A stretch of 64,000 nucleotides of DNA from Nitrosomonas sp. Nm84 (GCF_003201565.1 NZ_QJJP01000002.1:124001-188000); one strand, 5' to 3'; shown: positions 1 to 64,000, numbered from the stretch's first letter. Numbers and translations are program-made. The notes: a model not told the origin generated them from the letters alone.

Positions 1-67
1 TGAACACTCATTCGGTTTCCAAGCGTTTTGCAGGACCGCATTGTTTCTAGAGTTGGAATAAACTGTT

Positions 68-1606
68 CTATATGGCCTGTTGCTTGGTAAAGTCTTTGAC
101 GCGGAATCCTAACAACCATAGCGCAGCGAAGTAGCCGGATGCACCTGCAATGATTATCCAGCTTAACCGGCCAATGCGTGTTATTGTAGAATCAGTTAAC
201 CAGGAAGCATCACTGTCTGTCGCAAACCATAGTATCAACCCCATGACCGTCAACGCAATGAGTATTTTCAGAAAGAACATCCTCCATCCTGGTTGCGGTT
301 GATAGATTTCATGACTGCGCAACTTGTAATATAGTAATCCTGCGTTAAGACAAGCGCCTAAACCGATAGCCAATGCTAATCCGGCATGTTTGAGAGGAAT
401 GATAAAGGCGAGATTCATCAGTTGTGTGGCAACCAAGGTGATGACGGCGATTTTTACCGGTGTTTTGATATTCTGGCGTGCATAGAATCCCGGTGCGAGT
501 ACTTTCACCAGAATTAATCCAGGCAATCCTATACTATAGGCAATTAATGCTTCACGTGTCATCCATACATCATGATCAGCGAATGCGCCGTGGTGAAAAA
601 GCGTTGTGATTAAGGGTGTTGCTAATAACGCTAATGCCAGCGCAGCCGGTAATGTCAGTAGTATCGTCATACGCAGACCCCAGTCGAGCAAGCGGGAGTA
701 TTCGTCATGACTGCTGCTGTTGTAATGTCGAGCCAGTGATGGCAGCAAGATGGTACCCAATGCAACACCCAATAGACCAGCCGGGAATTCCATTAAGCGA
801 TCAGCATAATAAAGCCAAGAAACGCTGCCGGTAATCAGCAGCGAGGCAAAAATGGTGTTGATCAGCAGACTGATTTGACCTACGGATACGCCAAAAACTG
901 CCGGGCCCATTAATTTGATTACACGCCAAGCGCCGGTATCCGGATTGCTGAAACGGATACGTGGCAATAACTTGAGGCGTAGCAGAAATGGTACCTGGAA
1001 AGCGAGCTGCAATACACCGCCGATAAAAACTGCCCAAGCCAGTGCCAAAACCGGTGGGTCCAGTAAAGGTGTGAGCCACAGTGCGCAACCGATAAATGAT
1101 AAGTTCAAGAACGCCGGTGTGATTGCAGGAACATTAAATCTGCCATACGTGTTGAGTATGCCTCCCGCCAGCGCCACCAAGGAAATAAATAAAATGTAGG
1201 GGAAGGTAATCTGCAGGAGTTCAACTGTCAGACTGAATTTCTCCGGATCGGCAGAAAATCCCGGTGCGCTGACATAGATGATCAGCGGTGCTGCCACAAT
1301 GCCAACTACAGTGACAATGAACAGCGTGATGCCCAAGAGCATGGTGATATGATCAATCAAACCGCGGGTTTCTTCGGGCGTGCGGGTGTTTTTGTATTCA
1401 GCAAGTATTGGAACAAATGCCTGCGAAAATGCGCCTTCAGCAAATAATCGCCGTAACAGGTTAGGAATGCGGAAAGCAACAAAGAAGGCATCCGTCGCCA
1501 TGCCTGCACCAAAAATCCGGGCGATCATGATGTCGCGTACAAACCCGAGAATACGCGAGATGAAGGTCATGCTGCTGATAGCAGCGAGGGCTTTGAGTAA
1601 ATTCAA
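68..1606 (-). CDS. murJ: Lipid II flippase MurJ (MviN)
   Basis: Predicted inner-membrane flippase of the MOP exporter superfamily that moves lipid II to the periplasmic face for peptidoglycan synthesis. The 512-residue product is the family's normal length and is hydrophobic throughout, consistent with about 14 membrane helices. The N-terminus ([13 protein letters not shown], then SRILGFVRD) is the conserved MurJ opening. That opening starts at a TTG codon (1604-1606) with no clear Shine-Dalgarno sequence; the next in-frame ATG is codon 13 and would remove conserved residues, so TTG is preferred. It is transcribed alone here, with no visible terminator before the window edge. Confidence 0.95.
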
Positions 1607-1744
1607 TGGCGTTTAAGTTTCTTGCAAACAATGGGAAGAATTGAAAAATTCTGTGAGATTCATATCAATCTACCCTTGGCTCATTGATCTGTGTTTTTTA
1701 AACCAAAGTTAGATAGAAAAAGTGGTTACAGTTGTTACTTATCG

Positions 1745-2467
1745 TTAGAAAAAACGCCCTAGTTTTTTTAATAAACCTTCTTCAGACCAATTCCATTGTA
1801 AGCAGTATTCTGCACCCAGTTTCGGATCTTTAATATTTGCTTCAATTTTTGTTTGTCCGGTCACAACAGGCGGCAGCAGTGCTTCTTCTTTACCATGATG
1901 TTTGCAGAAGAACCTAGCTGAAGAAATAGTGCGGCCCTCGGGTAATTCAACGACCAGATGCAATTGTCGTGTGTCGTTATCAACAATGTGGGAAAGGATT
2001 CCTTCTGTTTGTGTAAAAGCATCCTGGTACTCATACGATAGAGTCAGGTCACAACCATTAATTACTTTTAATTCAGGTGGAAACTTCATGCAAACTTGGT
2101 AGTCGCCATTGTCTTTTCTTTGCTTAGACAGATCGCCATTGTTAACTCTGAAATTACTAATACTTCCGATGGCGCGAATATTTCTAAAACAATATTCCGA
2201 GTTATCAACGTGACAAGCCGTTGTCATTTGTGTTTGCGTCAATGTTGCTTTATTTCCGGCAGTGTCATGAACAGTCAGTATTTTTCTTAAATCTGCGATG
2301 GTAAATGTAAATTTGTTTTGTTTGATTTGATCATAAACCAGTACCAATCCACAGATAGCGAATATTAACCCAATTACAACATGATCAGTTAGCAATGCCA
2401 CCAAGACACCGAAAACAATAAGCGTTACATTGATGTAGAAAATAAGTTGGTTGGGTTTATCAAACAT
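1745..2467 (-). CDS. Hypothetical membrane protein with two N-terminal helices
   Basis: 240 residues. Two hydrophobic segments lie near residues 8-27 and 30-48, separated by a very short turn, so the N-terminus is a hairpin membrane anchor. The remaining 190 residues are polar and contain several cysteines (ACH, EYCF, GCDL, FFCKHH, EYCLQW), but I recognise no domain. The ATG at 2465-2467 is preceded by a good GAGGAG Shine-Dalgarno sequence. It lies between ssb and murJ with gaps on both sides and is probably monocistronic. Function unknown. Confidence 0.75.
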   Translation of the reverse strand: MFDKPNQLIFYINVTLIVFGVLVALLTDHVVIGLIFAICGLVLVYDQIKQNKFTFTIADLRKILTVHDTAGNKATLTQTQMTTACHVDNSEYCFRNIRAIGSISNFRVNNGDLSKQRKDNGDYQVCMKFPPELKVINGCDLTLSYEYQDAFTQTEGILSHIVDNDTRQLHLVVELPEGRTISSARFFCKHHGKEEALLPPVVTGQTKIEANIKDPKLGAEYCLQWNWSEEGLLKKLGRFF

Positions 2468-2938
2468 CCTAGACTCCTCAATTAGCTGATATATTTTTGT
2501 GTATTATCTAAGCGCTGAGTTTATCAGAGAGAAGCATGCAAAAAAAGCAAGATGGATGGCAGATCAGGGTTAATTCCATAAAAATTTGTGTTTAGTTTAT
2601 TGTACTGGTCAGTATCAACGTTAAATGGCTTCGAGTATGGCACCTATATTTTTCCATATATACGGTGCAGAATGTCGCGCAGATACAATGAAAATAGCAC
2701 GATAATGATTACAGGCCTTTAAAAAATGTTTTCGAGGCAACCCATATGAGGCAAAAACAGGCGAGAAAGCGCAGTTTATGCATATTTTTAGCCTGCTTTT
2801 AACACCGCAGCAGCATACAGCCCGTTAAAGTTTAATTTACTTAAGTCGTTAGAATCAAAATAATTAATAGCGTCGCTATAAAATCATTGGTTAGATTCTT
2901 AAATAAATAAATAAATCAAACTTACCTGGAATAACGTT
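2468..2938. other. Gene-poor gap containing one dispersed repeat copy
   Basis: 471 bases between a minus-strand membrane protein and a doubtful plus-strand small ORF. The AT-rich first half shows no ORF of note. The second half holds a copy of the dispersed repeat (2713-2826) described separately. Nothing else is seen. Confidence 0.6.
2713..2826 (+). repeat. Dispersed MITE-like intergenic repeat, copy A
   Basis: Begins AGGCCTTTAAAAAA and contains the family core AACAGGCGAGAAAGCGCAG, followed by a segment ending CCCGTTAAAG. It aligns with the copies at 29686, 49186 and 60251. The right end is shorter than in the 49186 copy: the TTTTTCAACGG arm is missing, so the inverted ends no longer pair fully. 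Confidence 0.7.
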
Positions 2939-3145
2939 ATGAAAATTCTTGTTAATTTCAAATCCGGATTTAAGCAAACATTCATTGTTCCCAAATGTAT
3001 GCTGGCAGTGGAATTCAGAAATATGGCTAAAACAATTGGTGGCAGTATAGAAAGTATTGAATTTTCATTACCTCCTCGTCGTCAATCAAGCGTCTCTGGA
3101 TCAGAGTCCCGAGAAGGAGTTCTTCAACTTCCTGACAGGCACTAA
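2939..3145 (+). CDS. Possible small protein, 68 residues
   Basis: An ORF starting MKILVNFKSGFKQTFIVP and ending with a serine- and arginine-rich tail. There is no strong Shine-Dalgarno sequence and no recognisable domain. The N-terminal half has a plausible beta-rich composition. It ends 30 bases before the convergent ssb stop codon. It may be a real small gene or a remnant; support is limited to an ATG and an open frame. Confidence 0.3.
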   Translation: MKILVNFKSGFKQTFIVPKCMLAVEFRNMAKTIGGSIESIEFSLPPRRQSSVSGSESREGVLQLPDRH

Positions 3146-3175
3146 CACTCAATCACACTGATTCGTTCCGTTCGC

Positions 3176-3625
3176 TTAGAACGGGATATCATCATCCATA
3201 TCATCAAATCCACTTGCACCCCTGGCTGAAGAAGATCGATTAGGAGCAGAATTGTCTTCTTCATGATCAGGAGATTCAAAACTGCCGCTTCCTGATCGAC
3301 TGCCCAGCATTTTCATATCGCTTGCAATAATATCTGTTGTATAACGCTCCACACCGTTTTTATCCGTCCATTTTCTGGTTTCCAGTCTGCCCTCAATATA
3401 AACAGAGCGGCCTTTCTTTAAGTATTCTCCCGCAATTTCTGCGAGTTTTCGATAAAAAGTCACACGATGCCATTCAGTCTTTTCCTGCTTTTCACCATTC
3501 TTGTCTTTCCAGGTATCTGTCGTCGCCAATGTGATATTGGTTACTGCGTCACCATTTGACATGTAGCGGGTTTCCGGGTCTTTTCCCAAGTTACCAATGA
3601 GTATGACTTTATTGACTGATGCCAT
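3176..3625 (-). CDS. ssb: Single-stranded DNA-binding protein
   Basis: Binds single-stranded DNA during replication, repair and recombination. The first 105 or so residues are the OB fold (opening [18 protein letters not shown], with [20 protein letters not shown] inside). A serine- and glycine-rich linker follows, and the acidic tip DDDIPF at the extreme C-terminus is the docking site for partner proteins. At 149 residues it is a normal length. Its ATG directly abuts the stop codon of the upstream MFS gene (3626-3628), so the two are co-transcribed and probably translationally coupled. Confidence 0.97.
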
Positions 3626-5011
3626 TTATGTTTCCTCCCCAAGCAATTTAATCACTTTTTCTTCATCAAAACCTTTCATGTCAACTTTCAGATAGGCGAC
3701 ACCTTCGTTAGCCAGCACCAAGGCTTCATATACACCTGATATTGCCGCAAGCTGACGTGATAGCTCTCTGGATTTATCCGAATCCATTTCTTGCACATGA
3801 TACATCTTGGAACGCACGGCAGCGGGAGCTTTCATAGTGACCGCAAGTATCAACCATACGATCAGTAAGGATCCGCAAAATGTGTATAACGCGTAGCTTC
3901 CATATACTCCAAATAAATAACCACCCGCTGCCGCTCCTGCAAAAGCGCCCAGAAACTGCGTGCTGCTGTAGACACCAATCGCCGTTCCCTTTGCACCAAC
4001 CGGTGCAATCTTCGAAATCAGGGATGGCAGGCTGGCTTCCAGCAAATTGAATGCCGTGAAAAAAACCAGTAACGCAAAAGCTGTACCCCAAATTGAATCA
4101 AAGTTAATTGCTAACAATATCTGTCCTATCAACAACATAGCGATAGCTGAAATAAATACAAATTTTAACTTTGCTTTTTTCTCGGCGTAAATAATTGCCG
4201 GAATAATTAATACAATCGACAACAACAGAACCGGTAAATAAATCTGCCAGTGATCGTCGGCTGCCATCCCTGCTTGGCGCAAAGTGAGTGGCACAACCAG
4301 CCATAACGCCATCAACGTGGCGTGTAAAGCAAAAATACCGTAATTTAAACGCAACAACTGTGTATCGCGTAATACGCTGCCAAAACTTGCAGGCGATGCT
4401 TCCGTATCTGAATGAAAACGGCTGATTTGCGGATCAGGGATGATTTTCTTGACTACAAGCATTGCTAGCAACGCTAATACGCCTGTCATAGCAAAGATTC
4501 CTGGCACGCCAATCCATTGATTCAAAACTGGAGCGGCAATTAAAGAAATGGCGAAAACAGTGCCAATCGTCATACCGATGGTTGCCATGGCCTTGGTGCG
4601 ATGCTCTTCGCGCGTGAGATCCGCTGCGAGTGCCATCACAGCAGCCGAGATTGCGCCGGCACCTTGAACGATGCGCCCCAATATTACCCAGTAAATATCG
4701 GTTGCGACAGCAGCAATCAGACTACCGATCGCAAACAAAATCAAACCCAAATAAATGACAGGCTTACGTCCGATACGATCAGACAACCAACCGAAAGGAA
4801 TTTGTAAAATGGCTTGTGTCAAGCCATATGCACCTAGGGCAATGCCGACCAGCGTGTAATTGTTTCCACCGGGCAAGTCCTCGGCATAAAAAGCAAATAC
4901 CGGCAAAATGATAAATAATCCAAACATTCGCAAGCCATAAACGCTTGCCAGACCGATGGTCGCGCGCAGTTCCACGGGAGACATTTTTTCAGATGAAGTT
5001 GGTACAGGCAT
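3626..5011 (-). CDS. MFS transporter, YajR-like, with C-terminal YAM-type domain
   Basis: A 461-residue major facilitator with 12 predicted helices. The motif-A loop [16 protein letters not shown] lies between helices 2 and 3. After the last helix, about 70 soluble residues (roughly 392-461) form a predicted beta-alpha-beta unit with the segment [20 protein letters not shown]. This matches in size and position the ferredoxin-like YAM domain of E. coli YajR (454 residues). The substrate is unknown; drug or metabolite efflux is the family role. It is divergent from uvrA and immediately upstream of ssb, an arrangement also known in other proteobacteria. The ATG at 5009-5011 was taken; ATG codon 10 is an alternative. 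Confidence 0.85.
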
Positions 5012-5077
5012 GAATCAGGTTGTGATATTTCCAGAAAGTTGGGTATATTAGCAGGTTGACTCATACATAGATAGTTC

Positions 5078-7897
5078 ATGGAATCCATAAAAATACGCGG
5101 GGCGCGCACCCACAATCTGAAAAACATCCAGCTCGATCTGCCGCGTAACAAGCTCGTTGTCATTACCGGGCTATCAGGATCGGGCAAATCCTCACTGGCA
5201 TTTGATACACTCTATGCGGAAGGTCAGCGTCGCTATGTGGAATCACTTTCAGCTTATGCGAGACAGTTTCTTCAACTCATGGAAAAACCCGATGTGGATC
5301 TGATTGAAGGGCTTTCACCTGCAATTGCCATCGAACAAAAAGCAACCTCGCATAACCCGCGTTCGACTGTGGGCACGGTGACTGAAATTCATGATTATCT
5401 GCGTTTGCTATTTGCCCGGGTTGGTGATCCGCACTGCCCCGAACACAATATTATCCTGACCGCACAAAGCGTTTCGCAAATGGTCGATCATGTGCTGCAA
5501 CTTCCACTCGACACGCGATTGATGATTCTTTCACCGTTGATCGTGGAACGCAAAGGCGAGCAGGTTGAGTTATTTGATGAACTACGCGCGCAAGGTTTTA
5601 TCCGCTTGCGCATTGATGGGGAAGTGTATGAAATTGATGCAATGCCCAAGTTGCAGAAAACCAAGAAACATACGATTGAGGTTGTCATTGATCGCTTGAA
5701 GGTTGCTCCAGATGCCAAGCAACGGCTTGCCGAATCATTCGAGGTAGCATTGCGCCATTCCGATGGACGTGCGCTAGCAGTTGAAATGGATACTGGCCAG
5801 GAACACCTTTTTTCCGCCAAATTCAGTTGTCCCATATGTAGTTATTCGTTGTCCGAACTAGAACCCAGATTATTTTCATTCAATAATCCATTGGGTGCCT
5901 GCCAAAAGTGTGATGGCTTGGGACAAATTACCTTTTTCGATCCAGCGCGAGTAGTCGCTTTTCCACATCTGTCACTGGCCGCAGGAGCGGTAAAAAATTG
6001 GGATAGACGCAATCAATTTTACTTCCAATTATTAACAAGCCTTTCTAAACATTATGATTTTGACTTGGAAACGTCATTTGAGAATCTGGATGACTCTATT
6101 CAGAACATCGTTCTGCATGGTTCTGGCAAAGAAAAAATACATTTTTCCTATTTAACGGAAGGGGGGAAAAAGCACCAGGAGACACATGCTTTTGAAGGAA
6201 TCATTCCCAATCTGACAAGACGTTATAAGGAAACAGAGTCACAGACTGTACGTGAAGAGTTGGCAAAATATCTCAATGCACAAACCTGCCCGGAATGCCA
6301 GGGTACGCGTTTATGCCAGGCTGCGCGTCATGTGCATGTTGCCGGACGGGCGATTTTTGAAATTAGCGCATTCCCATTGAAAACGGCCAAACTATTTTTT
6401 GACCAAATCGAATTATCTGGCCATAAGCAATCGATTGCCGAGCGGATTATCAAGGAAATTTCCAGTCGTTTGCAATTTCTCAACAATGTCGGATTGGATT
6501 ACTTATCGCTGGACCGTTCGGCGGATACGCTGTCTGGCGGTGAATCCCAACGTATCCGCCTTGCCAGTCAAATCGGTTCAGGCTTGACCGGTGTCATGTA
6601 CGTTCTGGATGAACCTTCCATTGGCTTGCATCAACGTGATAATGGTCGCCTGCTGGATACGCTTAAAAATCTGCGCGATCTCGGCAATAGCGTCATTGTG
6701 GTCGAACATGATCAAGATGCCATACAAATTGCGGATTATGTGGTGGATATGGGACCTGGCGCTGGAGAGCACGGTGGTTTTGTTGTTGCTCAAGGTGATC
6801 CGCACGCTATTCAGGGAAATAACGATTCTCTGACCGGCAAATATTTATCGGGGAAATTATCGATCAAAATACCGGAGCAACGTCATGAGCCTATAAAAGA
6901 TCGCATACTGCGAATTGATGGTGCGTCCGGTAATAATCTCAAAAACGTTACGCTGAACCTCCCGGTGGGTTTATTTGTGTGCGTAACAGGCGTTTCTGGA
7001 TCCGGCAAGTCGACGCTCATCAATGAAACACTGCATCGCGCAGTAGCTCGACACCTTTATGCTAGCAATGCCGAACCCGCACCCTATCAACACATTGAAG
7101 GTCTGGCTTTTTTCGATAAAGTCATCAATATGGACCAAAGTCCTATCGGACGCACACCGCGTTCCAATCCTGCAACTTACACCGGGCTATTTACACCCAT
7201 TCGGGAATTATTTGCCGGTGTACCGCAAGCGCGCGAACGCGGTTATGCGCCTGGTCGGTTTTCCTTCAATGTCAAAGGCGGGCGATGCGAAGCGTGTCAG
7301 GGCGATGGCGTGATTAAGGTGGAAATGCATTTTCTACCGGATATCTATGTTACCTGCGATGTATGCCATGGCCGGCGTTATAATCGTGAAACTCTGGAGA
7401 TTCAATATAAAGGCAAGAATATCAATGAAGTGCTGCAGATGACTGTGGAAAATGCACTTGAATTCTTCAGTGCAGTACCGGCCGTTGCACGTAAATTGCA
7501 AACACTTTTGGAAGTAGGGCTTGGCTATATTACGTTGGGACAATCTGCTACGACGCTTTCCGGCGGTGAAGCGCAGCGGGTAAAGTTATCGCTGGAGCTT
7601 TCCAAGCGTGACACGGGGCGCACGCTGTATATTCTGGATGAACCCACCACGGGTCTGCATTTTCAGGATATTGATCTACTGCTGAAAGTGTTACACAGAC
7701 TGCGGGATCATGGTAATACCGTGGTAGTGATTGAGCATAATCTGGATGTCATCAAAACTGCCGATTGGATTATTGATTTGGGACCGGAAGGCGGCGACGG
7801 CGGCGGTTGTATCATCGCAGAAGGCGCGCCTGAAACGATCGCAGATAATAACAACAGTTTCACCGGTTATTATCTGCGGCCCATGCTCACAAAATGA
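5078..7897 (+). CDS. uvrA: Excinuclease ABC subunit A
   Basis: Damage-recognition ATPase of nucleotide excision repair; it loads UvrB onto lesions. The 939-residue protein has two ABC modules. Walker A motifs are GLSGSGKSS (residue 31) and GVSGSGKST (about 637). Signature motifs are LSGGESQR (about 485) and LSGGEAQR (about 826). Zinc-binding cysteine pairs occur in both halves (CPIC with CQKC, and CEAC with CDVC). The length matches E. coli UvrA (940). It is divergent from the MFS-ssb pair with a 66-base gap in which I see no convincing LexA box. The stop overlaps the next gene's start (ATGA). Confidence 0.98.
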
Positions 7898-9165
7898 ATC
7901 CACGCAACTGTTTGCTGGAAAGTTTCTCAGTTGCAGTTAAAGCAGCAGATCCACTGCATATCGTACCGCAACATCTGCCCGATCCTCCGAGAGGCCGCAC
8001 GTTCGTTGTCGGTGCTGGCAAAGCATCTGCAGCTATGGCGCTGGCGATTGAGAATTCCTGGCCTGCCAATGCGCAGCTGAATGGCTTCGTTGTCACTCGC
8101 TATGGGCATGCGCTCCCTACGCATAAAATTAGAATAATCGAAGCCGGACACCCCATTCCTGACGAGAATGGAGAACAAGCATCGAGAGAAATTTTAGCTG
8201 CCGTCAAAGCGTTAGGACCTGAAGATTTATTGCTGTGCGTGTTCAGTGGCGGAGGGTCCAGCTTGCTTTCCCTGCCAATCGATGGTGTTTCATTACGGGA
8301 ACTTAAAGAAGTTACACGGCAACTGTTACGGTGTGGTGCCAGTATTCAGGAAATCAACACCGTCCGCAAACACTTATCGGCTATCCAGGGAGGTAGACTG
8401 GCTGCAGCTTGCAAGGCTCCCATAATGGCGTTAATTATTTCCGATGTGACCGGAGATGCAGCAACCCATATTGCCTCTGGACCTTGTGCGCCCGATCCGA
8501 CCAGCTTTTCTGATGCGCTGACCGTACTTGATCGCTACCATTTGGATGTGACGCCAGCAGTCAGGCAGGTTTTATTGACAGGAGTGGAACGCGCGGTCGA
8601 TGAAACACCCAAACCCGGCGCTTCCGTCTTTACCCGTGTTGAAAACAGAATTATTGCCAATGCTCATCAATCACTGATGGCAGCGGCGGACTATTTCCAG
8701 AGTCTCAACATTGCCACCTTGATACTCGGCGACACAGTAACCGGGGAATCCCGGGAAATTGCCAAAGGCTATGCAGCGCTTGCCAAAGAAATCCGCTTAC
8801 ACCCGCAATTGTTAAGGGCACCCATTGTGTTGTTATCGGGTGGTGAAACGACAGTCACTATCCGGGGCAATGGACGTGGAGGTCGTAATTCAGAGTTTTT
8901 ATTGTCACTGCTGATTGAGCTTGACGGTCTGGAGAAGATTTATGCGCTTGCATGTGATACCGATGGGATAGACGGCACAGAGAATAGTGCCGGAGCACTT
9001 TTGACACCCGATTCATTCATTCGTGCCAAGGCGCTTGGATTGAATGCTGCCGCATTTTTAACCAACAATGATGCTTATACATTTTTCCGGCACTTGAATG
9101 ATCTAGTGGTGACTGGACCGACCTATACCAATGTCAATGATTATCGCGCTATTCTTATTCTTTAA
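7894..9165 (+). CDS. Glycerate kinase, GckA/TtuD (MOFRL) type
   Basis: Predicted glycerate 2-kinase, phosphorylating D-glycerate to 2-phosphoglycerate, for example in glycolate salvage or the serine pathway. The 423 residues show the family hallmarks: a glycine-rich segment [28 protein letters not shown], the segment [15 protein letters not shown], and the C-terminal MOFRL domain ([19 protein letters not shown]). The ATG overlaps the uvrA stop by four bases, so translation is probably coupled, although no functional link to repair is evident. In an autotroph, removal of photorespiratory 2-phosphoglycolate products is a reasonable role; that is inference. Confidence 0.92.
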
Positions 9166-9721
9166 TCGAACACGCGCAATCAACGAAATCGGTTCGCGGA
9201 TTCCGATCAATTTGTATGGATGATAAAATCAATCCCTGGTGAAACCATTTTTTGATGACATACTCATAAAACTCCTGATTTCTCGGTGTTTGATAAGCCA
9301 GAGCCAGTGCTTTGCCACGCTCTGTAAGCACAACATGCCCTAAATCCAGAGAATTGTTTGCATCATTCTGAAAGCCTATTTTTGTCGGCTTACCGCAATA
9401 AAATAGCCGTGTATGCTTACCAAATCCTTTCTTAACAAAACCATTGGTATCGAAAATAATTAAACCAATTGCGTCAAGACGTTTTAATGTTGCTGATGTA
9501 ATCCCTTCTTTTGTATACACCACATTTGTCACGTCAAAGATCAGTGGCAGCGGATCGCCTTGAATCCATAAGAATTGACACAAGGTATCAAAAAGTTGCC
9601 GGTCATTTTGGTTCAAGTCCGACGTAAAATTTATGTTACCGCTCGGCAAGCTACTTTCCGCGCGGAATGCTCTGGGCGTAATGAATTGTACAAATATTGC
9701 CAATAAATTACTTATTTTCAT
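9155..9721 (-). CDS. Hypothetical protein, DUF2806-like C-terminal region
   Basis: 188 residues from the ATG at 9719-9721, seven bases after the preceding gene's stop codon. The frame is open back to 9811, but that would overlap the upstream gene by about 80 bases. Segments such as SDLNQNDRQLFDTLCQFLW and ATLKRLDAIGLIIFDTNGF, together with LTERGKALA, resemble the C-terminal winged-helix-like half of DUF2806 proteins, normally fused to a longer N-terminus that is missing here. Function unknown. It converges with glycerate kinase, the last 11 bases overlapping. It probably forms a two-gene unit with the membrane protein upstream. Confidence 0.7.
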   Translation of the reverse strand: MKISNLLAIFVQFITPRAFRAESSLPSGNINFTSDLNQNDRQLFDTLCQFLWIQGDPLPLIFDVTNVVYTKEGITSATLKRLDAIGLIIFDTNGFVKKGFGKHTRLFYCGKPTKIGFQNDANNSLDLGHVVLTERGKALALAYQTPRNQEFYEYVIKKWFHQGLILSSIQIDRNPRTDFVDCACSIKE

Positions 9722-9728
9722 ACCTGAA

Positions 9729-10175
9729 CTAATTCCCGGATTTTTCTTCCACTTTCTCAAGTGTCTTTTCGGTAGGTTGGGATTCTGTTGCGGGTGCATC
9801 TCTCTGAGCATCTTCTTTAACCGTTTCTACTGGTGCATCGGCTTTATCTTTGTGTTTCGGCGTATCTTTTACTTTGCGAGATTTAATCTCTTTATTGATT
9901 TCAGCAAGAAATGCAATATTATCCTTCCGCTGTTTTTCACTTTTATACCAAGATGCACATGTGACTGTACCCATAATTATTAATAGGACATTCATGACAT
10001 CAATGCCATCAAGAAAGAAAAATGCTACGCCGGTTGAAATGGCAAATGCTCCTAAGAATGCTGTGAACAACCATAATTTCGAGCCGGATCCTGTATTATT
10101 ATTTCGGCTACTCCATGTTTCCAGGCTGTCACGCGTCGTAATCAGTTCTTCATCTGTCCATTTTTTCATACTCAT
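9729..10175 (-). CDS. Hypothetical two-helix membrane protein with charged tail
   Basis: 148 residues. It opens with MSMKKWTDEELITTRDSLE, then two hydrophobic helices around residues 33-55 and 60-75. The tail is long, lysine- and glutamate-rich and of low complexity (KDTPKHKDKADAPVETV and onwards). The start at 10173-10175 can begin at the first or the third codon. No domain is recognised. Its stop lies seven bases before the start of the DUF2806-like gene, so the two are likely one operon. Confidence 0.7.
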   Translation of the reverse strand: MSMKKWTDEELITTRDSLETWSSRNNNTGSGSKLWLFTAFLGAFAISTGVAFFFLDGIDVMNVLLIIMGTVTCASWYKSEKQRKDNIAFLAEINKEIKSRKVKDTPKHKDKADAPVETVKEDAQRDAPATESQPTEKTLEKVEEKSGN

Positions 10176-10278
10176 AATTACATAATCTCCGCTAAAAGTT
10201 TTTCAATAATTTCCTGAAGTATAAATTTACAGCAGGAAAAAGACTAATCGGATTTACTATATTTCTTTCTAAAAATAA

Positions 10279-10306
10279 AAAAGGCACCTACTGGTGCCTT
10301 TTTTAT
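10279..10306 (-). terminator. Rho-independent terminator of the porin gene
   Basis: Perfect six-base-pair stem GGCACC-TACT-GGTGCC (10283-10298) flanked by A-rich and T-rich tracts. It lies 18 bases past the porin stop on the minus strand, where the stem is followed by a T run. The symmetry also lets it work in the opposite direction. Confidence 0.9.
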
Positions 10307-10323
10307 TAAGTCAACTTTGCTGA

Positions 10324-11520
10324 TTAGAAATTGTGACGCATACCCACTGAGTAGGTATTGCTATCTCTGAACAACGAATTTCTATCATCAACCATGGCAC
10401 GTTGGTAACCACCAAAAAGGCTCGAACGTCTGCTGAGGTTATGTATCAAGCCAACTGTGAAGCTACTTACTTCACGCTTTGCTGCTAAAGCGGTTGCATT
10501 AGCATCTGTCATACCACCCTGAGCGATTACACTAGTATTGCCCCAATCATACTGACCACCCGCAAACCACAGATGACCGTCACCGCCCAAATTCATTGCT
10601 GAATTACATTGTCCACGAGTATCGCCTAAGCCTGTTCCGGGATTACCTAATGCAGCAGCATTGCTACAGGTTGCTGCGCCAACCGCATTGCTGACTCTTT
10701 CGTATTGACCACTGAGCTTGAAGTTTTGGAAACTCCACATTGCACCACCACGCCAAACGTGTTCATTGTTGTTCAAACCAAGATTAGTTCTTTGACGGGT
10801 ACTGATGTTGTCGCGAGAGTATCCACCAAATACGCCCATGTTATGTCCCGCTACTTGCGCTTCATATTTACCTGCGACTTGGAAGTCCCATTCACCATCT
10901 TCACCACCCGAATTAGAGTTGCTTCCTTGGAAAGAGCCTGATGGACTGATAACGTTTGCTGGATCCAATCTATTGGAATCGCCAGGCATAATGATACCTG
11001 CAAAGCTGAAGCCTTCAACTTTTGGTGAATCATAGCGAGCGGCGCTATTTACAAAGGTTTGAGCACCTGAACCTAAGCCATTGGCTGAAGCAGTCATGGT
11101 GCCACCGCTACCAGAAGCTTGCAGAGTCGTGTATGCAAATGGATCAATAGTCATACCACCCGCAAAATCTTTAAATGGTGATTGAACACGGCCAAACTTT
11201 ACTTCACCCCAGCTATCGTTAGCTAATGCAACCCAACGTTCCCGTGCGACTCCTAAAGCACCACTACCTGTATTGAAACCATATTCAACATGTGCTTTTG
11301 CTTTTAGTCCACCGCCCAAGTTTTCGGTGACATGTGCGCCCCATCTTGAACGACCGGTATCATCACCGATAAGGGCTTGACTACTTTGACCATCCTTGTT
11401 AACTGTAGCATACTCAGCTTGAACACTACCGAAAAGTGTCACATTGGTTCCTTGTGCTGATGCAACCATTGGGACTGCAAGTGCACCGGCTACTGCCAGC
11501 GAAATAAGTTTCTTCTTCAT
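10324..11520 (-). CDS. Gram-negative trimeric porin
   Basis: Outer-membrane beta-barrel porin of the Neisseria/Bordetella general diffusion family. The start is placed at ATG 11518-11520, preceded by AAAGGAG nine bases upstream; the frame extends 14 codons further without support. The 398-residue precursor has a clear signal peptide (MKKKLISLAVAGALAVPMVASA, split here as MKKKLISLAV / AGALAVPMVASA) before QGTNVTLFGS, the usual first beta strand. The mature protein shows alternating strand patterns and ends VGMRHNF, with the terminal phenylalanine used for BAM recognition. A terminator follows, and a long leader with a dyad precedes it, suggesting a highly expressed, regulated single gene. Confidence 0.93.
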   Translation of the reverse strand: MKKKLISLAVAGALAVPMVASAQGTNVTLFGSVQAEYATVNKDGQSSQALIGDDTGRSRWGAHVTENLGGGLKAKAHVEYGFNTGSGALGVARERWVALANDSWGEVKFGRVQSPFKDFAGGMTIDPFAYTTLQASGSGGTMTASANGLGSGAQTFVNSAARYDSPKVEGFSFAGIIMPGDSNRLDPANVISPSGSFQGSNSNSGGEDGEWDFQVAGKYEAQVAGHNMGVFGGYSRDNISTRQRTNLGLNNNEHVWRGGAMWSFQNFKLSGQYERVSNAVGAATCSNAAALGNPGTGLGDTRGQCNSAMNLGGDGHLWFAGGQYDWGNTSVIAQGGMTDANATALAAKREVSSFTVGLIHNLSRRSSLFGGYQRAMVDDRNSLFRDSNTYSVGMRHNF

Positions 11521-11692
11521 ACGGAAGTTCTCCTTTAATGTTAAAGCGACTGGGGGCGTCATATTTTTACCTTGCTACACTCCGGTGGAATGTACCCCGT
11601 TGTTCGGACCCACCATGTTGGAAGGTTTGATTGGATTGTGCCCAACACGGAAATGTATCGCAAGGAAAACAAGCAAATTTTGTAAATTAAAT

Positions 11693-11726
11693 AACAACTG
11701 TGTTGTAAATAGACAACATGGTTGTT
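11693..11726. promoter_or_regulatory. Inverted repeat upstream of porin, possible operator
   Basis: Arms AACAACTGTGTTGT and ACAACATGGTTGTT pair at 12 of 14 positions around a six-base spacer. It lies about 170 bases before the porin ATG. It could be a binding site for a dimeric regulator or an RNA hairpin in a long leader. No good T tract follows on either strand, so a terminator is less likely. Confidence 0.45.
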
Positions 11727-11986
11727 GCTTTTCTGGCTATAAGATTTCGTTATTTATTTAGTTATCAATTACATGCAATGTATTAATCATCTCATTCAAG
11801 ATAATTCCGATCTTGAGCCTAGCAGACCTGCATTGTTTCTAATTGAACTGCGATTTTCTGCTCAGAAGCCCAATACAATAGATATTATCTGATTGTATTG
11901 CCAGATGTATTTGATCATTGTGTTGACAATCACCGCGTAATTAAGCGGCGATATTGATTGACCAGACTGAAGAAGATTTAACTTGT

Positions 11987-12018
11987 GATTCCCCGTGGTT
12001 CTGCCACGGGGATAGGGG
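11987..12018. repeat. GC-rich hairpin resembling a lone type I-E CRISPR repeat
   Basis: CCCCGTGG-TTCTG-CCACGGGG (11991-12011) is a perfect eight-base-pair stem within the context GTGATTCCCC...GGGGATA, the general form of type I-E CRISPR repeats. Only one unit is present, with no second repeat or spacer nearby, so no array is claimed. Confidence 0.3.
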
Positions 12019-12152
12019 TGCAGAGCGCGCGGAGCAAATTTATTCCGAGCACGTGAAATTTATGACCACTTCACTTTCTGATGAGATTGTGATAATTCAG
12101 CTTATTAGTTTAGACTGCAACAATTCTAATTTTGATTTGTGAGTATGTGTAA

Positions 12153-13097
12153 ATGGATGAGCCGAAAGTGAAGGATGAAGGTTGGGAAAAAGTTTTATTA
12201 GAAAATATTGTTTTGGCGTCCTTGCGCGAGCAGCGCCGCGCGCGTAATTGGGGGATATTTTTTAAGTTATTATTCTTTATCTATATTTTTGCGTTGCTAT
12301 TTGCTGCATTCGGGTGGATCGATACTGGAAAAATACGAATCACTGATAAGCATACTGCGATCGTCGACTTGCGAGGAGTCATAACTGCGGATAGTGCCAG
12401 TAGTGCTGACAAAATCAATGCCAGTCTGCAATCTGCGTTTAAGGATAAGAATACTCAGGGAGTTATATTACGAATTAATAGCCCCGGTGGAAGCCCGGTG
12501 CAAGCGGGTTATATTTATGATGAAATAAAGAGACTGCGGGATAAATATCCTGAGATACCGCTTTATGCAGTGATTGGCGATATTTGCGCCTCAGGCGGTT
12601 ATTATGTGGCTGCCGCTGCAGATAAAATCTTTGTAGATAAAGCAAGCTTGGTGGGTTCAATCGGTGTTTTGATGGACGGTTTCGGTTTTGCCGGCACTTT
12701 GGAAAAATTAGGTGTTGAGAGGCGTTTACTAACATCCGGTGAGAATAAAGGATTTCTCGATCCTTTTACACCGATGGATCCGGTTCAAAAGAACCACGCG
12801 ACAGTAATGTTAAAAGAAATCCACGAGCAATTTATCCACGTAGTGCGACAAGGCAGGGGCGAGCGTTTAAAAGATGCACCGGATATATTCAGCGGCATCA
12901 TATGGACGGGGCAAAAAAGTATTGATTTAGGGCTTGCTGATGCGCTAGGTAGTGCGGAATATGTTGCGCGTGAAGTAATTAACGCAGAAGTGTTGGTTGA
13001 CTTCACACCTCATGAAGGTTTTGCAGACTTATTTGCGAAACGATTTGGCCAAGTTGCACTGAATATTCTGACTAATGGTGAGTGGTTTCTTAGATAA
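12153..13097 (+). CDS. sppA: S49 family signal peptide peptidase (SppA-like)
   Basis: Membrane-anchored serine protease that degrades released signal peptides. The 314-residue short form has an N-terminal cytoplasmic stretch, one transmembrane helix (about residues 37-57) and a periplasmic S49 domain. The nucleophile is Ser147 in ICASGGYYVA and the general base is Lys199 in GENKGFLDP, the same dyad spacing as in Bacillus SppA. INSPGGSPVQAG forms the oxyanion region. The gene stands alone; the Shine-Dalgarno sequence is weak. Confidence 0.92.
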   Translation: MDEPKVKDEGWEKVLLENIVLASLREQRRARNWGIFFKLLFFIYIFALLFAAFGWIDTGKIRITDKHTAIVDLRGVITADSASSADKINASLQSAFKDKNTQGVILRINSPGGSPVQAGYIYDEIKRLRDKYPEIPLYAVIGDICASGGYYVAAAADKIFVDKASLVGSIGVLMDGFGFAGTLEKLGVERRLLTSGENKGFLDPFTPMDPVQKNHATVMLKEIHEQFIHVVRQGRGERLKDAPDIFSGIIWTGQKSIDLGLADALGSAEYVAREVINAEVLVDFTPHEGFADLFAKRFGQVALNILTNGEWFLR

Positions 13098-13247
13098 ATC
13101 AGATCCTAAAAAAGTTTTCCGCTGCAAGCAGCATATGCCAGATTGACATAGTGCTTGAAATCGATTGTTTATTCGTTTAACGTTAAAGCTAATTGCCAAT
13201 CAATACACTGATTCTGGGCATCGGTCGGTCAGAGAGGGTCAAGCGAT

Positions 13248-13769
13248 ATGTTCAATTTAGGTTCCATGCTTAATTTAGGCTCCAACGAGCCGGTCATCGG
13301 TAGAGCGCACGCTGTCGTGGCGTGTCCGGCCGATGAAATTTTTCGGTATCTTGGAGATGGTCTGTTCGAAAATTATTCCAAATGGTCGCCAGAAGTTAAA
13401 GAACTTGAACAGATCACTCCCGGCCCGGTAAAGTTAGGAACTGAAGGACGGCAAGTGCGTATCGACCAGGGGCGCCGTTCCGAATCGAAATTTAAAATTT
13501 CGATGTATGAGCCTGGCGTGCGCTTAACGCTGGTCGGGATTTCCGATCCTTTTCGTTGTACCTATGAATTACAAGCAATCAATCCCGAACATTCAACCAA
13601 ACTGACATTTTCTTTTGAGCTGCTTGAAATTCTGGCGGTTATGCGACCTTTTGAGGGGCTAGTCCGTGCTACCATCAAGGACGGCGCTGAGCGAACGGTC
13701 CAGAATATCAAGCGTTTGGTGGAAATGGAAAAGTCCATGAAAGCTTCCGCCAATCAAGAATTGCTGTGA
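13248..13769 (+). CDS. SRPBCC family protein
   Basis: A 173-residue protein with the START/polyketide-cyclase-like helix-grip pattern: an N-terminal strand (GRAHAVVACPADEIFRYLGD), central strands, and a long C-terminal helix (TVQNIKRLVEMEKSMK). Such proteins bind hydrophobic ligands, and the ligand cannot be predicted here. GAGAGGG precedes the ATG by about 11 bases. It lies 103 bases upstream of the methyltransferase-like gene in the same direction, so a shared small-molecule role is possible but unproven. Confidence 0.75.
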   Translation: MFNLGSMLNLGSNEPVIGRAHAVVACPADEIFRYLGDGLFENYSKWSPEVKELEQITPGPVKLGTEGRQVRIDQGRRSESKFKISMYEPGVRLTLVGISDPFRCTYELQAINPEHSTKLTFSFELLEILAVMRPFEGLVRATIKDGAERTVQNIKRLVEMEKSMKASANQELL

Positions 13770-13872
13770 ATCATGCGGCGCGGCGAGCAACCTGAGTATC
13801 TATCAATAAATTAAATAATAAATACTTACGATTGGTATGCTGGATAAGCCAATTAAAGGTAAAGGAGGATTG

Positions 13873-14907
13873 ATGGCACACGATGCTTTTTCCAACATTC
13901 AGACGCCCCGGGTCGATGATCGTCCGGTGTGGGACGTGGTTTTTGCGGTGTATGGTTATCCGGCATTGCTGCTGGCGCATCGGCTAAAAGTCTTCTCTTT
14001 GCTGGCGGAGGGCCCACGCACATTAATAGATATTTGCAACGCACTCAATATCAAACAACGTCCGGCAGAAGCAATTTTGACAGCGGCGACTGCACTGGGT
14101 TTTTTATCGTTGCAGGAAGGACGCTATTCTTTGACTGCGGTGTCAGAGGAATATTTGCTGGAAAAAAGCCCTAACTACTTCGGATTTTTCTGGGATCTGA
14201 TGATCGACAACTATCAAGTGTCTTCCTTCGCAAGCCTGGAAAAAGCGGTGCTGACAGATTCTCCACAAGCTTATGGTGGCGGTGATATTTTTAAGACGCA
14301 CGAAGAGCAGGTCGAGTTGCTGCATCGCTTTACGCGTGGAATGCACAGCACCAGTATCACATCAGCATTCGTTTGGCCCGAGGTCTTGGATTTTTCCCGG
14401 CATCGGGTGATGCTTGATGTTGCGGGAGGTTCTGCTGCGCACTCGATTGGTGCAGCCATCAAGTTGCCCAACCTGCAAGTAATATTTCTGGATTTTCTTC
14501 CGGTATGCGAGGTCGCTCAGGAATATATTAATCAGTATGGTTTGCAGGAGCGAATCAAAACACATGAAACCAATATTTGGAATGATCATTGGCCTTCAGC
14601 CGATCTGCATTTTTTCTCAAACATCTATCACGACTGGGAACCGGAAAAATGTCATTTTCTGACTGCGAAGAGTTTTAATAGCCTTGAATCCGGCGGACGC
14701 ATCGTGATTCATGAAATGCTCTATGATGATCAGAAAACAGGCCCTTTTTCCTCCGCAGCATTCAGTATGATGATGATGGGCTGGACCGAAGGCAGGCAAT
14801 ATTCTGGTCTGGAGTTATCAACAATGTTACAGGAAATAGGATTTGAGGATATCCAAATTCATAAAGCCTTTGGTTACTACAGCATCGTAACTGGTCGCAA
14901 ACCCTAG
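13873..14907 (+). CDS. O-methyltransferase-like SAM-dependent methyltransferase
   Basis: 344 residues from the ATG at 13873, which has an excellent AAAGGAGG Shine-Dalgarno sequence; an in-frame ATG at 13837 has none. An N-terminal winged-helix dimerisation domain (to about residue 100) precedes a Rossmann methyltransferase domain. The SAM-binding loop is MLDVAGGSAAHSIG, followed by the acidic strand end FLDFLP. SNIYHDWEPEKC is the position of the catalytic histidine in plant-type and acetylserotonin-type O-methyltransferases. The substrate is unknown; secondary metabolite or quinone-like phenols are the family's usual targets. Confidence 0.85.
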   Translation: MAHDAFSNIQTPRVDDRPVWDVVFAVYGYPALLLAHRLKVFSLLAEGPRTLIDICNALNIKQRPAEAILTAATALGFLSLQEGRYSLTAVSEEYLLEKSPNYFGFFWDLMIDNYQVSSFASLEKAVLTDSPQAYGGGDIFKTHEEQVELLHRFTRGMHSTSITSAFVWPEVLDFSRHRVMLDVAGGSAAHSIGAAIKLPNLQVIFLDFLPVCEVAQEYINQYGLQERIKTHETNIWNDHWPSADLHFFSNIYHDWEPEKCHFLTAKSFNSLESGGRIVIHEMLYDDQKTGPFSSAAFSMMMMGWTEGRQYSGLELSTMLQEIGFEDIQIHKAFGYYSIVTGRKP

Positions 14908-14944
14908 TCCTTGCTTCATTTTACCGGCATAGAGTTGTTGGATA

Positions 14945-16030
14945 TTAATTGGGGTTGTCTATCTGGGTAGCAAGATCCATGGCAAGACCCTTGAGGGTGT
15001 CACTATCATCGAGTCCATCAAGAAATCTTTGTGGAATACCGGGAAAACCTACTTGAGCACCGACAAGTGCGCCGGTGAGAATGGCGCGCGCCTGATTCTG
15101 TCCGCCACCGTTGACTGCATGCAGTACGGCAGATTCAAAATCATCTCGGAAGCGGGCAGCGAGATAATAGGCGGCAGGGAGTTGGTGATAAATCGCGCAG
15201 GGCATGCCGTAAACAATCGATACCTTCCACGCCGGGTCTATGCGTATATCCGGATCTGCCGCGGCCTCAGCCATATATGATGGCGTGAGCAAGGCATCTG
15301 GTGACGCGAATCGTCCAACACGCGGCGGATCGGGATCACCCGGGCGGGGCGGTTGCAAATCGGCAAAGGTGACGGCATGGAAGGGCAGTTTTCCGGTTTT
15401 TACCAATTCCATCAGTTTTCCGGATAGCGTTTTATCCAGTGCATGTCCTCGTACCAACATACCCAGCACCGCAGCGTAAGCTACGGTCATCGAAATCACG
15501 GTATCATCAATCTGGGTCAGGCGGGTATTGCTTGCGACTGTGGTGGCCAACTCGGTAGGTCGAAATGCGTAGCGAACAGCAAGTGCCAGCGTGCGCTCAA
15601 TTGCTTCCGTGTCATCCGCATGGCCACCGGTTTGTCCCCACGGTAATTTCTGCTCCACACGCCGCCGCCATGCTTCTCGAATTGACTGACTGGTGTAACC
15701 GCCTGGTCCACCCATCGGCGTGCCATCGAGAAACGGGAAAAGGTCTTTATCCATGCGGCGGCAAAAATCCGCTTCATTGTATTCGCCTTGCTCAACCAAG
15801 GAACGCAGCATGAGTGTGAGGATAATGCCTGCTTGAGAGAGCTGGCCTGCTTTGCGTCCGCTATGATAACGGCCAGGCTTGGGATCGGTATAAGTAGTAA
15901 TCCACTCGCCATAGTCATGTCTGAGTTCGGCGAGATCGTAATACCAATGAGGGCCGAGCGCCAATGCATCGCCGATAAACGCGCCCATGATGGCACCAGT
16001 AGCGCGCTGTTGAATTATCGTGTCCGGCAT
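14945..16030 (-). CDS. ADP-ribosylglycohydrolase family protein lacking usual metal ligands
   Basis: 361 residues with the all-helical ADP-ribosylglycohydrolase fold signature GAIMGAFIGDALALGPHWYY at the N-terminus. Active DraG-type enzymes bind two magnesium ions through a DDT motif after the first helices and a GGDTDT motif near the C-terminus. Here the equivalent positions read QLSQAGIILTLML and NGGGQNQARAILTGALVGA, without those aspartates. This resembles the J1-crystallin/SelJ-like branch of the family rather than a classical hydrolase. GGGAGGTG precedes the ATG. It is the last gene downstream of folE2, with a gap of 55 bases. Confidence 0.8.
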   Translation of the reverse strand: MPDTIIQQRATGAIMGAFIGDALALGPHWYYDLAELRHDYGEWITTYTDPKPGRYHSGRKAGQLSQAGIILTLMLRSLVEQGEYNEADFCRRMDKDLFPFLDGTPMGGPGGYTSQSIREAWRRRVEQKLPWGQTGGHADDTEAIERTLALAVRYAFRPTELATTVASNTRLTQIDDTVISMTVAYAAVLGMLVRGHALDKTLSGKLMELVKTGKLPFHAVTFADLQPPRPGDPDPPRVGRFASPDALLTPSYMAEAAADPDIRIDPAWKVSIVYGMPCAIYHQLPAAYYLAARFRDDFESAVLHAVNGGGQNQARAILTGALVGAQVGFPGIPQRFLDGLDDSDTLKGLAMDLATQIDNPN

Positions 16031-16085
16031 GATGTCACCTCCCTAACAGGCTATTGACTAAGACGACTATTCAGGAGTTATGTAA

Positions 16086-16892
16086 TTATTGGCGGCGTTT
16101 CTTATCGTTCTCAATCAACGCATACGCTGAATGATTATGAATCGATTCAAAATTCTCCGACTCGACCACATAGGCATCAATACGCACATCGTGATTCAGC
16201 ACTTCCGCAATATCTCTGACGATATCTTCCACAAACTTGGGATTATCGTAAGCCTTCTCAGTCACATATTTCTCGTCCGGCCGTTTCAGTAAGCCATACA
16301 GCTCACACGACGCATTATTTTCGGCAATCCTGATAACGTCTTCGATCCATACAAAACTGTTGGTACGTACGGAAATGGTCACATGCGAACGTTGATTATG
16401 TGCGCCGTAATTGGATATTTTCTTGGAACATGGACACAAACTCGTGACCGGAACAACGACCTTCATGGTAAAGAGATATTCATTGTTTTTAACTTCACCA
16501 ATGAATGTCACTTCATAGTCCAATAGGCTTCTTACTTGTGAAACAGGTGCGGATTTATTGATGAAATAAGGAAAAGTCATCTCAATATGACCTGAATCCG
16601 TTTCCAGTTTTTCGATCATTTCCTGCAAAATTACCTGGAATGACTCAACAGAAATTTCCCGTTCATGACCATTGAGTATCTCGACGAAGCGAGACATATG
16701 TGTGCCCTTGAAATTATGCGGCAAATTCACATACATATTGAAAATTGCAATGGTATGCTGTATTCCACCATCCTTATCCGCTACAACCACAGGATGACGT
16801 ATGGCCTTAATGCCAACCCGGTCGATTGCAATACGCCGAGTATCGGGTGAATTTTGTACATCAGCAATCGGTAAGTCTATCTGTTTATTCAT
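16086..16892 (-). CDS. folE2: GTP cyclohydrolase FolE2 (type IB)
   Basis: Converts GTP to dihydroneopterin triphosphate, the first step of folate and queuosine precursor synthesis. The 268 residues match the FolE2 family (metal-flexible type IB) rather than zinc-dependent FolE. The active-site segment [20 protein letters not shown] carries the metal-binding cysteine and the conserved histidines. The ATG at 16890-16892 follows CAGGAGAT. It lies 67 bases downstream of dxs on the same strand. Confidence 0.95.
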
Positions 16893-16959
16893 GTTTATCT
16901 CCTGTGCAACGAGGCATGCCTAGCAGCAATCCGATCACACATGACCGACTCTCAGAAAA

Positions 16960-18804
16960 CTACTCAGGCAATATTGATCGCACTGATTTAATAAGTCCAT
17001 TTTTGTCCAATCCGCAATCTACAAGCATCTGCGCTGGATCACCTTGGTCGATAAAAATGTCCGGTAATCCTAATTGTAACACTTGGGTGCCAATTCTCTG
17101 GCTGTTGAGGGATTCTGTTACAGCGCTACCAGCTCCACCCATCACGGTATTTTCTTCCACGGTAACCAGCAGATCATGGCCGGCAGCCAGAGATGCTACC
17201 AGATCATCGTCTAACGGTTTGATAAAGCGCATATTGGCCACTGTTGCATTCAGTTCTTCTGCTGCTTCCAGACACGGTGTCAGCATGCTGCCAAATGCCA
17301 GGAAAGCAATCTTTTTTCCCTGCCGCCGGATTTCGCCCCGGCCGATCGGCAATGCCTGCATTTCCTTTTGAACCTGTACACCGGTTCCAGTTCCCCGTGG
17401 ATAACGTACCGCTGATGGCGTGTCCAGTTTAAAGGCGGTATATAACATCTGCCTGCACTCATTTTCATCGGATGGTGCCATGACAGTCATGTTTGGAATG
17501 CAACGCAAGTAAGACAGATCAAAACTACCCGCGTGCGTTGGACCATCCGCGCCCACCAAGCCGGCCCGGTCGATGGCAAATACCACCGGTAGATTCTGGA
17601 TGGCGACATCATGAATCAATTGATCATAAGCGCGTTGCAGAAAGGTTGAGTAAATCGCCACGACCGGTTTTAGGCCGTCACATGCCGCACCTGCTGCGAA
17701 TGTCACCGCATGTTGCTCGGCGATGCCCACATCGAAATAACGCTCAGGGTATTCCTGTGAGAAACGCACCAACCCGGATCCCTCGCGCATTGCCGGAGTA
17801 ACGCCGATCAAACGGGAGTCTTGTGCCGCCATGTCACACAGCCAATCGCCAAATATTTGTGTGTAGGCGGGCTTTCCGGCTGATTTGGCAACGATTCCTT
17901 TTTTCGGATCAAACTTGCCAACACCGTGATATAGAATGGGATCTTCTTCCGCCACCTTGTACCCAGCACCTTTACGGGTAACCACATGCAGAAACTGTGG
18001 GCCCTCTAGCAGCTTGATGTTGTTCAGCGTGGTAACCAAAACATCCAGATCATGGCCATCAATCGGGCCGATGTAATTAAACCCGAATTCTTCAAATAAC
18101 GTACCGGGTGTCACCATGCCTTTGACATGTTCTTCCGCGCGCTTAGCCAATTCCAGCATGGGCGGCACGACACCGAGCACTTTCTCACCGGCACGGCGCG
18201 CCGTGGCATAGAATCGTCCGGACATCAACTTGGCTAAATAGTTGTTGAGTGCTCCGACCGGCCGAGATATCGACATGTCGTTGTCATTCAGGATGACCAG
18301 CAAATTGGCATCCATCACACCAGCATTGTTCAGTGCTTCAAATGCCATGCCTGCACTCATGGCACCGTCGCCGATAATCGCCACTGCACGCCGATCCGTT
18401 TTATTTAATCGCGCCGCGACCGCCATACCCAACGCGGCGCTGATGGAGGTACTGGAATGCGCGGTGCCGAATGCATCGTATTCACTTTCATCGCGGCGTG
18501 GAAATCCGGCTATGCCGCCTTGCATGCGCAGCGTGCTCATGCCATCTCTCCGGCCTGTCAGAATCTTGTGCGCATAAGTCTGATGACCGACATCCCACAC
18601 CAGTTGATCATACGGTGTATTAAAAACGTAGTGCAGCGCAACGGTCAATTCGACAGTACCCAGATTGGAAGACAGATGCCCACCGGTTTTTGCGACCGAT
18701 TCAATCAAGAAGCTACGTAGTTCCTTGGCAAACTGCGGTAATTTCTTTTGATCCAGTTCACGTAACTGAGATGGTGAATTAATGATATCTAACAGTGGAT
18801 ACAT
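16960..18804 (-). CDS. dxs: 1-deoxy-D-xylulose-5-phosphate synthase
   Basis: Thiamine-diphosphate enzyme that condenses pyruvate and glyceraldehyde 3-phosphate at the entry to the MEP isoprenoid pathway. 614 residues, normal length. Visible motifs include [16 protein letters not shown], the TPP-binding [18 protein letters not shown] with downstream NDNDMSIS, and the C-terminal transketolase regions ([30 protein letters not shown]). The ATG follows a CAGG element. It is clustered with ispA and xseB, the common proteobacterial xseB-ispA-dxs order, ensuring coupled precursor and prenyl-chain synthesis. Confidence 0.98.
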
Positions 18805-18838
18805 TCAAAACCTGAAAATAAAAATAATGAGGAAAATG

Positions 18839-19732
18839 CTAAAACTTACGTTTAATTATAAAATCGGTTACTTGACGCAACCTGGATGCAGCTTCACCAA
18901 AACCATCTAAAGCCTGATCGGCATCATGCTGTAATTTTTCCGCTAATTCACGCGCTTGGCTAATACCGAGAATACTGACATACGTGGGTTTATTATTTTC
19001 AGCATCTTTACCGGCGGTTTTGCCCAATGTAGCCGTTGTTGCTTCAGCGTCCAACAGATCGTCAACCACCTGAAATGCCAGGCCGACACATTTGGCGAAA
19101 TGATCCAATTTGGCCAGCTGATCGTCATTCAAGCGGCTGCTGCAGCGGGCTCCCAGCATCACGGCGGCACGAATCAACGCACCCGTTTTATGGATATGCA
19201 TGAACTCCAGCTCCGGCAGACTTAGCGTCTTGCCAACGCTATCCAGATCAAATGCCTGCCCCCCTGCCATACCACGCGAACCGGAAGCCAGCGCCAATTG
19301 TGTGATCATCGCTAATTGCGTCTCGGGCGTGTCGGCCAGGCGTTTTTCCGCCAGTAATTCAAACGCGAGCGTTTGCAAACTATCGCCCGTCAACAATGCA
19401 GTGGCCTCATCAAATTCGATATGGCAAGTAGGTTTACCACGCCGCAGGGTATCATCATCCATACAAGGCAGATCATCATGTACCAGAGAATACGCATGAA
19501 TAAGTTCTGTCGCCGCAGCAACCACCGTTACACGTTCGACATCCGCGTGTGCGAGTTCTCCCGCCGCAAAAGACAATAAAGGCCGCACCCGCTTTCCGCC
19601 TCCTAAGACAGCATAACGCATTGCCTTATGTAATCGTACAGGAACGCAATCAGTAACGGGTAATCGGGACTCAAGAAACGTTTCGATACTGGCTTGACAG
19701 TTACTGGCCCAGCTTTGAAAGTCAGCGCTCAT
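18839..19732 (-). CDS. ispA: Farnesyl diphosphate synthase (polyprenyl synthetase)
   Basis: Condenses IPP with DMAPP and GPP to give FPP, feeding undecaprenyl, quinone and hopanoid synthesis. The first aspartate-rich motif is DDLPCMDDD with the following RRGKPT; the second is DDLLDAE. About 297 residues from the ATG at 19730-19732; a GTG one codon upstream is also in frame. It overlaps the xseB 3' end by 11 bases and precedes dxs by 34 bases. Confidence 0.95.
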   Translation of the reverse strand: MSADFQSWASNCQASIETFLESRLPVTDCVPVRLHKAMRYAVLGGGKRVRPLLSFAAGELAHADVERVTVVAAATELIHAYSLVHDDLPCMDDDTLRRGKPTCHIEFDEATALLTGDSLQTLAFELLAEKRLADTPETQLAMITQLALASGSRGMAGGQAFDLDSVGKTLSLPELEFMHIHKTGALIRAAVMLGARCSSRLNDDQLAKLDHFAKCVGLAFQVVDDLLDAEATTATLGKTAGKDAENNKPTYVSILGISQARELAEKLQHDADQALDGFGEAASRLRQVTDFIIKRKF

Positions 19733-19979
19733 CACTGTCAGGTCTTGTAAAATTTTTTAACATATTTGCTTCAAGTATTTTTACCTGTTGCTGCGCACCT
19801 TGCAGTGTATTCTGACAATATTGCAATAATTCAACTCCGCGCTGATAGGCTGAAAGGGAGGCTTCCAATGACATTTGTCCTGTTTCCATGGCTGACACTA
19901 TTTTTTCCAACTCAGCCGATGCCGCTTCAAAACTTTCTGGCTGAGAGGTCACAGTATTTTTGGAAGACTTGGATGCCAT
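19722..19979 (-). CDS. xseB: Exodeoxyribonuclease VII small subunit
   Basis: Small subunit of the single-strand exonuclease VII. The product is 85 residues counting from the ATG at 19977-19979, close to the usual 80; an upstream in-frame TTG would add 21 residues unlike the family. The two-helix pattern ESFEAASAELEKIVSAMETG, then LEASLSAYQRGVELLQYC, is the defining XseB motif. No clear Shine-Dalgarno sequence is seen. It is the first gene of xseB-ispA-dxs. Confidence 0.93.
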   Translation of the reverse strand: MASKSSKNTVTSQPESFEAASAELEKIVSAMETGQMSLEASLSAYQRGVELLQYCQNTLQGAQQQVKILEANMLKNFTRPDSDER

Positions 19980-20353
19980 ACATACAAAATTAAATAAATT
20001 AAGTGCTTCTCGGCCATTACAAAACAGGTAAAAATAACGCAATAAGCACTATTAGGTCAATTCAAATTTAGTAATACGCGTTATTATTCTCCTTACAGGT
20101 TCCGCATCAATATCTGAAAAACCACGTGAATCAACAGGTATGCGCAGTTATTAATTTTTCACAGAAATATAGTTGCATATCAGCATAATTTTTAGTTGGT
20201 AAGCTGCTAAACAGTGCAAAATAACAATATTGATACATAGATTTTACTATGGCAAGATAATACGCTGCACAAACATTAATAGAATCAAGTAAACATTGAA
20301 CTAATTACTTGAGTTTGTTTTTTCAATATACTTAAAATTGGATTGAGACGACC
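19980..20353. other. Divergent intergenic region, no gene seen
   Basis: An AT-rich 374-base gap between xseB (minus) and a hypothetical gene (plus). It presumably holds both promoters. I see no strong hairpin, repeat or ORF beyond the in-frame extension of xseB. Confidence 0.5.
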
Positions 20354-20839
20354 TTGGACGAAAATATTAATCAAATCACCGGATATTTTGAAACTGTACC
20401 GTTATGGCCATTTGTTTTGTTTGGCTTTTTGGGGCTGGTGGCTGTATTTGTTGAAATTCTTAATCGCAAACGCCGCGCCAATGCAATTGATAATTTCCGC
20501 TACACCATTGAAACAGAATTGGAGCTTCTGTACCCGGTCCATAAAGGCTGGCCCAGAAATATCAATACTTACCTGTGCTCTCGTCTACCCGAAATGCAGC
20601 AAAACTTTGAGGTTTTGCGCGTATTCATTCCACAGGATCGCCTGCTGAGTTACAACACGGATTGGAATAATTTTTGTGATTTCTGTCGGAATATCACTGA
20701 TGAGAAGTGCGCCGTTGCTGAACAACCTCCAGCATCTGATCATGTTGCGGCTACCAAGCAATCCACAAATAAGGAACCGGATCCCAAAGAAACTTTTCAT
20801 CGATTAGTATCGGATTTGCTAAAACATACTAACTTATAA
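20354..20839 (+). CDS. Hypothetical single-pass membrane protein
   Basis: 161 residues starting at a TTG (MDENINQITGYFETVP), with a GAGACG element a few bases upstream. One transmembrane helix (LWPFVLFGFLGLVAVFVEIL, about residues 17-36) is followed by a basic RKRRAN stop-transfer and a soluble domain with RLPEMQQNFEVLRVFIP and a C-x2-C pattern (FCDFC). The C-terminal 45 residues are low complexity. No family is recognised. It precedes the lipid island in the same direction by 128 bases; membership is possible but unproven. Confidence 0.6.
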   Translation: MDENINQITGYFETVPLWPFVLFGFLGLVAVFVEILNRKRRANAIDNFRYTIETELELLYPVHKGWPRNINTYLCSRLPEMQQNFEVLRVFIPQDRLLSYNTDWNNFCDFCRNITDEKCAVAEQPPASDHVAATKQSTNKEPDPKETFHRLVSDLLKHTNL

Positions 20840-20967
20840 AAAACTTTATTTTTTTATCATACTTAATTGATGCAGTGAACTGGCTGCAATTTCTGCTTTA
20901 AGTTATTTAGCGAACGGATCAGTTATCCTTGTTCCGATGATCACTCAAACGATAGTACTTATCTGCC

Positions 20968-22119
20968 ATGAATAAACACGATAAACCGGGCAATTCCAAA
21001 GTAACGGTGCGTCCGGTCATGTCTTATCGTGATATGGGAAAATTCATTGACGTACCTTGGCATGTTTATGCCAATGATCCGCTGTGGGTGCCGCCTTTAC
21101 GCTTGGAGCGGCGTTTCCACTTCTCGCGTTTCAATCCTTTTTTTAAGCATGGCGAATGGCAAGCCTGGGTAGCCTTTCAAAATGGTCAAGCGGTTGGACG
21201 CATCAGTGCGCAGATCGATTCCTTGCATCAAGAACGCTATGGTACAGACAGCGGTCATTTTGGCCTGTTCGAATGCATCGACGACGCAGAAGTATGTGGC
21301 GCGCTGATGCTGAACGCAGAAGCATGGCTGGCATCCCGGGAAATCCGCCGTGTCAGCGGGCCATTCAATCTCTCGATCAATCAGGAGTGCGGTATTCTGG
21401 TCGATGGATTCGACACGCCACCGGTTATCATGATGCCCCATTCACCGCGCTGGTATGGACGCTTGTTGGAAGAACAAGGATATCAGCCGGTAAAAGATTT
21501 GCTGGCTTATAAAGTCAGAGTCGATTTTGAAGTACCGCGTGTCATGCAGATAATGATCAATCGATTTTCTCCAAAAATAAAATTACGTACACTGAATCGC
21601 GATCAATTCGATGCGGAAATGGAAATGTTGCGGGATATTTTTAATGATGCCTGGTCTGAAAATTGGGGATTCATTCCTTTCACGCGTGAAGAATTTGCCG
21701 AACTGGGCAGCAGTCTGCGCTTGTTGTTGCCCGATGAATTCATTCAAGTCGCCGAAGTCGATGGCAAGCCCTCGGCATTCATGGTGGGATTGCCTAATCT
21801 TAATGAAATTTTAACTGAATTAAACGGCAGCCTGTTTCCGCTTGGCTGGCTAAAACTGGTCAACAGAGTCAGAAATCATCAGATCCGCACAGGTCGCATA
21901 CCGCTGATGGGCGTTCGTAAACAATTTCACAATACGCCATTGGGATTGGCATTGGCTTGCCTGGTAATTGATGCGCCACGGCAAGCGGGAATCGCGCGTG
22001 GCATCCAGGAGGTCGAAATGTCATGGATATTGGAAGATAACGTTGCTATGCGCAACATTCTCGACAGCATTGGCAGTGAGCAATACAAACGTTATCGTAT
22101 TTATGGAAAAACATTGTGA
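20968..22119 (+). CDS. GNAT-superfamily acyltransferase-like protein (YghO-like)
   Basis: A 383-residue protein whose N-terminal segment (VPWHVYANDPLWVPPLRLER, then FSRFNPFF) and C-terminal GNAT-like half (QAGIARGIQEVEMSWILEDN) match the large GNAT-related family that includes YghO. From memory, a Caulobacter ceramide synthase is a GNAT-like member of similar size, so N-acylation of a long-chain base is one candidate activity; the substrate is not shown by the sequence. It is the first gene of the lipid island, and its TGA overlaps the next gene's GTG by four bases. Confidence 0.75.
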   Translation: MNKHDKPGNSKVTVRPVMSYRDMGKFIDVPWHVYANDPLWVPPLRLERRFHFSRFNPFFKHGEWQAWVAFQNGQAVGRISAQIDSLHQERYGTDSGHFGLFECIDDAEVCGALMLNAEAWLASREIRRVSGPFNLSINQECGILVDGFDTPPVIMMPHSPRWYGRLLEEQGYQPVKDLLAYKVRVDFEVPRVMQIMINRFSPKIKLRTLNRDQFDAEMEMLRDIFNDAWSENWGFIPFTREEFAELGSSLRLLLPDEFIQVAEVDGKPSAFMVGLPNLNEILTELNGSLFPLGWLKLVNRVRNHQIRTGRIPLMGVRKQFHNTPLGLALACLVIDAPRQAGIARGIQEVEMSWILEDNVAMRNILDSIGSEQYKRYRIYGKTL

Positions 22120-22928
22120 ACGCTGAATCTTATCCGGCATCGCAGCGTTTCGCCGCACTGGTACTGGCCGCTGACCGCACCAGTAAAGATCCCATCACGC
22201 AACACACCGGCGCAGCCTGCAAGGCTTTTGCACCCGTTGGCGGCGTTCCGATGGTTATCCGCGTTGTAGATGCGCTGGCAGCTTGCGATTTGATCACCTC
22301 GATTACGCTCTGCGGCCCTTCCGAATCTTTGCTTCCACATTGTCCGGAACTAGAACACCGCATCGCATCTGGACAAGTGACCTGGTTGCCGAATCTGGAC
22401 TCGCCTAGCCGTAGCGCTGAAAGCGGCTTGAGTCATGTGCCGAGCGAGACGCCGGTATTATTGACCACCGCCGACCATGCCCTGCTCACACCCGACATCG
22501 TGCGCAATTTTTTACAAAGCTCCCTGGCAACGCAGTGCGACGCCGCTGTCGGTGCGATCAGGCAACAAACGATCGCCGCCGCATTTCCTGGCTCCAGGCG
22601 CACCGTCATACGGTTGCGCGACGGCGGATTCTGCGGCTGTAATTTGTTCATGTTCAATCCTCATGGAAGGGCGCTGGTCGGATTCTGGCAGCAAGCTGAA
22701 GATTTGCGCAAACGTCCCTGGCGCTTGATCGGACAAGTGCTTGGATTCAAAATGGTGCTGTCTTATTTGTTTGGGCTGCTTACACTGCAACAAGCATTAG
22801 CCGCCGTATCGGAGAAATCAGGGGTAAACATACAGGCCGTCGTGCTTGATGATCCACGAGCCGGTGTAGATGTTGATAAAGTAGAAGATTTAGTGCTTGC
22901 TGAGTCGATACTCAAAACCGATATATGA
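22116..22928 (+). CDS. MobA-like nucleotidyltransferase
   Basis: 270 residues with an NTP-transferase (GT-A-like) fold: N-terminal strand and loop FAALVLAADRTSKDPIT, then CKAFAPVGGVPMVIRVVDAL, and the metal-site region LLTTADHALL. The classical GxGTRM signature is altered (AADRTSK), although the lysine of KxFxPxxGxPM is kept. It could activate a phospho-alcohol or sugar phosphate with CTP for head-group transfer, as the cytidylyltransferase half of inositol-phosphate enzymes does; this is inference. GTG start, with four-base overlaps to the preceding (GTGA) and following (ATGA) genes. Confidence 0.75.
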   Translation: MNAESYPASQRFAALVLAADRTSKDPITQHTGAACKAFAPVGGVPMVIRVVDALAACDLITSITLCGPSESLLPHCPELEHRIASGQVTWLPNLDSPSRSAESGLSHVPSETPVLLTTADHALLTPDIVRNFLQSSLATQCDAAVGAIRQQTIAAAFPGSRRTVIRLRDGGFCGCNLFMFNPHGRALVGFWQQAEDLRKRPWRLIGQVLGFKMVLSYLFGLLTLQQALAAVSEKSGVNIQAVVLDDPRAGVDVDKVEDLVLAESILKTDI

Positions 22929-24004
22929 AATTAATTGAGCGGTACATCGCGCGTGAAATATCGCTGCCCTTCATGGTGGTCATCCTGATTTTGATCGGAT
23001 TATTTGCCAGCTTTAGCAGCGCCCGGCTTTTGGCGGGTGCGGTCACAGAAACACTGGGCATCGCCGCACTGCTCAAACTGGTATTTCTAAAAACGCTGAT
23101 TGCACTGGAAGTACTCATTCCTATTGCACTTTATATTTCTGTCATTATTGGTCTGGGCAGACTCAACAAAGATCAAGAATTGAATGTAATCCGTTCTGTC
23201 GGCGTCAGTGGTACGCGCATTGTCCTTACCGTGCTGACGGTAGCCATACCGGTTGGTATCGCCAGCGGCATGTTGTCATCGTATGTGCGGCCTTGGGCTT
23301 ATGCGGAAAGTTACATATTGGACGCGCAGGCTGAAGCGGAATTAAATACCAACCGTTTTCAGGCTGGGCGTTTTTATGGTAGTGAAAAGACCGGCAGGGT
23401 TGTCTATGTGCGCAGCAAAAGTGATGTCGATCAGGGAATGCAGAATATTTTTCACTATATCAAGAAGCCGGACAGCAGTGAAATTGTCATTGCCAGACAA
23501 GCTCGTCAGATTCAGCCAACGGCGGAAGAACTGAGGCCGCATATTCAATTATCCGAGGGTGTGATATATCAATTAACCAATGCAGCAAGCATTGATGAAG
23601 TCATTCAGTTTGAAAACATGATTTATTTTATTGATAATGACTTTGTTCTGAATTACCGGCGTAAGGCGGCCGCCACGAGAACGCTGTGGGAATCCGATCA
23701 ACCGCGTGATATTGCGGAATTGCAATGGCGCATTTCCCGCCCGCTTGCTACCATTCTGCTGGCTTTAATCGCGGTGACGTTTATTCGCACCACACCGCGG
23801 CATGATAAAACCGATCGAACGTATCTGATCGCAGCACTTATTTTCGCTGCCTATTATAATTTGACTGGGTTGGCTAAAACTTGGGTTGAACAGGGTGTTG
23901 TGGGCAGCATGCCTGGCGTTTGGTGGTTATATCTGCTGATGTTTGTCGTACTGGGTATCTATGCATTGATATCAAAACGCAGACGATTCCCGCGTCCATC
24001 ATGA
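22925..24004 (+). CDS. lptF: LptF-type lipid export permease
   Basis: 359 residues with the LptF/YjgP architecture: three N-terminal helices, a periplasmic beta-jellyroll domain (about 120-260) and three C-terminal helices. The opening MKLIERYIAREISLPFMVV and the cytoplasmic coupling region LGRLNKDQELNVIRSVGVSG are typical. In the Lpt system LptF pairs with LptG and LptB to lift lipopolysaccharide from the inner membrane. Here it overlaps by ATGA both a nucleotidyltransferase gene and lptG and sits inside a lipid-synthesis cluster. It may therefore be a paralogue for another lipid, or simply the housekeeping copy in unusual company. Confidence 0.9.
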   Translation: MKLIERYIAREISLPFMVVILILIGLFASFSSARLLAGAVTETLGIAALLKLVFLKTLIALEVLIPIALYISVIIGLGRLNKDQELNVIRSVGVSGTRIVLTVLTVAIPVGIASGMLSSYVRPWAYAESYILDAQAEAELNTNRFQAGRFYGSEKTGRVVYVRSKSDVDQGMQNIFHYIKKPDSSEIVIARQARQIQPTAEELRPHIQLSEGVIYQLTNAASIDEVIQFENMIYFIDNDFVLNYRRKAAATRTLWESDQPRDIAELQWRISRPLATILLALIAVTFIRTTPRHDKTDRTYLIAALIFAAYYNLTGLAKTWVEQGVVGSMPGVWWLYLLMFVVLGIYALISKRRRFPRPS

Positions 24005-25062
24005 TTATTTATCGCTATATTGCTTATCAGGTGGCGATCGGTTTCATGATTGCCACAGCGGTTTTGTTACCGTTATTCAGTTTCTTTGATTTATTGGATC
24101 AATTGGAGGATGTTGGAAAGGGCACCTACCGCGTCACAGATGCATTTCTATACACAGTCATGTTATTGCCGCGCAGATTTATCCAGATCGCGCCTTTCGT
24201 TGCTTTACTAGGTACAGTAGTTGCGCTTGGGAAACTAGCGGTTCATTCGGAATTGATCGCTTTACGGGTTGCCGGAATTTCACCTCTGCGTATCAGTCTC
24301 GCACCTTTAGGCGTTGGTATGCTGCTGCTGCTGGGGGTCGCCATCCTAGAGCAATTTGTTGCGCCTCAGTTGCAGCAAAAAGCGATTGCCAATCGGGCTG
24401 TCGCATTGCAGCTCAGTGCCGAATTAGGCAGGAATCTAGGAATCTGGACGCGCAATGAGCGCAGTATTCTGCGCATCGGCCAGATGATGCACGCCAAACA
24501 AGCGGCCGATATTGAAATCCTGCAACTGGATCAAGAAGGTTTTTTACTCACGCACACCCTGGCCCAATATGCAGACATCAAGGATGACGATAGGTGGGAA
24601 TTAAACAATGTAACCGTCAGAACATTTAAAGACGGCGAAATTTCAGCGACCCGTCACGCTTTCTTAAACTGGTCGTCGTTTCTGAATCCGGATGATATTC
24701 TAACCCTCACCAAACTACCCGAGAGCCTGTCACCGCTTGAATTGGTAAGGCATGTGGAATTCTTGCGCAGCACCGGGCAGGATATGGATTCGTATGCATT
24801 GGCGTTATGGCGTAAAGTAGGTAGTGCACTGATGACGATTGCAATGCTGCTATTATCGATTCCATTTGTATTTGGATCGATTCGCACCGGTTTGAGCAAT
24901 AAACTGGTGTTTGCTGCGTTGATCGGCATTGCTGTTTACCTGCTGGATCAAATTATTGCGAATACGGGTTTGATATTGCGTTTAAACCCCGCATTCATCG
25001 CACTGGTACCGGGTTTTGCCATGATCATTCTAGCAACTTTATGGTTACGCAGAACTTTTTAA
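24001..25062 (+). CDS. lptG: LptG-type lipid export permease
   Basis: 353 residues from the ATG at 24001, which overlaps the lptF stop as ATGA; the frame is open 27 codons further upstream inside lptF, without support. MIIYRYIAYQVAIGFMIATA is helix 1. LPRRFIQIAPFVALLGTVVA and the coupling segment HSELIALRVAGISPLRIS are characteristic of LptG. A periplasmic domain occupies about residues 120-260, and three helices end the protein. It forms the heterodimeric partner of the preceding LptF. The ATPase LptB and periplasmic LptC/A are not in this window. Confidence 0.9.
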   Translation: MIIYRYIAYQVAIGFMIATAVLLPLFSFFDLLDQLEDVGKGTYRVTDAFLYTVMLLPRRFIQIAPFVALLGTVVALGKLAVHSELIALRVAGISPLRISLAPLGVGMLLLLGVAILEQFVAPQLQQKAIANRAVALQLSAELGRNLGIWTRNERSILRIGQMMHAKQAADIEILQLDQEGFLLTHTLAQYADIKDDDRWELNNVTVRTFKDGEISATRHAFLNWSSFLNPDDILTLTKLPESLSPLELVRHVEFLRSTGQDMDSYALALWRKVGSALMTIAMLLLSIPFVFGSIRTGLSNKLVFAALIGIAVYLLDQIIANTGLILRLNPAFIALVPGFAMIILATLWLRRTF

Positions 25063-25165
25063 CACGAATGGGTTAGTGTAGTATCAATGCCTATATAATT
25101 GCGCAGTCTTGTTTTATCCATAACAGACCTTTCATAACTCAGACAAAACCCAATCACTACAATAC

Positions 25166-26404
25166 ATGTCGACTTCAACCTATATCTATATCTTCGGTGA
25201 AATTGAAACCAAAATTTGGGGATTAACCGGCCGCGAGCGTTTGCAGCGCATGTTGAAAGCGAGAGAACAAGTCATCCTGATTGAGGATGTTGAGAAGATT
25301 CCTTCCGGCGCTGTTGCATTATTTTTGAACGCCAATTTTCTGTTTGATGCCCGAGTACTCACCGCATTGCTCGGCATGGAGAAAAAAACAGCGTTATATA
25401 GCGACGAAAATTGTCCCGCCGCGATACGCACCGATGGTGATCAAGCACAGCAATTACTCAGGAATCTCAACAATAACAAGAGCCAGAATTATCGCTTTGT
25501 GTTGCTGACTATTCCGCGCATTGGCTTGAAAGATCTGCACATAGACTTTCAGCAGAATCTGAAAAAGAAGGACCCGCCTTACATCCTGCCTATCAGCGAA
25601 GAGAATCGTCCGCTACTGGAGCAAGAACTGTTTTCCGGATCGTATAAGGGTGTGACCGATCTGGTCACCAAGTGGATCTGGCCGGTGCCGGCATTCTGGG
25701 CGACACATTATTGCGTGCGGCAAGGCTGGCAACCCAATCACGTCACCTATCTCAGCGTCGTTTTGGCCGTGCTGGCGGGAGTCGCATTCTGGTTCGGATT
25801 CTTTGGTATCGGACTGCTCATGGGATGGTTTATGACCTTTCTCGACACTGTGGACGGGAAACTGGCGCGCGTCACTGTGACGTCAAGTCGATTCGGCGAT
25901 GTATTAGACCATGGGCTGGATATTATCCATCCGCCACTCTGGTATCTGGCTTGGGGAGTCGGTTTGACAAGTACGCTGACGCCCATTGCTGGCCTGGGAA
26001 TACTCATGTGGCTTATGCTCATCGGCTATGTCGGCGGACGTTTGTGCGAAGGCGTGTTCCAATTCTGGTTGGCACACTTTGATATGTTCATCTGGCACAA
26101 ATGGGACTCTTTCAATCGGCTCATCACCGCCCGGCGCAATCCGAATCTTTTGTTGCTGACATACGGATGGTTGACCGGTCAACCTGATTTCGGGCTTTTG
26201 CTGGTCGTTGCGTGGCATTTGATCTCTACCGGAATCCTGGTATGGCGTTTGATGACCGGCTGGAAAACCAAGCAAAAAGAAGGATCGCTGAAATCCTGGC
26301 TGCAAGATGTTGATCCGGTACGTGACCGGGAAATATGGGCGGTTAAAATATTTACGCGCGCCCCGATCAATCTCAAAAAGCCTTATCCGGTATCATCCAA
26401 TTAA
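25166..26404 (+). CDS. CDP-alcohol phosphotransferase with N-terminal nucleotidyltransferase-like domain
   Basis: 412 residues in two parts. Residues 1 to about 165 resemble a MobA-like nucleotidyltransferase domain but lack its glycine-rich signature. The rest is a CDP-alcohol phosphatidyltransferase with several membrane helices. Its signature is DTVDGKLAR (Asp227, Asp230) followed by GDVLDHGLD, supplying all expected metal-binding aspartates. The layout recalls the bifunctional inositol-phosphate cytidylyltransferase/DIPP synthase. It probably transfers a phospho-head group between a CDP-activated partner and an alcohol. It sits 103 bases after lptG and 16 before the kinase-Tam41 fusion. 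Confidence 0.85.
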   Translation: MSTSTYIYIFGEIETKIWGLTGRERLQRMLKAREQVILIEDVEKIPSGAVALFLNANFLFDARVLTALLGMEKKTALYSDENCPAAIRTDGDQAQQLLRNLNNNKSQNYRFVLLTIPRIGLKDLHIDFQQNLKKKDPPYILPISEENRPLLEQELFSGSYKGVTDLVTKWIWPVPAFWATHYCVRQGWQPNHVTYLSVVLAVLAGVAFWFGFFGIGLLMGWFMTFLDTVDGKLARVTVTSSRFGDVLDHGLDIIHPPLWYLAWGVGLTSTLTPIAGLGILMWLMLIGYVGGRLCEGVFQFWLAHFDMFIWHKWDSFNRLITARRNPNLLLLTYGWLTGQPDFGLLLVVAWHLISTGILVWRLMTGWKTKQKEGSLKSWLQDVDPVRDREIWAVKIFTRAPINLKKPYPVSSN

Positions 26405-26420
26405 TCGTTTATCACACCCA

Positions 26421-28403
26421 ATGACATTACAAACACGGATTGACCGCTTGAGAACAGGGACAGCTAAAGTTGGTTGCCTGTTCAACCCAATGGGAGGTCA
26501 GGCGCGCAAACATGAACCGGCCATCCGGCAGGCATTGAGCGAAATACCTGGCATCTTCGTCTGCGAGGCCATCGATGCGATCGCTTTCAAAAGTGCAATC
26601 GATCAATTGCTGCGAATGAAAATCGATTTACTGGTAATTGTCGCGGGAGATGGTACGACACACGCGATACTCGGCCATTTGTTCGCTGCATTGGCGCCAG
26701 CGAAATGGCCTGTGCTGATGGTCATACCGGGCGGTACCACCAATATGACGTCATTGGACTTGGGAATGCGCGGCAAGCCCGAACAAATCCTGCGCCGTTT
26801 ACGCGATTTCCTGTTACAGCCAATGGAACCCAGGCTGGTACAGCGTTCCGTCCTGCGTATCGAGCAGGCAGGAATGGGTGCAATCTATGGCATGTTCTTC
26901 GCCGTCGGATTGGTTGCGCGCGGTGTCAAATTCTCGCGCAGTCCAGTCAAGCAAATCGGAATCACCGGTGGCATTTTTACCTTCCTGATTATGCTGCGAT
27001 CTCTTGCGGGTATGATATTGGGTCGCCATCAAAGCGAATGGGCGCCGGTCACCATGGCCATGGCGCAAACCGATGGACGAATTTATCAAGGCACCTATCT
27101 GTTTGCGTTGGTCAGTGCATTGGATTGCCTGTTGCTAAACATCCGTCCATATTGGGGAAAAGAACCGGCACCATTGCATGTGACATTGGTCGATCAACAC
27201 CGCAAACGCTTGTGGCGCTCAATATGGCCGTTAATTTCAGGCGGTGGCGAAGTGCTGCAGGAAAAAGACGGTTACTATAGCCATAATACCCATTCCTTAA
27301 CGCTGCAGATGGATGATGAGTACATTGTCGACGGTGAATTATATCGATCTGCCAGTGCAAACAAGCCGTTACGAATTACCGCAACCAATCCTGTGACATT
27401 TTTAGTGCTGGGAGGCGCTGTTACTACTATGGCTCATACTAAAGTCACGTCCACCGAACAACTGCCCATCCGATTGCTCAGTGAAGTTGCTTGGGAAAGC
27501 AACAAAGAGACATCTCCTGATCTTGTTCCAGTGGTGGATTCACTCATCATGCGCTTCGGCGAGTCATTGGATGCCATAATTCTTTATGGTTCCTGTCTGC
27601 ATTCCGCGATCAGCCTGGATGAAGGTATCGTTGATCTGTATGTCATCGTGGATAGTTACCACAAGGCTTATTCCGTGCGCTATTTGGCCAATTTAAACGC
27701 TTGGCTGGCACCTAATGTTTTTTATATAGAAGTACCGCATCAGGGAAGAACGTTACGCGCCAAATACGCCGTCATTTCAACACACGACTTCAGGCGTGGT
27801 GCGCAGCACTGGTTTCATCCGTATATCTGGGCGCGTTTTGCGCAACCGTCGCGGTTGCTTTACTGCCGTGACGATGCTGTGCGGGAACACATCTATGCTT
27901 CGCTGGCGCACTCTGTTGTCACTTTTTTAAAATCGGGAGCCGCAGCACTCGAAGCAGGTATATTCGATGTGGAAGAAATCTGGACACGCTGTCTGATGCT
28001 CACCTATGCCGCCGAATTACGGGCAGAGCGGGAAACGCGCGCACGCCATCTGGCGCAGACCAACCTGGGCGCCTTTACCCGCCTGACAGAAGTGGCAACC
28101 CCTATGCTGCGAGGCATATTGGAGAAACAAGATAATGGAAAATACCGCTGCCTGACCGATCCAGCGACACAACGACGAACATTGTGGCGATGGCGTTTGC
28201 GCCGTTGGCAGGGAAGAATTTTGTCGATCCTGCGCTTATCCAAAGCCACGCTGACTTTCAACAATAGCGTCGAATATGCCGCCTGGAAAATTGAGCGGCA
28301 CACCGGTGTGCGCGTCGAAATTACCCCGATGTTGCGCCGTCACCCCATCCTATGGGGCTTGAAAGTAGCCTGGCGATTGTTACGACGTGGTGTGTTACGC
28401 TAA
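26421..28403 (+). CDS. Fusion of lipid kinase (DAGK domain) and Tam41-like CDP-lipid synthase domain
   Basis: 660 residues from the ATG at 26421; an in-frame ATG at 26307 lies inside the previous gene. Residues 1 to about 340 are a diacylglycerol/sphingosine-kinase catalytic domain: CLFNPMGGQARKH, AGDGTTHAILGHL (near residue 75) and IPGGTTNMTSLDLG (near 103). From about residue 365 a second domain has the nucleotidyltransferase pattern ILYGSCLHS...IVDLYVIVD, then KYAVISTHDF, YIWARFAQPSRLL and LMLTYAAELRAER. These follow the order of Tam41/TAMM41 phosphatidate cytidylyltransferase. The fusion could turn a neutral lipid into its phosphate and then a CDP-lipid in one polypeptide. The acceptor (diacylglycerol or ceramide) is unknown. 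Confidence 0.85.
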   Translation: MTLQTRIDRLRTGTAKVGCLFNPMGGQARKHEPAIRQALSEIPGIFVCEAIDAIAFKSAIDQLLRMKIDLLVIVAGDGTTHAILGHLFAALAPAKWPVLMVIPGGTTNMTSLDLGMRGKPEQILRRLRDFLLQPMEPRLVQRSVLRIEQAGMGAIYGMFFAVGLVARGVKFSRSPVKQIGITGGIFTFLIMLRSLAGMILGRHQSEWAPVTMAMAQTDGRIYQGTYLFALVSALDCLLLNIRPYWGKEPAPLHVTLVDQHRKRLWRSIWPLISGGGEVLQEKDGYYSHNTHSLTLQMDDEYIVDGELYRSASANKPLRITATNPVTFLVLGGAVTTMAHTKVTSTEQLPIRLLSEVAWESNKETSPDLVPVVDSLIMRFGESLDAIILYGSCLHSAISLDEGIVDLYVIVDSYHKAYSVRYLANLNAWLAPNVFYIEVPHQGRTLRAKYAVISTHDFRRGAQHWFHPYIWARFAQPSRLLYCRDDAVREHIYASLAHSVVTFLKSGAAALEAGIFDVEEIWTRCLMLTYAAELRAERETRARHLAQTNLGAFTRLTEVATPMLRGILEKQDNGKYRCLTDPATQRRTLWRWRLRRWQGRILSILRLSKATLTFNNSVEYAAWKIERHTGVRVEITPMLRRHPILWGLKVAWRLLRRGVLR

Positions 28404-28468
28404 ATCCGACCGCTTCGTAGCAGACAATAAAAATCAACAACCTGTAGACCATTTTAATGGAGAACAAC

Positions 28469-29116
28469 ATGAACACTCTGTCCCGTTTATTCATTCTTTC
28501 AATAGCGCTGGCGCTTACGGCCTGCACCACGATGTATCTCGAAGGCCTGGAGAAGATTGGCATTCCGAAGCGCGACGTGATGGTGTCGCGAGTTGAAAAA
28601 GCACGCGATACGCAGGAAGAAACCAAGGAGCAATTCAAATCCGCGCTGGAACAATTTACTGCCGCCACCAACTTCAGCGGCGGCGACCTGGAAGCTACCT
28701 ATAAACGACTCAACGACGAGTATGAAGCCAGCGTGAGCAAAGCCGACGAAGTCAAAACACGGATTGCGGACATAGAAAGTGTCTCCGAAGCATTATTCAC
28801 CGAATGGAAAACGGAAATTACGCAATACAGCAACGCATCGATGAAACAAAGTAGCCAGAAAAAACTCGATACCACGCAAGCGCATTACCGTCAATTAATC
28901 GCTTCGATGAAGCAAGCCGAAGCCAAAATCGAGCCGATCCTCACCGTGTTTCATGATCAGGTCATGTTCCTCAAACATAACCTCAATGCCCGCGCCATTG
29001 CTTCACTCAAAGGCGAATTGGGTAACATCAAATCCGACGTGTCGGCGCTGGTTGCTTCGATGGAAAAATCGATCAATGAGGCGAATGCATTTATCAGTAC
29101 GATGGAACAAAAGTGA
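28469..29116 (+). CDS. DUF2959 family lipoprotein
   Basis: 215 residues from the ATG at 28469, which has TGGAGA upstream; an in-frame ATG four codons earlier is less well placed. The signal peptide ends in the lipobox ALTAC, so this is a lipoprotein; residue +2 (Thr) does not suggest inner-membrane retention. The mature part is a long alpha-helical, coiled-coil-like protein opening YLEGLEKIGIPKRDVMVSRV, the DUF2959 hallmark. Function unknown. It lies 65 bases after the kinase-Tam41 gene and may belong to the lipid island. Confidence 0.85.
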   Translation: MNTLSRLFILSIALALTACTTMYLEGLEKIGIPKRDVMVSRVEKARDTQEETKEQFKSALEQFTAATNFSGGDLEATYKRLNDEYEASVSKADEVKTRIADIESVSEALFTEWKTEITQYSNASMKQSSQKKLDTTQAHYRQLIASMKQAEAKIEPILTVFHDQVMFLKHNLNARAIASLKGELGNIKSDVSALVASMEKSINEANAFISTMEQK

Positions 29117-29310
29117 TGAGTATGAAAATTGCAAGCTGAAAATGCGGGTAAAATCATGCTCAATTATCAAAAACCAACCGCGCGAATGCCTGTAAACTGC
29201 CGCCACCGCAATCCACATCGATTGTCTCGCTGCGGATTAGTATAAAAATCATCAAATTAATCGGTTTTCAGTATTGCTGACATGCTGATATTTTGCAGAG
29301 GAAATTTCTT

Positions 29311-29673
29311 ATGAATAAATACGTTACTGCACTATTATTTCATGGCACTGTTGCTTTTATCACACTAAGTTCCTGCGTTGCCCTAGCGGGAACAGGCAAT
29401 GCCGTCCACTATCACGACAAGTATCAGGGTAAAAAAACAGCGAATGGTGAAGTTTTTGATCAAAATAAACTGACCGCTGCACATAATAAATTTCCTTATG
29501 GATCGCAAGTTAAAGTCACTAATTTAGCAAATAGACAAAGTGTCATCGTCAAAATTAATGACCGCATGGCACAGCATAATCAAAATATCATCGATGTTAC
29601 AAAACATGCAGCTAAAAAGCTGGGATTTCTGGGAAAAGGGCGTGCGCAGGTCAGCCTTAAAAAGATAAGATAA
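29311..29673 (+). CDS. RlpA-like double-psi beta-barrel protein
   Basis: 120 residues from ATG 29311 (GAGG nine bases upstream). The N-terminal signal sequence contains both a possible lipobox (LSSC) and a possible signal-peptidase I site (ALAG). The mature part is a single RlpA/expansin-like domain: YHDKYQGKKTANGEVFDQ, LTAAHNKFPYGSQVKVTN, VKINDRM and a final IDVTKHAAKKLGF helix. RlpA proteins act on or bind peptidoglycan at the septum. The SPOR domain of full RlpA is absent. It converges with nadC, with a repeat copy between them. Confidence 0.85.
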   Translation: MNKYVTALLFHGTVAFITLSSCVALAGTGNAVHYHDKYQGKKTANGEVFDQNKLTAAHNKFPYGSQVKVTNLANRQSVIVKINDRMAQHNQNIIDVTKHAAKKLGFLGKGRAQVSLKKIR

Positions 29674-29685
29674 ATATGTCTTAAC

Positions 29686-29753
29686 AGTCTGTTGAAAAAC
29701 GCTTTTTGGCCTATTTTGAGCGCCGTAGCAACAACCCAGATAGTTTTCGACCT
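29686..29753 (+). repeat. Dispersed MITE-like intergenic repeat, copy B (short)
   Basis: AGTCTGTTGAAAAACGCTTTT at the left (21 bases including the flank) and ATAGTTTTCGACCT at the right match the two ends of the 49186 copy; the central portion with the AACAGGCGAGAAAG core is missing. It fills the space between the converging RlpA-like gene and nadC, abutting the nadC stop. Confidence 0.6.
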
Positions 29754-29754
29754 A

Positions 29755-30600
29755 TTAAACAAAACGCATGGACAGATCAATTGCCTGAATATTTTTAGTC
29801 AAGCCGCCGACGGAAATCCGATCAACCCCCGTTTCAGCGATCTGGCGCACGTTATTCAGTGTGATATTGCCGGATGCCTCCAAGACGATCCGCTCACTGC
29901 TCCGCTGGAGGATCAAAGCAACCGCATCACGCAATTGGCTCAACGTAAAATTATCCAGCAACACCATCGTTGCTCCGGCAGTCAGCGCTTCGTGTAATTC
30001 CTGCAGCGATTCCACTTCGATCTGGATAAAAACTTCTGGTGGCGCGATTTCTTGCGCTTTCATCAAAGCCGGTTTGATGCCACCCGCTGCGATGATGTGG
30101 TTTTCCTTAATAAGAATGCCGTCATACAGGCCGATGCGATGATTGACACCGCTACCGCAGGTTACCGCGTATTTCTGCGCCAATCGCAAACCTGGCAGGG
30201 TTTTTCGCGTATCGACAATATGCGCTTTTGTGCCGGCGATGGCATCGGTAAAGCGTTTGGTGTGTGTCGCTATGGCAGACAGCATCTGCAGAAAATTCAG
30301 TGCGGAGCGCTCCGCAGTCAACAGTGCACGGGCTGGTCCTTGGATCGTGCAAAGTTGTTGCCCGGCTTGAACATAATCCCCATCCCGGGCAAGCCAGTCG
30401 ATCGTTGTTTGCGGCGCCAACGTCAGAAAACAGGTCTCAAACCACTGCATTCCGCACAATACCGCGTTTTCCCTACTGATTACCAACGCGTTTAATTCCT
30501 TGTCTTGCGGAATCAATGCAGCCGTCAGGTCGCCCGCACCAATATCTTCCGCTAACGCACGCTTTACATTGTCATTAATTTCATCAAGTAAATTGTTCAA
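29755..30600 (-). CDS. nadC: Nicotinate-nucleotide pyrophosphorylase (carboxylating)
   Basis: Quinolinate phosphoribosyltransferase of de novo NAD synthesis. About 281 residues from a TTG at 30598-30600, giving LNNLLDEINDNVKRALAEDI, the usual N-terminus. The frame is open 67 codons further into the divergent neighbour's coding sequence, which is not credible. Motifs: AERSALNFLQMLSAIATHT, DTRKTLPGLRLAQKYAV, GSGVNHRIGLYDGILIKENH and VLLDNF. It is divergent from the glutamate-synthase-like gene with 90 bases between. Confidence 0.95.
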   Translation of the reverse strand: MNNLLDEINDNVKRALAEDIGAGDLTAALIPQDKELNALVISRENAVLCGMQWFETCFLTLAPQTTIDWLARDGDYVQAGQQLCTIQGPARALLTAERSALNFLQMLSAIATHTKRFTDAIAGTKAHIVDTRKTLPGLRLAQKYAVTCGSGVNHRIGLYDGILIKENHIIAAGGIKPALMKAQEIAPPEVFIQIEVESLQELHEALTAGATMVLLDNFTLSQLRDAVALILQRSSERIVLEASGNITLNNVRQIAETGVDRISVGGLTKNIQAIDLSMRFV

Positions 30601-30690
30601 TTTCTTTATGCACCCAAGCTGTTCACTTACTATTGTCGAACGGATAGTATATAGGCTCCCGCGACAGTAGGTTGTTAGGAAGGAAATTAT

Positions 30691-32178
30691 ATGACTCACG
30701 CGATTGATTTGATCATCCACGGCATTGTCACGATACTCGGTGTTGCTATCGTCGTGATGATTATTTTTTGGTTCATCCAGGATGTCACACAGAAAAAGCA
30801 CACAGTACTACGCAATTATCCTGTCATTGGACGTTTGCGCTATTTTTTCGAAATACAGGGAAAATATTTCCGGCAATATTTCTTTGCCAATGACCGCGAC
30901 GAAATGCCGTTCAATCGTGCCACGCGCGGCTGGATCTACAAAAATGCCAAGAACAAGGGTAGTTTGGTCGGTTTCGGTTCCACCAATGATTTGCGCCAGC
31001 CGGGATCGATCATTTTCGTGAACGCCGCTTTCCCGATTCAGGAAGAAGATCAGTTGCCAACACCTTCATTGCACATCGGTCAGGGCTATTGCGAACATCC
31101 TTTTGAGGCCAAATCCATTATTAACATCAGCGCTATGAGCTACGGTGCTATTTCGAAACCTGCCATTCGTGCGCTATCGCTTGGTGCGGCACAAGCGGGT
31201 TGCTGGCTGAATACCGGCGAAGGCGGGCTGGCTCCGTATCATCTGGAAGGCGATTGCGATGTGATTATGCAAATCGGCACTGCCAAGTACGGTATTCGCG
31301 ATGAACACGGCAATTTTTCTACGCAACGCGCTAAAGAATTGAGCAAGGTGGTCAAAGCGTTTGAGATCAAATTGTCGCAAGGCGCAAAACCCGGAAAAGG
31401 CGGATTATTGCCCGGCACTAAAGTAGGTAGTGAAGTTGCCGCGATACGCGGTATTCCTGAACATCAGGATTCTATCAGTCCGAATCGCCATAAGGACATT
31501 AATAACATCGACGAACTGCTCGATAAAATCAATTACATCCGTGAGCTGACTGGACGTCCAGTCGGTATCAAAACGGCGATCGGCGGATGGAATTTTATCA
31601 ATGAACTATGTGACAGCATCAATCGCCGTGGACTCGAGTATGCTCCCGATTTTCTGACTATCGACGGCGGTGAAGGCGGCAGCGGCGCCGCACCGCAGAC
31701 ACTGCTTGACCATGTTAGCTTGCCGATTGCGGAAGCCTTGCCGCGCGTGGTGGATGCACTGATTCAGTCCAACCTGAAAAACCGCATTTATGTCGTCGCT
31801 GCGGGAAAACTGGTTACTTCCGCGGAAGGTGCTTGGGCACTTTGCGCCGGGGCTGATTTTGTCAATACGGCACGAGGTTTTATGTTCTCATTGGGTTGCA
31901 TCCAAGCGATGCGTTGCCATCTCAATACTTGCCCTACCGGCATTACAACCCACGATGTACGCTTGCAAAACGGTTTGGTGGTTGAAGAAAAATATCTGCG
32001 AGTTGCTAATTATGCCAAGAATGTTAACAAGGAAATTAACATGATTGCTCATTCATGCGGTTTACACCATGCACGACAGTTTAAGCGTGAGCATGTGCGC
32101 ATCGTTGAAACGGCGGGTAAAAGCGTAGCACTGAATATTTTGTATCCTTATCCCGAACCACAGAAGAAAGAAATATAA
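30691..32178 (+). CDS. FMN-binding glutamate synthase-like protein, membrane anchored
   Basis: 495 residues. One N-terminal helix (about residues 8-30) is followed by a glutamate-synthase FMN/iron-sulfur domain: ISAMSYGAISKPAIRALSLG, NTGEGG, KPGKGGLLPG, TIDGGEGGSGAAPQ and the cysteine cluster CIQAMRCHLNTCPTG, which binds a 3Fe-4S centre in GltB. The glutaminase domain of GltB is absent, so this is not a complete glutamate synthase. Stand-alone members occur widely, and their reaction is poorly defined. AAGGA precedes the ATG. Confidence 0.88.
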   Translation: MTHAIDLIIHGIVTILGVAIVVMIIFWFIQDVTQKKHTVLRNYPVIGRLRYFFEIQGKYFRQYFFANDRDEMPFNRATRGWIYKNAKNKGSLVGFGSTNDLRQPGSIIFVNAAFPIQEEDQLPTPSLHIGQGYCEHPFEAKSIINISAMSYGAISKPAIRALSLGAAQAGCWLNTGEGGLAPYHLEGDCDVIMQIGTAKYGIRDEHGNFSTQRAKELSKVVKAFEIKLSQGAKPGKGGLLPGTKVGSEVAAIRGIPEHQDSISPNRHKDINNIDELLDKINYIRELTGRPVGIKTAIGGWNFINELCDSINRRGLEYAPDFLTIDGGEGGSGAAPQTLLDHVSLPIAEALPRVVDALIQSNLKNRIYVVAAGKLVTSAEGAWALCAGADFVNTARGFMFSLGCIQAMRCHLNTCPTGITTHDVRLQNGLVVEEKYLRVANYAKNVNKEINMIAHSCGLHHARQFKREHVRIVETAGKSVALNILYPYPEPQKKEI

Positions 32179-32433
32179 GTTATTTCCTTCATTCGGTCGT
32201 TTTCCCAAAACGTAATCAACTCTGAATCATCTTTCTGCATCGTTGCGTTTGCTTATTCATCAACTTGCGACAAGCTATTTTCAGAAAACTGCAGATAAAG
32301 GGGTGAAAGAGTGCCTAATTGCAGCTTAAGTATAGAAGCCGCCTACCGATAATAGTTCGTCGTCCTTTGAATAGCCCTTACCTAAGTACGAGTCGTTATA
32401 AAAATCTCTGTTTCTTGGAAATACTAATAGACA

Positions 32434-35400
32434 ATGTTTCGTTTTTTTATCAATCAAGATGATCGCAGAATTATTACCATCAGTGGATTGACGCTGGTGA
32501 CTCTCATCTTGTTAACAGGTTTCTCTGTCTATAGGATTATGCAGCCACAGACTGAAGTGATGACGACTTCAGGTTTGCAAGTGGGGCTGGAAAATATGGT
32601 CAAGTTGATCGAAAATCAGATTACACATTCCATATCACACACAAAAACAGCATCCACACGCATTTTCCTGATTCAAAGCTTAGAAAAAGCCAATTCGGAT
32701 GCGCTCAAAGACGAAGGAGTTGTCAATTTAATTAAGTCTTCAGAAAAAATGCTGAAGAATAACTTCTCAGGTATTAGTATCTATGGTCCTGAAGGCAACT
32801 TGATACTTAGATCGGGCCTTCATGCCAATTACTCGGATCGCATGATTGAATTAGATACTGGTCCAGATATCCACAGCGATTTGTTGTGGGATGATGGACA
32901 ATTTGTTGTGCGTAATTCTATGCCCATCTTGAATGATGAAAGTAAATTCATTGGCCGTATCATGACGGAAGAACCGCTGCCCGCTCTCACCAAGATATTT
33001 ACAGAAATCACTCTGATTGGCATGACAGGTGACTTCCTGCTGTGTGCCCCTGTGAAAGGAAGTAACCTGGAGATGGATTGCTTTCTGCGCGGTTTTGATA
33101 GTAATCGTTTTAGACGTATGCAGCGCATCATGGATAACAAACCATTACCAATCCATTATGCGCTAGCAGGGCAAGCTGGTATTAAATTCACCAAAGACTA
33201 TCGGCAGATTGATGTTGTTGCAGCGCATTCATCCGTTGCCTATGGATTAGGTGCTGTACTCAAGATTAATGAGCACGAGTTATATAGTTATCTGTCGAAT
33301 CAGATTAAAACGATCTTGCTATATCTGGGGCTGTTTGTCGCATTTGGCATCGTAATTCTGCATTGGCTAACTTTGCCGTTGATTCAAAAATCCATTAAAT
33401 CCAGAGATGCATTGATAAAAACACATAGAAAGTTAATACAGGCTAGAAACCATACCGAGAAAATTTCTTCTGAGCTGACTGCCTATATCAATGCTATTGG
33501 CAAGATTGCTTTAATCTCCTTTATTGATCGTCAAGGGAAGATTATGCAAGTCAATGATAAGTTGTGTGAAATCAGCGGTTATTCTCAAGAAGAACTGATA
33601 GAACAGGATCATCGCTTATTGAGTTCACAGATTCATCCCGAATCATTTTTTGTTGACATGTGGGCGACCATTACCAAAGGTGAGGTCTGGCATCAGGAAG
33701 TCTGTAACCGCAATAAAGCAGGAACACTCTATTGGGTGGATTCAGCAATCATATCGATTGTAAGTTCCCCTGAAAAAACAGATTGTTATTTGTCGATCAG
33801 TGTCGATATTACCGCACACAAACAAAAAGACCGTGGCTTGAGCGAACGGCTTAAAGAAAGTAATTGTCTGCAAATAATCAGAAGTTATATGGGCCAAGAT
33901 CTAAGTACAAAAAAGATATGCCAAAACATATTGGAATCCCTCGTGCTGGCCTTATATTTTCCTGAAATGGCTGTTGCCATGATTGAACTGGGAAACAAGC
34001 GAATTACTACAGCGGAGTATCATGAAGACCTGCGCAACGAAATCAGCGCAAAAATTATGTCGAATGGAGAAGTGTGTGGATTGTTAAAGGTATCTTACTT
34101 GCAAGACTTGCCATTCACATTTCCCTATGAACAGAATCTGATTGACACCATTGCACATGACCTAGGTCGTTGGTACGAACGCAAAGAAGCTGAGCGGCGC
34201 ATTATCCAAATGGCAACACATGACGCATTAACAGGTTTGCCCAATCGGCATTTGCTACAGGATCGCATCGAACAAGCATTGGTTCATGACACACGCCATC
34301 AAAGGCAAATGGCTGTGTTATTTATCGACCTGGATCATTTCAAAACTATCAATGACTCATTAGGCCATGACATCGGTGATCTGTTATTAAAAGCGGTAGC
34401 CAAGCGATTGTCGGCTTGTGTCCGCAGCGAAGACACCGTTGCGCGCCAGGGCGGCGATGAATTTATTGTGGTGCTGAATTCTATTGCGGAGTCTCTGGAT
34501 GCGGCAAAGGTGGCCCAAAAAATTCTGGATGCGATGATACAACCTTACCATATCCATGAAAACGAGCTACATATCTGCGGCAGCATTGGCATTGCGGTAT
34601 TCCCGGATGATGGAACCAATGCGGAGACATTATTAAAGAACAGTGATGTTGCCATGTACTATGCTAAAGAAAATGGACGCAATAATTATCAGTTCTTTAC
34701 CGATGAGCTCAACAAATCTGCTCACGAGCGGCATACCCTCGGTCTTGATTTGCGCCATGCGTTAGAGCGTGGCGAACTGGTTCTATACTACCAGCCTGTC
34801 ATGGATATGCCCGATCATCAACTTTATAGTGTGGAGGCACTGTTGCGTTGGCGGCACCCTGAGCATAAATTGATTTCTCCGGATAAATTTATTAGCTTGG
34901 CGGAGGAAACCGGACTAATTATTCCGATAGGCGAATGGGTTCTAAAAACAGTCTGTATACAAATCAAAACGTGGCGGAATCAGGGTTACACTGTTCCAAG
35001 GGTGGCCATTAATCTGTCAGGAAGACAGTTTCGGGATAAAGATTTAACAAAAAATATTGCTCGCATATTGAATGAAACCGGGGTGGAAGCAAAATATATC
35101 ACCCTGGAAATCACCGAAAGTATGCTGATCGATAACATTGAGAAAGTCGTAGAGACACTTAAATGCTTGAGTGAAATGGGCATACATATCTCAATTGATG
35201 ACTTTGGTACTGGTTATTCAAGCCTCAGTTATCTGAAACGTTTCCCAATTCATACGCTAAAAATAGATCGCACATTCGTTCGTGACATCGTAACCGATAA
35301 GAGCGATCACACGATTGTCGCTGCTATCATTGCAATGGCACACAGTCTGGAGATGGATGTCATTGCAGAAGGTATCGAAACAGAAGAACAGCTTAATCTA

Positions 35401-35535
35401 TTAATCGCACAAAAATGCAATCACTATCAAGGTTATTATTTCAGCAGACCGGTACCTGTTTCTGAAATCGAGAGCATGTTAAAGAAATTCATACCAGAAA
35501 TAAGTAAAGTACACGCACTTCGCATAGCAAAATAA
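32434..35535 (+). CDS. Membrane PAS-GGDEF-EAL cyclic-di-GMP protein
   Basis: 1033 residues. Two membrane helices (about 15-36 and 297-320) flank a periplasmic sensor domain. A PAS domain follows (about 355-475, with CEISGYSQEELIEQDHRLL), then a GAF-like stretch, then GGDEF and EAL. The cyclase site is intact (RQGGDEF near residue 672), with an inhibitory RSED five residues before it. The phosphodiesterase site also looks intact (VEALLRW near 800, EITES, DDFGTGYSSLSYLKRFPI, AEGIET). Either activity is possible. No close neighbour suggests its signal. It ends just before the clpB promoter. Confidence 0.92.
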   Translation: MFRFFINQDDRRIITISGLTLVTLILLTGFSVYRIMQPQTEVMTTSGLQVGLENMVKLIENQITHSISHTKTASTRIFLIQSLEKANSDALKDEGVVNLIKSSEKMLKNNFSGISIYGPEGNLILRSGLHANYSDRMIELDTGPDIHSDLLWDDGQFVVRNSMPILNDESKFIGRIMTEEPLPALTKIFTEITLIGMTGDFLLCAPVKGSNLEMDCFLRGFDSNRFRRMQRIMDNKPLPIHYALAGQAGIKFTKDYRQIDVVAAHSSVAYGLGAVLKINEHELYSYLSNQIKTILLYLGLFVAFGIVILHWLTLPLIQKSIKSRDALIKTHRKLIQARNHTEKISSELTAYINAIGKIALISFIDRQGKIMQVNDKLCEISGYSQEELIEQDHRLLSSQIHPESFFVDMWATITKGEVWHQEVCNRNKAGTLYWVDSAIISIVSSPEKTDCYLSISVDITAHKQKDRGLSERLKESNCLQIIRSYMGQDLSTKKICQNILESLVLALYFPEMAVAMIELGNKRITTAEYHEDLRNEISAKIMSNGEVCGLLKVSYLQDLPFTFPYEQNLIDTIAHDLGRWYERKEAERRIIQMATHDALTGLPNRHLLQDRIEQALVHDTRHQRQMAVLFIDLDHFKTINDSLGHDIGDLLLKAVAKRLSACVRSEDTVARQGGDEFIVVLNSIAESLDAAKVAQKILDAMIQPYHIHENELHICGSIGIAVFPDDGTNAETLLKNSDVAMYYAKENGRNNYQFFTDELNKSAHERHTLGLDLRHALERGELVLYYQPVMDMPDHQLYSVEALLRWRHPEHKLISPDKFISLAEETGLIIPIGEWVLKTVCIQIKTWRNQGYTVPRVAINLSGRQFRDKDLTKNIARILNETGVEAKYITLEITESMLIDNIEKVVETLKCLSEMGIHISIDDFGTGYSSLSYLKRFPIHTLKIDRTFVRDIVTDKSDHTIVAAIIAMAHSLEMDVIAEGIETEEQLNLLIAQKCNHYQGYYFSRPVPVSEIESMLKKFIPEISKVHALRIAK

Positions 35536-35541
35536 TCCGCT

Positions 35542-35570
35542 CTTGAAATTCCGGTATCCGCCCCCCACGT
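35542..35570 (+). promoter_or_regulatory. Sigma-32-type heat-shock promoter of clpB
   Basis: CTTGAAA at 35542-35548, a 14-base spacer, then CCCCACGT at 35563-35570. This fits the RpoH consensus (CTTGAAA, 13-15 bases, CCCCATnT) with two mismatches in the -10 element. It starts seven bases past the previous gene's stop codon and about 30 bases before the clpB ATG. Confidence 0.8.
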
Positions 35571-35601
35571 AGGAGCCAATAATATATGGAGGGAGAATTT
35601 C

Positions 35602-38214
35602 ATGCGTTTTGACAAACTAACCACCAAATTTCAACAAGCCTTTGCGGATGCTCAGAGTATCGCTGTCGGTCAGGATAATCCGGTAATTGAACCGCAACAT
35701 TTACTATTGGCGCTCCTGCAGCAGGAGGATGGCAGTACACTCTCTTTACTGCAACGTTCTGGCGTCAATACCGTTCCATTGTTGGAGAGTATTAAGCAAA
35801 GCGTGCAGCGTCTACCGAAAGTAGATCACTCGGGCGGAGAAGTTACTATTTCTCGTACGTTGAATAACCTATTGAATCTGGCAGACAAAGAAGCGCAGAA
35901 GCGCAACGATCAGTTTATTGCTTCAGAGATGTTTCTTTTGGCAATCCTGCAGGATAAGGGCGAAATTGCTACATTACTCAAGCAGCATGGTGCCAATTAC
36001 ACAGCTTTGGAAAAGGCCATCAATGCGATACGAGGTGGCGAACAAGTCAGCAGCGCTGAAGCAGAAGGCAGTCGCGAAGCTTTGAAAAAATATACCCTGG
36101 ATCTGACCGAACGTGCGCGCCAGGGAAAATTGGATCCGGTTATCGGACGCGATGACGAGATTCGCCGTGCGATTCAAGTTTTGCAGCGGCGCACTAAAAA
36201 TAATCCTGTATTGATAGGTGAGCCGGGTGTCGGCAAAACCGCCATTGTTGAAGGCTTGGCGCAGCGTATTATCAATGGCGAGGTACCTGAAAGCTTGAAA
36301 GATAAACGTGTGCTCTCTTTGGATATGGCCGCACTTCTGGCAGGTGCCAAATATCGCGGCGAATTTGAGGAACGCTTGAAGTCAGTGCTGAAAGAACTCG
36401 CACAAGACGAAGGAAAAACCATTGTGTTCATTGATGAGTTGCACACCATGGTGGGTGCAGGTAAAGCAGAAGGTGCAATGGATGCGGGCAATATGTTAAA
36501 GCCCGCATTGGCCCGCGGTGAGTTGCACTGTGTCGGTGCCACCACTTTGGATGAGTATCGCAAGTATATTGAGAAAGATGCTGCGCTGGAGCGACGTTTC
36601 CAAAAAGTATTGGTGGGAGAACCTACTGTGGAAGCTACCATCGCGATCCTGCGTGGCTTACAGGAAAAATACGAGGTGCATCATGGTGTTGATATCACCG
36701 ACCCTGCAATTGTCGCTGCCGCGGAATTATCCAATCGCTATATCACCGATCGTTTTTTGCCTGACAAGGCCATTGATCTAATCGATGAAGCCGCAGCGCG
36801 CATTCGTATGGAGATTGACTCCAAACCCGAAGCACTGGATAAGTTGGATCGACGCCTGATACAGCTCAAAATCGAACGTGAAGCAATAAAAAAAGAAAAA
36901 GATGAAGCTTCGCAGAAACGTCTGCAATTACTTGAAGATGAGATCAAACAGAAAGAACGTGAATATGCTGATTTAGATGAGATCTGGAAAACTGAAAAAT
37001 TCCATGTGCAAGATTCCCAGCAAATCAAGGAAGAGATGGAAAAGATTAAACTGGAAATAGAAGCGGCCACTCGCAAAGGTGACTGGCAAAAAGTCTCGGA
37101 ACTGCAATATGGTCGCCTTCCACAACTGGAAGCGCAATTGCAATCCCAACTTAGCGATCAAAAACAGAAAAGCGGAGGAACTGAATCAGGCTCTGCCGCC
37201 GCACCTAAGTTACTGCGCACTCAAGTTGGCGCTGAAGAAATCGCGGAGGTGGTATCGCGTGCTACCGGTATTCCTGTGTCTAAAATGATGCAAGGTGAAC
37301 GTGAAAAATTGTTGTTGATGGAACAAAAATTACATGACAGGGTAATCGGCCAGGATGAAGCGGTACGCTTGGTATCCGATGCGATCCGTCGTTCTCGTGC
37401 TGGCTTGGCTGACCCTAATCGTCCTTATGGATCATTCCTGTTTCTGGGGCCAACCGGTGTAGGTAAAACTGAATTATGTAAGGCGTTAGCCGGATTTTTA
37501 TTTGATTCAGAGGATCATTTAATACGTATCGACATGTCCGAGTTTATGGAAAAACACTCGGTAGCACGCTTGATCGGCGCACCGCCCGGCTATGTCGGCT
37601 ATGAAGAAGGCGGTTATTTAACTGAGCTTGTACGCAGAAAGCCTTACGCCGTCATTTTGCTGGATGAAGTGGAAAAGGCACATCCGGATGTATTCAATGT
37701 CCTGCTGCAAGTTCTGGATGATGGTCGTATGACGGATGGTCAGGGGCGTACCGTCGATTTCAAGAATACGGTGATTGTCATGACATCCAACTTGGGCTCG
37801 CAAATGATTCAGGAAATGTCCGGCAGTCCATATGAATCGATCAAGTATGCGGTGATGGGTGAAGTAAAAGCCCATTTCCGCCCTGAATTTATTAATCGTA
37901 TTGATGAAGTCGTGGTGTTTCATGCTTTGGATCAAAAACATATCCATTCAATTGCGAAGATACAGCTTCAATATCTTGAAGCCAGACTGGCCAAACTGGA
38001 AATGAAACTTGAGGTTAGCGATGCAGCATTATCCGTGATTTCTCAAGCTGGCTTTGATCCAGTATTCGGTGCGAGACCTTTGAAGCGCGCGATCCAAGCT
38101 CAAATTGAAAATCCACTCGCAAAAGAGATCCTGGAGGGTAATTTTGTTGCCAAAGATACGATTAAAGTTGATTATAGCGATGACAAAATCATTTTCTCTA
38201 AAATGAATGGATAG
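35602..38214 (+). CDS. clpB: ATP-dependent disaggregase ClpB
   Basis: Hsp100 chaperone that, with DnaK, threads and rescues aggregated proteins. 870 residues with a Clp-N domain (1 to about 145), AAA domain 1 (GEPGVGKT near residue 204), the long coiled-coil middle domain (about 410-525, rich in [18 protein letters not shown]-type heptads), and AAA domain 2 (GPTGVGKT near 617, with [13 protein letters not shown] pore loop). A strong GGAGGGAG precedes the ATG, and a sigma-32-type promoter lies just upstream. Confidence 0.98.
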
Positions 38215-38294
38215 AACATTGATATCGATTGATTAAAACATAGCGTCCCAGCGAGATTCGGGTAAAATATATTTTTTTTACTGGATAAGTTGTC

Positions 38295-39182
38295 ATGTTT
38301 AAAGGTAGCTTGGTTGCCATCGTTACTCCGATGGATGAAGAGGGGGGATTAGATCTGGAACGTTTCCGCTCTCTTCTCGATTTTCATATAGACCAGGGTA
38401 CCGATGGTGTGGTGGTAGTTGGCACTACAGGCGAATCTCCAACTGTGGATTTTGAAGAACACCATCTACTCATGCGCACTGCGGTGGATCACGTTGCTGG
38501 ACGTATACCGGTCATTGCAGGTACTGGTGCTAACTCAACCCGTGAAGCGATTGATTTATCGATTTACGCAAAAAATGCTGGAATAGATGCTTGCCTTTCA
38601 GTTGCCCCTTATTACAATAAGCCCACTCAGGAAGGGCTATATCAGCACTTTAAGGCAATTGCGGAGGCGGTTGAAATTCCGCATATCTTATATAACGTTC
38701 CCGGCAGGACCGTTGCAGATATCCACAACGATACCGCGTTACGCTTGGCACAGATTCCCAATATTGTGGGTATCAAAGATGCAACCGGCGATATTGGACG
38801 AGGCTCTGATTTATTAACGCGCGCGCCAGCGGGTTTTTCCATCTATAGCGGAGACGATGTCAGTGCATTGGCACTGATGTTATTAGGTGCGCATGGCGTT
38901 ATTTCAGTTACAGCAAATGTGGCTCCCAGAATAATGCACGACATGTGCATGGCCGCATTTGCTGGCGATCTGAAAACCGCTCGAGCACTCAATGATCAGC
39001 TGCTACGTTTACATATCGATCTATTTGTCGAAGCTAATCCGATTCCTGTGAAATGGGCTGTTGCACAAATGGGCTTAATGGGTCTCGGAATTCGCCTTCC
39101 CCTCACGCCATTATCTGCTCAATATCATCAGCTGATTCGCGAAGCCATGCGATCGGCCAATATCCGTGATTTGAAGGAGTAA
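38295..39182 (+). CDS. dapA: 4-hydroxy-tetrahydrodipicolinate synthase
   Basis: Condenses pyruvate and aspartate semialdehyde in lysine and diaminopimelate synthesis. 295 residues, TIM barrel. [14 protein letters not shown] carries the catalytic threonine, YNVPGRT the active-site tyrosine, and GIKDATGD the Schiff-base lysine. The 3' end overlaps the bamC Shine-Dalgarno sequence (GGAG TAAG ATG), so the dapA-bamC pair is co-transcribed, as in E. coli dapA-nlpB. Confidence 0.97.
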
Positions 39183-39183
39183 G

Positions 39184-40350
39184 ATGTCAAAAATGAAATG
39201 GCGGAAAGTAACTATACCGTCACTGGTATTGGCGTTTTCATTGACAAACACGGGCTGTAAGACGCTCGATCTGTTTCCTGAAACCAAGAGTATTGATTAC
39301 AAATCGGCTGGAAAACTACCACCCCTGGATATTCCGCCCGATCTAATTCAACCTGCTATTGATGAGCGCTACTCGATTCCTGAGTCCAATTCGTCTAGTA
39401 GTAGCACAACGTTTTCTGCTTATAATAACGAACGTGGCGGACAGTCGAAGGCTGGTACGTCTTCCTTTATACCATCATCGATTCAGAATGTACATATTGA
39501 GCGCGCCGGAACGCAACGTTGGCTGGTTGTCCCTCAATCGCCTGAAATGGTGTGGCCGGTAGTCAAAGAATTCTGGCAAGAATTGGGTTTTCTGATTAAA
39601 GTGGAAGTTCCTGAAACAGGTATTATGGAAACCGACTGGGCGGAAAATCGGGCCAAGATTCCTCAAGATCCTTTGCGAACCATTCTTTCGACCTTTCTGG
39701 ACAGCATTTATTCAACTGCTGAGCGCGATAAATTCCGGACCCGTCTGGAACGGAATGAACTAGGCAACACCGAGATATATATCAGTCATCGCGGTATGAA
39801 TGAGGTGCTGGAAGGGGGCAGTCTTAACCGCACCATCTGGCAGCCTCGACCTGCTGATCCTGATTTGGAGGCTGAAATGCTATCCCGGCTGATGATGCGT
39901 TTTGGTGTAGCAGAAGAACAAGCCAAGTTGGAATTGACTGCAGGTAGAAGCACCACGCAAGAGCGTGCCTACATTGATAGGGAAACAGGAAACACACTGA
40001 TCATCAATGAAGCGTTTGACAGATCATGGCGACGCGTCGGGCTGGCGCTTGATCGCATCGGTTTTACCGTTGAGGACCGTAATCGGGTAGAAGGTGTTTA
40101 TTTCGTTCGCTATGTTAATCCTGATAACGATAGTAAGAAAAAAGGCGATGGCGAAGGTATTCTGTCGGGAATTATGTTCTGGCGTAGTGATGATGATAAG
40201 ACAGATACAAAAGCTGCAAAATACCGCATACACGTTGATAATACCGGAACCAATACCAGCAAGGTTACTCTGCTTAATGATGATGGAACGGCAATAAATT
40301 CTGCTACTACTAGTCGTATTTTGAAGCTATTACACGAACAACTTAAATAG
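39184..40350 (+). CDS. bamC: Outer membrane assembly lipoprotein BamC
   Basis: Lipoprotein of the BAM complex, which inserts beta barrels in the outer membrane. 388 residues with a lipobox NTGC at the end of the signal peptide. A proline-rich unstructured segment follows (SAGKLPPLDIPPDLIQP), matching the BamC region that binds BamD, then two helix-grip domains. The serine-rich linker SESNSSSSSTTF-like region is visible after it. It follows dapA by one base, and a bidirectional terminator lies about 140 bases downstream. Confidence 0.92.
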   Translation: MSKMKWRKVTIPSLVLAFSLTNTGCKTLDLFPETKSIDYKSAGKLPPLDIPPDLIQPAIDERYSIPESNSSSSSTTFSAYNNERGGQSKAGTSSFIPSSIQNVHIERAGTQRWLVVPQSPEMVWPVVKEFWQELGFLIKVEVPETGIMETDWAENRAKIPQDPLRTILSTFLDSIYSTAERDKFRTRLERNELGNTEIYISHRGMNEVLEGGSLNRTIWQPRPADPDLEAEMLSRLMMRFGVAEEQAKLELTAGRSTTQERAYIDRETGNTLIINEAFDRSWRRVGLALDRIGFTVEDRNRVEGVYFVRYVNPDNDSKKKGDGEGILSGIMFWRSDDDKTDTKAAKYRIHVDNTGTNTSKVTLLNDDGTAINSATTSRILKLLHEQLK

Positions 40351-40488
40351 CAGAGGAAAGTAAGCTGACCTAAACTTACCGGAAAGATAGCTGAGTATTT
40401 TATTTTCTCCTTGTAGTAGTCTAGAGTAAGGCGAACTTTCAATAACTCAAGTCAACTACGTTAGAAATGAATTTGTAAATTTAAAAAA

Positions 40489-40517
40489 CAAAACCGCCTT
40501 GAAAGGCGGTTTTTTTA
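40489..40517. terminator. Bidirectional terminator between bamC and small lipoprotein gene
   Basis: Stem ACCGCCTT-GA-AAGGCGGT (40493-40510) with a seven-T run on the plus strand and a T-rich tract on the minus strand. It ends both bamC and the convergent small lipoprotein gene. Confidence 0.9.
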
Positions 40518-40538
40518 TTAATTCCTCAAACAGAGGGA

Positions 40539-40685
40539 TTACTTTTTGCTATCTGCCTCTCCACCGCTCATGATTTTTTCATAGTTTGCTTTTTCGGTTT
40601 CAGGCAGCGCTTGGCTAGGTTTGCCACCGCACGCAGACAATGTTAGAAGAGCCAATAAAAATGCAGTTAGAAGAGTATATTTCAT
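40539..40685 (-). CDS. Small lipoprotein, 48 residues
   Basis: MKYTLLTAFLLALLTLSACG is a full lipoprotein signal peptide with lipobox LSAC. The mature peptide is about 30 residues, hydrophilic and charged (GGKPSQALPETEKANYEKIM and a lysine end). AAGGA lies upstream of the ATG at 40683-40685, and a terminator follows the stop, so the transcription unit is complete. It resembles in design the tiny lipoproteins at 47990 and 48354. It lacks the CGLKGPL motif of LptM. Function unknown. Confidence 0.8.
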   Translation of the reverse strand: MKYTLLTAFLLALLTLSACGGKPSQALPETEKANYEKIMSGGEADSKK

Positions 40686-40974
40686 TGTGTAATTTTCCTT
40701 ATAAAAAAGTTCTCTTTTTCTTAACTATTAGTTAAAAAAATGAGTATATAACGAACTTAACCAATCATTCAAGCAAGTTTTTGTTTTTGGTTTAACTGAG
40801 AAGTTCTTCATATTTACCTTCGGTATATCAATTGAAATAGATAACGATATACATATTTCCTCTTATGAAATCTATTCGATTGATGCAATACAGGACTCAG
40901 GAAGCGCGGGAACGCTCGAAGGAAATATGATTATCGGCCTTGAGGATGTGGCGGAAGGTTAAACTCTGAGCGCA
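40686..40974. other. Intergenic stretch with a 72-codon start-less open frame
   Basis: A gap of just under 300 bases between two minus-strand genes. On the plus strand an open frame runs from about 40744 to a TAA at 40960-40962. It ends in a peptide-like sequence (DAIQDSGSAGTLEGN, then IIGLEDVAEG) but has no start codon or ribosome site. It could be a coding remnant. Confidence 0.25.
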
Positions 40975-41877
40975 TCATACTTCCTTGTTTAGAATCTCAG
41001 TCAGCGTTCGAGATACGCCTGTGTGCCAATCGGGCAGATTTAAATTAAATTGCTTTTCCAGCAGGCAAGCATTTAAGCGTGAATTTAGCGGGCGTTTTGC
41101 AGGCAACGGAAAATCACAGCTTGCTATGGGTAACAGGGCATCCAACTGAGTCTTCAATGAAAAATTTTCTTGCCTCGCATGTTCCAAGATAAAACGAGCA
41201 AATTCATACCATGAAGTATATCCTTTAGCTACCAAGTGATATAAGCCGGAGACCTTATGCTGATGCCTCAATGAAAGCAATGCGCAGGCAGTAATATCCG
41301 CAATCAATTCCGCACCGGTGGGCGAACCAATCTGATCATTGACAATTGTTAACTTGTCGCGTTGCTGTGCTAAACGTAGTATCGTTTTAATGAAATTATT
41401 GCCATGCGTTGCATAAACCCAACTGGTACGGAATATTAAATGCGAGCATCCAGACGCAACAATATTGTTTTCACCTTCCAGTTTGGTTTTTCCATATACA
41501 TTGATGGGATCCGTTGCATCTGTTTCAAGGTGCGGTTGCTCACCACCGCCGTTAAAAACATAATCTGTGGAATAATGAACCAGCCAAGCATTCAATTGCT
41601 TTGCTTCTTGCGCAAGCACGCCAGGGGCTTGAGCATTTAAGATATGCGCTAATTCCGTTTCATTTTCAGCTTTATCGACAGCAGTATAGGCGGCGGCATT
41701 GACAATGATATCGGGTGCAATTCTCCGTATCGTTTGTCGTATGCCCGCAAAATTAGCAAGATCACCGCAATACTCGTTATCCATTGAATTTAATGCAATT
41801 AGTTCACCTAAAGGTGCTAAGCTTCGCTGCAGCTCCCATCCTACCTGACCATTTTTACCGAATAGCAAAATTCTCAT
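40975..41877 (-). CDS. rfbD: dTDP-4-dehydrorhamnose reductase
   Basis: Last step of dTDP-L-rhamnose synthesis, an NAD(P)H-dependent reductase of the SDR family. 300 residues: [14 protein letters not shown] is the dinucleotide loop, [12 protein letters not shown] follows, and the catalytic pair is in STDYVFNG and YGKTKLEGE. The ATG overlaps the rfbB stop by four bases. rfbA and rfbC, which usually complete the operon, are not present here. Confidence 0.95.
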
Positions 41878-42938
41878 TGCGATGACTGCGACTCAGCGTA
41901 ATTCTTTTCCAGCCATTCCCGGTATGCGCCAGTTTGAACATCAGCAATCCATTGCCGGTTTTCCAAGTACCAATGAATAGTTTTACGGATCCCTGTTTCA
42001 AAAGTCTCCGCCGGTTTCCAGTTCAGCTCGCGTTCAATTTTGGTGGCGTTGATGGCATAACGACGATCGTGCCCTGGCCGGTCTTTGACGTAAGTGATCA
42101 GATGATGAAACATAGAATCTGGATATAACTCTTTCAATAAATCACAAATTGTTTGCACAATTTCAATGTTGGGTTTCTCATTCCAGCCGCCAATATTGTA
42201 GGTTTCTCCCGGATCGCCTACTGCTAAAACACGGCGAATCGCACTGCAGTGATCAGTCACGTATAGCCAGTCACGAACTTGCAGGCCATCGCCGTATACC
42301 GGTAAAGATTTCCCTGTTAACGCATTAACAATCATCAGAGGGATCAGTTTTTCTGGGAATTGAAAAGGACCATAATTATTCGAGCAATTTGTAGTCAGTA
42401 CAGGCAGGCCGTAGGTATGGTGATAGGCTCGTACCAAGTGATCACTGGAAGCTTTGCTGGCTGAATAAGGGCTATTGGGTTCATAGCGATGTTCCTCAGT
42501 AAATGCGGGTTCATTCTGGATCAACGAACCATACACTTCGTCGGTTGAAACATGGAGAAAGCGGAAATTTTGTTTGGCGGCTGTTTCGAGTGCGTTCCAG
42601 TAAGCACGCGTCGCTTCCAATAAGCGAAATGTGCCCAGAATATTGGTTTGAATAAAATCTTCCGGACCATGGATTGAACGATCTACATGACTTTCAGCGG
42701 CGAAATTAATAATGGCCCGAGGCTGATACTGAGCCAATAATCGTGAAACGAGTTCGATGTCTCCGATATCCCCATGCACAAAAATATGTCTTGGGTTTCC
42801 CGTTAATGAGGACAGGTTTTGCAAATTACCCGCATAAGTTAATTTATCAAGATTTACAATTTTTTCATCAGATTGCGCTAGCCAATCCAGAATAAAATTA
42901 CTTCCAATAAATCCCGCGCCACCCGTGACCAGAATCAT
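41874..42938 (-). CDS. rfbB: dTDP-glucose 4,6-dehydratase
   Basis: Extended SDR enzyme making dTDP-4-keto-6-deoxyglucose for rhamnose and other deoxysugars in LPS or exopolysaccharide. 354 residues. [10 protein letters not shown] is the NAD loop, STDEVYGS the active-site threonine-aspartate-glutamate, and [20 protein letters not shown] the catalytic tyrosine-lysine pair. AAGGA lies ahead of the ATG. It is coupled to rfbD by an ATGA overlap. Confidence 0.97.
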
Positions 42939-43017
42939 GAAGCTTCCTTAGAGAATAAATTGATTGTATTAATGATCTTTAAAGTTCCTATTGTTTTTAA
43001 AATTACATAACCTACTC

Positions 43018-44376
43018 TTACCCAGGATTCCAGATAGGTAGCGTTCCCAGTTCACCGGATTTTACTTGAAATTCACAGTCAATGCCGATTCCCGGTACCC
43101 ATATGAGCTTATCATCACAAAACAGCAACGGCATCATAGTACGCTCCCACGGTGGTATCGAAGCTTCTTGTAATAGGTTCTTTAAACTTCGTCGCGGACG
43201 GTTGCAAGCCGGTGTAAAACGTTCTCCCCCGCTACGCGAACGCACAGTCATTATTTTATTTAATATCTTCTGTTGATCGATACCTTGGTTTGCTGCCTGG
43301 ATAAAACGAATGGTCCCGTTTACATGTTGGAGTGTTAAAAACGCTTCTCCGCGCCATATGTATTGATATTGTTCGGATTGCTCTGAGAGTTTTTTTCTGG
43401 ATAATATGTAGACAGCACCTTGATAACAACGAATTTCAGTATTGCCAAAACTGATATGAAATTGATTATCCGAGGATAGCGATAAAAGCTGATGCAAAGT
43501 TTCTTCTAATTTCACCGTGCTGGGGAGGCTTGCACCCTGTTGCAACAAAGTATAGCGAAAAAGATTTTTGGCGCGCGGAAAACTCAGTTGGCGCAGACCA
43601 TCGATTTGAAGCCTACCGGAAACAAGGCAGTGTTCACTATCCATCACAGCTAATTCATCCAATAACAACGATGCTTCGGACAAGTGGCGACTGGTACGTA
43701 ACAGCGTTTGAGGATAATTGGGATATCGTTCTCTCAATACCGGTAGAATGTCATGACGCAGAAAATTTCTATCGAAAGTAATACTGTCGTTACTTTCATC
43801 GTTGATCCAATTCAATTTGTTTTGCCGTGCATAGGATTCGATTCTGCTACGAGAAACTTCCAGTAGCGGCCGCAGTATCTGCGGTGCATTATCAGAGGAT
43901 TGTTTTCTCACAACCGGCATGGCACTTAACCCTTTAATGCCTGCACCACGAAATAATTGTAATAACAATGTTTCGGCTTGATCGTCCAAATGCTGCGCGA
44001 GCACCACATAGTCAGCTTGTACGTGATTAAAAATGCGATAGCGTTCGTCGCGAGCAACCGCTTCAAGGCTTATGCCGGATTCTTTGGAGATGTGTATATA
44101 TGCAACGTGGATAGAAATGCCATAAGCGTTACAAAGATCACAGCAAAATCTGCTCCACAGTACTGCATTGCGGCTGATGCCATGATTAACATGCACTGCG
44201 GAAAGCGTAAATTGCATTTGCTTGGATAGCGTAACAAGTACATGCAGTAATACGATCGAGTCTATGCCACCACTCAAGGCAATCGTTAAATGACTACCTT
44301 GTTTAATATGTGCCAGTAATACTTTTTGAGTATCACATACCAGACTATTCGACTTTGACTTCCTTATATGAGCCAT
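43018..44376 (-). CDS. tilS: tRNA(Ile)-lysidine synthase
   Basis: Modifies C34 of the AUA-decoding isoleucine tRNA using ATP and lysine. 452 residues. The ATP-pyrophosphatase loop [13 protein letters not shown] is near residue 32, and substrate-binding and TilS C-terminal domains follow ([20 protein letters not shown]). The ATG at 44374-44376 lies inside the accA coding end, a 32-base overlap. No shorter start keeps the N-terminal strand. The accA-tilS order is common in proteobacteria. Confidence 0.95.
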
Positions 44377-45313
44377 ATGCCATGAGCCGCTCGATGCGTT
44401 TTCCCAGAAGTGTCTCGGTAGAATGATCTTGAAGCTTGCGGAGCGATTCCTGTAAAACGATTTTTACCGATTGCATCACTGCCGGATAATCGCGATGCGC
44501 TCCGCCAATGGGTTCAGTAATAATACTATCGATCAAATTCATTGCTTTCAGCCGATCGGCGGTAATACCCATAATTTCTGCGGCTTCCGGTGCTTTATCT
44601 GCACTTTTCCATAGAATAGAAGCGCAACCTTCAGGAGAGATGACGGAATAGGTGGCATATTGCAACATGTGTATCACATCACCGACAGCTACCGCCAAGG
44701 CACCACCGGAGCCGCCTTCGCCAATAATGATGCAGATCACGGGCACTCTTAATTCTGCCAGGACATAAAGATTCTTACCAATGGCTTCAGATTGTCCTCG
44801 TTCTTCTGCGTCGATACCCGGATAGGCGCCCGGCGTATCAATAAAAGTAATCAGCGGGATGGAAAATTTCTCGGCCAAGCGCATTAAGCGCAGCGCTTTA
44901 CGATAGCCTTCCGGCTTCGGCATGCCAAAGTTACGATAAATTTTTTCCCGGGTATCGCGCCCTTTCTGATGACCGATAATCATAACGGTTTGGCCGTTGA
45001 AACGTGCCAAACCGCCCACAATCGCATGATCGTCAGAGAAATTTCGGTCACCGTGCAATTCTTCGAAATCTGTGAATAGATACTCTATATAGTCCAGCGT
45101 ATAAGGGCGCTGCGGGTGCCGGGCGACTTGCGAAATTTGCCACGGGGTCAATTTTGCATAGACATTTTTTGTGAGTGATTGGCTTTTTGCCTGTAATCGT
45201 GTGATTTCAGATGAAATGTCCAATGCAGAGTCATCTTGAGCAAAGCGTAGCTCATCTATTTTTGATTCAAATTCTGCAATATTTTGTTCAAATTCCAGAA
45301 AAGTGATTTTCAT
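44345..45313 (-). CDS. accA: Acetyl-CoA carboxylase carboxyltransferase subunit alpha
   Basis: Alpha half of the carboxyltransferase that makes malonyl-CoA for fatty acid synthesis. 322 residues with the expected AccA features: an N-terminal helical region ([20 protein letters not shown]), [40 protein letters not shown] and [17 protein letters not shown]. It overlaps tilS and is the first gene of this two-gene unit. Upstream lies a 190-base divergent gap to msrB. Confidence 0.98.
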
Positions 45314-45503
45314 GTAGACTAAGATATAATCCTAAAACCGTGATGATACAGGATTTGTAGGTAAATCTGCAGGGCAGAGTTAATCAAAATGATGTCAATC
45401 CTGAGCTAGCATCTTAAATTGCGAGTAACACTCGCTTGGTCGATTGATGTTAATTTTTGTGCAATGCAGTATCGGACTTCATTAACTCAACGAGGGATTT
45501 CTT

Positions 45504-46031
45504 ATGAAACGACGCACCTTTCTACAAGGAATAAGTGTAGCTACTGCATTACCCGCGCTTTCATTTTTGTTACCAACGCAATTGGTCGCGGGTGATATTA
45601 ATCCGCAAACTGCAATCGAGCCACTCAACAAACCCCGTGAAGCATGGCGTGAATTGGTTTCGCCGGAAGCCTATCGGGTTTTATTTGAAGAGCATACAGA
45701 GGAACCTGGAAGTAGCGAATTAAATCATGAGCATCGGGCAGGGACTTTTATCTGTGCTGCATGCTATTTGCCGCTGTTTGAAAGTCAGCATAAGTATGAA
45801 AGCGGGACTGGATGGCCGAGCTTTACACAGCCTATTCCGGGACATATGGGGACAAGACGCGACTTTAAGTTGATTTTTCTGCGTACTGAATATCACTGTA
45901 TACGATGCGGAGGTCATCAGGGACATGTCTTCAAAGATGGACCGCCACCGCGAGGTGAGCGCTGGTGTAATAACGGACTGGCGCTAAAGTTTGTACTGGA
46001 AACCGATCAACTGCCGACACCGAGAGGGTGA
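45504..46031 (+). CDS. msrB: Exported peptide-methionine (R)-S-oxide reductase MsrB
   Basis: Reduces the R diastereomer of methionine sulfoxide in proteins. 175 residues. The N-terminus MKRRTFLQGISVATALPALS is a twin-arginine-type signal (RRTFLQ), so the enzyme is predicted periplasmic. Zinc ligands are CAAC and CIRC; catalysis uses the cysteine in RWCNNGLALKF. GAGGG is placed before the ATG. msrA starts five bases after its stop. Confidence 0.93.
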   Translation: MKRRTFLQGISVATALPALSFLLPTQLVAGDINPQTAIEPLNKPREAWRELVSPEAYRVLFEEHTEEPGSSELNHEHRAGTFICAACYLPLFESQHKYESGTGWPSFTQPIPGHMGTRRDFKLIFLRTEYHCIRCGGHQGHVFKDGPPPRGERWCNNGLALKFVLETDQLPTPRG

Positions 46032-46035
46032 GCAT

Positions 46036-46689
46036 ATGTGGACGTGGCTTTGTCGAGGGCATTTTATGATTGTCTTATTGCTGTCCATATTGATATTGAG
46101 TGCCTGCCAGCAAATGAATACACCCATCGCGGAATCAGCAACTGCAAAGGTACCCAGCGAGAATCTGGAGGTAGCAATTTTTGCCGGCGGTTGTTTTTGG
46201 TGCACTGAGTCTGATTTTGACAAAATACCCGGAGTCGTTTCGACCACATCGGGCTATATTGGCGGTACAGTGATAAATCCAACGTATGAACAAGTATCCG
46301 CCGGAAGAACTGGGCATGTGGAAGCTGTGCAAGTTCATTTTGATAAGTCAAAAACCAGTTTTTCTCAGTTATTGACAGCATATTGGTTAACGATCGATCC
46401 GCTGACACCTGACCAACAGTTTTGCGATATTGGCTCGCAATATCGCAGTGTGATTTTTTACCTTAATCCTGACCAAAAAGAATTGGCAGAAACTTCAAAA
46501 AAGGCAATGGAAACATCCAGTCGATTTGCTCAGCCTATCGTGACGGAAATTCTACCCGCCTCCGAATTTTACCGTGCCGAAGAATATCATCAGGATTATT
46601 ACATCAAGAATCCACTTCGCTATGGGTATTACCGGAAAAACTGTGGACGTGATAAACGTCTGGAAGAATTGTGGGGAACAAAACATTAA
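46036..46689 (+). CDS. msrA: Lipoprotein peptide-methionine (S)-S-oxide reductase MsrA
   Basis: Reduces methionine-S-sulfoxide residues. 217 residues from the ATG at 46036, with GAGGG seven bases before it; the frame is open further upstream inside msrB. The signal peptide carries the lipobox LSAC (ILILSACQQ), so this MsrA should be anchored outside the cytoplasm. The active site is GGCFWCTESDFDKIPGV, with YEQVSAGRTGHVEAVQV and EYHQDYY downstream. With msrB it forms a two-gene periplasmic repair unit. Confidence 0.93.
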   Translation: MWTWLCRGHFMIVLLLSILILSACQQMNTPIAESATAKVPSENLEVAIFAGGCFWCTESDFDKIPGVVSTTSGYIGGTVINPTYEQVSAGRTGHVEAVQVHFDKSKTSFSQLLTAYWLTIDPLTPDQQFCDIGSQYRSVIFYLNPDQKELAETSKKAMETSSRFAQPIVTEILPASEFYRAEEYHQDYYIKNPLRYGYYRKNCGRDKRLEELWGTKH

Positions 46690-46708
46690 TAAAATACAAG
46701 CTATCGCT

Positions 46709-47815
46709 TTGGGGGGGATCACACTCAAAGATTTTTTACGTGATTATTGGCAAAAGCGGCCTTTGTTGATAAGAAATGCTTTACCCGGTTTTGACGGTTT
46801 GTTAACACCCGATGAATTGATGAGATTGGCATGTGATGAAGATGCGCAATCCCGTCTTGTTGTTCAGAAAAAGGGTAAATGGCATCTCAAGCATGGCCCG
46901 TTCAGCGACAATGATTTGGCAAGGTTGCCTAAAAAGCAATGGACGCTGCTCGTACAGGATGTGAACCATTTTCTCCCATCCGCGCGTGATTTGTTATCAA
47001 GATTTCGTTTTATACCCCATGCTCGCCTAGATGATTTAATGGTGAGTTTTGCGCCTAAAGGCGGTGGAGTCGGGCCACATTTTGATTCCTATGATGTGTT
47101 TTTATTACAAGGGATGGGATCCAGGCGCTGGCAAATATCCGCACAACAGGATGATCAATTCATTGCTGATGCGCCACTTAGAGTTTTGAGGAATTTTCAA
47201 CCCGAACAGGAATGGGTGCTGGAAGCTGGCGATATGCTATATCTGCCACCTCATTATGCACATAATGGTATTGCGGAAGATGATTGTATGACCTATTCCA
47301 TTGGTTTTCGTGCGCCGAGTCATCATGAGTTGATAACGCAATTTCTTAATTATCTACAAGATAATGTTGCGATGGAAGGCAGGTATTCCGATCCCGACTT
47401 ACAATTGCAACTTCATTCGTCAAAAATCAGTGCAGCAATGCAGTCTCAGGTGAATTCGATATTGAAGAAAATTAAATGGAACCGCAGCGATATCGAAGAT
47501 TTTCTGGGTATTTATCTTTCAGAGCCTAAAACGCATGTTTTTTTTGAACAGCCTGCGAAGCCTTTGACACCCAACATATTTCAGCAGAAGATTAAAAAGA
47601 ATGGTGTGCAGCTTAACTTGAAAAGTAGAATGTTAAGCGGTAATAACAAGATTTTTATAAATGGTGAAGTCTATAAAGTAAGTACTAATACATACAAAGA
47701 ACTCATTAAGCTTGCTGACGATCAGGAGCTTCTGCCATTTTATGAAATTGGGAGTGAGGCTAAAAAAGTCCTTTATCAATGGTATGTTAGCGGTTACATT
47801 ATGAATAAGAATTAA
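46709..47815 (+). CDS. Cupin-type ribosomal oxygenase, RoxA/YcfD-like
   Basis: Predicted Fe(II)/2-oxoglutarate JmjC-type hydroxylase; E. coli YcfD hydroxylates an arginine of ribosomal protein L16. Iron ligands are visible in GPHFDSYDVFLLQG (HxD) and in PPHYAHNG (distal His). DYWQKRPLLIRNALPGF opens the domain, and a C-terminal winged-helix-like region follows. The start is uncertain. No ATG exists after the msrA stop; TTG at 46709 gives 368 residues, an ATT at 46684 has GGGG upstream, and the frame runs back to 46574 within msrA. Confidence 0.85.
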   Translation: MGGITLKDFLRDYWQKRPLLIRNALPGFDGLLTPDELMRLACDEDAQSRLVVQKKGKWHLKHGPFSDNDLARLPKKQWTLLVQDVNHFLPSARDLLSRFRFIPHARLDDLMVSFAPKGGGVGPHFDSYDVFLLQGMGSRRWQISAQQDDQFIADAPLRVLRNFQPEQEWVLEAGDMLYLPPHYAHNGIAEDDCMTYSIGFRAPSHHELITQFLNYLQDNVAMEGRYSDPDLQLQLHSSKISAAMQSQVNSILKKIKWNRSDIEDFLGIYLSEPKTHVFFEQPAKPLTPNIFQQKIKKNGVQLNLKSRMLSGNNKIFINGEVYKVSTNTYKELIKLADDQELLPFYEIGSEAKKVLYQWYVSGYIMNKN

Positions 47816-47989
47816 GCGAATAACAAACCGACATTTGATATTTTATAGATTTCTCTAATTTTTCTGGACAGTATTATTGTATTCTGGTATTAAGGTTATG
47901 GTCATTTATTATTTCTGAATGACCAATGAGCTGTTTTACATAATTTATTTTTCGTCAAAAAAATTTTTTGAATATAGGAGATAAAGAAT

Positions 47990-48109
47990 ATGAAATACTC
48001 TCTATTGATTGCTGCTCTTTTAGCGACTTTTTTAGTTGGTTGCGGCGAGCCAAAACCAGGTCAATATCCACCCAGTTTTATGGATGATCGTGAAGGTACA
48101 CCTAAATAA
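47990..48109 (+). CDS. Tiny lipoprotein, 39 residues
   Basis: MKYSLLIAALLATFLVGCGE is a compact lipoprotein signal peptide (lipobox LVGC). The mature peptide is 21-22 residues, rich in proline and charge (PKPGQYPPSFMDDREGTPK). AGGAG is nine bases before the ATG, and a terminator follows 31 bases after the stop. Similar in design to the next gene and to the 48-residue one at 40539. Function unknown. Confidence 0.8.
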   Translation: MKYSLLIAALLATFLVGCGEPKPGQYPPSFMDDREGTPK

Positions 48110-48140
48110 TGAAATATTGGTTTATTTTTAGTTTAAAAAA

Positions 48141-48168
48141 ACCGTCCGTTACAGGGCGGTTTTTTTTG
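48141..48168 (+). terminator. Terminator of the 39-residue lipoprotein gene
   Basis: Stem ACCGTCC-GTTACA-GGGCGGT (one G-U pair) followed by eight T residues. Confidence 0.9.
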
Positions 48169-48353
48169 GGGTATTTAAAACCGTAGATTGCCAAGTAATA
48201 TTTTTTATTTGTGCGTCAGATAGAAGGATGTTGGACATATCCAGCTTTACACTTTGTGGCTATTTAATCTTAATCATTTGACTCAAATTTGTATAATCAA
48301 ACTACTTCGATTATGCTATTACACACAAGTAAACAGAAAAATACGGAGATCAA

Positions 48354-48506
48354 ATGATTAAATTTTCACTACTAGCCACTGCATTTGCAATATTAGTATT
48401 AACTGCTTGTGAAGGAAAGAAAAGTTTGGACGGTTACCCGATGGATAAACCGCCTCCATCAGCTTATGCACCGAGAGATTCTGAACCTACTCCTGACAAA
48501 CCCTGA
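48354..48506 (+). CDS. Small lipoprotein, 50 residues
   Basis: MIKFSLLATAFAILVLTACE is a lipoprotein signal peptide with lipobox LTAC. The mature chain is about 32 residues, proline-rich and charged (KSLDGYPMDKPPPSAYAPRD). CGGAG lies five bases before the ATG. It follows its sibling at 47990 after a terminator and an AT-rich promoter-like gap, so it is probably expressed separately. Function unknown. Confidence 0.8.
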   Translation: MIKFSLLATAFAILVLTACEGKKSLDGYPMDKPPPSAYAPRDSEPTPDKP

Positions 48507-48569
48507 GAACTTCTAAATATTGCCACTTAAGAGTAGCGGAAGGCGCTGAGTTGCTGGAATTGCGATAGA

Positions 48570-49175
48570 TATTGCTGGATCAATAGATATTCTGTTCTGT
48601 TTGGTTGAAAAGATGGCTTGTCTGTTTGCAGAGAAACAGTTTGGTGATTGTATTCAGAAAAGGCACTCTAATATACCAATCCGATTGGTGATGGGAATAC
48701 TGTCTGAAGCCAGCAATTCAGCGAATCGAATGAAGCAGCGGTAGCGGTGGCTTACTGAAAAGATTTCTTTATTGGCGATAAAAACGCGGCTGAATCAAGC
48801 GAAATAACTGAGGATTGCTTTGCTAAAGTGGGTTGAACAGTCTCAAGATGTGTGTTCTTGATGAACACTACATGTCGTGTACTGCACGTGCGGCAAATGT
48901 AATGAGCTAAGCGTGAATAACAGTGATATAGATCTACCTTGGAAGAGTGATTCGTGACATTGAACTGAGCTATCATCAATTTCCTAAATCATTGTCGGCT
49001 TTATTGGCTGCTGGGATTGCCAAAAGAATTTACGCATAGCAACATAATGATAAGCGCGCGGAAGGCGCGGAGTGTACGCAGCGTATATACCCCCGGGAAG
49101 TGAAAGCATAAGTGTGTAAGCGCTATGAACTTGGCGTTAAGGTTTGTTATGGTGAGTGTATTTGTTTAGTCGAGG
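48570..49175 (+). pseudogene. Decayed IS5-family transposase remnant
   Basis: Translated in shifting plus-strand frames, this gene-free stretch retains segments of an IS5-type transposase. They include MACLFAEKQFG...SNIPIRLVMGIL near 48613-48705 (compare GRPxxPIRLMVGL), a piece in another frame around EAAVAVAY...FFIGDKNAAESSEIT near 48735-48810, and VCKRYELGVKV near 49110-49145 (compare HKRYEFGVKV). Stops and frameshifts are frequent and no terminal repeats were found, so the element is old and immobile. Confidence 0.55.
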
Positions 49176-49185
49176 GATGCTAATA

Positions 49186-49319
49186 GGTTGTTGAAAAATG
49201 CTTTCTAAGATCCGGTACAAGGCGAAAACAGGCGAGAAAGTGCAGTTTGTGCATAATCAATGAGCATTCTTGGTCTGTTTTTAACACTGTAGGCAACGCA
49301 AATAGTTTTTCAACGGCCT
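49186..49319 (+). repeat. Dispersed MITE-like intergenic repeat, copy C (most complete)
   Basis: 134 bases bounded by inverted ends AGGTTGTTGAAAAA (left) and TTTTTCAACGGCCT (right), matching at 12 of 14 positions. The core reads AAGGCGAAAACAGGCGAGAA, then AATCAATGAGCATTC. No coding capacity. It directly follows the IS5-type remnant. Confidence 0.8.
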
Positions 49320-49456
49320 GTTAAAGAGATTGTCACGATGGCTTTCTTGGAGACTGTTCAAATTTGCATCTGTTTTTCTGCTTTTATCAAGAAGATTTCA
49401 GTTATTATTCCATTAGTCGTAGTTATTTCTTTCGTTGATACTGCACGATATAACTT

Positions 49457-50443
49457 ATGTATAGATTTTTCCTGCTTATTTTTGCCATAATTAATCTTGT
49501 TGTTGTTTCTGCTATTCGCGCCGAAACATGGGTGCTTCCGCCTCATGATGTTGATATTTTTGGTCAAATACGAACTACTCACGCAAGTCGTGAAGAGACG
49601 CTACTGGATATAGCACGTCAATACGATATTGGTCAGATTGAAATTCTGCTAGCCAATCCAACTGTTGATCGATGGTTACCCGAAGATGGTGCAAAAGTTA
49701 TTTTACCAAGTCGATATATAATCCCTCATGCTGATCGCAAAGGCTTGGTACTTAATTTACCCGAAATGAGAATTTATTACTTCCCCGAACCTGTCAGAGG
49801 GGAGAAGCCTATGATTATTACGCACCCAGTAGGGATTGGTCGAATGGATTGGGTGACTCCATTGGGCGTGTCAAAGATAGTTGATAAAAAGAAAGATCCA
49901 ACTTGGACACCGCCGAAATCACTACAAATGGATCGAATAGCTAATGGAGAACAACCTTACCCCAGTGTGGTGCCGCCTGGCCCTACTAATCCCTTGGGGC
50001 GGCATGCAATGCGTTTAAGTATCGGTGGCGGTAGCTATCTGATACATGGAACAATCAAACCATTCGGTGTTGGAATGCGTGTTTCAGCCGGATGTGTTCG
50101 CATGTACCCTGAAGATATCGAAGCACTATTTGATAAGATTCCATTAGGAACACAAGTGCAGATCGTTAATCAGCCTATTAAAGTCGGCTGGCTGCTTGAC
50201 TCATTGTTTATTGAACTGCACCCACCATTAGAAGAAGATGAAGAGAAGTTTGCTAACTACAAACAAATGACAGTAAATGCTATCAATGATTTTCTTGCAT
50301 TAAAAGGTAGTAAGAAAAATATAACTGAGGATTTTGAAATTGATCAAGAGGTTTTAAGAAAAGCAATCATTGAGAAAAATGGAATACCGGTTTTAATCTC
50401 ACGCTCACGCCATCAAATTCAATTCCATACACAGAATAATTAA
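49457..50443 (+). CDS. L,D-transpeptidase, ErfK/YbiS type
   Basis: Periplasmic YkuD-fold enzyme; relatives crosslink peptidoglycan 3-3 or attach Braun-type lipoprotein to it. 328 residues. A signal peptide (MYRFFLLIFAIINLVVVSAI, cleaved about RAE) precedes a LysM-like region (TLLDIARQYDIGQIEILLAN) and the YkuD domain. The catalytic region has HGTIKPFGVGMRVSAGCVRM, with active cysteine and conserved histidine. The C-terminal extension is about 90 residues. It is convergent with an Lpp-like gene across a shared terminator. Confidence 0.92.
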   Translation: MYRFFLLIFAIINLVVVSAIRAETWVLPPHDVDIFGQIRTTHASREETLLDIARQYDIGQIEILLANPTVDRWLPEDGAKVILPSRYIIPHADRKGLVLNLPEMRIYYFPEPVRGEKPMIITHPVGIGRMDWVTPLGVSKIVDKKKDPTWTPPKSLQMDRIANGEQPYPSVVPPGPTNPLGRHAMRLSIGGGSYLIHGTIKPFGVGMRVSAGCVRMYPEDIEALFDKIPLGTQVQIVNQPIKVGWLLDSLFIELHPPLEEDEEKFANYKQMTVNAINDFLALKGSKKNITEDFEIDQEVLRKAIIEKNGIPVLISRSRHQIQFHTQNN

Positions 50444-50480
50444 AGAGTGAAATGGGGTATTATAGTAAGGGTGACTCATA

Positions 50481-50508
50481 AAAAAGCCCCTCAAATGAGG
50501 GGCTTTTT
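50481..50508. terminator. Bidirectional terminator between L,D-transpeptidase and Lpp-like gene
   Basis: Perfect stem GCCCCTC-AAAT-GAGGGGC (50486-50503) with A and T tracts on its two sides, ending both convergent genes. Confidence 0.92.
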
Positions 50509-50533
50509 CAATTCTTACTGTGATACTAACTGA

Positions 50534-50812
50534 TTACTTATGCATTGCTTTTTTAAACATACGATCAATTTTTGATTCTGTTTCTATTGAACGATTGTTT
50601 GCTTCATTAGCAATACGTACTGCATCGTTTGCTTTAGCGCTTGCAGCGGCTGCTTCTGCTTTAGCTGCAGCCGCGTCAGCTGCAACAGCATTAACTTTAG
50701 TCTGTAATTCTTCTAATTGACTTGTGGTTGCACAACCTGTTAATCCAATAAAAGCACCTGTTATTGCTGCCAGTGTTAAAACGCGAACTGGATGCTTGAT
50801 TTTTTCTTTCAT
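50534..50812 (-). CDS. Lpp-like alanine-zipper outer membrane lipoprotein
   Basis: 92 residues from the ATG at 50810-50812, which follows GAGGAG; the frame extends 17 codons without support. The signal peptide has the lipobox LTGC. The mature part is a heptad-repeat helix rich in alanine (AVAADAAAAKAEAAAASAKA) and ends in a lysine (KKAMHK). Braun lipoprotein is attached to peptidoglycan through its C-terminal lysine, so the same is plausible here. Two L,D-transpeptidase genes flank it, supporting that idea by context. Confidence 0.85.
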   Translation of the reverse strand: MKEKIKHPVRVLTLAAITGAFIGLTGCATTSQLEELQTKVNAVAADAAAAKAEAAAASAKANDAVRIANEANNRSIETESKIDRMFKKAMHK

Positions 50813-51090
50813 TCCGATCTCCTCAGTGTTTATTCTATTTAATGCTTTAATGCGCATAAACATCCGCCACTTTACTAGCTACTGATACCTAGATATCAGC
50901 AACTTGTTGGAATCTTATCTGATTTTTTCTGCAAAATAAATGGATTCTGTGACAAATTTACAAAAATGCTCATCCCATGACAACAGATTATTCTGTAACT
51001 ATATGACATGAATAAATATTTGTTTCGAGCACTCAATTCAAGCATTTAGCAACATATTGAATGATATCAATAGACTGGCTATTCGAGTTT

Positions 51091-51666
51091 TTAGCGAATA
51101 TTTACTAAGATACCGGGTTTTATCCATTTGCCAAGTTGATCAATCTGCTCATTAGTGAGTGCAATACAGCCATTCGTCCAGTTGTATTTATGATGAATAT
51201 CTTGATCGCCCCTGCCAATTCCATGTATTCCAATGTGGCCACCCAGTGGTGTATTCTGAGGTGGCGTCTTTCCCAAATTCTTTGCTTCTAGAATTGATAA
51301 CCAAATTTCTTCAGAAATTCTGTTTTCATCGAGTGCACGTTTAGCTGTATCGAGATTTGGATAATCCAAGCCAAAAAAACGATAATAGCGGCTTTTTTCA
51401 TTGACCCAACCGACTCTGAATCTACCTAACGGTGTTTTGTCGTCTTTTGTCATCTTGGACCAAGTAGTGCCATAGCGCCCGATAGCTACATTCTTAAATA
51501 CAGCTTGAATAGTGCTACCTTGCATCACCGATAACGTGTGTTCAATGGTATCAACATCAATCCATATTCCATTATCGGCTCGAACAGGGTTGTGTAATGC
51601 TGATAGACCAAACATTCCAACCAAAAAAAATATCGAATAATGAATAAAAGAATTTTGCTTGGTCAC
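51091..51666 (-). CDS. L,D-transpeptidase, short YkuD form
   Basis: 191 residues starting at a GTG with a weak ribosome site. A signal sequence (SIFFLVGMFGLSALHNPVRA) precedes a YkuD domain alone: TPLGRFRVGW, then HIGIHGIGRGDQDIHH and the catalytic NWTNGCIALTNEQ with its cysteine. There is no LysM. It lies 278 bases from the Lpp-like gene on the same strand. The reaction (3-3 crosslinking or lipoprotein attachment) cannot be told from sequence. Confidence 0.9.
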   Translation of the reverse strand: MTKQNSFIHYSIFFLVGMFGLSALHNPVRADNGIWIDVDTIEHTLSVMQGSTIQAVFKNVAIGRYGTTWSKMTKDDKTPLGRFRVGWVNEKSRYYRFFGLDYPNLDTAKRALDENRISEEIWLSILEAKNLGKTPPQNTPLGGHIGIHGIGRGDQDIHHKYNWTNGCIALTNEQIDQLGKWIKPGILVNIR

Positions 51667-51815
51667 TTTTAGATCATCAATAGTTAAGACGGCTAATTAT
51701 GTCATAATTTCAGTATCTGGAAGCTTACACTCAACGAACGGAATGACCACAGCAGTAGATACAGAAGGTGGGTTAAAGTTCATTATCGAAAAGGTGGGTG
51801 ATTGGCAAATGCTAT

Positions 51816-53756
51816 TTAATCCAAATGACTGAGTGGTTTGTCTGAGCTACAGCTAATGAATCGATCACCTAGCGCCAGAAAAACTCTATTTCTCCCTGCA
51901 TTCTTAGCGGCGTAAAGTGCCTTATCAGCAGCATTGACTAAATGCTCCCCGCTCTTCATGTGCGCTTCTTTTAAGGCAATGCCGATGCTGACAGAAATAT
52001 TAATGTGAGCTTCATCAATATGAATTTGTTGCTTGCTAACATGTTGGCGGATTCTTTCTGCAAAAAGAACAACAGATTTCGCATCGGTATTTCCATTGTG
52101 ACAAACAATCAGAAACTCCTCTCCACCCATGCGACAAAAAGTATCTCCTTTTCGTGCAGCGTCTTTCATCGATACGGCTACTTCTTTGAGCACCTTATCG
52201 CCAATGGCATGCCCATAGGTGTCATTGATATTCTTGAAGTGATCAATATCAATCAGCATGATGGCCATTAATTGCCCCGATCGGTTTGCAACACTCCATA
52301 CATCGGCCAGTGCTTCCATACCTGCACGCCGATTAGGCAATTCAGTCAACACATCGGTTAATGCAAAATGTTCTAGCTTACGATTGGTGATGGCCAACTC
52401 TGCAGCAAAGCGTTTAAGTTGCTCCCGGTCACGCTCCCAGGATTCTTGCAACTTTCGATAGTGCCACGCCGCTCGTAATCTGGCTCGAAAGGCACGCGAG
52501 TTGATCGGTTTTGTCACATAATCATCGACGCCTGCATCAAAGGCCTTGATGACTTCTTCCTCATCTTCAACCCCAGTCAGCATGATGATATATAAATTCT
52601 GACCCCATTCGGTAGCGCGCAAAGATTTGGTTAATTCCAGCCCGCTCATCACCGGCATCATCCAATCAGTGATGACAATATGCGGCGAGATTTCCACCGC
52701 TAAAGATAAGGCTTGCTGGCCGTTACTTGCGGTAAATAATGTGTGCCCACGAGTATTCGCTAACAATCCCTTGATAAGAATGAGACCGGATGGGTCATCT
52801 TCTACTGCGAGGATCCGCAGCGGCGCGGCATCTGCGTCATTTTCCTGACGCGGCGCAGCCGCATTCATTATCTTATGAAACGGCGGGAGAAGCTCCACAG
52901 CGGATATCTTGAGCATCCTCCCCCACGACTGCCATTCCTGCATAACCTGATCTATCAATGTGCCAAATGATTCGGCATCCAAGCCGATTTTCCCACCCAG
53001 CAGCATCAGCTCGGAAATTCGCTGGTTGCGCTCTGATTCCTCAGCCAATCCAAAATCAGCAATCTGCTTTCCTAAATAAAATAGATGCACCAGTTGAAAC
53101 GGGCGGGATCCTTCAGAAAAACCCGACTCATCAGGTGTTTCATGGTAATAAATAGATTCAACAAAAATCTTAGGAACACCAAAATTGATCAACATTGCTG
53201 CGGTCAATTCGTTGTGATCAGTCTTCAGATATTGTTGTTCCAGTCTGATCAGTGGTGTATCGAGCGTTTGCTGTGCTATCAGCTCACTATATCTATCCGG
53301 ATAGATTACAGCTAATGCCAAACAACCAATACGTGCCATCAAACCACAAGCAAACAATTCATCAGGTGCAGATACTCGTGTCGACTTCCCCAGTTCTTGC
53401 GTCACAATTGCCATGAGGAGCGAATGTGACCAGAATCCTTGGTAATCGAATTCCTTACAAGAGCCTTTTTGATATTGATCGATCAGTGAGAATCCCATTG
53501 CCAATTGTTTAACTGACAGCAAACCGACACGAGAAACCGCTTCTGTTATAGAGGTGATAGCACGCGTAGTTTGATTGGCCGAATTGGCTCGCTGAATCAA
53601 ACGACCTGAGAGCGCGGGATCAGTTTGGACAAGTTTAGTAATCTCATTGACCGTTACGTCTTCTCGCCGGCAGGCTTCCAATAAGGCAAGCGCCACGCCT
53701 TTGGGACTGGGTAATAAAGTGCTAATTTTTAACTGATTAATATCAGCTATTTTCAT
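51816..53756 (-). CDS. HDOD-response regulator-GGDEF signalling protein
   Basis: 646 residues with three modules. An HDOD domain comes first (about 15-215; TDPALSGRLIQRANSA). A receiver domain follows (about 313-430; VEDD acidic pocket, VITDWMMPVMSG phosphoacceptor, conserved lysine in YVTKPINS). An intact diguanylate cyclase domain ends it (CRMGGEEFLIVC). Phosphorylation by an unknown kinase probably controls c-di-GMP output. It is downstream of the YfiR/TonB-receptor cluster and a decayed region. Confidence 0.92.
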   Translation of the reverse strand: MKIADINQLKISTLLPSPKGVALALLEACRREDVTVNEITKLVQTDPALSGRLIQRANSANQTTRAITSITEAVSRVGLLSVKQLAMGFSLIDQYQKGSCKEFDYQGFWSHSLLMAIVTQELGKSTRVSAPDELFACGLMARIGCLALAVIYPDRYSELIAQQTLDTPLIRLEQQYLKTDHNELTAAMLINFGVPKIFVESIYYHETPDESGFSEGSRPFQLVHLFYLGKQIADFGLAEESERNQRISELMLLGGKIGLDAESFGTLIDQVMQEWQSWGRMLKISAVELLPPFHKIMNAAAPRQENDADAAPLRILAVEDDPSGLILIKGLLANTRGHTLFTASNGQQALSLAVEISPHIVITDWMMPVMSGLELTKSLRATEWGQNLYIIMLTGVEDEEEVIKAFDAGVDDYVTKPINSRAFRARLRAAWHYRKLQESWERDREQLKRFAAELAITNRKLEHFALTDVLTELPNRRAGMEALADVWSVANRSGQLMAIMLIDIDHFKNINDTYGHAIGDKVLKEVAVSMKDAARKGDTFCRMGGEEFLIVCHNGNTDAKSVVLFAERIRQHVSKQQIHIDEAHINISVSIGIALKEAHMKSGEHLVNAADKALYAAKNAGRNRVFLALGDRFISCSSDKPLSHLD

Positions 53757-54300
53757 AATTTATTCCTGTAGATTCAGCCGTTTGGACGAGCAACCGCTTT
53801 CCGGAAAGAAAAATTCTTCATTGGCTTATCGATGACGATAAAATTTCAGCAGATTCTACGGTCATCATTGTCGAGTATTTCTCTAGTTTCAGCTACTACT
53901 TGTTGATCATGTTGCTGCAATCTTTCCTGTAGCAATTCTGCAGTTTGAATATTAATGATAAAAAATATTCATAATCAATATTAACCTCACATTGGGTTTT
54001 GTTGCTTGCTCAAGCTGACGAATATAACCCTCAGTAGACTCAAGAAAGGTTTGTAGAATTCTTCACGGCAGTTTATGCTCGCCAGAAATATCCAGACTCC
54101 AAATTTGATCAAGTTGAGTTGAGTGCGAGTGTATCGTCAGTTCGATTATTTATTTCAGCCAGTTGGGTTTCCACAGTATGTATCCAGCTAATTTCTCCTT
54201 TAGATAATCAACGTATAATAACCGCTGCAGCTGATTTATCGAGTAGGATTGAAGAATTTTCCAAGCAATTTCCATGATCTCACCTGAGCAGCCCATACGC
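53757..54300 (-). pseudogene. Decayed coding stretch between regulator and YfiR gene
   Basis: 544 bases without an intact ORF. Read on the minus strand in changing frames it yields protein-like pieces: WIHTVETQLAEINNRTDDTL, EGYIRQLEQATKPNV and TAELLQERLQQHDQQ, interrupted by stops. These look like the coiled-coil, sensor-like segments of a signalling protein following YfiR. The family is not certain. Confidence 0.4.
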
Positions 54301-54960
54301 TCATTCCTGATACACTTTGGTGGCGAAACGGAGCAGTTGGGCGCTAAGTCTTAAACCGTTTTTTCTTGCGACAGTGAGATTGGCCTCAAATATCACTTTG
54401 CCTTCTTTGATAGCCATGTTGAGCGCAACACCTTGCTGACCGACACCGGGGGTATCAGCGACTGTCAATATCGGTTTCCCGTCGAGTAGATTGATGATGC
54501 TATCAAGACTATCTACAACAGAACGGGTAATAAAAACAATCTGGCAATCGGGAAGATCCTCAATTTTTTTTGTATGGCGAATTAATAATTCTTGCTCATT
54601 GACTTTCTTTTGCCGTATGTGCCGTAAATTCTCGCCAAACGGGTCTTCACCGTGAATGCATAGATTTAACACTGAATTATGCGCATGGGGCCATTCAGTG
54701 TAAGCAGCAAAATTATAGAGGAATGCCACTTTCAGTCGATACTCTGATGGTTGCTCAGCTTGTCCCGAGGGTGAATAACTCAATAATAAGAGCCAATGGA
54801 GTGACAGAATCGCGGAATAAATGACAACTATTGATTTCTTGGCAAAATGATTGCTCAGTTCACTGACTACTTTCGGTTTTTTGAGTATCCAGCCGTCGTC
54901 GCATATCCACTCGGATATCCGCTGGTCGAGATAGCAGAGGACCTTGTACAAGTATGTCAT
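54301..54960 (-). CDS. YfiR/DUF4154 family periplasmic protein, copy 1
   Basis: 219 residues. About 68 N-terminal residues precede the YfiR core and include a hydrophobic signal-anchor segment (VVIYSAILSLHWLLLLSYSP); the true start may be further in. The core has EYRLKVAFLYNFAAYTEWPH, NLCIHGEDPFGENL and the C-terminal LRLSAQLLRFATKVY. YfiR proteins bind and repress inner-membrane cyclases such as YfiN. The second copy is at 59527. It follows a broken TonB receptor by 12 bases. Confidence 0.85.
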   Translation of the reverse strand: MTYLYKVLCYLDQRISEWICDDGWILKKPKVVSELSNHFAKKSIVVIYSAILSLHWLLLLSYSPSGQAEQPSEYRLKVAFLYNFAAYTEWPHAHNSVLNLCIHGEDPFGENLRHIRQKKVNEQELLIRHTKKIEDLPDCQIVFITRSVVDSLDSIINLLDGKPILTVADTPGVGQQGVALNMAIKEGKVIFEANLTVARKNGLRLSAQLLRFATKVYQE

Positions 54961-54972
54961 ACTGACATGTAC

Positions 54973-56959
54973 TTAGAAGCGATAGCCCATTCTTAAACGT
55001 TCGGTTCTATCGGGTTGCAAAAAAATGTTTTGCCAGTTGGGAGCTGTGGTTGGATGCTGATAATTCTCGTCAAGTAGATTGCAGATTCTCAGCGATGCTT
55101 CAAGTCCCTTTATCCATCGAACATCGGTCATTAAATTAAGGTTAGAAAGAAAGTAGCTACCTATATTGGGGGCATCCACTGTTTTGTGCTTGCTGTAGTA
55201 TTGCAATTTGTAGTCGACACATAAGTTTTTCATCCGAGGTATCGGGATGGAGAAATTCAGTTCGCCAAGATGATAGGGAGAGTTGGGAAGATGAGAATGA
55301 TGTTGATCAGTATCTTGAATATCGAAGCTACCGCGCACGCGCGTTCCCCAGTCCCAGGTTTTATCCACTGACAATTCTGCTCCCTTGGCTATTATTCGAT
55401 GAAGTGCGTGTTGATGTATCAAGCTATTGATACCACCCGGGTAGGGTACTACTGAAAGAATGTGTTGCAAATCCCAATAATAAGTGGGTGCATGTACATT
55501 CGTATTGATCATCGGCTGATAGTCCGCTACCAGCCCGGCCGTATCCGCATTAACGTACAATGCCGAACTGACAACACCACTGGATGCGACACTACTGAAG
55601 TCACATCCATATGAATTCGGCGAGCGATGTGCACACCCATACAATGCCTTAAATGTTGTCTTCGGCATAGCCCGCCAGATCAACGCGCCGCGTGAACTTA
55701 ACCGGCTACCAATTCAGTTGTTGTAATCATAGCGCAGCCCAGCGTTGCAGACAACGTGTCAGAATACGCCATTCATCTTGCGCATGCACATTTATACGCA
55801 CTGATACACACGACAGCGCTATTGGTGACAATAAGGTCTTCATTGGTAGCCAAATTTTGGAAAGTTTGTTTGACACTTGTGCTGTTTTGCTATTCGACTC
55901 CCATCACCAACTGGTGATTATTGAGGGCTATTGAAAGTAGGCGTAATTCAGTGCCACGCCAACTGCCGGGGCCGGTGACTTTAAATTTCTCTCCGCCGAG
56001 AAGAAATGATTGCGAAGAATCATACTGCCCCAGAAACTCCCATCCTAATACACTCAGCATGTTATGAGCAAAACTTTTATTATATTGATGTTGTGTTTGC
56101 AAATGCAGATTGTTGGGTACTGTACGTGTTAGAGGATCGCTTAAGAATGAGGAAATAGGATCTTCTTTATGGCGATTGCCATAAATAAAATCAAATGACA
56201 GCGATTTATACAATCATCGCGCGAGTTCTCGTTTAACATCTTCGCTACTCAAATTATACGCTATGCCGGAAATTCCGGAGTTGCCATCATCAAAAAAGCG
56301 ATCAGCCCCGCGGGATCGTAAAACCGAAGAGGAAACCAACGCATCAGTGTCATTGCCAAGTTTTTCTCCATACTGAGATGCTCTCATATCACGCCCTCTG
56401 TTGCTTGAGGAACTGGAAAGCTCCGTACCGTTTATACCGAAACCATTGTATGTAATGACATTGACAACACTCATTATGGCATTCTGCTCGTAAACTACGA
56501 CCGGGCCCAAGGATAAACTTAATTCGTTCGGTCTGATCTGATCAATAGTTATATCGCTGATGCGGATCCCATTTACCAAAACCGGAATACGCGTGTTGAA
56601 ATTCCCCGGCAAACCAAATACCCTTCGCCCGTATACTCATAGCGATAATCATATGTGGTATGAACTTTCGGGAGACTGGTGAGTGCTTCATTAAGCGTGT
56701 GCCAACCATAAGTTCTGATATCCGCGCATGTAATCGCACTGACAGTTGCGGCAGCTTTTTGTTGATTTTGTTCATGTTTTGAAGCACCAATGATGCGGAT
56801 GTTCATCAATTGTTCCAGGCTCATGCGTTCCAGATTTTTTGCGGCATAGGCGAATTGCATGTGACTGAAAAGCAAATAAAACAGTAATCCTCTTGCAGGA
56901 GAATTTTCTTTAAATGAATTGACCTGAAAGAAATTGAACATGATGAACCGGTATGACAA
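54973..56959 (-). pseudogene. Broken TonB-dependent receptor, paralogue of the intact neighbour
   Basis: Pieces in at least three frames align from end to end with the intact receptor at 57330-59333: NLERMSLEQLMNIRIIGASK at the start, then a frameshift near 56600 within the plug region. A segment around the plug's GPGSAVYGQ motif is reduced. In-frame stops fall near 56214 and 55890, and further shifts lie between 55890 and 55683. The C-terminal part runs intact to ERLRMGYRF. Clearly non-functional. Confidence 0.88.
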
Positions 56960-57329
56960 TGAATGAGCCGTTTATGAAAAAGCCATTTGCTTTAGCGGTT
57001 ACATTATAGAGTTGAAGTAGCGCTGGTCATCAATCGATAAGCGCCACGCTAATGCGGCATTTCATGAAGACTGTGGCTTGCAGCACTTTGATCGAACCCG
57101 TAAACAAACCCCCCTCTCTGCTATACTCACTTGATTCCGAGAATACCTTTGTGTCAATAGTAACGTGTGCTAACTAAAAGGTGTGACATCCTCAATATGC
57201 TGCGGAATAATATTTCTATGTATCCAATTCTTACGTTATTTTGAAGAAATTGCCTTCTCAGACAGGCACTGAAGTGTTTTAATGCCGCTTCACTCAGTAT
57301 GGAGCGTCACTCAACTGTCTAGCAGACTG
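56960..57329. other. Intergenic gap between the two receptors
   Basis: 370 bases with no credible ORF, hairpin or repeat that I can see. It presumably holds the former promoter of the broken receptor. Confidence 0.4.
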
Positions 57330-59333
57330 CTAGAAACGATAATCCAACCTAAAACGTACAGTCCGACCAGCTTGAACAAAGCTATTTTGCCAGTTGGTGT
57401 CCGCGGCCGGATGCTGATAGTGCCCATTAAGCAGGTTGTAGAAGCTCAATGATGCCTCCAATCCTTTTACCCAGCGCACATCAGTCACTAGGTTCAGGTT
57501 GGAAAGAAAATAATCATCGGTATTCGTGCCGTTCAGTGTTTTACGTTTGCCGTAATATTGCAGTTCATAACCAGCTCGCAGGCCTGTCATCAGTGGTATG
57601 GGCATGGAAACATTCAGCTTACCCAGATGATAGGGTGAATTGGGAAGATGTGAGCTATGTTGTTCAGCATTCTGAATGCCATAACTACCACGTAGCCGTG
57701 CACCCCAGTTCCAAGTTTTATCAAACGATAACTCTGCTCCTCTGGCTAGCACCTTGTTGGATGCCTGTTGATACTGAGGGACTTCACTGATCGGATCCAT
57801 GCCTAACGTAATAATGTTATACATATCCCACGCATAAGCGGTAACGCGTACATTCATATTAGGTAACGGAAGATAATCTGCCACGAGTTCAGCCGTATCA
57901 ACTGTTTCACTGCGTAATCCCGGATTCGCAACTTGAGATACGCCGTCATTGAAGTCACGTTCATACGAATTGGGCGAACGGTGAGCACGACCATAAAGTG
58001 CCTTCAGTGTTGTTTTTGGAGTGGCCTGCCAGATCAACGCACCACGCGGACTTAATCGATTGCCAATCCATTTGTTATGGTCGTAACGTACCCCTGCCGT
58101 GGCCGACAAGGTATCGGTGATGCGCCATTCATCCTGGGCATATACACCCATGCGCACGACAGCCTCATGGATCGCTACATTCTCATCGGGATTGGCAGAA
58201 TTCTGGAAAGTCTGTTTGATGTTGGTGTTATTTTGATACTCAAACCCGAGCATGAGCTTATGATCGGTCAAAGCAGTGGACAGCAGGCGTAATTCAGCAC
58301 CGTGCCAGTTACTGGGGCCGGTAGTAAGCGTTTTCTCGCCGTTGTAGATAGTTGGCTGCTCGTAGCGATATTGACCGAGAAACGCTCGACCCAGTACATT
58401 GAGGGTATCGTTGGCAAAATTGTCGTTGTACTGGATCTGTGTGTTGAGACGACGATCGTTTATTGATGCACCACTCGCCAGCGGGTCAGAAAAGTACATG
58501 CCGGTAGGATCATCTTTACGTCGATCACCATAAATGAAGTCAAATGCAACGGGACCACGTGTTGCTCGCGCGAATAATTGTTTAACATTTTCTCCATCCA
58601 TACGGTGCGCCACACCTGAAATACCGGAGTTGCCATAATCGAAGAAACGATCTGTGCCACGGGATTGAAGACCTGAAACGGAAATTAACGCATCAATCCC
58701 ATTATCGAATTGCTTGCCCAAAGTAACACGTTCTTGCGGCATAACTTCAGCTGTTTGATAGGAAGCCGAAAGCTCGGCGCCGTTCACGCTAGAGCCATTG
58801 CGCGTAATGATGTTGACAACACCCAGCATGGCATTCTGGCCATACACGGCACTACCCGGTCCCGGTATAAATTCGATGCGTTCGATCAGATCGATATCGA
58901 GTGGAAAATCACGTCCTGTTGGTCCTTGATCATAAGTGGCATCGTTGATGCGATTGCCGTTGATGGTGATCAGTACGCGGGTATTGAAATCCCCCGGCAG
59001 ACCAAAACCGCGCATGCCAAGATGATCATATTGATGATCATAGGTGGAATGAATTCCTGGCAGACTGGCGAGCGCCTCATTCAGTGTGCGCCAACCGTAA
59101 GTTCTGATATCCTTGCGTGTGATGATGCTGACTGCTGCCGCGACTTGCTGTTGCTTCTGCTCATACTTTGAAGCGCCTATGATAGTAATACCCATCAGTT
59201 GCTCCAGGCTCAGTTGCTCCAGATTCTTGGTTGCAAGAACGGGTAACGATGACATGAAAAGCAAGCTAAACGGTAGTGCTTTTTTTACAGAAGAACTGAT
59301 ATTCAATGCGTTGAGCTTTTGTGGAATAAGCAC
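57330..59333 (-). CDS. TonB-dependent outer membrane receptor
   Basis: 667 residues with an intact plug domain (ITRKDIRTYGWRTLNEALAS, then RVLITINGNRINDATYDQGP and IEFIPGPGSAVYGQNAMLGV) and a 22-strand-type barrel ending RTVRFRLDYRF. The N-terminus carries a short pre-plug segment (KNLEQLSLEQLMGITIIGAS). I cannot point to a clear TonB box. The start is a GTG. The ligand is unknown; the family takes up iron complexes or vitamins. A YfiR gene precedes it on the same strand by about 190 bases. Confidence 0.9.
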   Translation of the reverse strand: MLIPQKLNALNISSSVKKALPFSLLFMSSLPVLATKNLEQLSLEQLMGITIIGASKYEQKQQQVAAAVSIITRKDIRTYGWRTLNEALASLPGIHSTYDHQYDHLGMRGFGLPGDFNTRVLITINGNRINDATYDQGPTGRDFPLDIDLIERIEFIPGPGSAVYGQNAMLGVVNIITRNGSSVNGAELSASYQTAEVMPQERVTLGKQFDNGIDALISVSGLQSRGTDRFFDYGNSGISGVAHRMDGENVKQLFARATRGPVAFDFIYGDRRKDDPTGMYFSDPLASGASINDRRLNTQIQYNDNFANDTLNVLGRAFLGQYRYEQPTIYNGEKTLTTGPSNWHGAELRLLSTALTDHKLMLGFEYQNNTNIKQTFQNSANPDENVAIHEAVVRMGVYAQDEWRITDTLSATAGVRYDHNKWIGNRLSPRGALIWQATPKTTLKALYGRAHRSPNSYERDFNDGVSQVANPGLRSETVDTAELVADYLPLPNMNVRVTAYAWDMYNIITLGMDPISEVPQYQQASNKVLARGAELSFDKTWNWGARLRGSYGIQNAEQHSSHLPNSPYHLGKLNVSMPIPLMTGLRAGYELQYYGKRKTLNGTNTDDYFLSNLNLVTDVRWVKGLEASLSFYNLLNGHYQHPAADTNWQNSFVQAGRTVRFRLDYRF

Positions 59334-59526
59334 GATGAGTAGGATTAGTTTTTCAGGTATCCAGATTTAAACATGCCGGGATATTGATTAAAAAGCAAAG
59401 AAATAAGACTTTATCAGCTTAATTAGTAGAATGAAAAGCCAAACATGCGCTAGTGGAATAGGTGACATCAACGTAAGAAGTTTATTGCGACAGAGAAACG
59501 TAAGAATTGAATTGCGATTTCTTTGA

Positions 59527-60054
59527 TTAATAGTGCACTTTGGTAGCAAAACGCAATAACTGGGCATTTAGATTCAAACCGGCTTTTCTGACCATAGATA
59601 AGTTGACTTCAAATGTCACTTTATTGTCTTTGACAGCCAGATTGATAATTACACCGCTCCGAGCAGCACCGGGACTGTCTGCTACCGTGAGTATGGGTTT
59701 GTTTCTCAAAGTATCAATGATGCTTGTCAGGCTATCAATTGCTGAGTGGGAAATAAAAACTAGCTGACATTGCTCGAGCTGATCAATATTGTTTGTTCTG
59801 TAAATGGTAACGTTGCGCTCATTGACTCTCTTTTTCTTCTTTACCAGTTTGTCAAGATCTTTGCCGAAAGGATCGGCGCCATAAATACATAGATTAAAGG
59901 CATCAGAGTTACTGTCGGGCCATGTTGTAAAAATCGCGAAGTTATACAAGAAAGCTGCTTTTACGGTGTACTCCGCTATTTCCTCTGCCACAGCAAGCGA
60001 CGAATAGCTCATATTCGACCAGCAAAGCAACAAACATAATATTGCATAACGCAT
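59527..60054 (-). CDS. YfiR/DUF4154 family periplasmic protein, copy 2
   Basis: 175 residues. Signal peptide MRYAILCLLLCWSNMSYSSL, then the core EYTVKAAFLYNFAIFTTWPD, NLCIYGADPFGKDL and LNLNAQLLRFATKVHY, closely matching copy 1. There is no N-terminal extension. It is first in the receptor-YfiR group on the minus strand. Confidence 0.9.
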   Translation of the reverse strand: MRYAILCLLLCWSNMSYSSLAVAEEIAEYTVKAAFLYNFAIFTTWPDSNSDAFNLCIYGADPFGKDLDKLVKKKKRVNERNVTIYRTNNIDQLEQCQLVFISHSAIDSLTSIIDTLRNKPILTVADSPGAARSGVIINLAVKDNKVTFEVNLSMVRKAGLNLNAQLLRFATKVHY

Positions 60055-60250
60055 TCTGGGTTAGAACACCTTGCAAAATTGATGGATCAATAACGCGAGT
60101 ACAACAGTCATAACACTTTAAAAAATATTTGATCGGTTATCATCAGATGGTTTTTAAACCAAGAAACCTTGGCTGGACGACCGAGTGTGGATTGTAACTT
60201 CAGTTTGTGATCCTGATAAACTATCATAAACAGCAGATTATCACTTAACA

Positions 60251-60383
60251 AGTCGTTAAAGAGCTATCTGCATTGCCGCTACGATGTTGAAATAGACTCA
60301 AATGCTCATTGATCAGGCATAAACTATGCTTTTTCGCCTGTTCTTGCTCGGTATCGACCGCCTTGAAAGCGTGCTTCAAGGCT
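60251..60383 (-). repeat. Dispersed MITE-like intergenic repeat, copy D (reverse)
   Basis: Reverse complement matches the 49186 copy along its length, including AACAGGCGAAAAAGCATAG and CTGATCAATGAGCATTTG. The right end reads TCTTTAACGACTTGTTAAG (60244-60262), near the expected inverted end; the left end is diverged. Confidence 0.65.
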
Positions 60384-60477
60384 TTCCTGGTTTAATTGGA
60401 ATGGCTGAGCTGGGTGAGCGCCCGCGACGCCAGATATTCCATAATCATCAACCGCTATGCCGTTTGATAGTAATCTG

Positions 60478-60693
60478 TTAAGTATTATGAATGTAAATGA
60501 GGAAAAGTGAAGGAGCTATTCGTCCATATGATGGATGAAGTGGAGGGATGCTGTAATTGTCTTTCATCAAAACTTGGTTGTTAGTGACTGAGTTTTGGGT
60601 GATATGGTATCGTTGTTTAACAGCGTGAGCATAAAGCCAATTAAGGATTCCTAAAGAAAAAAGCTTGAAAAAGCTGATTAAATAGGTGAACAT
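60478..60693 (-). CDS. Possible small membrane protein, 71 residues
   Basis: ATG at 60691-60693 with CGGAG about eight bases ahead. The N-terminus is hydrophobic (MFTYLISFFKLFSLGILNWL), then polar to the end. No family is recognised. The good ribosome site is the main support; it may be spurious. Confidence 0.35.
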   Translation of the reverse strand: MFTYLISFFKLFSLGILNWLYAHAVKQRYHITQNSVTNNQVLMKDNYSIPPLHPSYGRIAPSLFLIYIHNT

Positions 60694-60773
60694 AATCGCT
60701 TCTCCGAATTTCTCATACCTTGTCTGGTATAGCGCTTAATTGAATTTTCCATCTGAAATGTGAGTGTTGTGTT

Positions 60774-61946
60774 GTGTCTAATTTGATGAATACTTATTCA
60801 CGGCTGCCTGTTACCTTTGTCAGAGGCGAAGGAGTGTGGTTGTGGGATGACCGTGGTGAACGGTATCTGGATGCTTTGGCTGGCGTTGCTGTATGTGGGT
60901 TGGGGCATTGTCACCCAAGGTTGACCAAAGCGATCTGTGAGCAAGCTGGGACGCTGATTCATACTTCCAATCTTTATCATATCGAAAAGCAGGAACGACT
61001 GGCTGATTACCTGATTGAGTTATCAGTAATGGACAATGCGTTTTTCTGTAATTCCGGTGCGGAAGCTAACGAAGCAGCGATAAAACTGGCGCGACTGCAT
61101 GGACACAATCAGGGGATCTCGCTTCCTACCATCATTGTGATGGAACGTTCGTTTCATGGCCGCACCATGGCAACGCTGACAGCAAGCGGAAATCGCAAAG
61201 TGCAGGCAGGATTTGAGCCGTTGCTGTCCGGCTTTGTGCGGGTTCCCTATAACAATATGGATGCGATTGCACAAGTTGCCGCCAACAATAAAGATGTAGT
61301 TGCGGTGCTGGTGGAGCCTTTTCAAGGTGAGGGCGGTGTCAATATTCCTGAAGCGCATTATTTACAGGAATTACGTCATTTGTGTAACCAGAATGGCTGG
61401 CTGCTCATGCTGGATGAGGTGCAATCCGGAATCGGGCGTAGCGGGAAGTGGTTTGCATTTCAGCATAGTAATATTATGCCGGATGTGGTAACCCTGGCTA
61501 AGGGTCTGGGAGGCGGGGTGCCGATTGGTGCTTGTCTGGCAAAAGGGACGGCTGCTGAAGTCTTCAAGCCGGGTAACCATGCTTCCACTTTTGGTGGTAA
61601 TCCGCTGGTCTGCGCAGCGGCGATCGAGGCACTGAAAGTGATTGCCGATGAAAATCTTCTCGATCATGCGACGAAGTTGGGTGACTTCATGCGTGATCGG
61701 CTAAAAAAACAACTAGCTGATGTAACGGGTGTTGTGCAAGTCCGAGGCCAGGGTTTGATTATCGGTATTGAGCTGTCAGCGCCCTGTGGAGAATTGGTAA
61801 AAAAAGCGTTGGAAAGGAAATTATTAATCAATGTGACATCCGATAAAGTGATACGTTTGTTGCCCGCATTTGTGATGCAGCAAGACGAAGCTGAGCAGGT
61901 AGTTGATATCACTTGTCTGTTGATAAAGGAGTTTTTGAATAACTAA
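60774..61946 (+). CDS. argD: Acetylornithine aminotransferase
   Basis: PLP enzyme of arginine synthesis (often also used in lysine synthesis). 390 residues from GTG 60774; an ATG four codons later gives MNTYSRLPVTFVRGEG, an equally possible start. DALAGVAVCGLGHCHP, NSGAEANEAAIKLAR, the PLP-aspartate region LMLDEVQSGIGRSG and the lysine in TLAKGLGGGVPIGA are all present. First gene of argD-argF-argG. Confidence 0.96.
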   Translation: MSNLMNTYSRLPVTFVRGEGVWLWDDRGERYLDALAGVAVCGLGHCHPRLTKAICEQAGTLIHTSNLYHIEKQERLADYLIELSVMDNAFFCNSGAEANEAAIKLARLHGHNQGISLPTIIVMERSFHGRTMATLTASGNRKVQAGFEPLLSGFVRVPYNNMDAIAQVAANNKDVVAVLVEPFQGEGGVNIPEAHYLQELRHLCNQNGWLLMLDEVQSGIGRSGKWFAFQHSNIMPDVVTLAKGLGGGVPIGACLAKGTAAEVFKPGNHASTFGGNPLVCAAAIEALKVIADENLLDHATKLGDFMRDRLKKQLADVTGVVQVRGQGLIIGIELSAPCGELVKKALERKLLINVTSDKVIRLLPAFVMQQDEAEQVVDITCLLIKEFLNN

Positions 61947-61992
61947 ACAGATTACATAATTCATGTATCACTGATTGGTTATTTATCTCGTT

Positions 61993-62919
61993 ATGCAATT
62001 TAAGCATTTTCTGCAATTTAAAGATTTTTGCCGAGAAGAGTATGAGTATTTGTTTGAACGTACTCGCTGGATAAAGCGGGAATTCAAACAATACCGGCAA
62101 TACTGGCCATTGGCTGACCGTACTCTGGCTATGATTTTTGATAAAAATTCAACACGTACACGTCTGTCATTTGAAGCGGGAATGCATCAATTAGGTGGTG
62201 CGGCGATCTATCTGTCGACGCGGGATACGCAATTGGGACGAGGAGAGCCGGTAGAAGATGCGGCCCGGGTCATTTCACGAATGGTCGATCTGATCATGAT
62301 TCGTACCTATCAGCATGACACAATCAAACGCTTTGCGGAGCATTCAAGAGTTCCCATCATCAACGGTCTAACCGATGAATATCATCCATGCCAAATAATG
62401 AGTGATATTTTTACCTATATAGAATACAGAGGAAGCATAACAGGCAAAACAGTCGCATGGATCGGTGACTCCAATAATATGTGCAATACCTGGCTACAGG
62501 CGGCTGAAATTTTTGATTTTAAAGTGCATGTATCAACACCACCAGGTTACGATATTCATCCTGAACAAATAGGATTAAACAGCACGGCTCATTTTGAGAA
62601 ATTTGTTAATCCCCGGAAAGCTGTGATCGGTGCGGATTTGGTAACGACGGATGTGTGGACCAGCATGGGATTTGAGGCAGAAGCAGAGCAAAGGAGAAGT
62701 GATTTCGCCGCATTTTGTGTGAATGCGGAAATGATGTCTTTAGCGAAGAAAGATGCGATATTTATGCACTGCTTACCGGCTCATCGCGGTGAAGAAGTAA
62801 GTGCCGAAGTTCTGGATGGACCACAGTCAGTGGTGTGGGATGAAGCAGAAAACCGGTTACACACGCAGAAGGCATTGATGGAATATTTACTGCTGGGTAA
62901 ATTAAATAGTGGAAGTTAA
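61993..62919 (+). CDS. argF: Ornithine carbamoyltransferase
   Basis: Makes citrulline from ornithine and carbamoyl phosphate. 308 residues from ATG 61993; an in-frame TTG at 61975 is less likely. [16 protein letters not shown] binds carbamoyl phosphate, [10 protein letters not shown] follows, and [12 protein letters not shown] is the C-terminal active-site loop. It lies 46 bases after argD. Confidence 0.96.
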
Positions 62920-62996
62920 GTTTTCAATTTGAGAATGATGACGAGACACTAAGTTATAACAGTACAAAACAACGGAAGTACTCAATATTTAAGACA

Positions 62997-64000
62997 ATGA
63001 AAAAAATTAATAAAGTGGTTTTGGCGTTTTCGGGTGGACTGGATACATCGGTTATCTTGAAGTGGCTGCAGGATACTTATCAGTGTGAGGTAGTTACTTT
63101 TACTGCTGATATCGGACAGGGGGAAGAAGTTGAGCCAGCGCGCGCAAAGGCAAAGCAGCTGGGCGTCAAAGAAATTTATATTGATGATTTGCGTGAAGAA
63201 TTTGTACGCGATTTTGTGTTTCCTATGTTTCGAGCCAATACAATTTATGAAGGTGAATATTTATTGGGTACGAGCATCGCGCGCCCATTGATTGCAAAAA
63301 GGCAAATTGAAATTGCTAATGAGACTGGTGCAGATGCGGTTTCACATGGCGCAACAGGTAAAGGTAATGACCAAGTACGTTTTGAATTGGGTTATTATGC
63401 CTTGCAGCCAAACATACAGGTGATTGCGCCATGGCGCGAATGGGATTTGGTCTCACGGGAAAAATTACTGCAATACGCGGAATTGCATGGCATTCCGGTT
63501 GAAATGAAGAAAAAGGCGGGGTCGCCTTATAGCATGGATGCCAATCTTTTGCATATTTCCTACGAAGGTCGGGTTCTGGAAGATCCTGCTGCAGAACCTG
63601 AAGAATCAATGTGGCGCTGGAGTGTCGCACCGGAAAAAGCGCCGGATGAGCCGGAGTATCTGGATATCGAGTTTGCGCGTGGCGATGTCGTTGCGTTGAA
63701 TGGTAATAAATTATCACCTGCAAGTGTTTTGGAGAAGCTGAATCAGTTGGGTGGCAAGCATGGAATCGGCAGGCTGGACTTGGTGGAGAATCGTTACGTT
63801 GGCATGAAATCGCGAGGGTGTTATGAAACTCCCGGCGGAACAATTTTATTACGTGCACATCGAGCAATAGAGTCGATCACTCTGGATCGCGAAGTGGCGC
63901 ATCTAAAGGATGATTTGATGCCAAGGTATGCTGCTCTGATTTACAACGGGTATTGGTGGAGCCCGGAAAGAAAAATCCTGCAAACCTTGATTGATGCCAC
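62997..64000 (+). CDS. argG: Argininosuccinate synthase, partial (3' end beyond window)
   Basis: Joins citrulline and aspartate with ATP. The frame opens with ATG at 62997 ([20 protein letters not shown]), where SGGLDTS is the ATP-pyrophosphatase loop. It continues through [20 protein letters not shown] and [20 protein letters not shown] and stays open to the window edge, about 334 residues of roughly 400. Same direction as argF, 77 bases apart. Confidence 0.96.

Follow-up and report, generated by a model that had tools for sequence, protein, structure and literature searches.

What lipid is made by a gene island that carries its own LptF and LptG, and where would these two proteins take it? 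The question is raised by seven genes at 20968-29116 of the window, i.e., of the whole 64,000-nucleotide stretch of Nitrosomonas sp. Nm84 that was analysed (contig C2:124001-188000; 3.47 Mb genome, 99.99% complete).

Organization of the island and identity of its products

A first-pass annotation made from the sequence alone had described seven same-strand genes, the first four linked by 4-base overlaps. All seven were found on the + strand at the positions first given, save for small corrections to the starts of lptG (24001) and of the kinase-Tam41 fusion gene (26421). The overlaps were confirmed as well: the cerS stop (22119) overlaps the start of the nucleotidyltransferase gene (22116), the stop of the latter (22928) overlaps the lptF start (22925), and the lptF stop (24004) shares ATGA with the lptG ATG (24001). 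For the fusion gene, the ATG at 26421 is the most probable start, since a longer ORF from 26307 overruns the preceding gene. Promoter and terminator scans gave no excess over shuffled sequences. The features are listed below; correspondence with the Caulobacter CC_ numbers is by family, gene order and literature, not by direct comparison with the Caulobacter proteins.

20354..20839, +, small conserved protein without assigned function; immediately 5' of cerS in Nitrosomonas, position conserved
20968..22119, +, ceramide synthase (CerS), CerS/YghO-type acyltransferase; CC_1154 counterpart (YghO/aca role in PMC9386255)
22116..22928, +, MobA/CofC-like nucleotidyltransferase (NTP); PF12804, E 1.8e-15; likely CC_1153 counterpart
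22925..24004, +, LptF of the sphingolipid-cluster type according to the tree; TIGR04407, 304 bits; the only LptF of the genome
24001..25062, +, LptG of the sphingolipid-cluster type according to the tree; TIGR04408, 306 bits; the only LptG of the genome
25166..26404, +, CDP-alcohol phosphotransferase with an N-terminal nucleotidyltransferase-like part; PF01066, E 7e-8; CpgA/CC_1159 counterpart
26421..28403, +, kinase-Tam41 fusion; DAGK domain PF00781, E 4e-11, and Tam41 fold
about 26421-27413, +, ceramide-kinase-like DAGK half of the fusion; CpgB/CC_1160 counterpart
about 27420-28403, +, Tam41-like cytidylyltransferase half of the fusion; CpgC/CC_1161 counterpart
28457..29116, +, DUF2959 lipoprotein; PF11172, E 1e-82; final island gene in Nitrosomonas

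The product of 20354..20839 had no match in Pfam or NCBIfam. The same holds for CerS, which is nevertheless 49% identical over 97% of its length to YghO of E. coli, a CerS-family acyltransferase needed for ceramide synthesis (PMC9386255). The gene that the first-pass annotation took for a GNAT-like acyltransferase thus matches the CerS/YghO family. The closest named loci are those of Nitrosomonas, with CerS identities of 86% in N. oligotropha, 84% in N. ureae and 64% in N. eutropha Nm57, and the relatives at genus level fall into one group. All steps encoded by the island, except the DUF2959 lipoprotein, were also compared with the annotated sphingolipid cluster of Pseudomonas plasmid pBYT5-2, yielding identities of 49% for CerS, 43% for the MobA-like enzyme, 36% for LptF, 37% for LptG, 47% for the CDP-alcohol phosphotransferase, and 33% and 38% for the kinase and Tam41 halves, respectively.

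The Tam41 half gave a sub-threshold Pfam match (E 3e-4). When its structural model (pLDDT 85) was compared with solved structures, the top five hits were all Tam41 (E 8e-9 to 3e-7). The YGS and Asp motif of this half does not vary among 18 sequences. Likewise, the motif D227-x2-D230-G231-x2-A234-R235-x8-G244-x3-D248-x3-D252 of the CDP-alcohol phosphotransferase is invariant in 19 sequences.

The remainder of the probable ceramide phosphoglycerate pathway

The first-pass annotation had proposed that the lipid could be ceramide-based and that a serine palmitoyltransferase gene should be sought elsewhere in the genome. Such a gene is present in an aasR-cerR-acp-spt group at C2:43099-47324 (locus L046), on the same contig and 98 kb from the island; its product passes the NCBIfam serine palmitoyltransferase model NF047599 with 577 bits for a cut-off of 500. 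Spt occurs in 59 of the 61 genus genomes and was not found, at the set threshold, in 40 other families of the order. The genes hpnM/hpnN, which encode hopanoid carriers, are located at 3-8 kb from spt.

In other settings, glycerolipids are the substrates of DAGK-family kinases and Tam41-family cytidylyltransferases, and the fusion could by that token phosphorylate diacylglycerol and form CDP-diacylglycerol. We find such a glycerolipid product very improbable given that CerS and Spt are both present and co-conserved. The ceramide reading is in turn well supported because the island corresponds to the known pathway for ceramide phosphoglycerate (CPG) and its diphospho form (CPG2), already reported for N. 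eutropha.

A putative CpgD, 52% identical to Pseudomonas CpgD, is encoded on the same contig at C2:22081-22785, and homologues were found in 40 of 43 genus genomes. The gene belongs to a block (locus L181), kept in 15 of 16 relatives, that also comprises genes for a HIT protein, a fatty acid desaturase and a phosphoglycerate mutase. The Caulobacter CpgD is a CTP:phosphoglycerate cytidylyltransferase that makes CDP-glycerate (PMC12275187), so the neighbouring mutase fits a phosphoglycerate head group, although it may simply be a housekeeping mutase. By analogy, the desaturase may recall the DesA-family enzyme that hydroxylates the ceramide acyl chain (PMC11324152).

A ceramide phospholipid with another head group would agree with the weak similarity of the CDP-alcohol phosphotransferase to inositol-phosphate synthases and with a MobA-like enzyme whose substrate is not established. 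The wide occurrence of CpgD in the genus, its proximity to the mutase gene and the use of phosphoglycerate by its Caulobacter counterpart make this unlikely, if less so than a glycerolipid.

Conservation and variation of the island

The order CerS-NTP-LptF-LptG-CDP-alcohol phosphotransferase-kinase-Tam41-DUF2959 recurs in 19 sampled genus loci, the exceptions being one contig end and the loss or decay of the NTP gene in the N. communis group. The arrangement is therefore not due to chance, and the comparison with relatives suggested by the first-pass annotation bore out a neighbourhood conserved beside lptFG. In the N. communis group, only a remnant of the NTP gene persists in two loci (L060 and L116) and its frame is broken in a third (L059) while the other island genes stay, which suggests that the MobA-like enzyme catalyses an optional late step; an essential role was rejected on this ground.

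The island order is also found in Nitrosospira (L113, L117, L118, L122). No DUF2959 gene was detected beside the Nitrosospira islands, and the lipoprotein was consequently rejected as a core component. Neither is the fusion of kinase and Tam41 a defining trait: it is found in part of Nitrosomonas and in one Nitrosospira while many relatives have two genes, indicating recurrent joining. Gammaproteobacteria and Nitrospirales carry CerS, NTP, often CpgD, LptF, LptG, CDP-alcohol phosphotransferase, kinase and Tam41, and annotated plasmid and chromosomal sphingolipid clusters contain the same gene set. In Nitrosomonas, Nitrosospira, Pseudomonas, Azotobacter, Nitrospirales and Escherichia, lptFG adjoins cerS.

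A single LptFG pair and missing lipid A genes

A search with PF03739 detected one lptFG pair in the genome, which therefore does not accompany an LPS-type pair as a second copy would; nearly all genus genomes likewise have one pair. The first-pass annotation had expected a second, pepA-linked pair, and held that a single pair with unconserved neighbours would count against its reading; the pair is indeed single, but its neighbourhood is conserved.

The absence of lipid A genes, as judged from LpxC and LpxB, accounts for the single pair; the first-pass annotation had not foreseen this absence. LpxC was absent from all 61 genus genomes, and so was any LpxB over the cut-off, whereas LpxB is present in 37 of 40 other families of the order. 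Among CerS-bearing genomes, LpxC was found in none of 13 Nitrosomonadaceae (several labelled Nitrosospira) versus 24 of 26 elsewhere. LpxK is retained in 42/42 genus genomes searched, which counts against the explanation proposed below. Earlier work had reported that N. europaea is without most lipid A genes, having only lpxK, and that Nitrosospira multiformis has only lpxA (PMC3087551). The remainder of the Lpt machinery is kept, lptC-lptA-lptB in the canonical operon and lptD in the order lptD-surA-pdxA-ksgA, as in E. coli.

Descent of LptFG

The phylogeny of joined LptF and LptG was reconstructed from 53 loci. The LPS-type reference consisted of 18 pairs from other betaproteobacterial families of the order along with the pepA-linked E. 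coli pair. Nitrosomonadaceae fall within a fully supported group of sphingolipid-cluster LptFG, together with Escherichia (the spt-linked BL21 pair), Pseudomonas, Azotobacter and Nitrospirales, and separate from the LPS-type pairs. Separate LptF and LptG trees agree with the joined tree, and a clade uniting Nitrosomonadaceae with the betaproteobacterial LPS LptFG was rejected (p-AU 0.000282). The pair is thus of the sphingolipid type by descent, though not a second version.

These results bear on whether lptFG encodes an ordinary LPS exporter, moved by chance beside lipid genes and of no meaning for the transport of their product. Both proteins pass the NCBIfam cut-offs for LPS-export LptF and LptG, and LptB, LptC and LptD are present. 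Such a role is nonetheless largely refuted by the absence of LpxC and LpxB together with the tree, and lptFG and cerS remain linked across phyla; hence we hold it to be scarcely credible. The simplest account of a sphingolipid-type pair is that a sphingolipid cluster bringing an LptFG of its own was acquired, that lipid A synthesis and the LPS-type LptFG were then lost, and that the bridge was kept.

Proposed pathway and comparison with known systems

From the observed gene content, gene losses and LptFG phylogeny, we infer both the identity of the lipid and its transport. The island likely makes and exports a ceramide phospholipid, most likely CPG, or CPG2 where the extra nucleotidyltransferase is intact, which would take the place of LPS in the outer membrane by way of the sole LptFG. 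Ceramide would be built by AasR, AcpR, Spt, CerR and CerS. The kinase half of the fusion would convert it to ceramide-1-phosphate, from which the Tam41-like half and CTP would yield CDP-ceramide, while CpgD would provide CDP-glycerate. The CDP-alcohol phosphotransferase would use a CDP-activated substrate to set up the phosphoglycerate head group, in a step order that is not fixed here. Spt, AasR, AcpR, CerR and CerS are established as the enzymes of ceramide synthesis; in Caulobacter, CC_1160 is a ceramide kinase, and only the second phosphoglycerate depends on the CDP-alcohol enzyme. In the absence of lipid A genes and of an LPS-type LptFG, the sphingolipid-type pair would serve the retained LptB, LptC, LptA and LptD, carrying the ceramide lipid to the outer membrane.

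The sphingolipid might alternatively travel by an HpnN-like or MCE-type carrier, with LptFG exporting another lipid or a glycan carrier. The proximity of hpnM/hpnN to spt is compatible with such a route, and the retained LpxK hints at some LPS-like glycolipid. The adjacency of lptFG and cerS in all the groups named above argues the other way, and we regard this alternative as doubtful, slightly more so than a different head group. Export of the ceramide lipid by LptFG is thus preferred, and Nitrosomonas and its relatives have, judging by their genes, probably swapped the usual outer coat for a sphingolipid. With a little less assurance, we favour a lineage-wide exchange of LPS for phosphosphingolipid in Nitrosomonadaceae, where sphingolipid-type LptFG, replacing the former ABC permease on ancestral LptB, LptC, LptA and LptD, would form a naturally chimeric exporter that carries a new cargo, with no LPS background.

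The sphingolipids of Sphingomonas are, as far as is known, glycosphingolipids rather than phosphosphingolipids. This genus resembles the present case in that a sphingolipid is formed without LPS (PMC11324152). The CPG2 locus of Caulobacter crescentus, CC_1152-CC_1168 (PMC11324152, PMC12275187), likewise encodes CerS, a CofC-like nucleotidyltransferase, LptF2, LptG2, a CDP-alcohol phosphotransferase, a ceramide kinase and a CDP-DAG-synthase-like enzyme, and both bacteria possess Spt, CerR, AcpR, AasR and CpgD. Caulobacter, however, produces LPS as well and carries LptC, LptF and LptG in a second version, whereas Nitrosomonas Nm84 has one lptFG, neither lpxC nor lpxB, a fused kinase and Tam41, and genes at three places on one contig. 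Compared with the LPS-type LptB2FGC-A-D exporter, the protein families are the same and the lptCAB and lptD loci are retained, but in Nitrosomonas the LptFG fall into the sphingolipid-linked clade and the tested lipid A genes are absent.

The cluster, its ceramide function and its occurrence in N. eutropha, with the same gene set in three regions, are already published (PMC11324152, including Fig 7; PMC9386255), and the Nm57 locus (L129) has an identical island order. The available portions of these reports make no mention of a sole lptFG, of missing lipid A genes or of the LptFG type, and a literature search of limited reach found no paper joining the sphingolipid cluster with lipid A gene loss. 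What appears to be new is that the sole LptFG lies inside the sphingolipid island and is of the sphingolipid type, and that the whole genus and the sampled Nitrosospira lack lipid A genes but have kept the Lpt bridge.

The route of bacterial sphingolipids to the outer membrane was stated to be unknown in 2024 (PMC11324152), and the question is difficult to isolate where LPS, sphingolipid and two lptFG pairs coexist. In Nitrosomonas, a single pair is combined with a conserved sphingolipid island, and both lpxC and lpxB are missing; depletion of lptFG would therefore test sphingolipid transport alone. If true, our proposal would explain an outer membrane without lipid A in a major group of ammonia oxidisers and show that the Lpt motor is replaceable without loss of the bridge. 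Lysines 34, 40 and 41 of E. coli LptG were rejected as a discriminator between LPS and sphingolipid types since betaproteobacterial LPS-type LptG mostly have other residues there, position 34 being Asp in 18 of 18.

Lipid A genes and LptF

Even though LpxC and LpxB have been lost, LpxK, of the lipid A 4'-kinase family, is kept in all 42 genus relatives searched (42/42) and in Nm84, where its match exceeds the NCBIfam cut-off:

C55:2546-3499 of Nm84 (G000; 2534-3541 of sampled locus L178), LpxK, lipid A 4'-kinase family

Outside the Nitrosomonadaceae, no LpxC match was found in two CerS-bearing genomes, those of Ca. Litorirhabdus singularis (L140) and a Lysobacterales MAG (L153); Litorirhabdus could be a further sphingolipid maker without LPS.

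The position corresponding to R212 of Escherichia coli LptF is occupied by arginine in 15 of the 18 betaproteobacterial LPS-type LptF proteins and by a hydrophobic residue in each of the 11 Nitrosomonadaceae LptF proteins compared (Nm84 LptF, window 22925-24004), and it varies among the remaining sphingolipid-linked LptF proteins. Within the island, the MobA-like nucleotidyltransferase gene between CerS and LptF has decayed in the N. communis group (L060, L116, L059), where a remnant or a gene with a broken frame is left, yet the other island genes are intact in these three loci.

Other genes on the contig

Three further features lie on the window's contig (C2), the last within the window:

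C2:19761-22815 (L181:5762-8816), conserved block of CpgD, HIT-domain protein, fatty acid desaturase and phosphoglycerate mutase
C2:50349-55971 (L046:14349-19971), hopanoid genes hpnH, hpnM-like and hpnN
window 7894-9165, MOFRL/DUF4147 protein

Sphingolipid clusters from other phyla contain the HIT gene of the CpgD block as well. The MOFRL/DUF4147 protein is probably a glycerate 2-kinase, which would give 2-phosphoglycerate; alternatively, photorespiration may be its sole role. 2-Phosphoglycerate is the substrate preferred by CpgD in vitro. With hpnH, the hpnM-like gene and hpnN found 3-8 kb downstream of spt, the hopanoid set neighbours the sphingolipid genes.

The window also carries a receptor gene, the one copy covered by the Pfam check:

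window 57330-59333, intact TonB-dependent receptor gene

Fragments resembling a disrupted second copy of this gene adjoin it at window 54973-56959.
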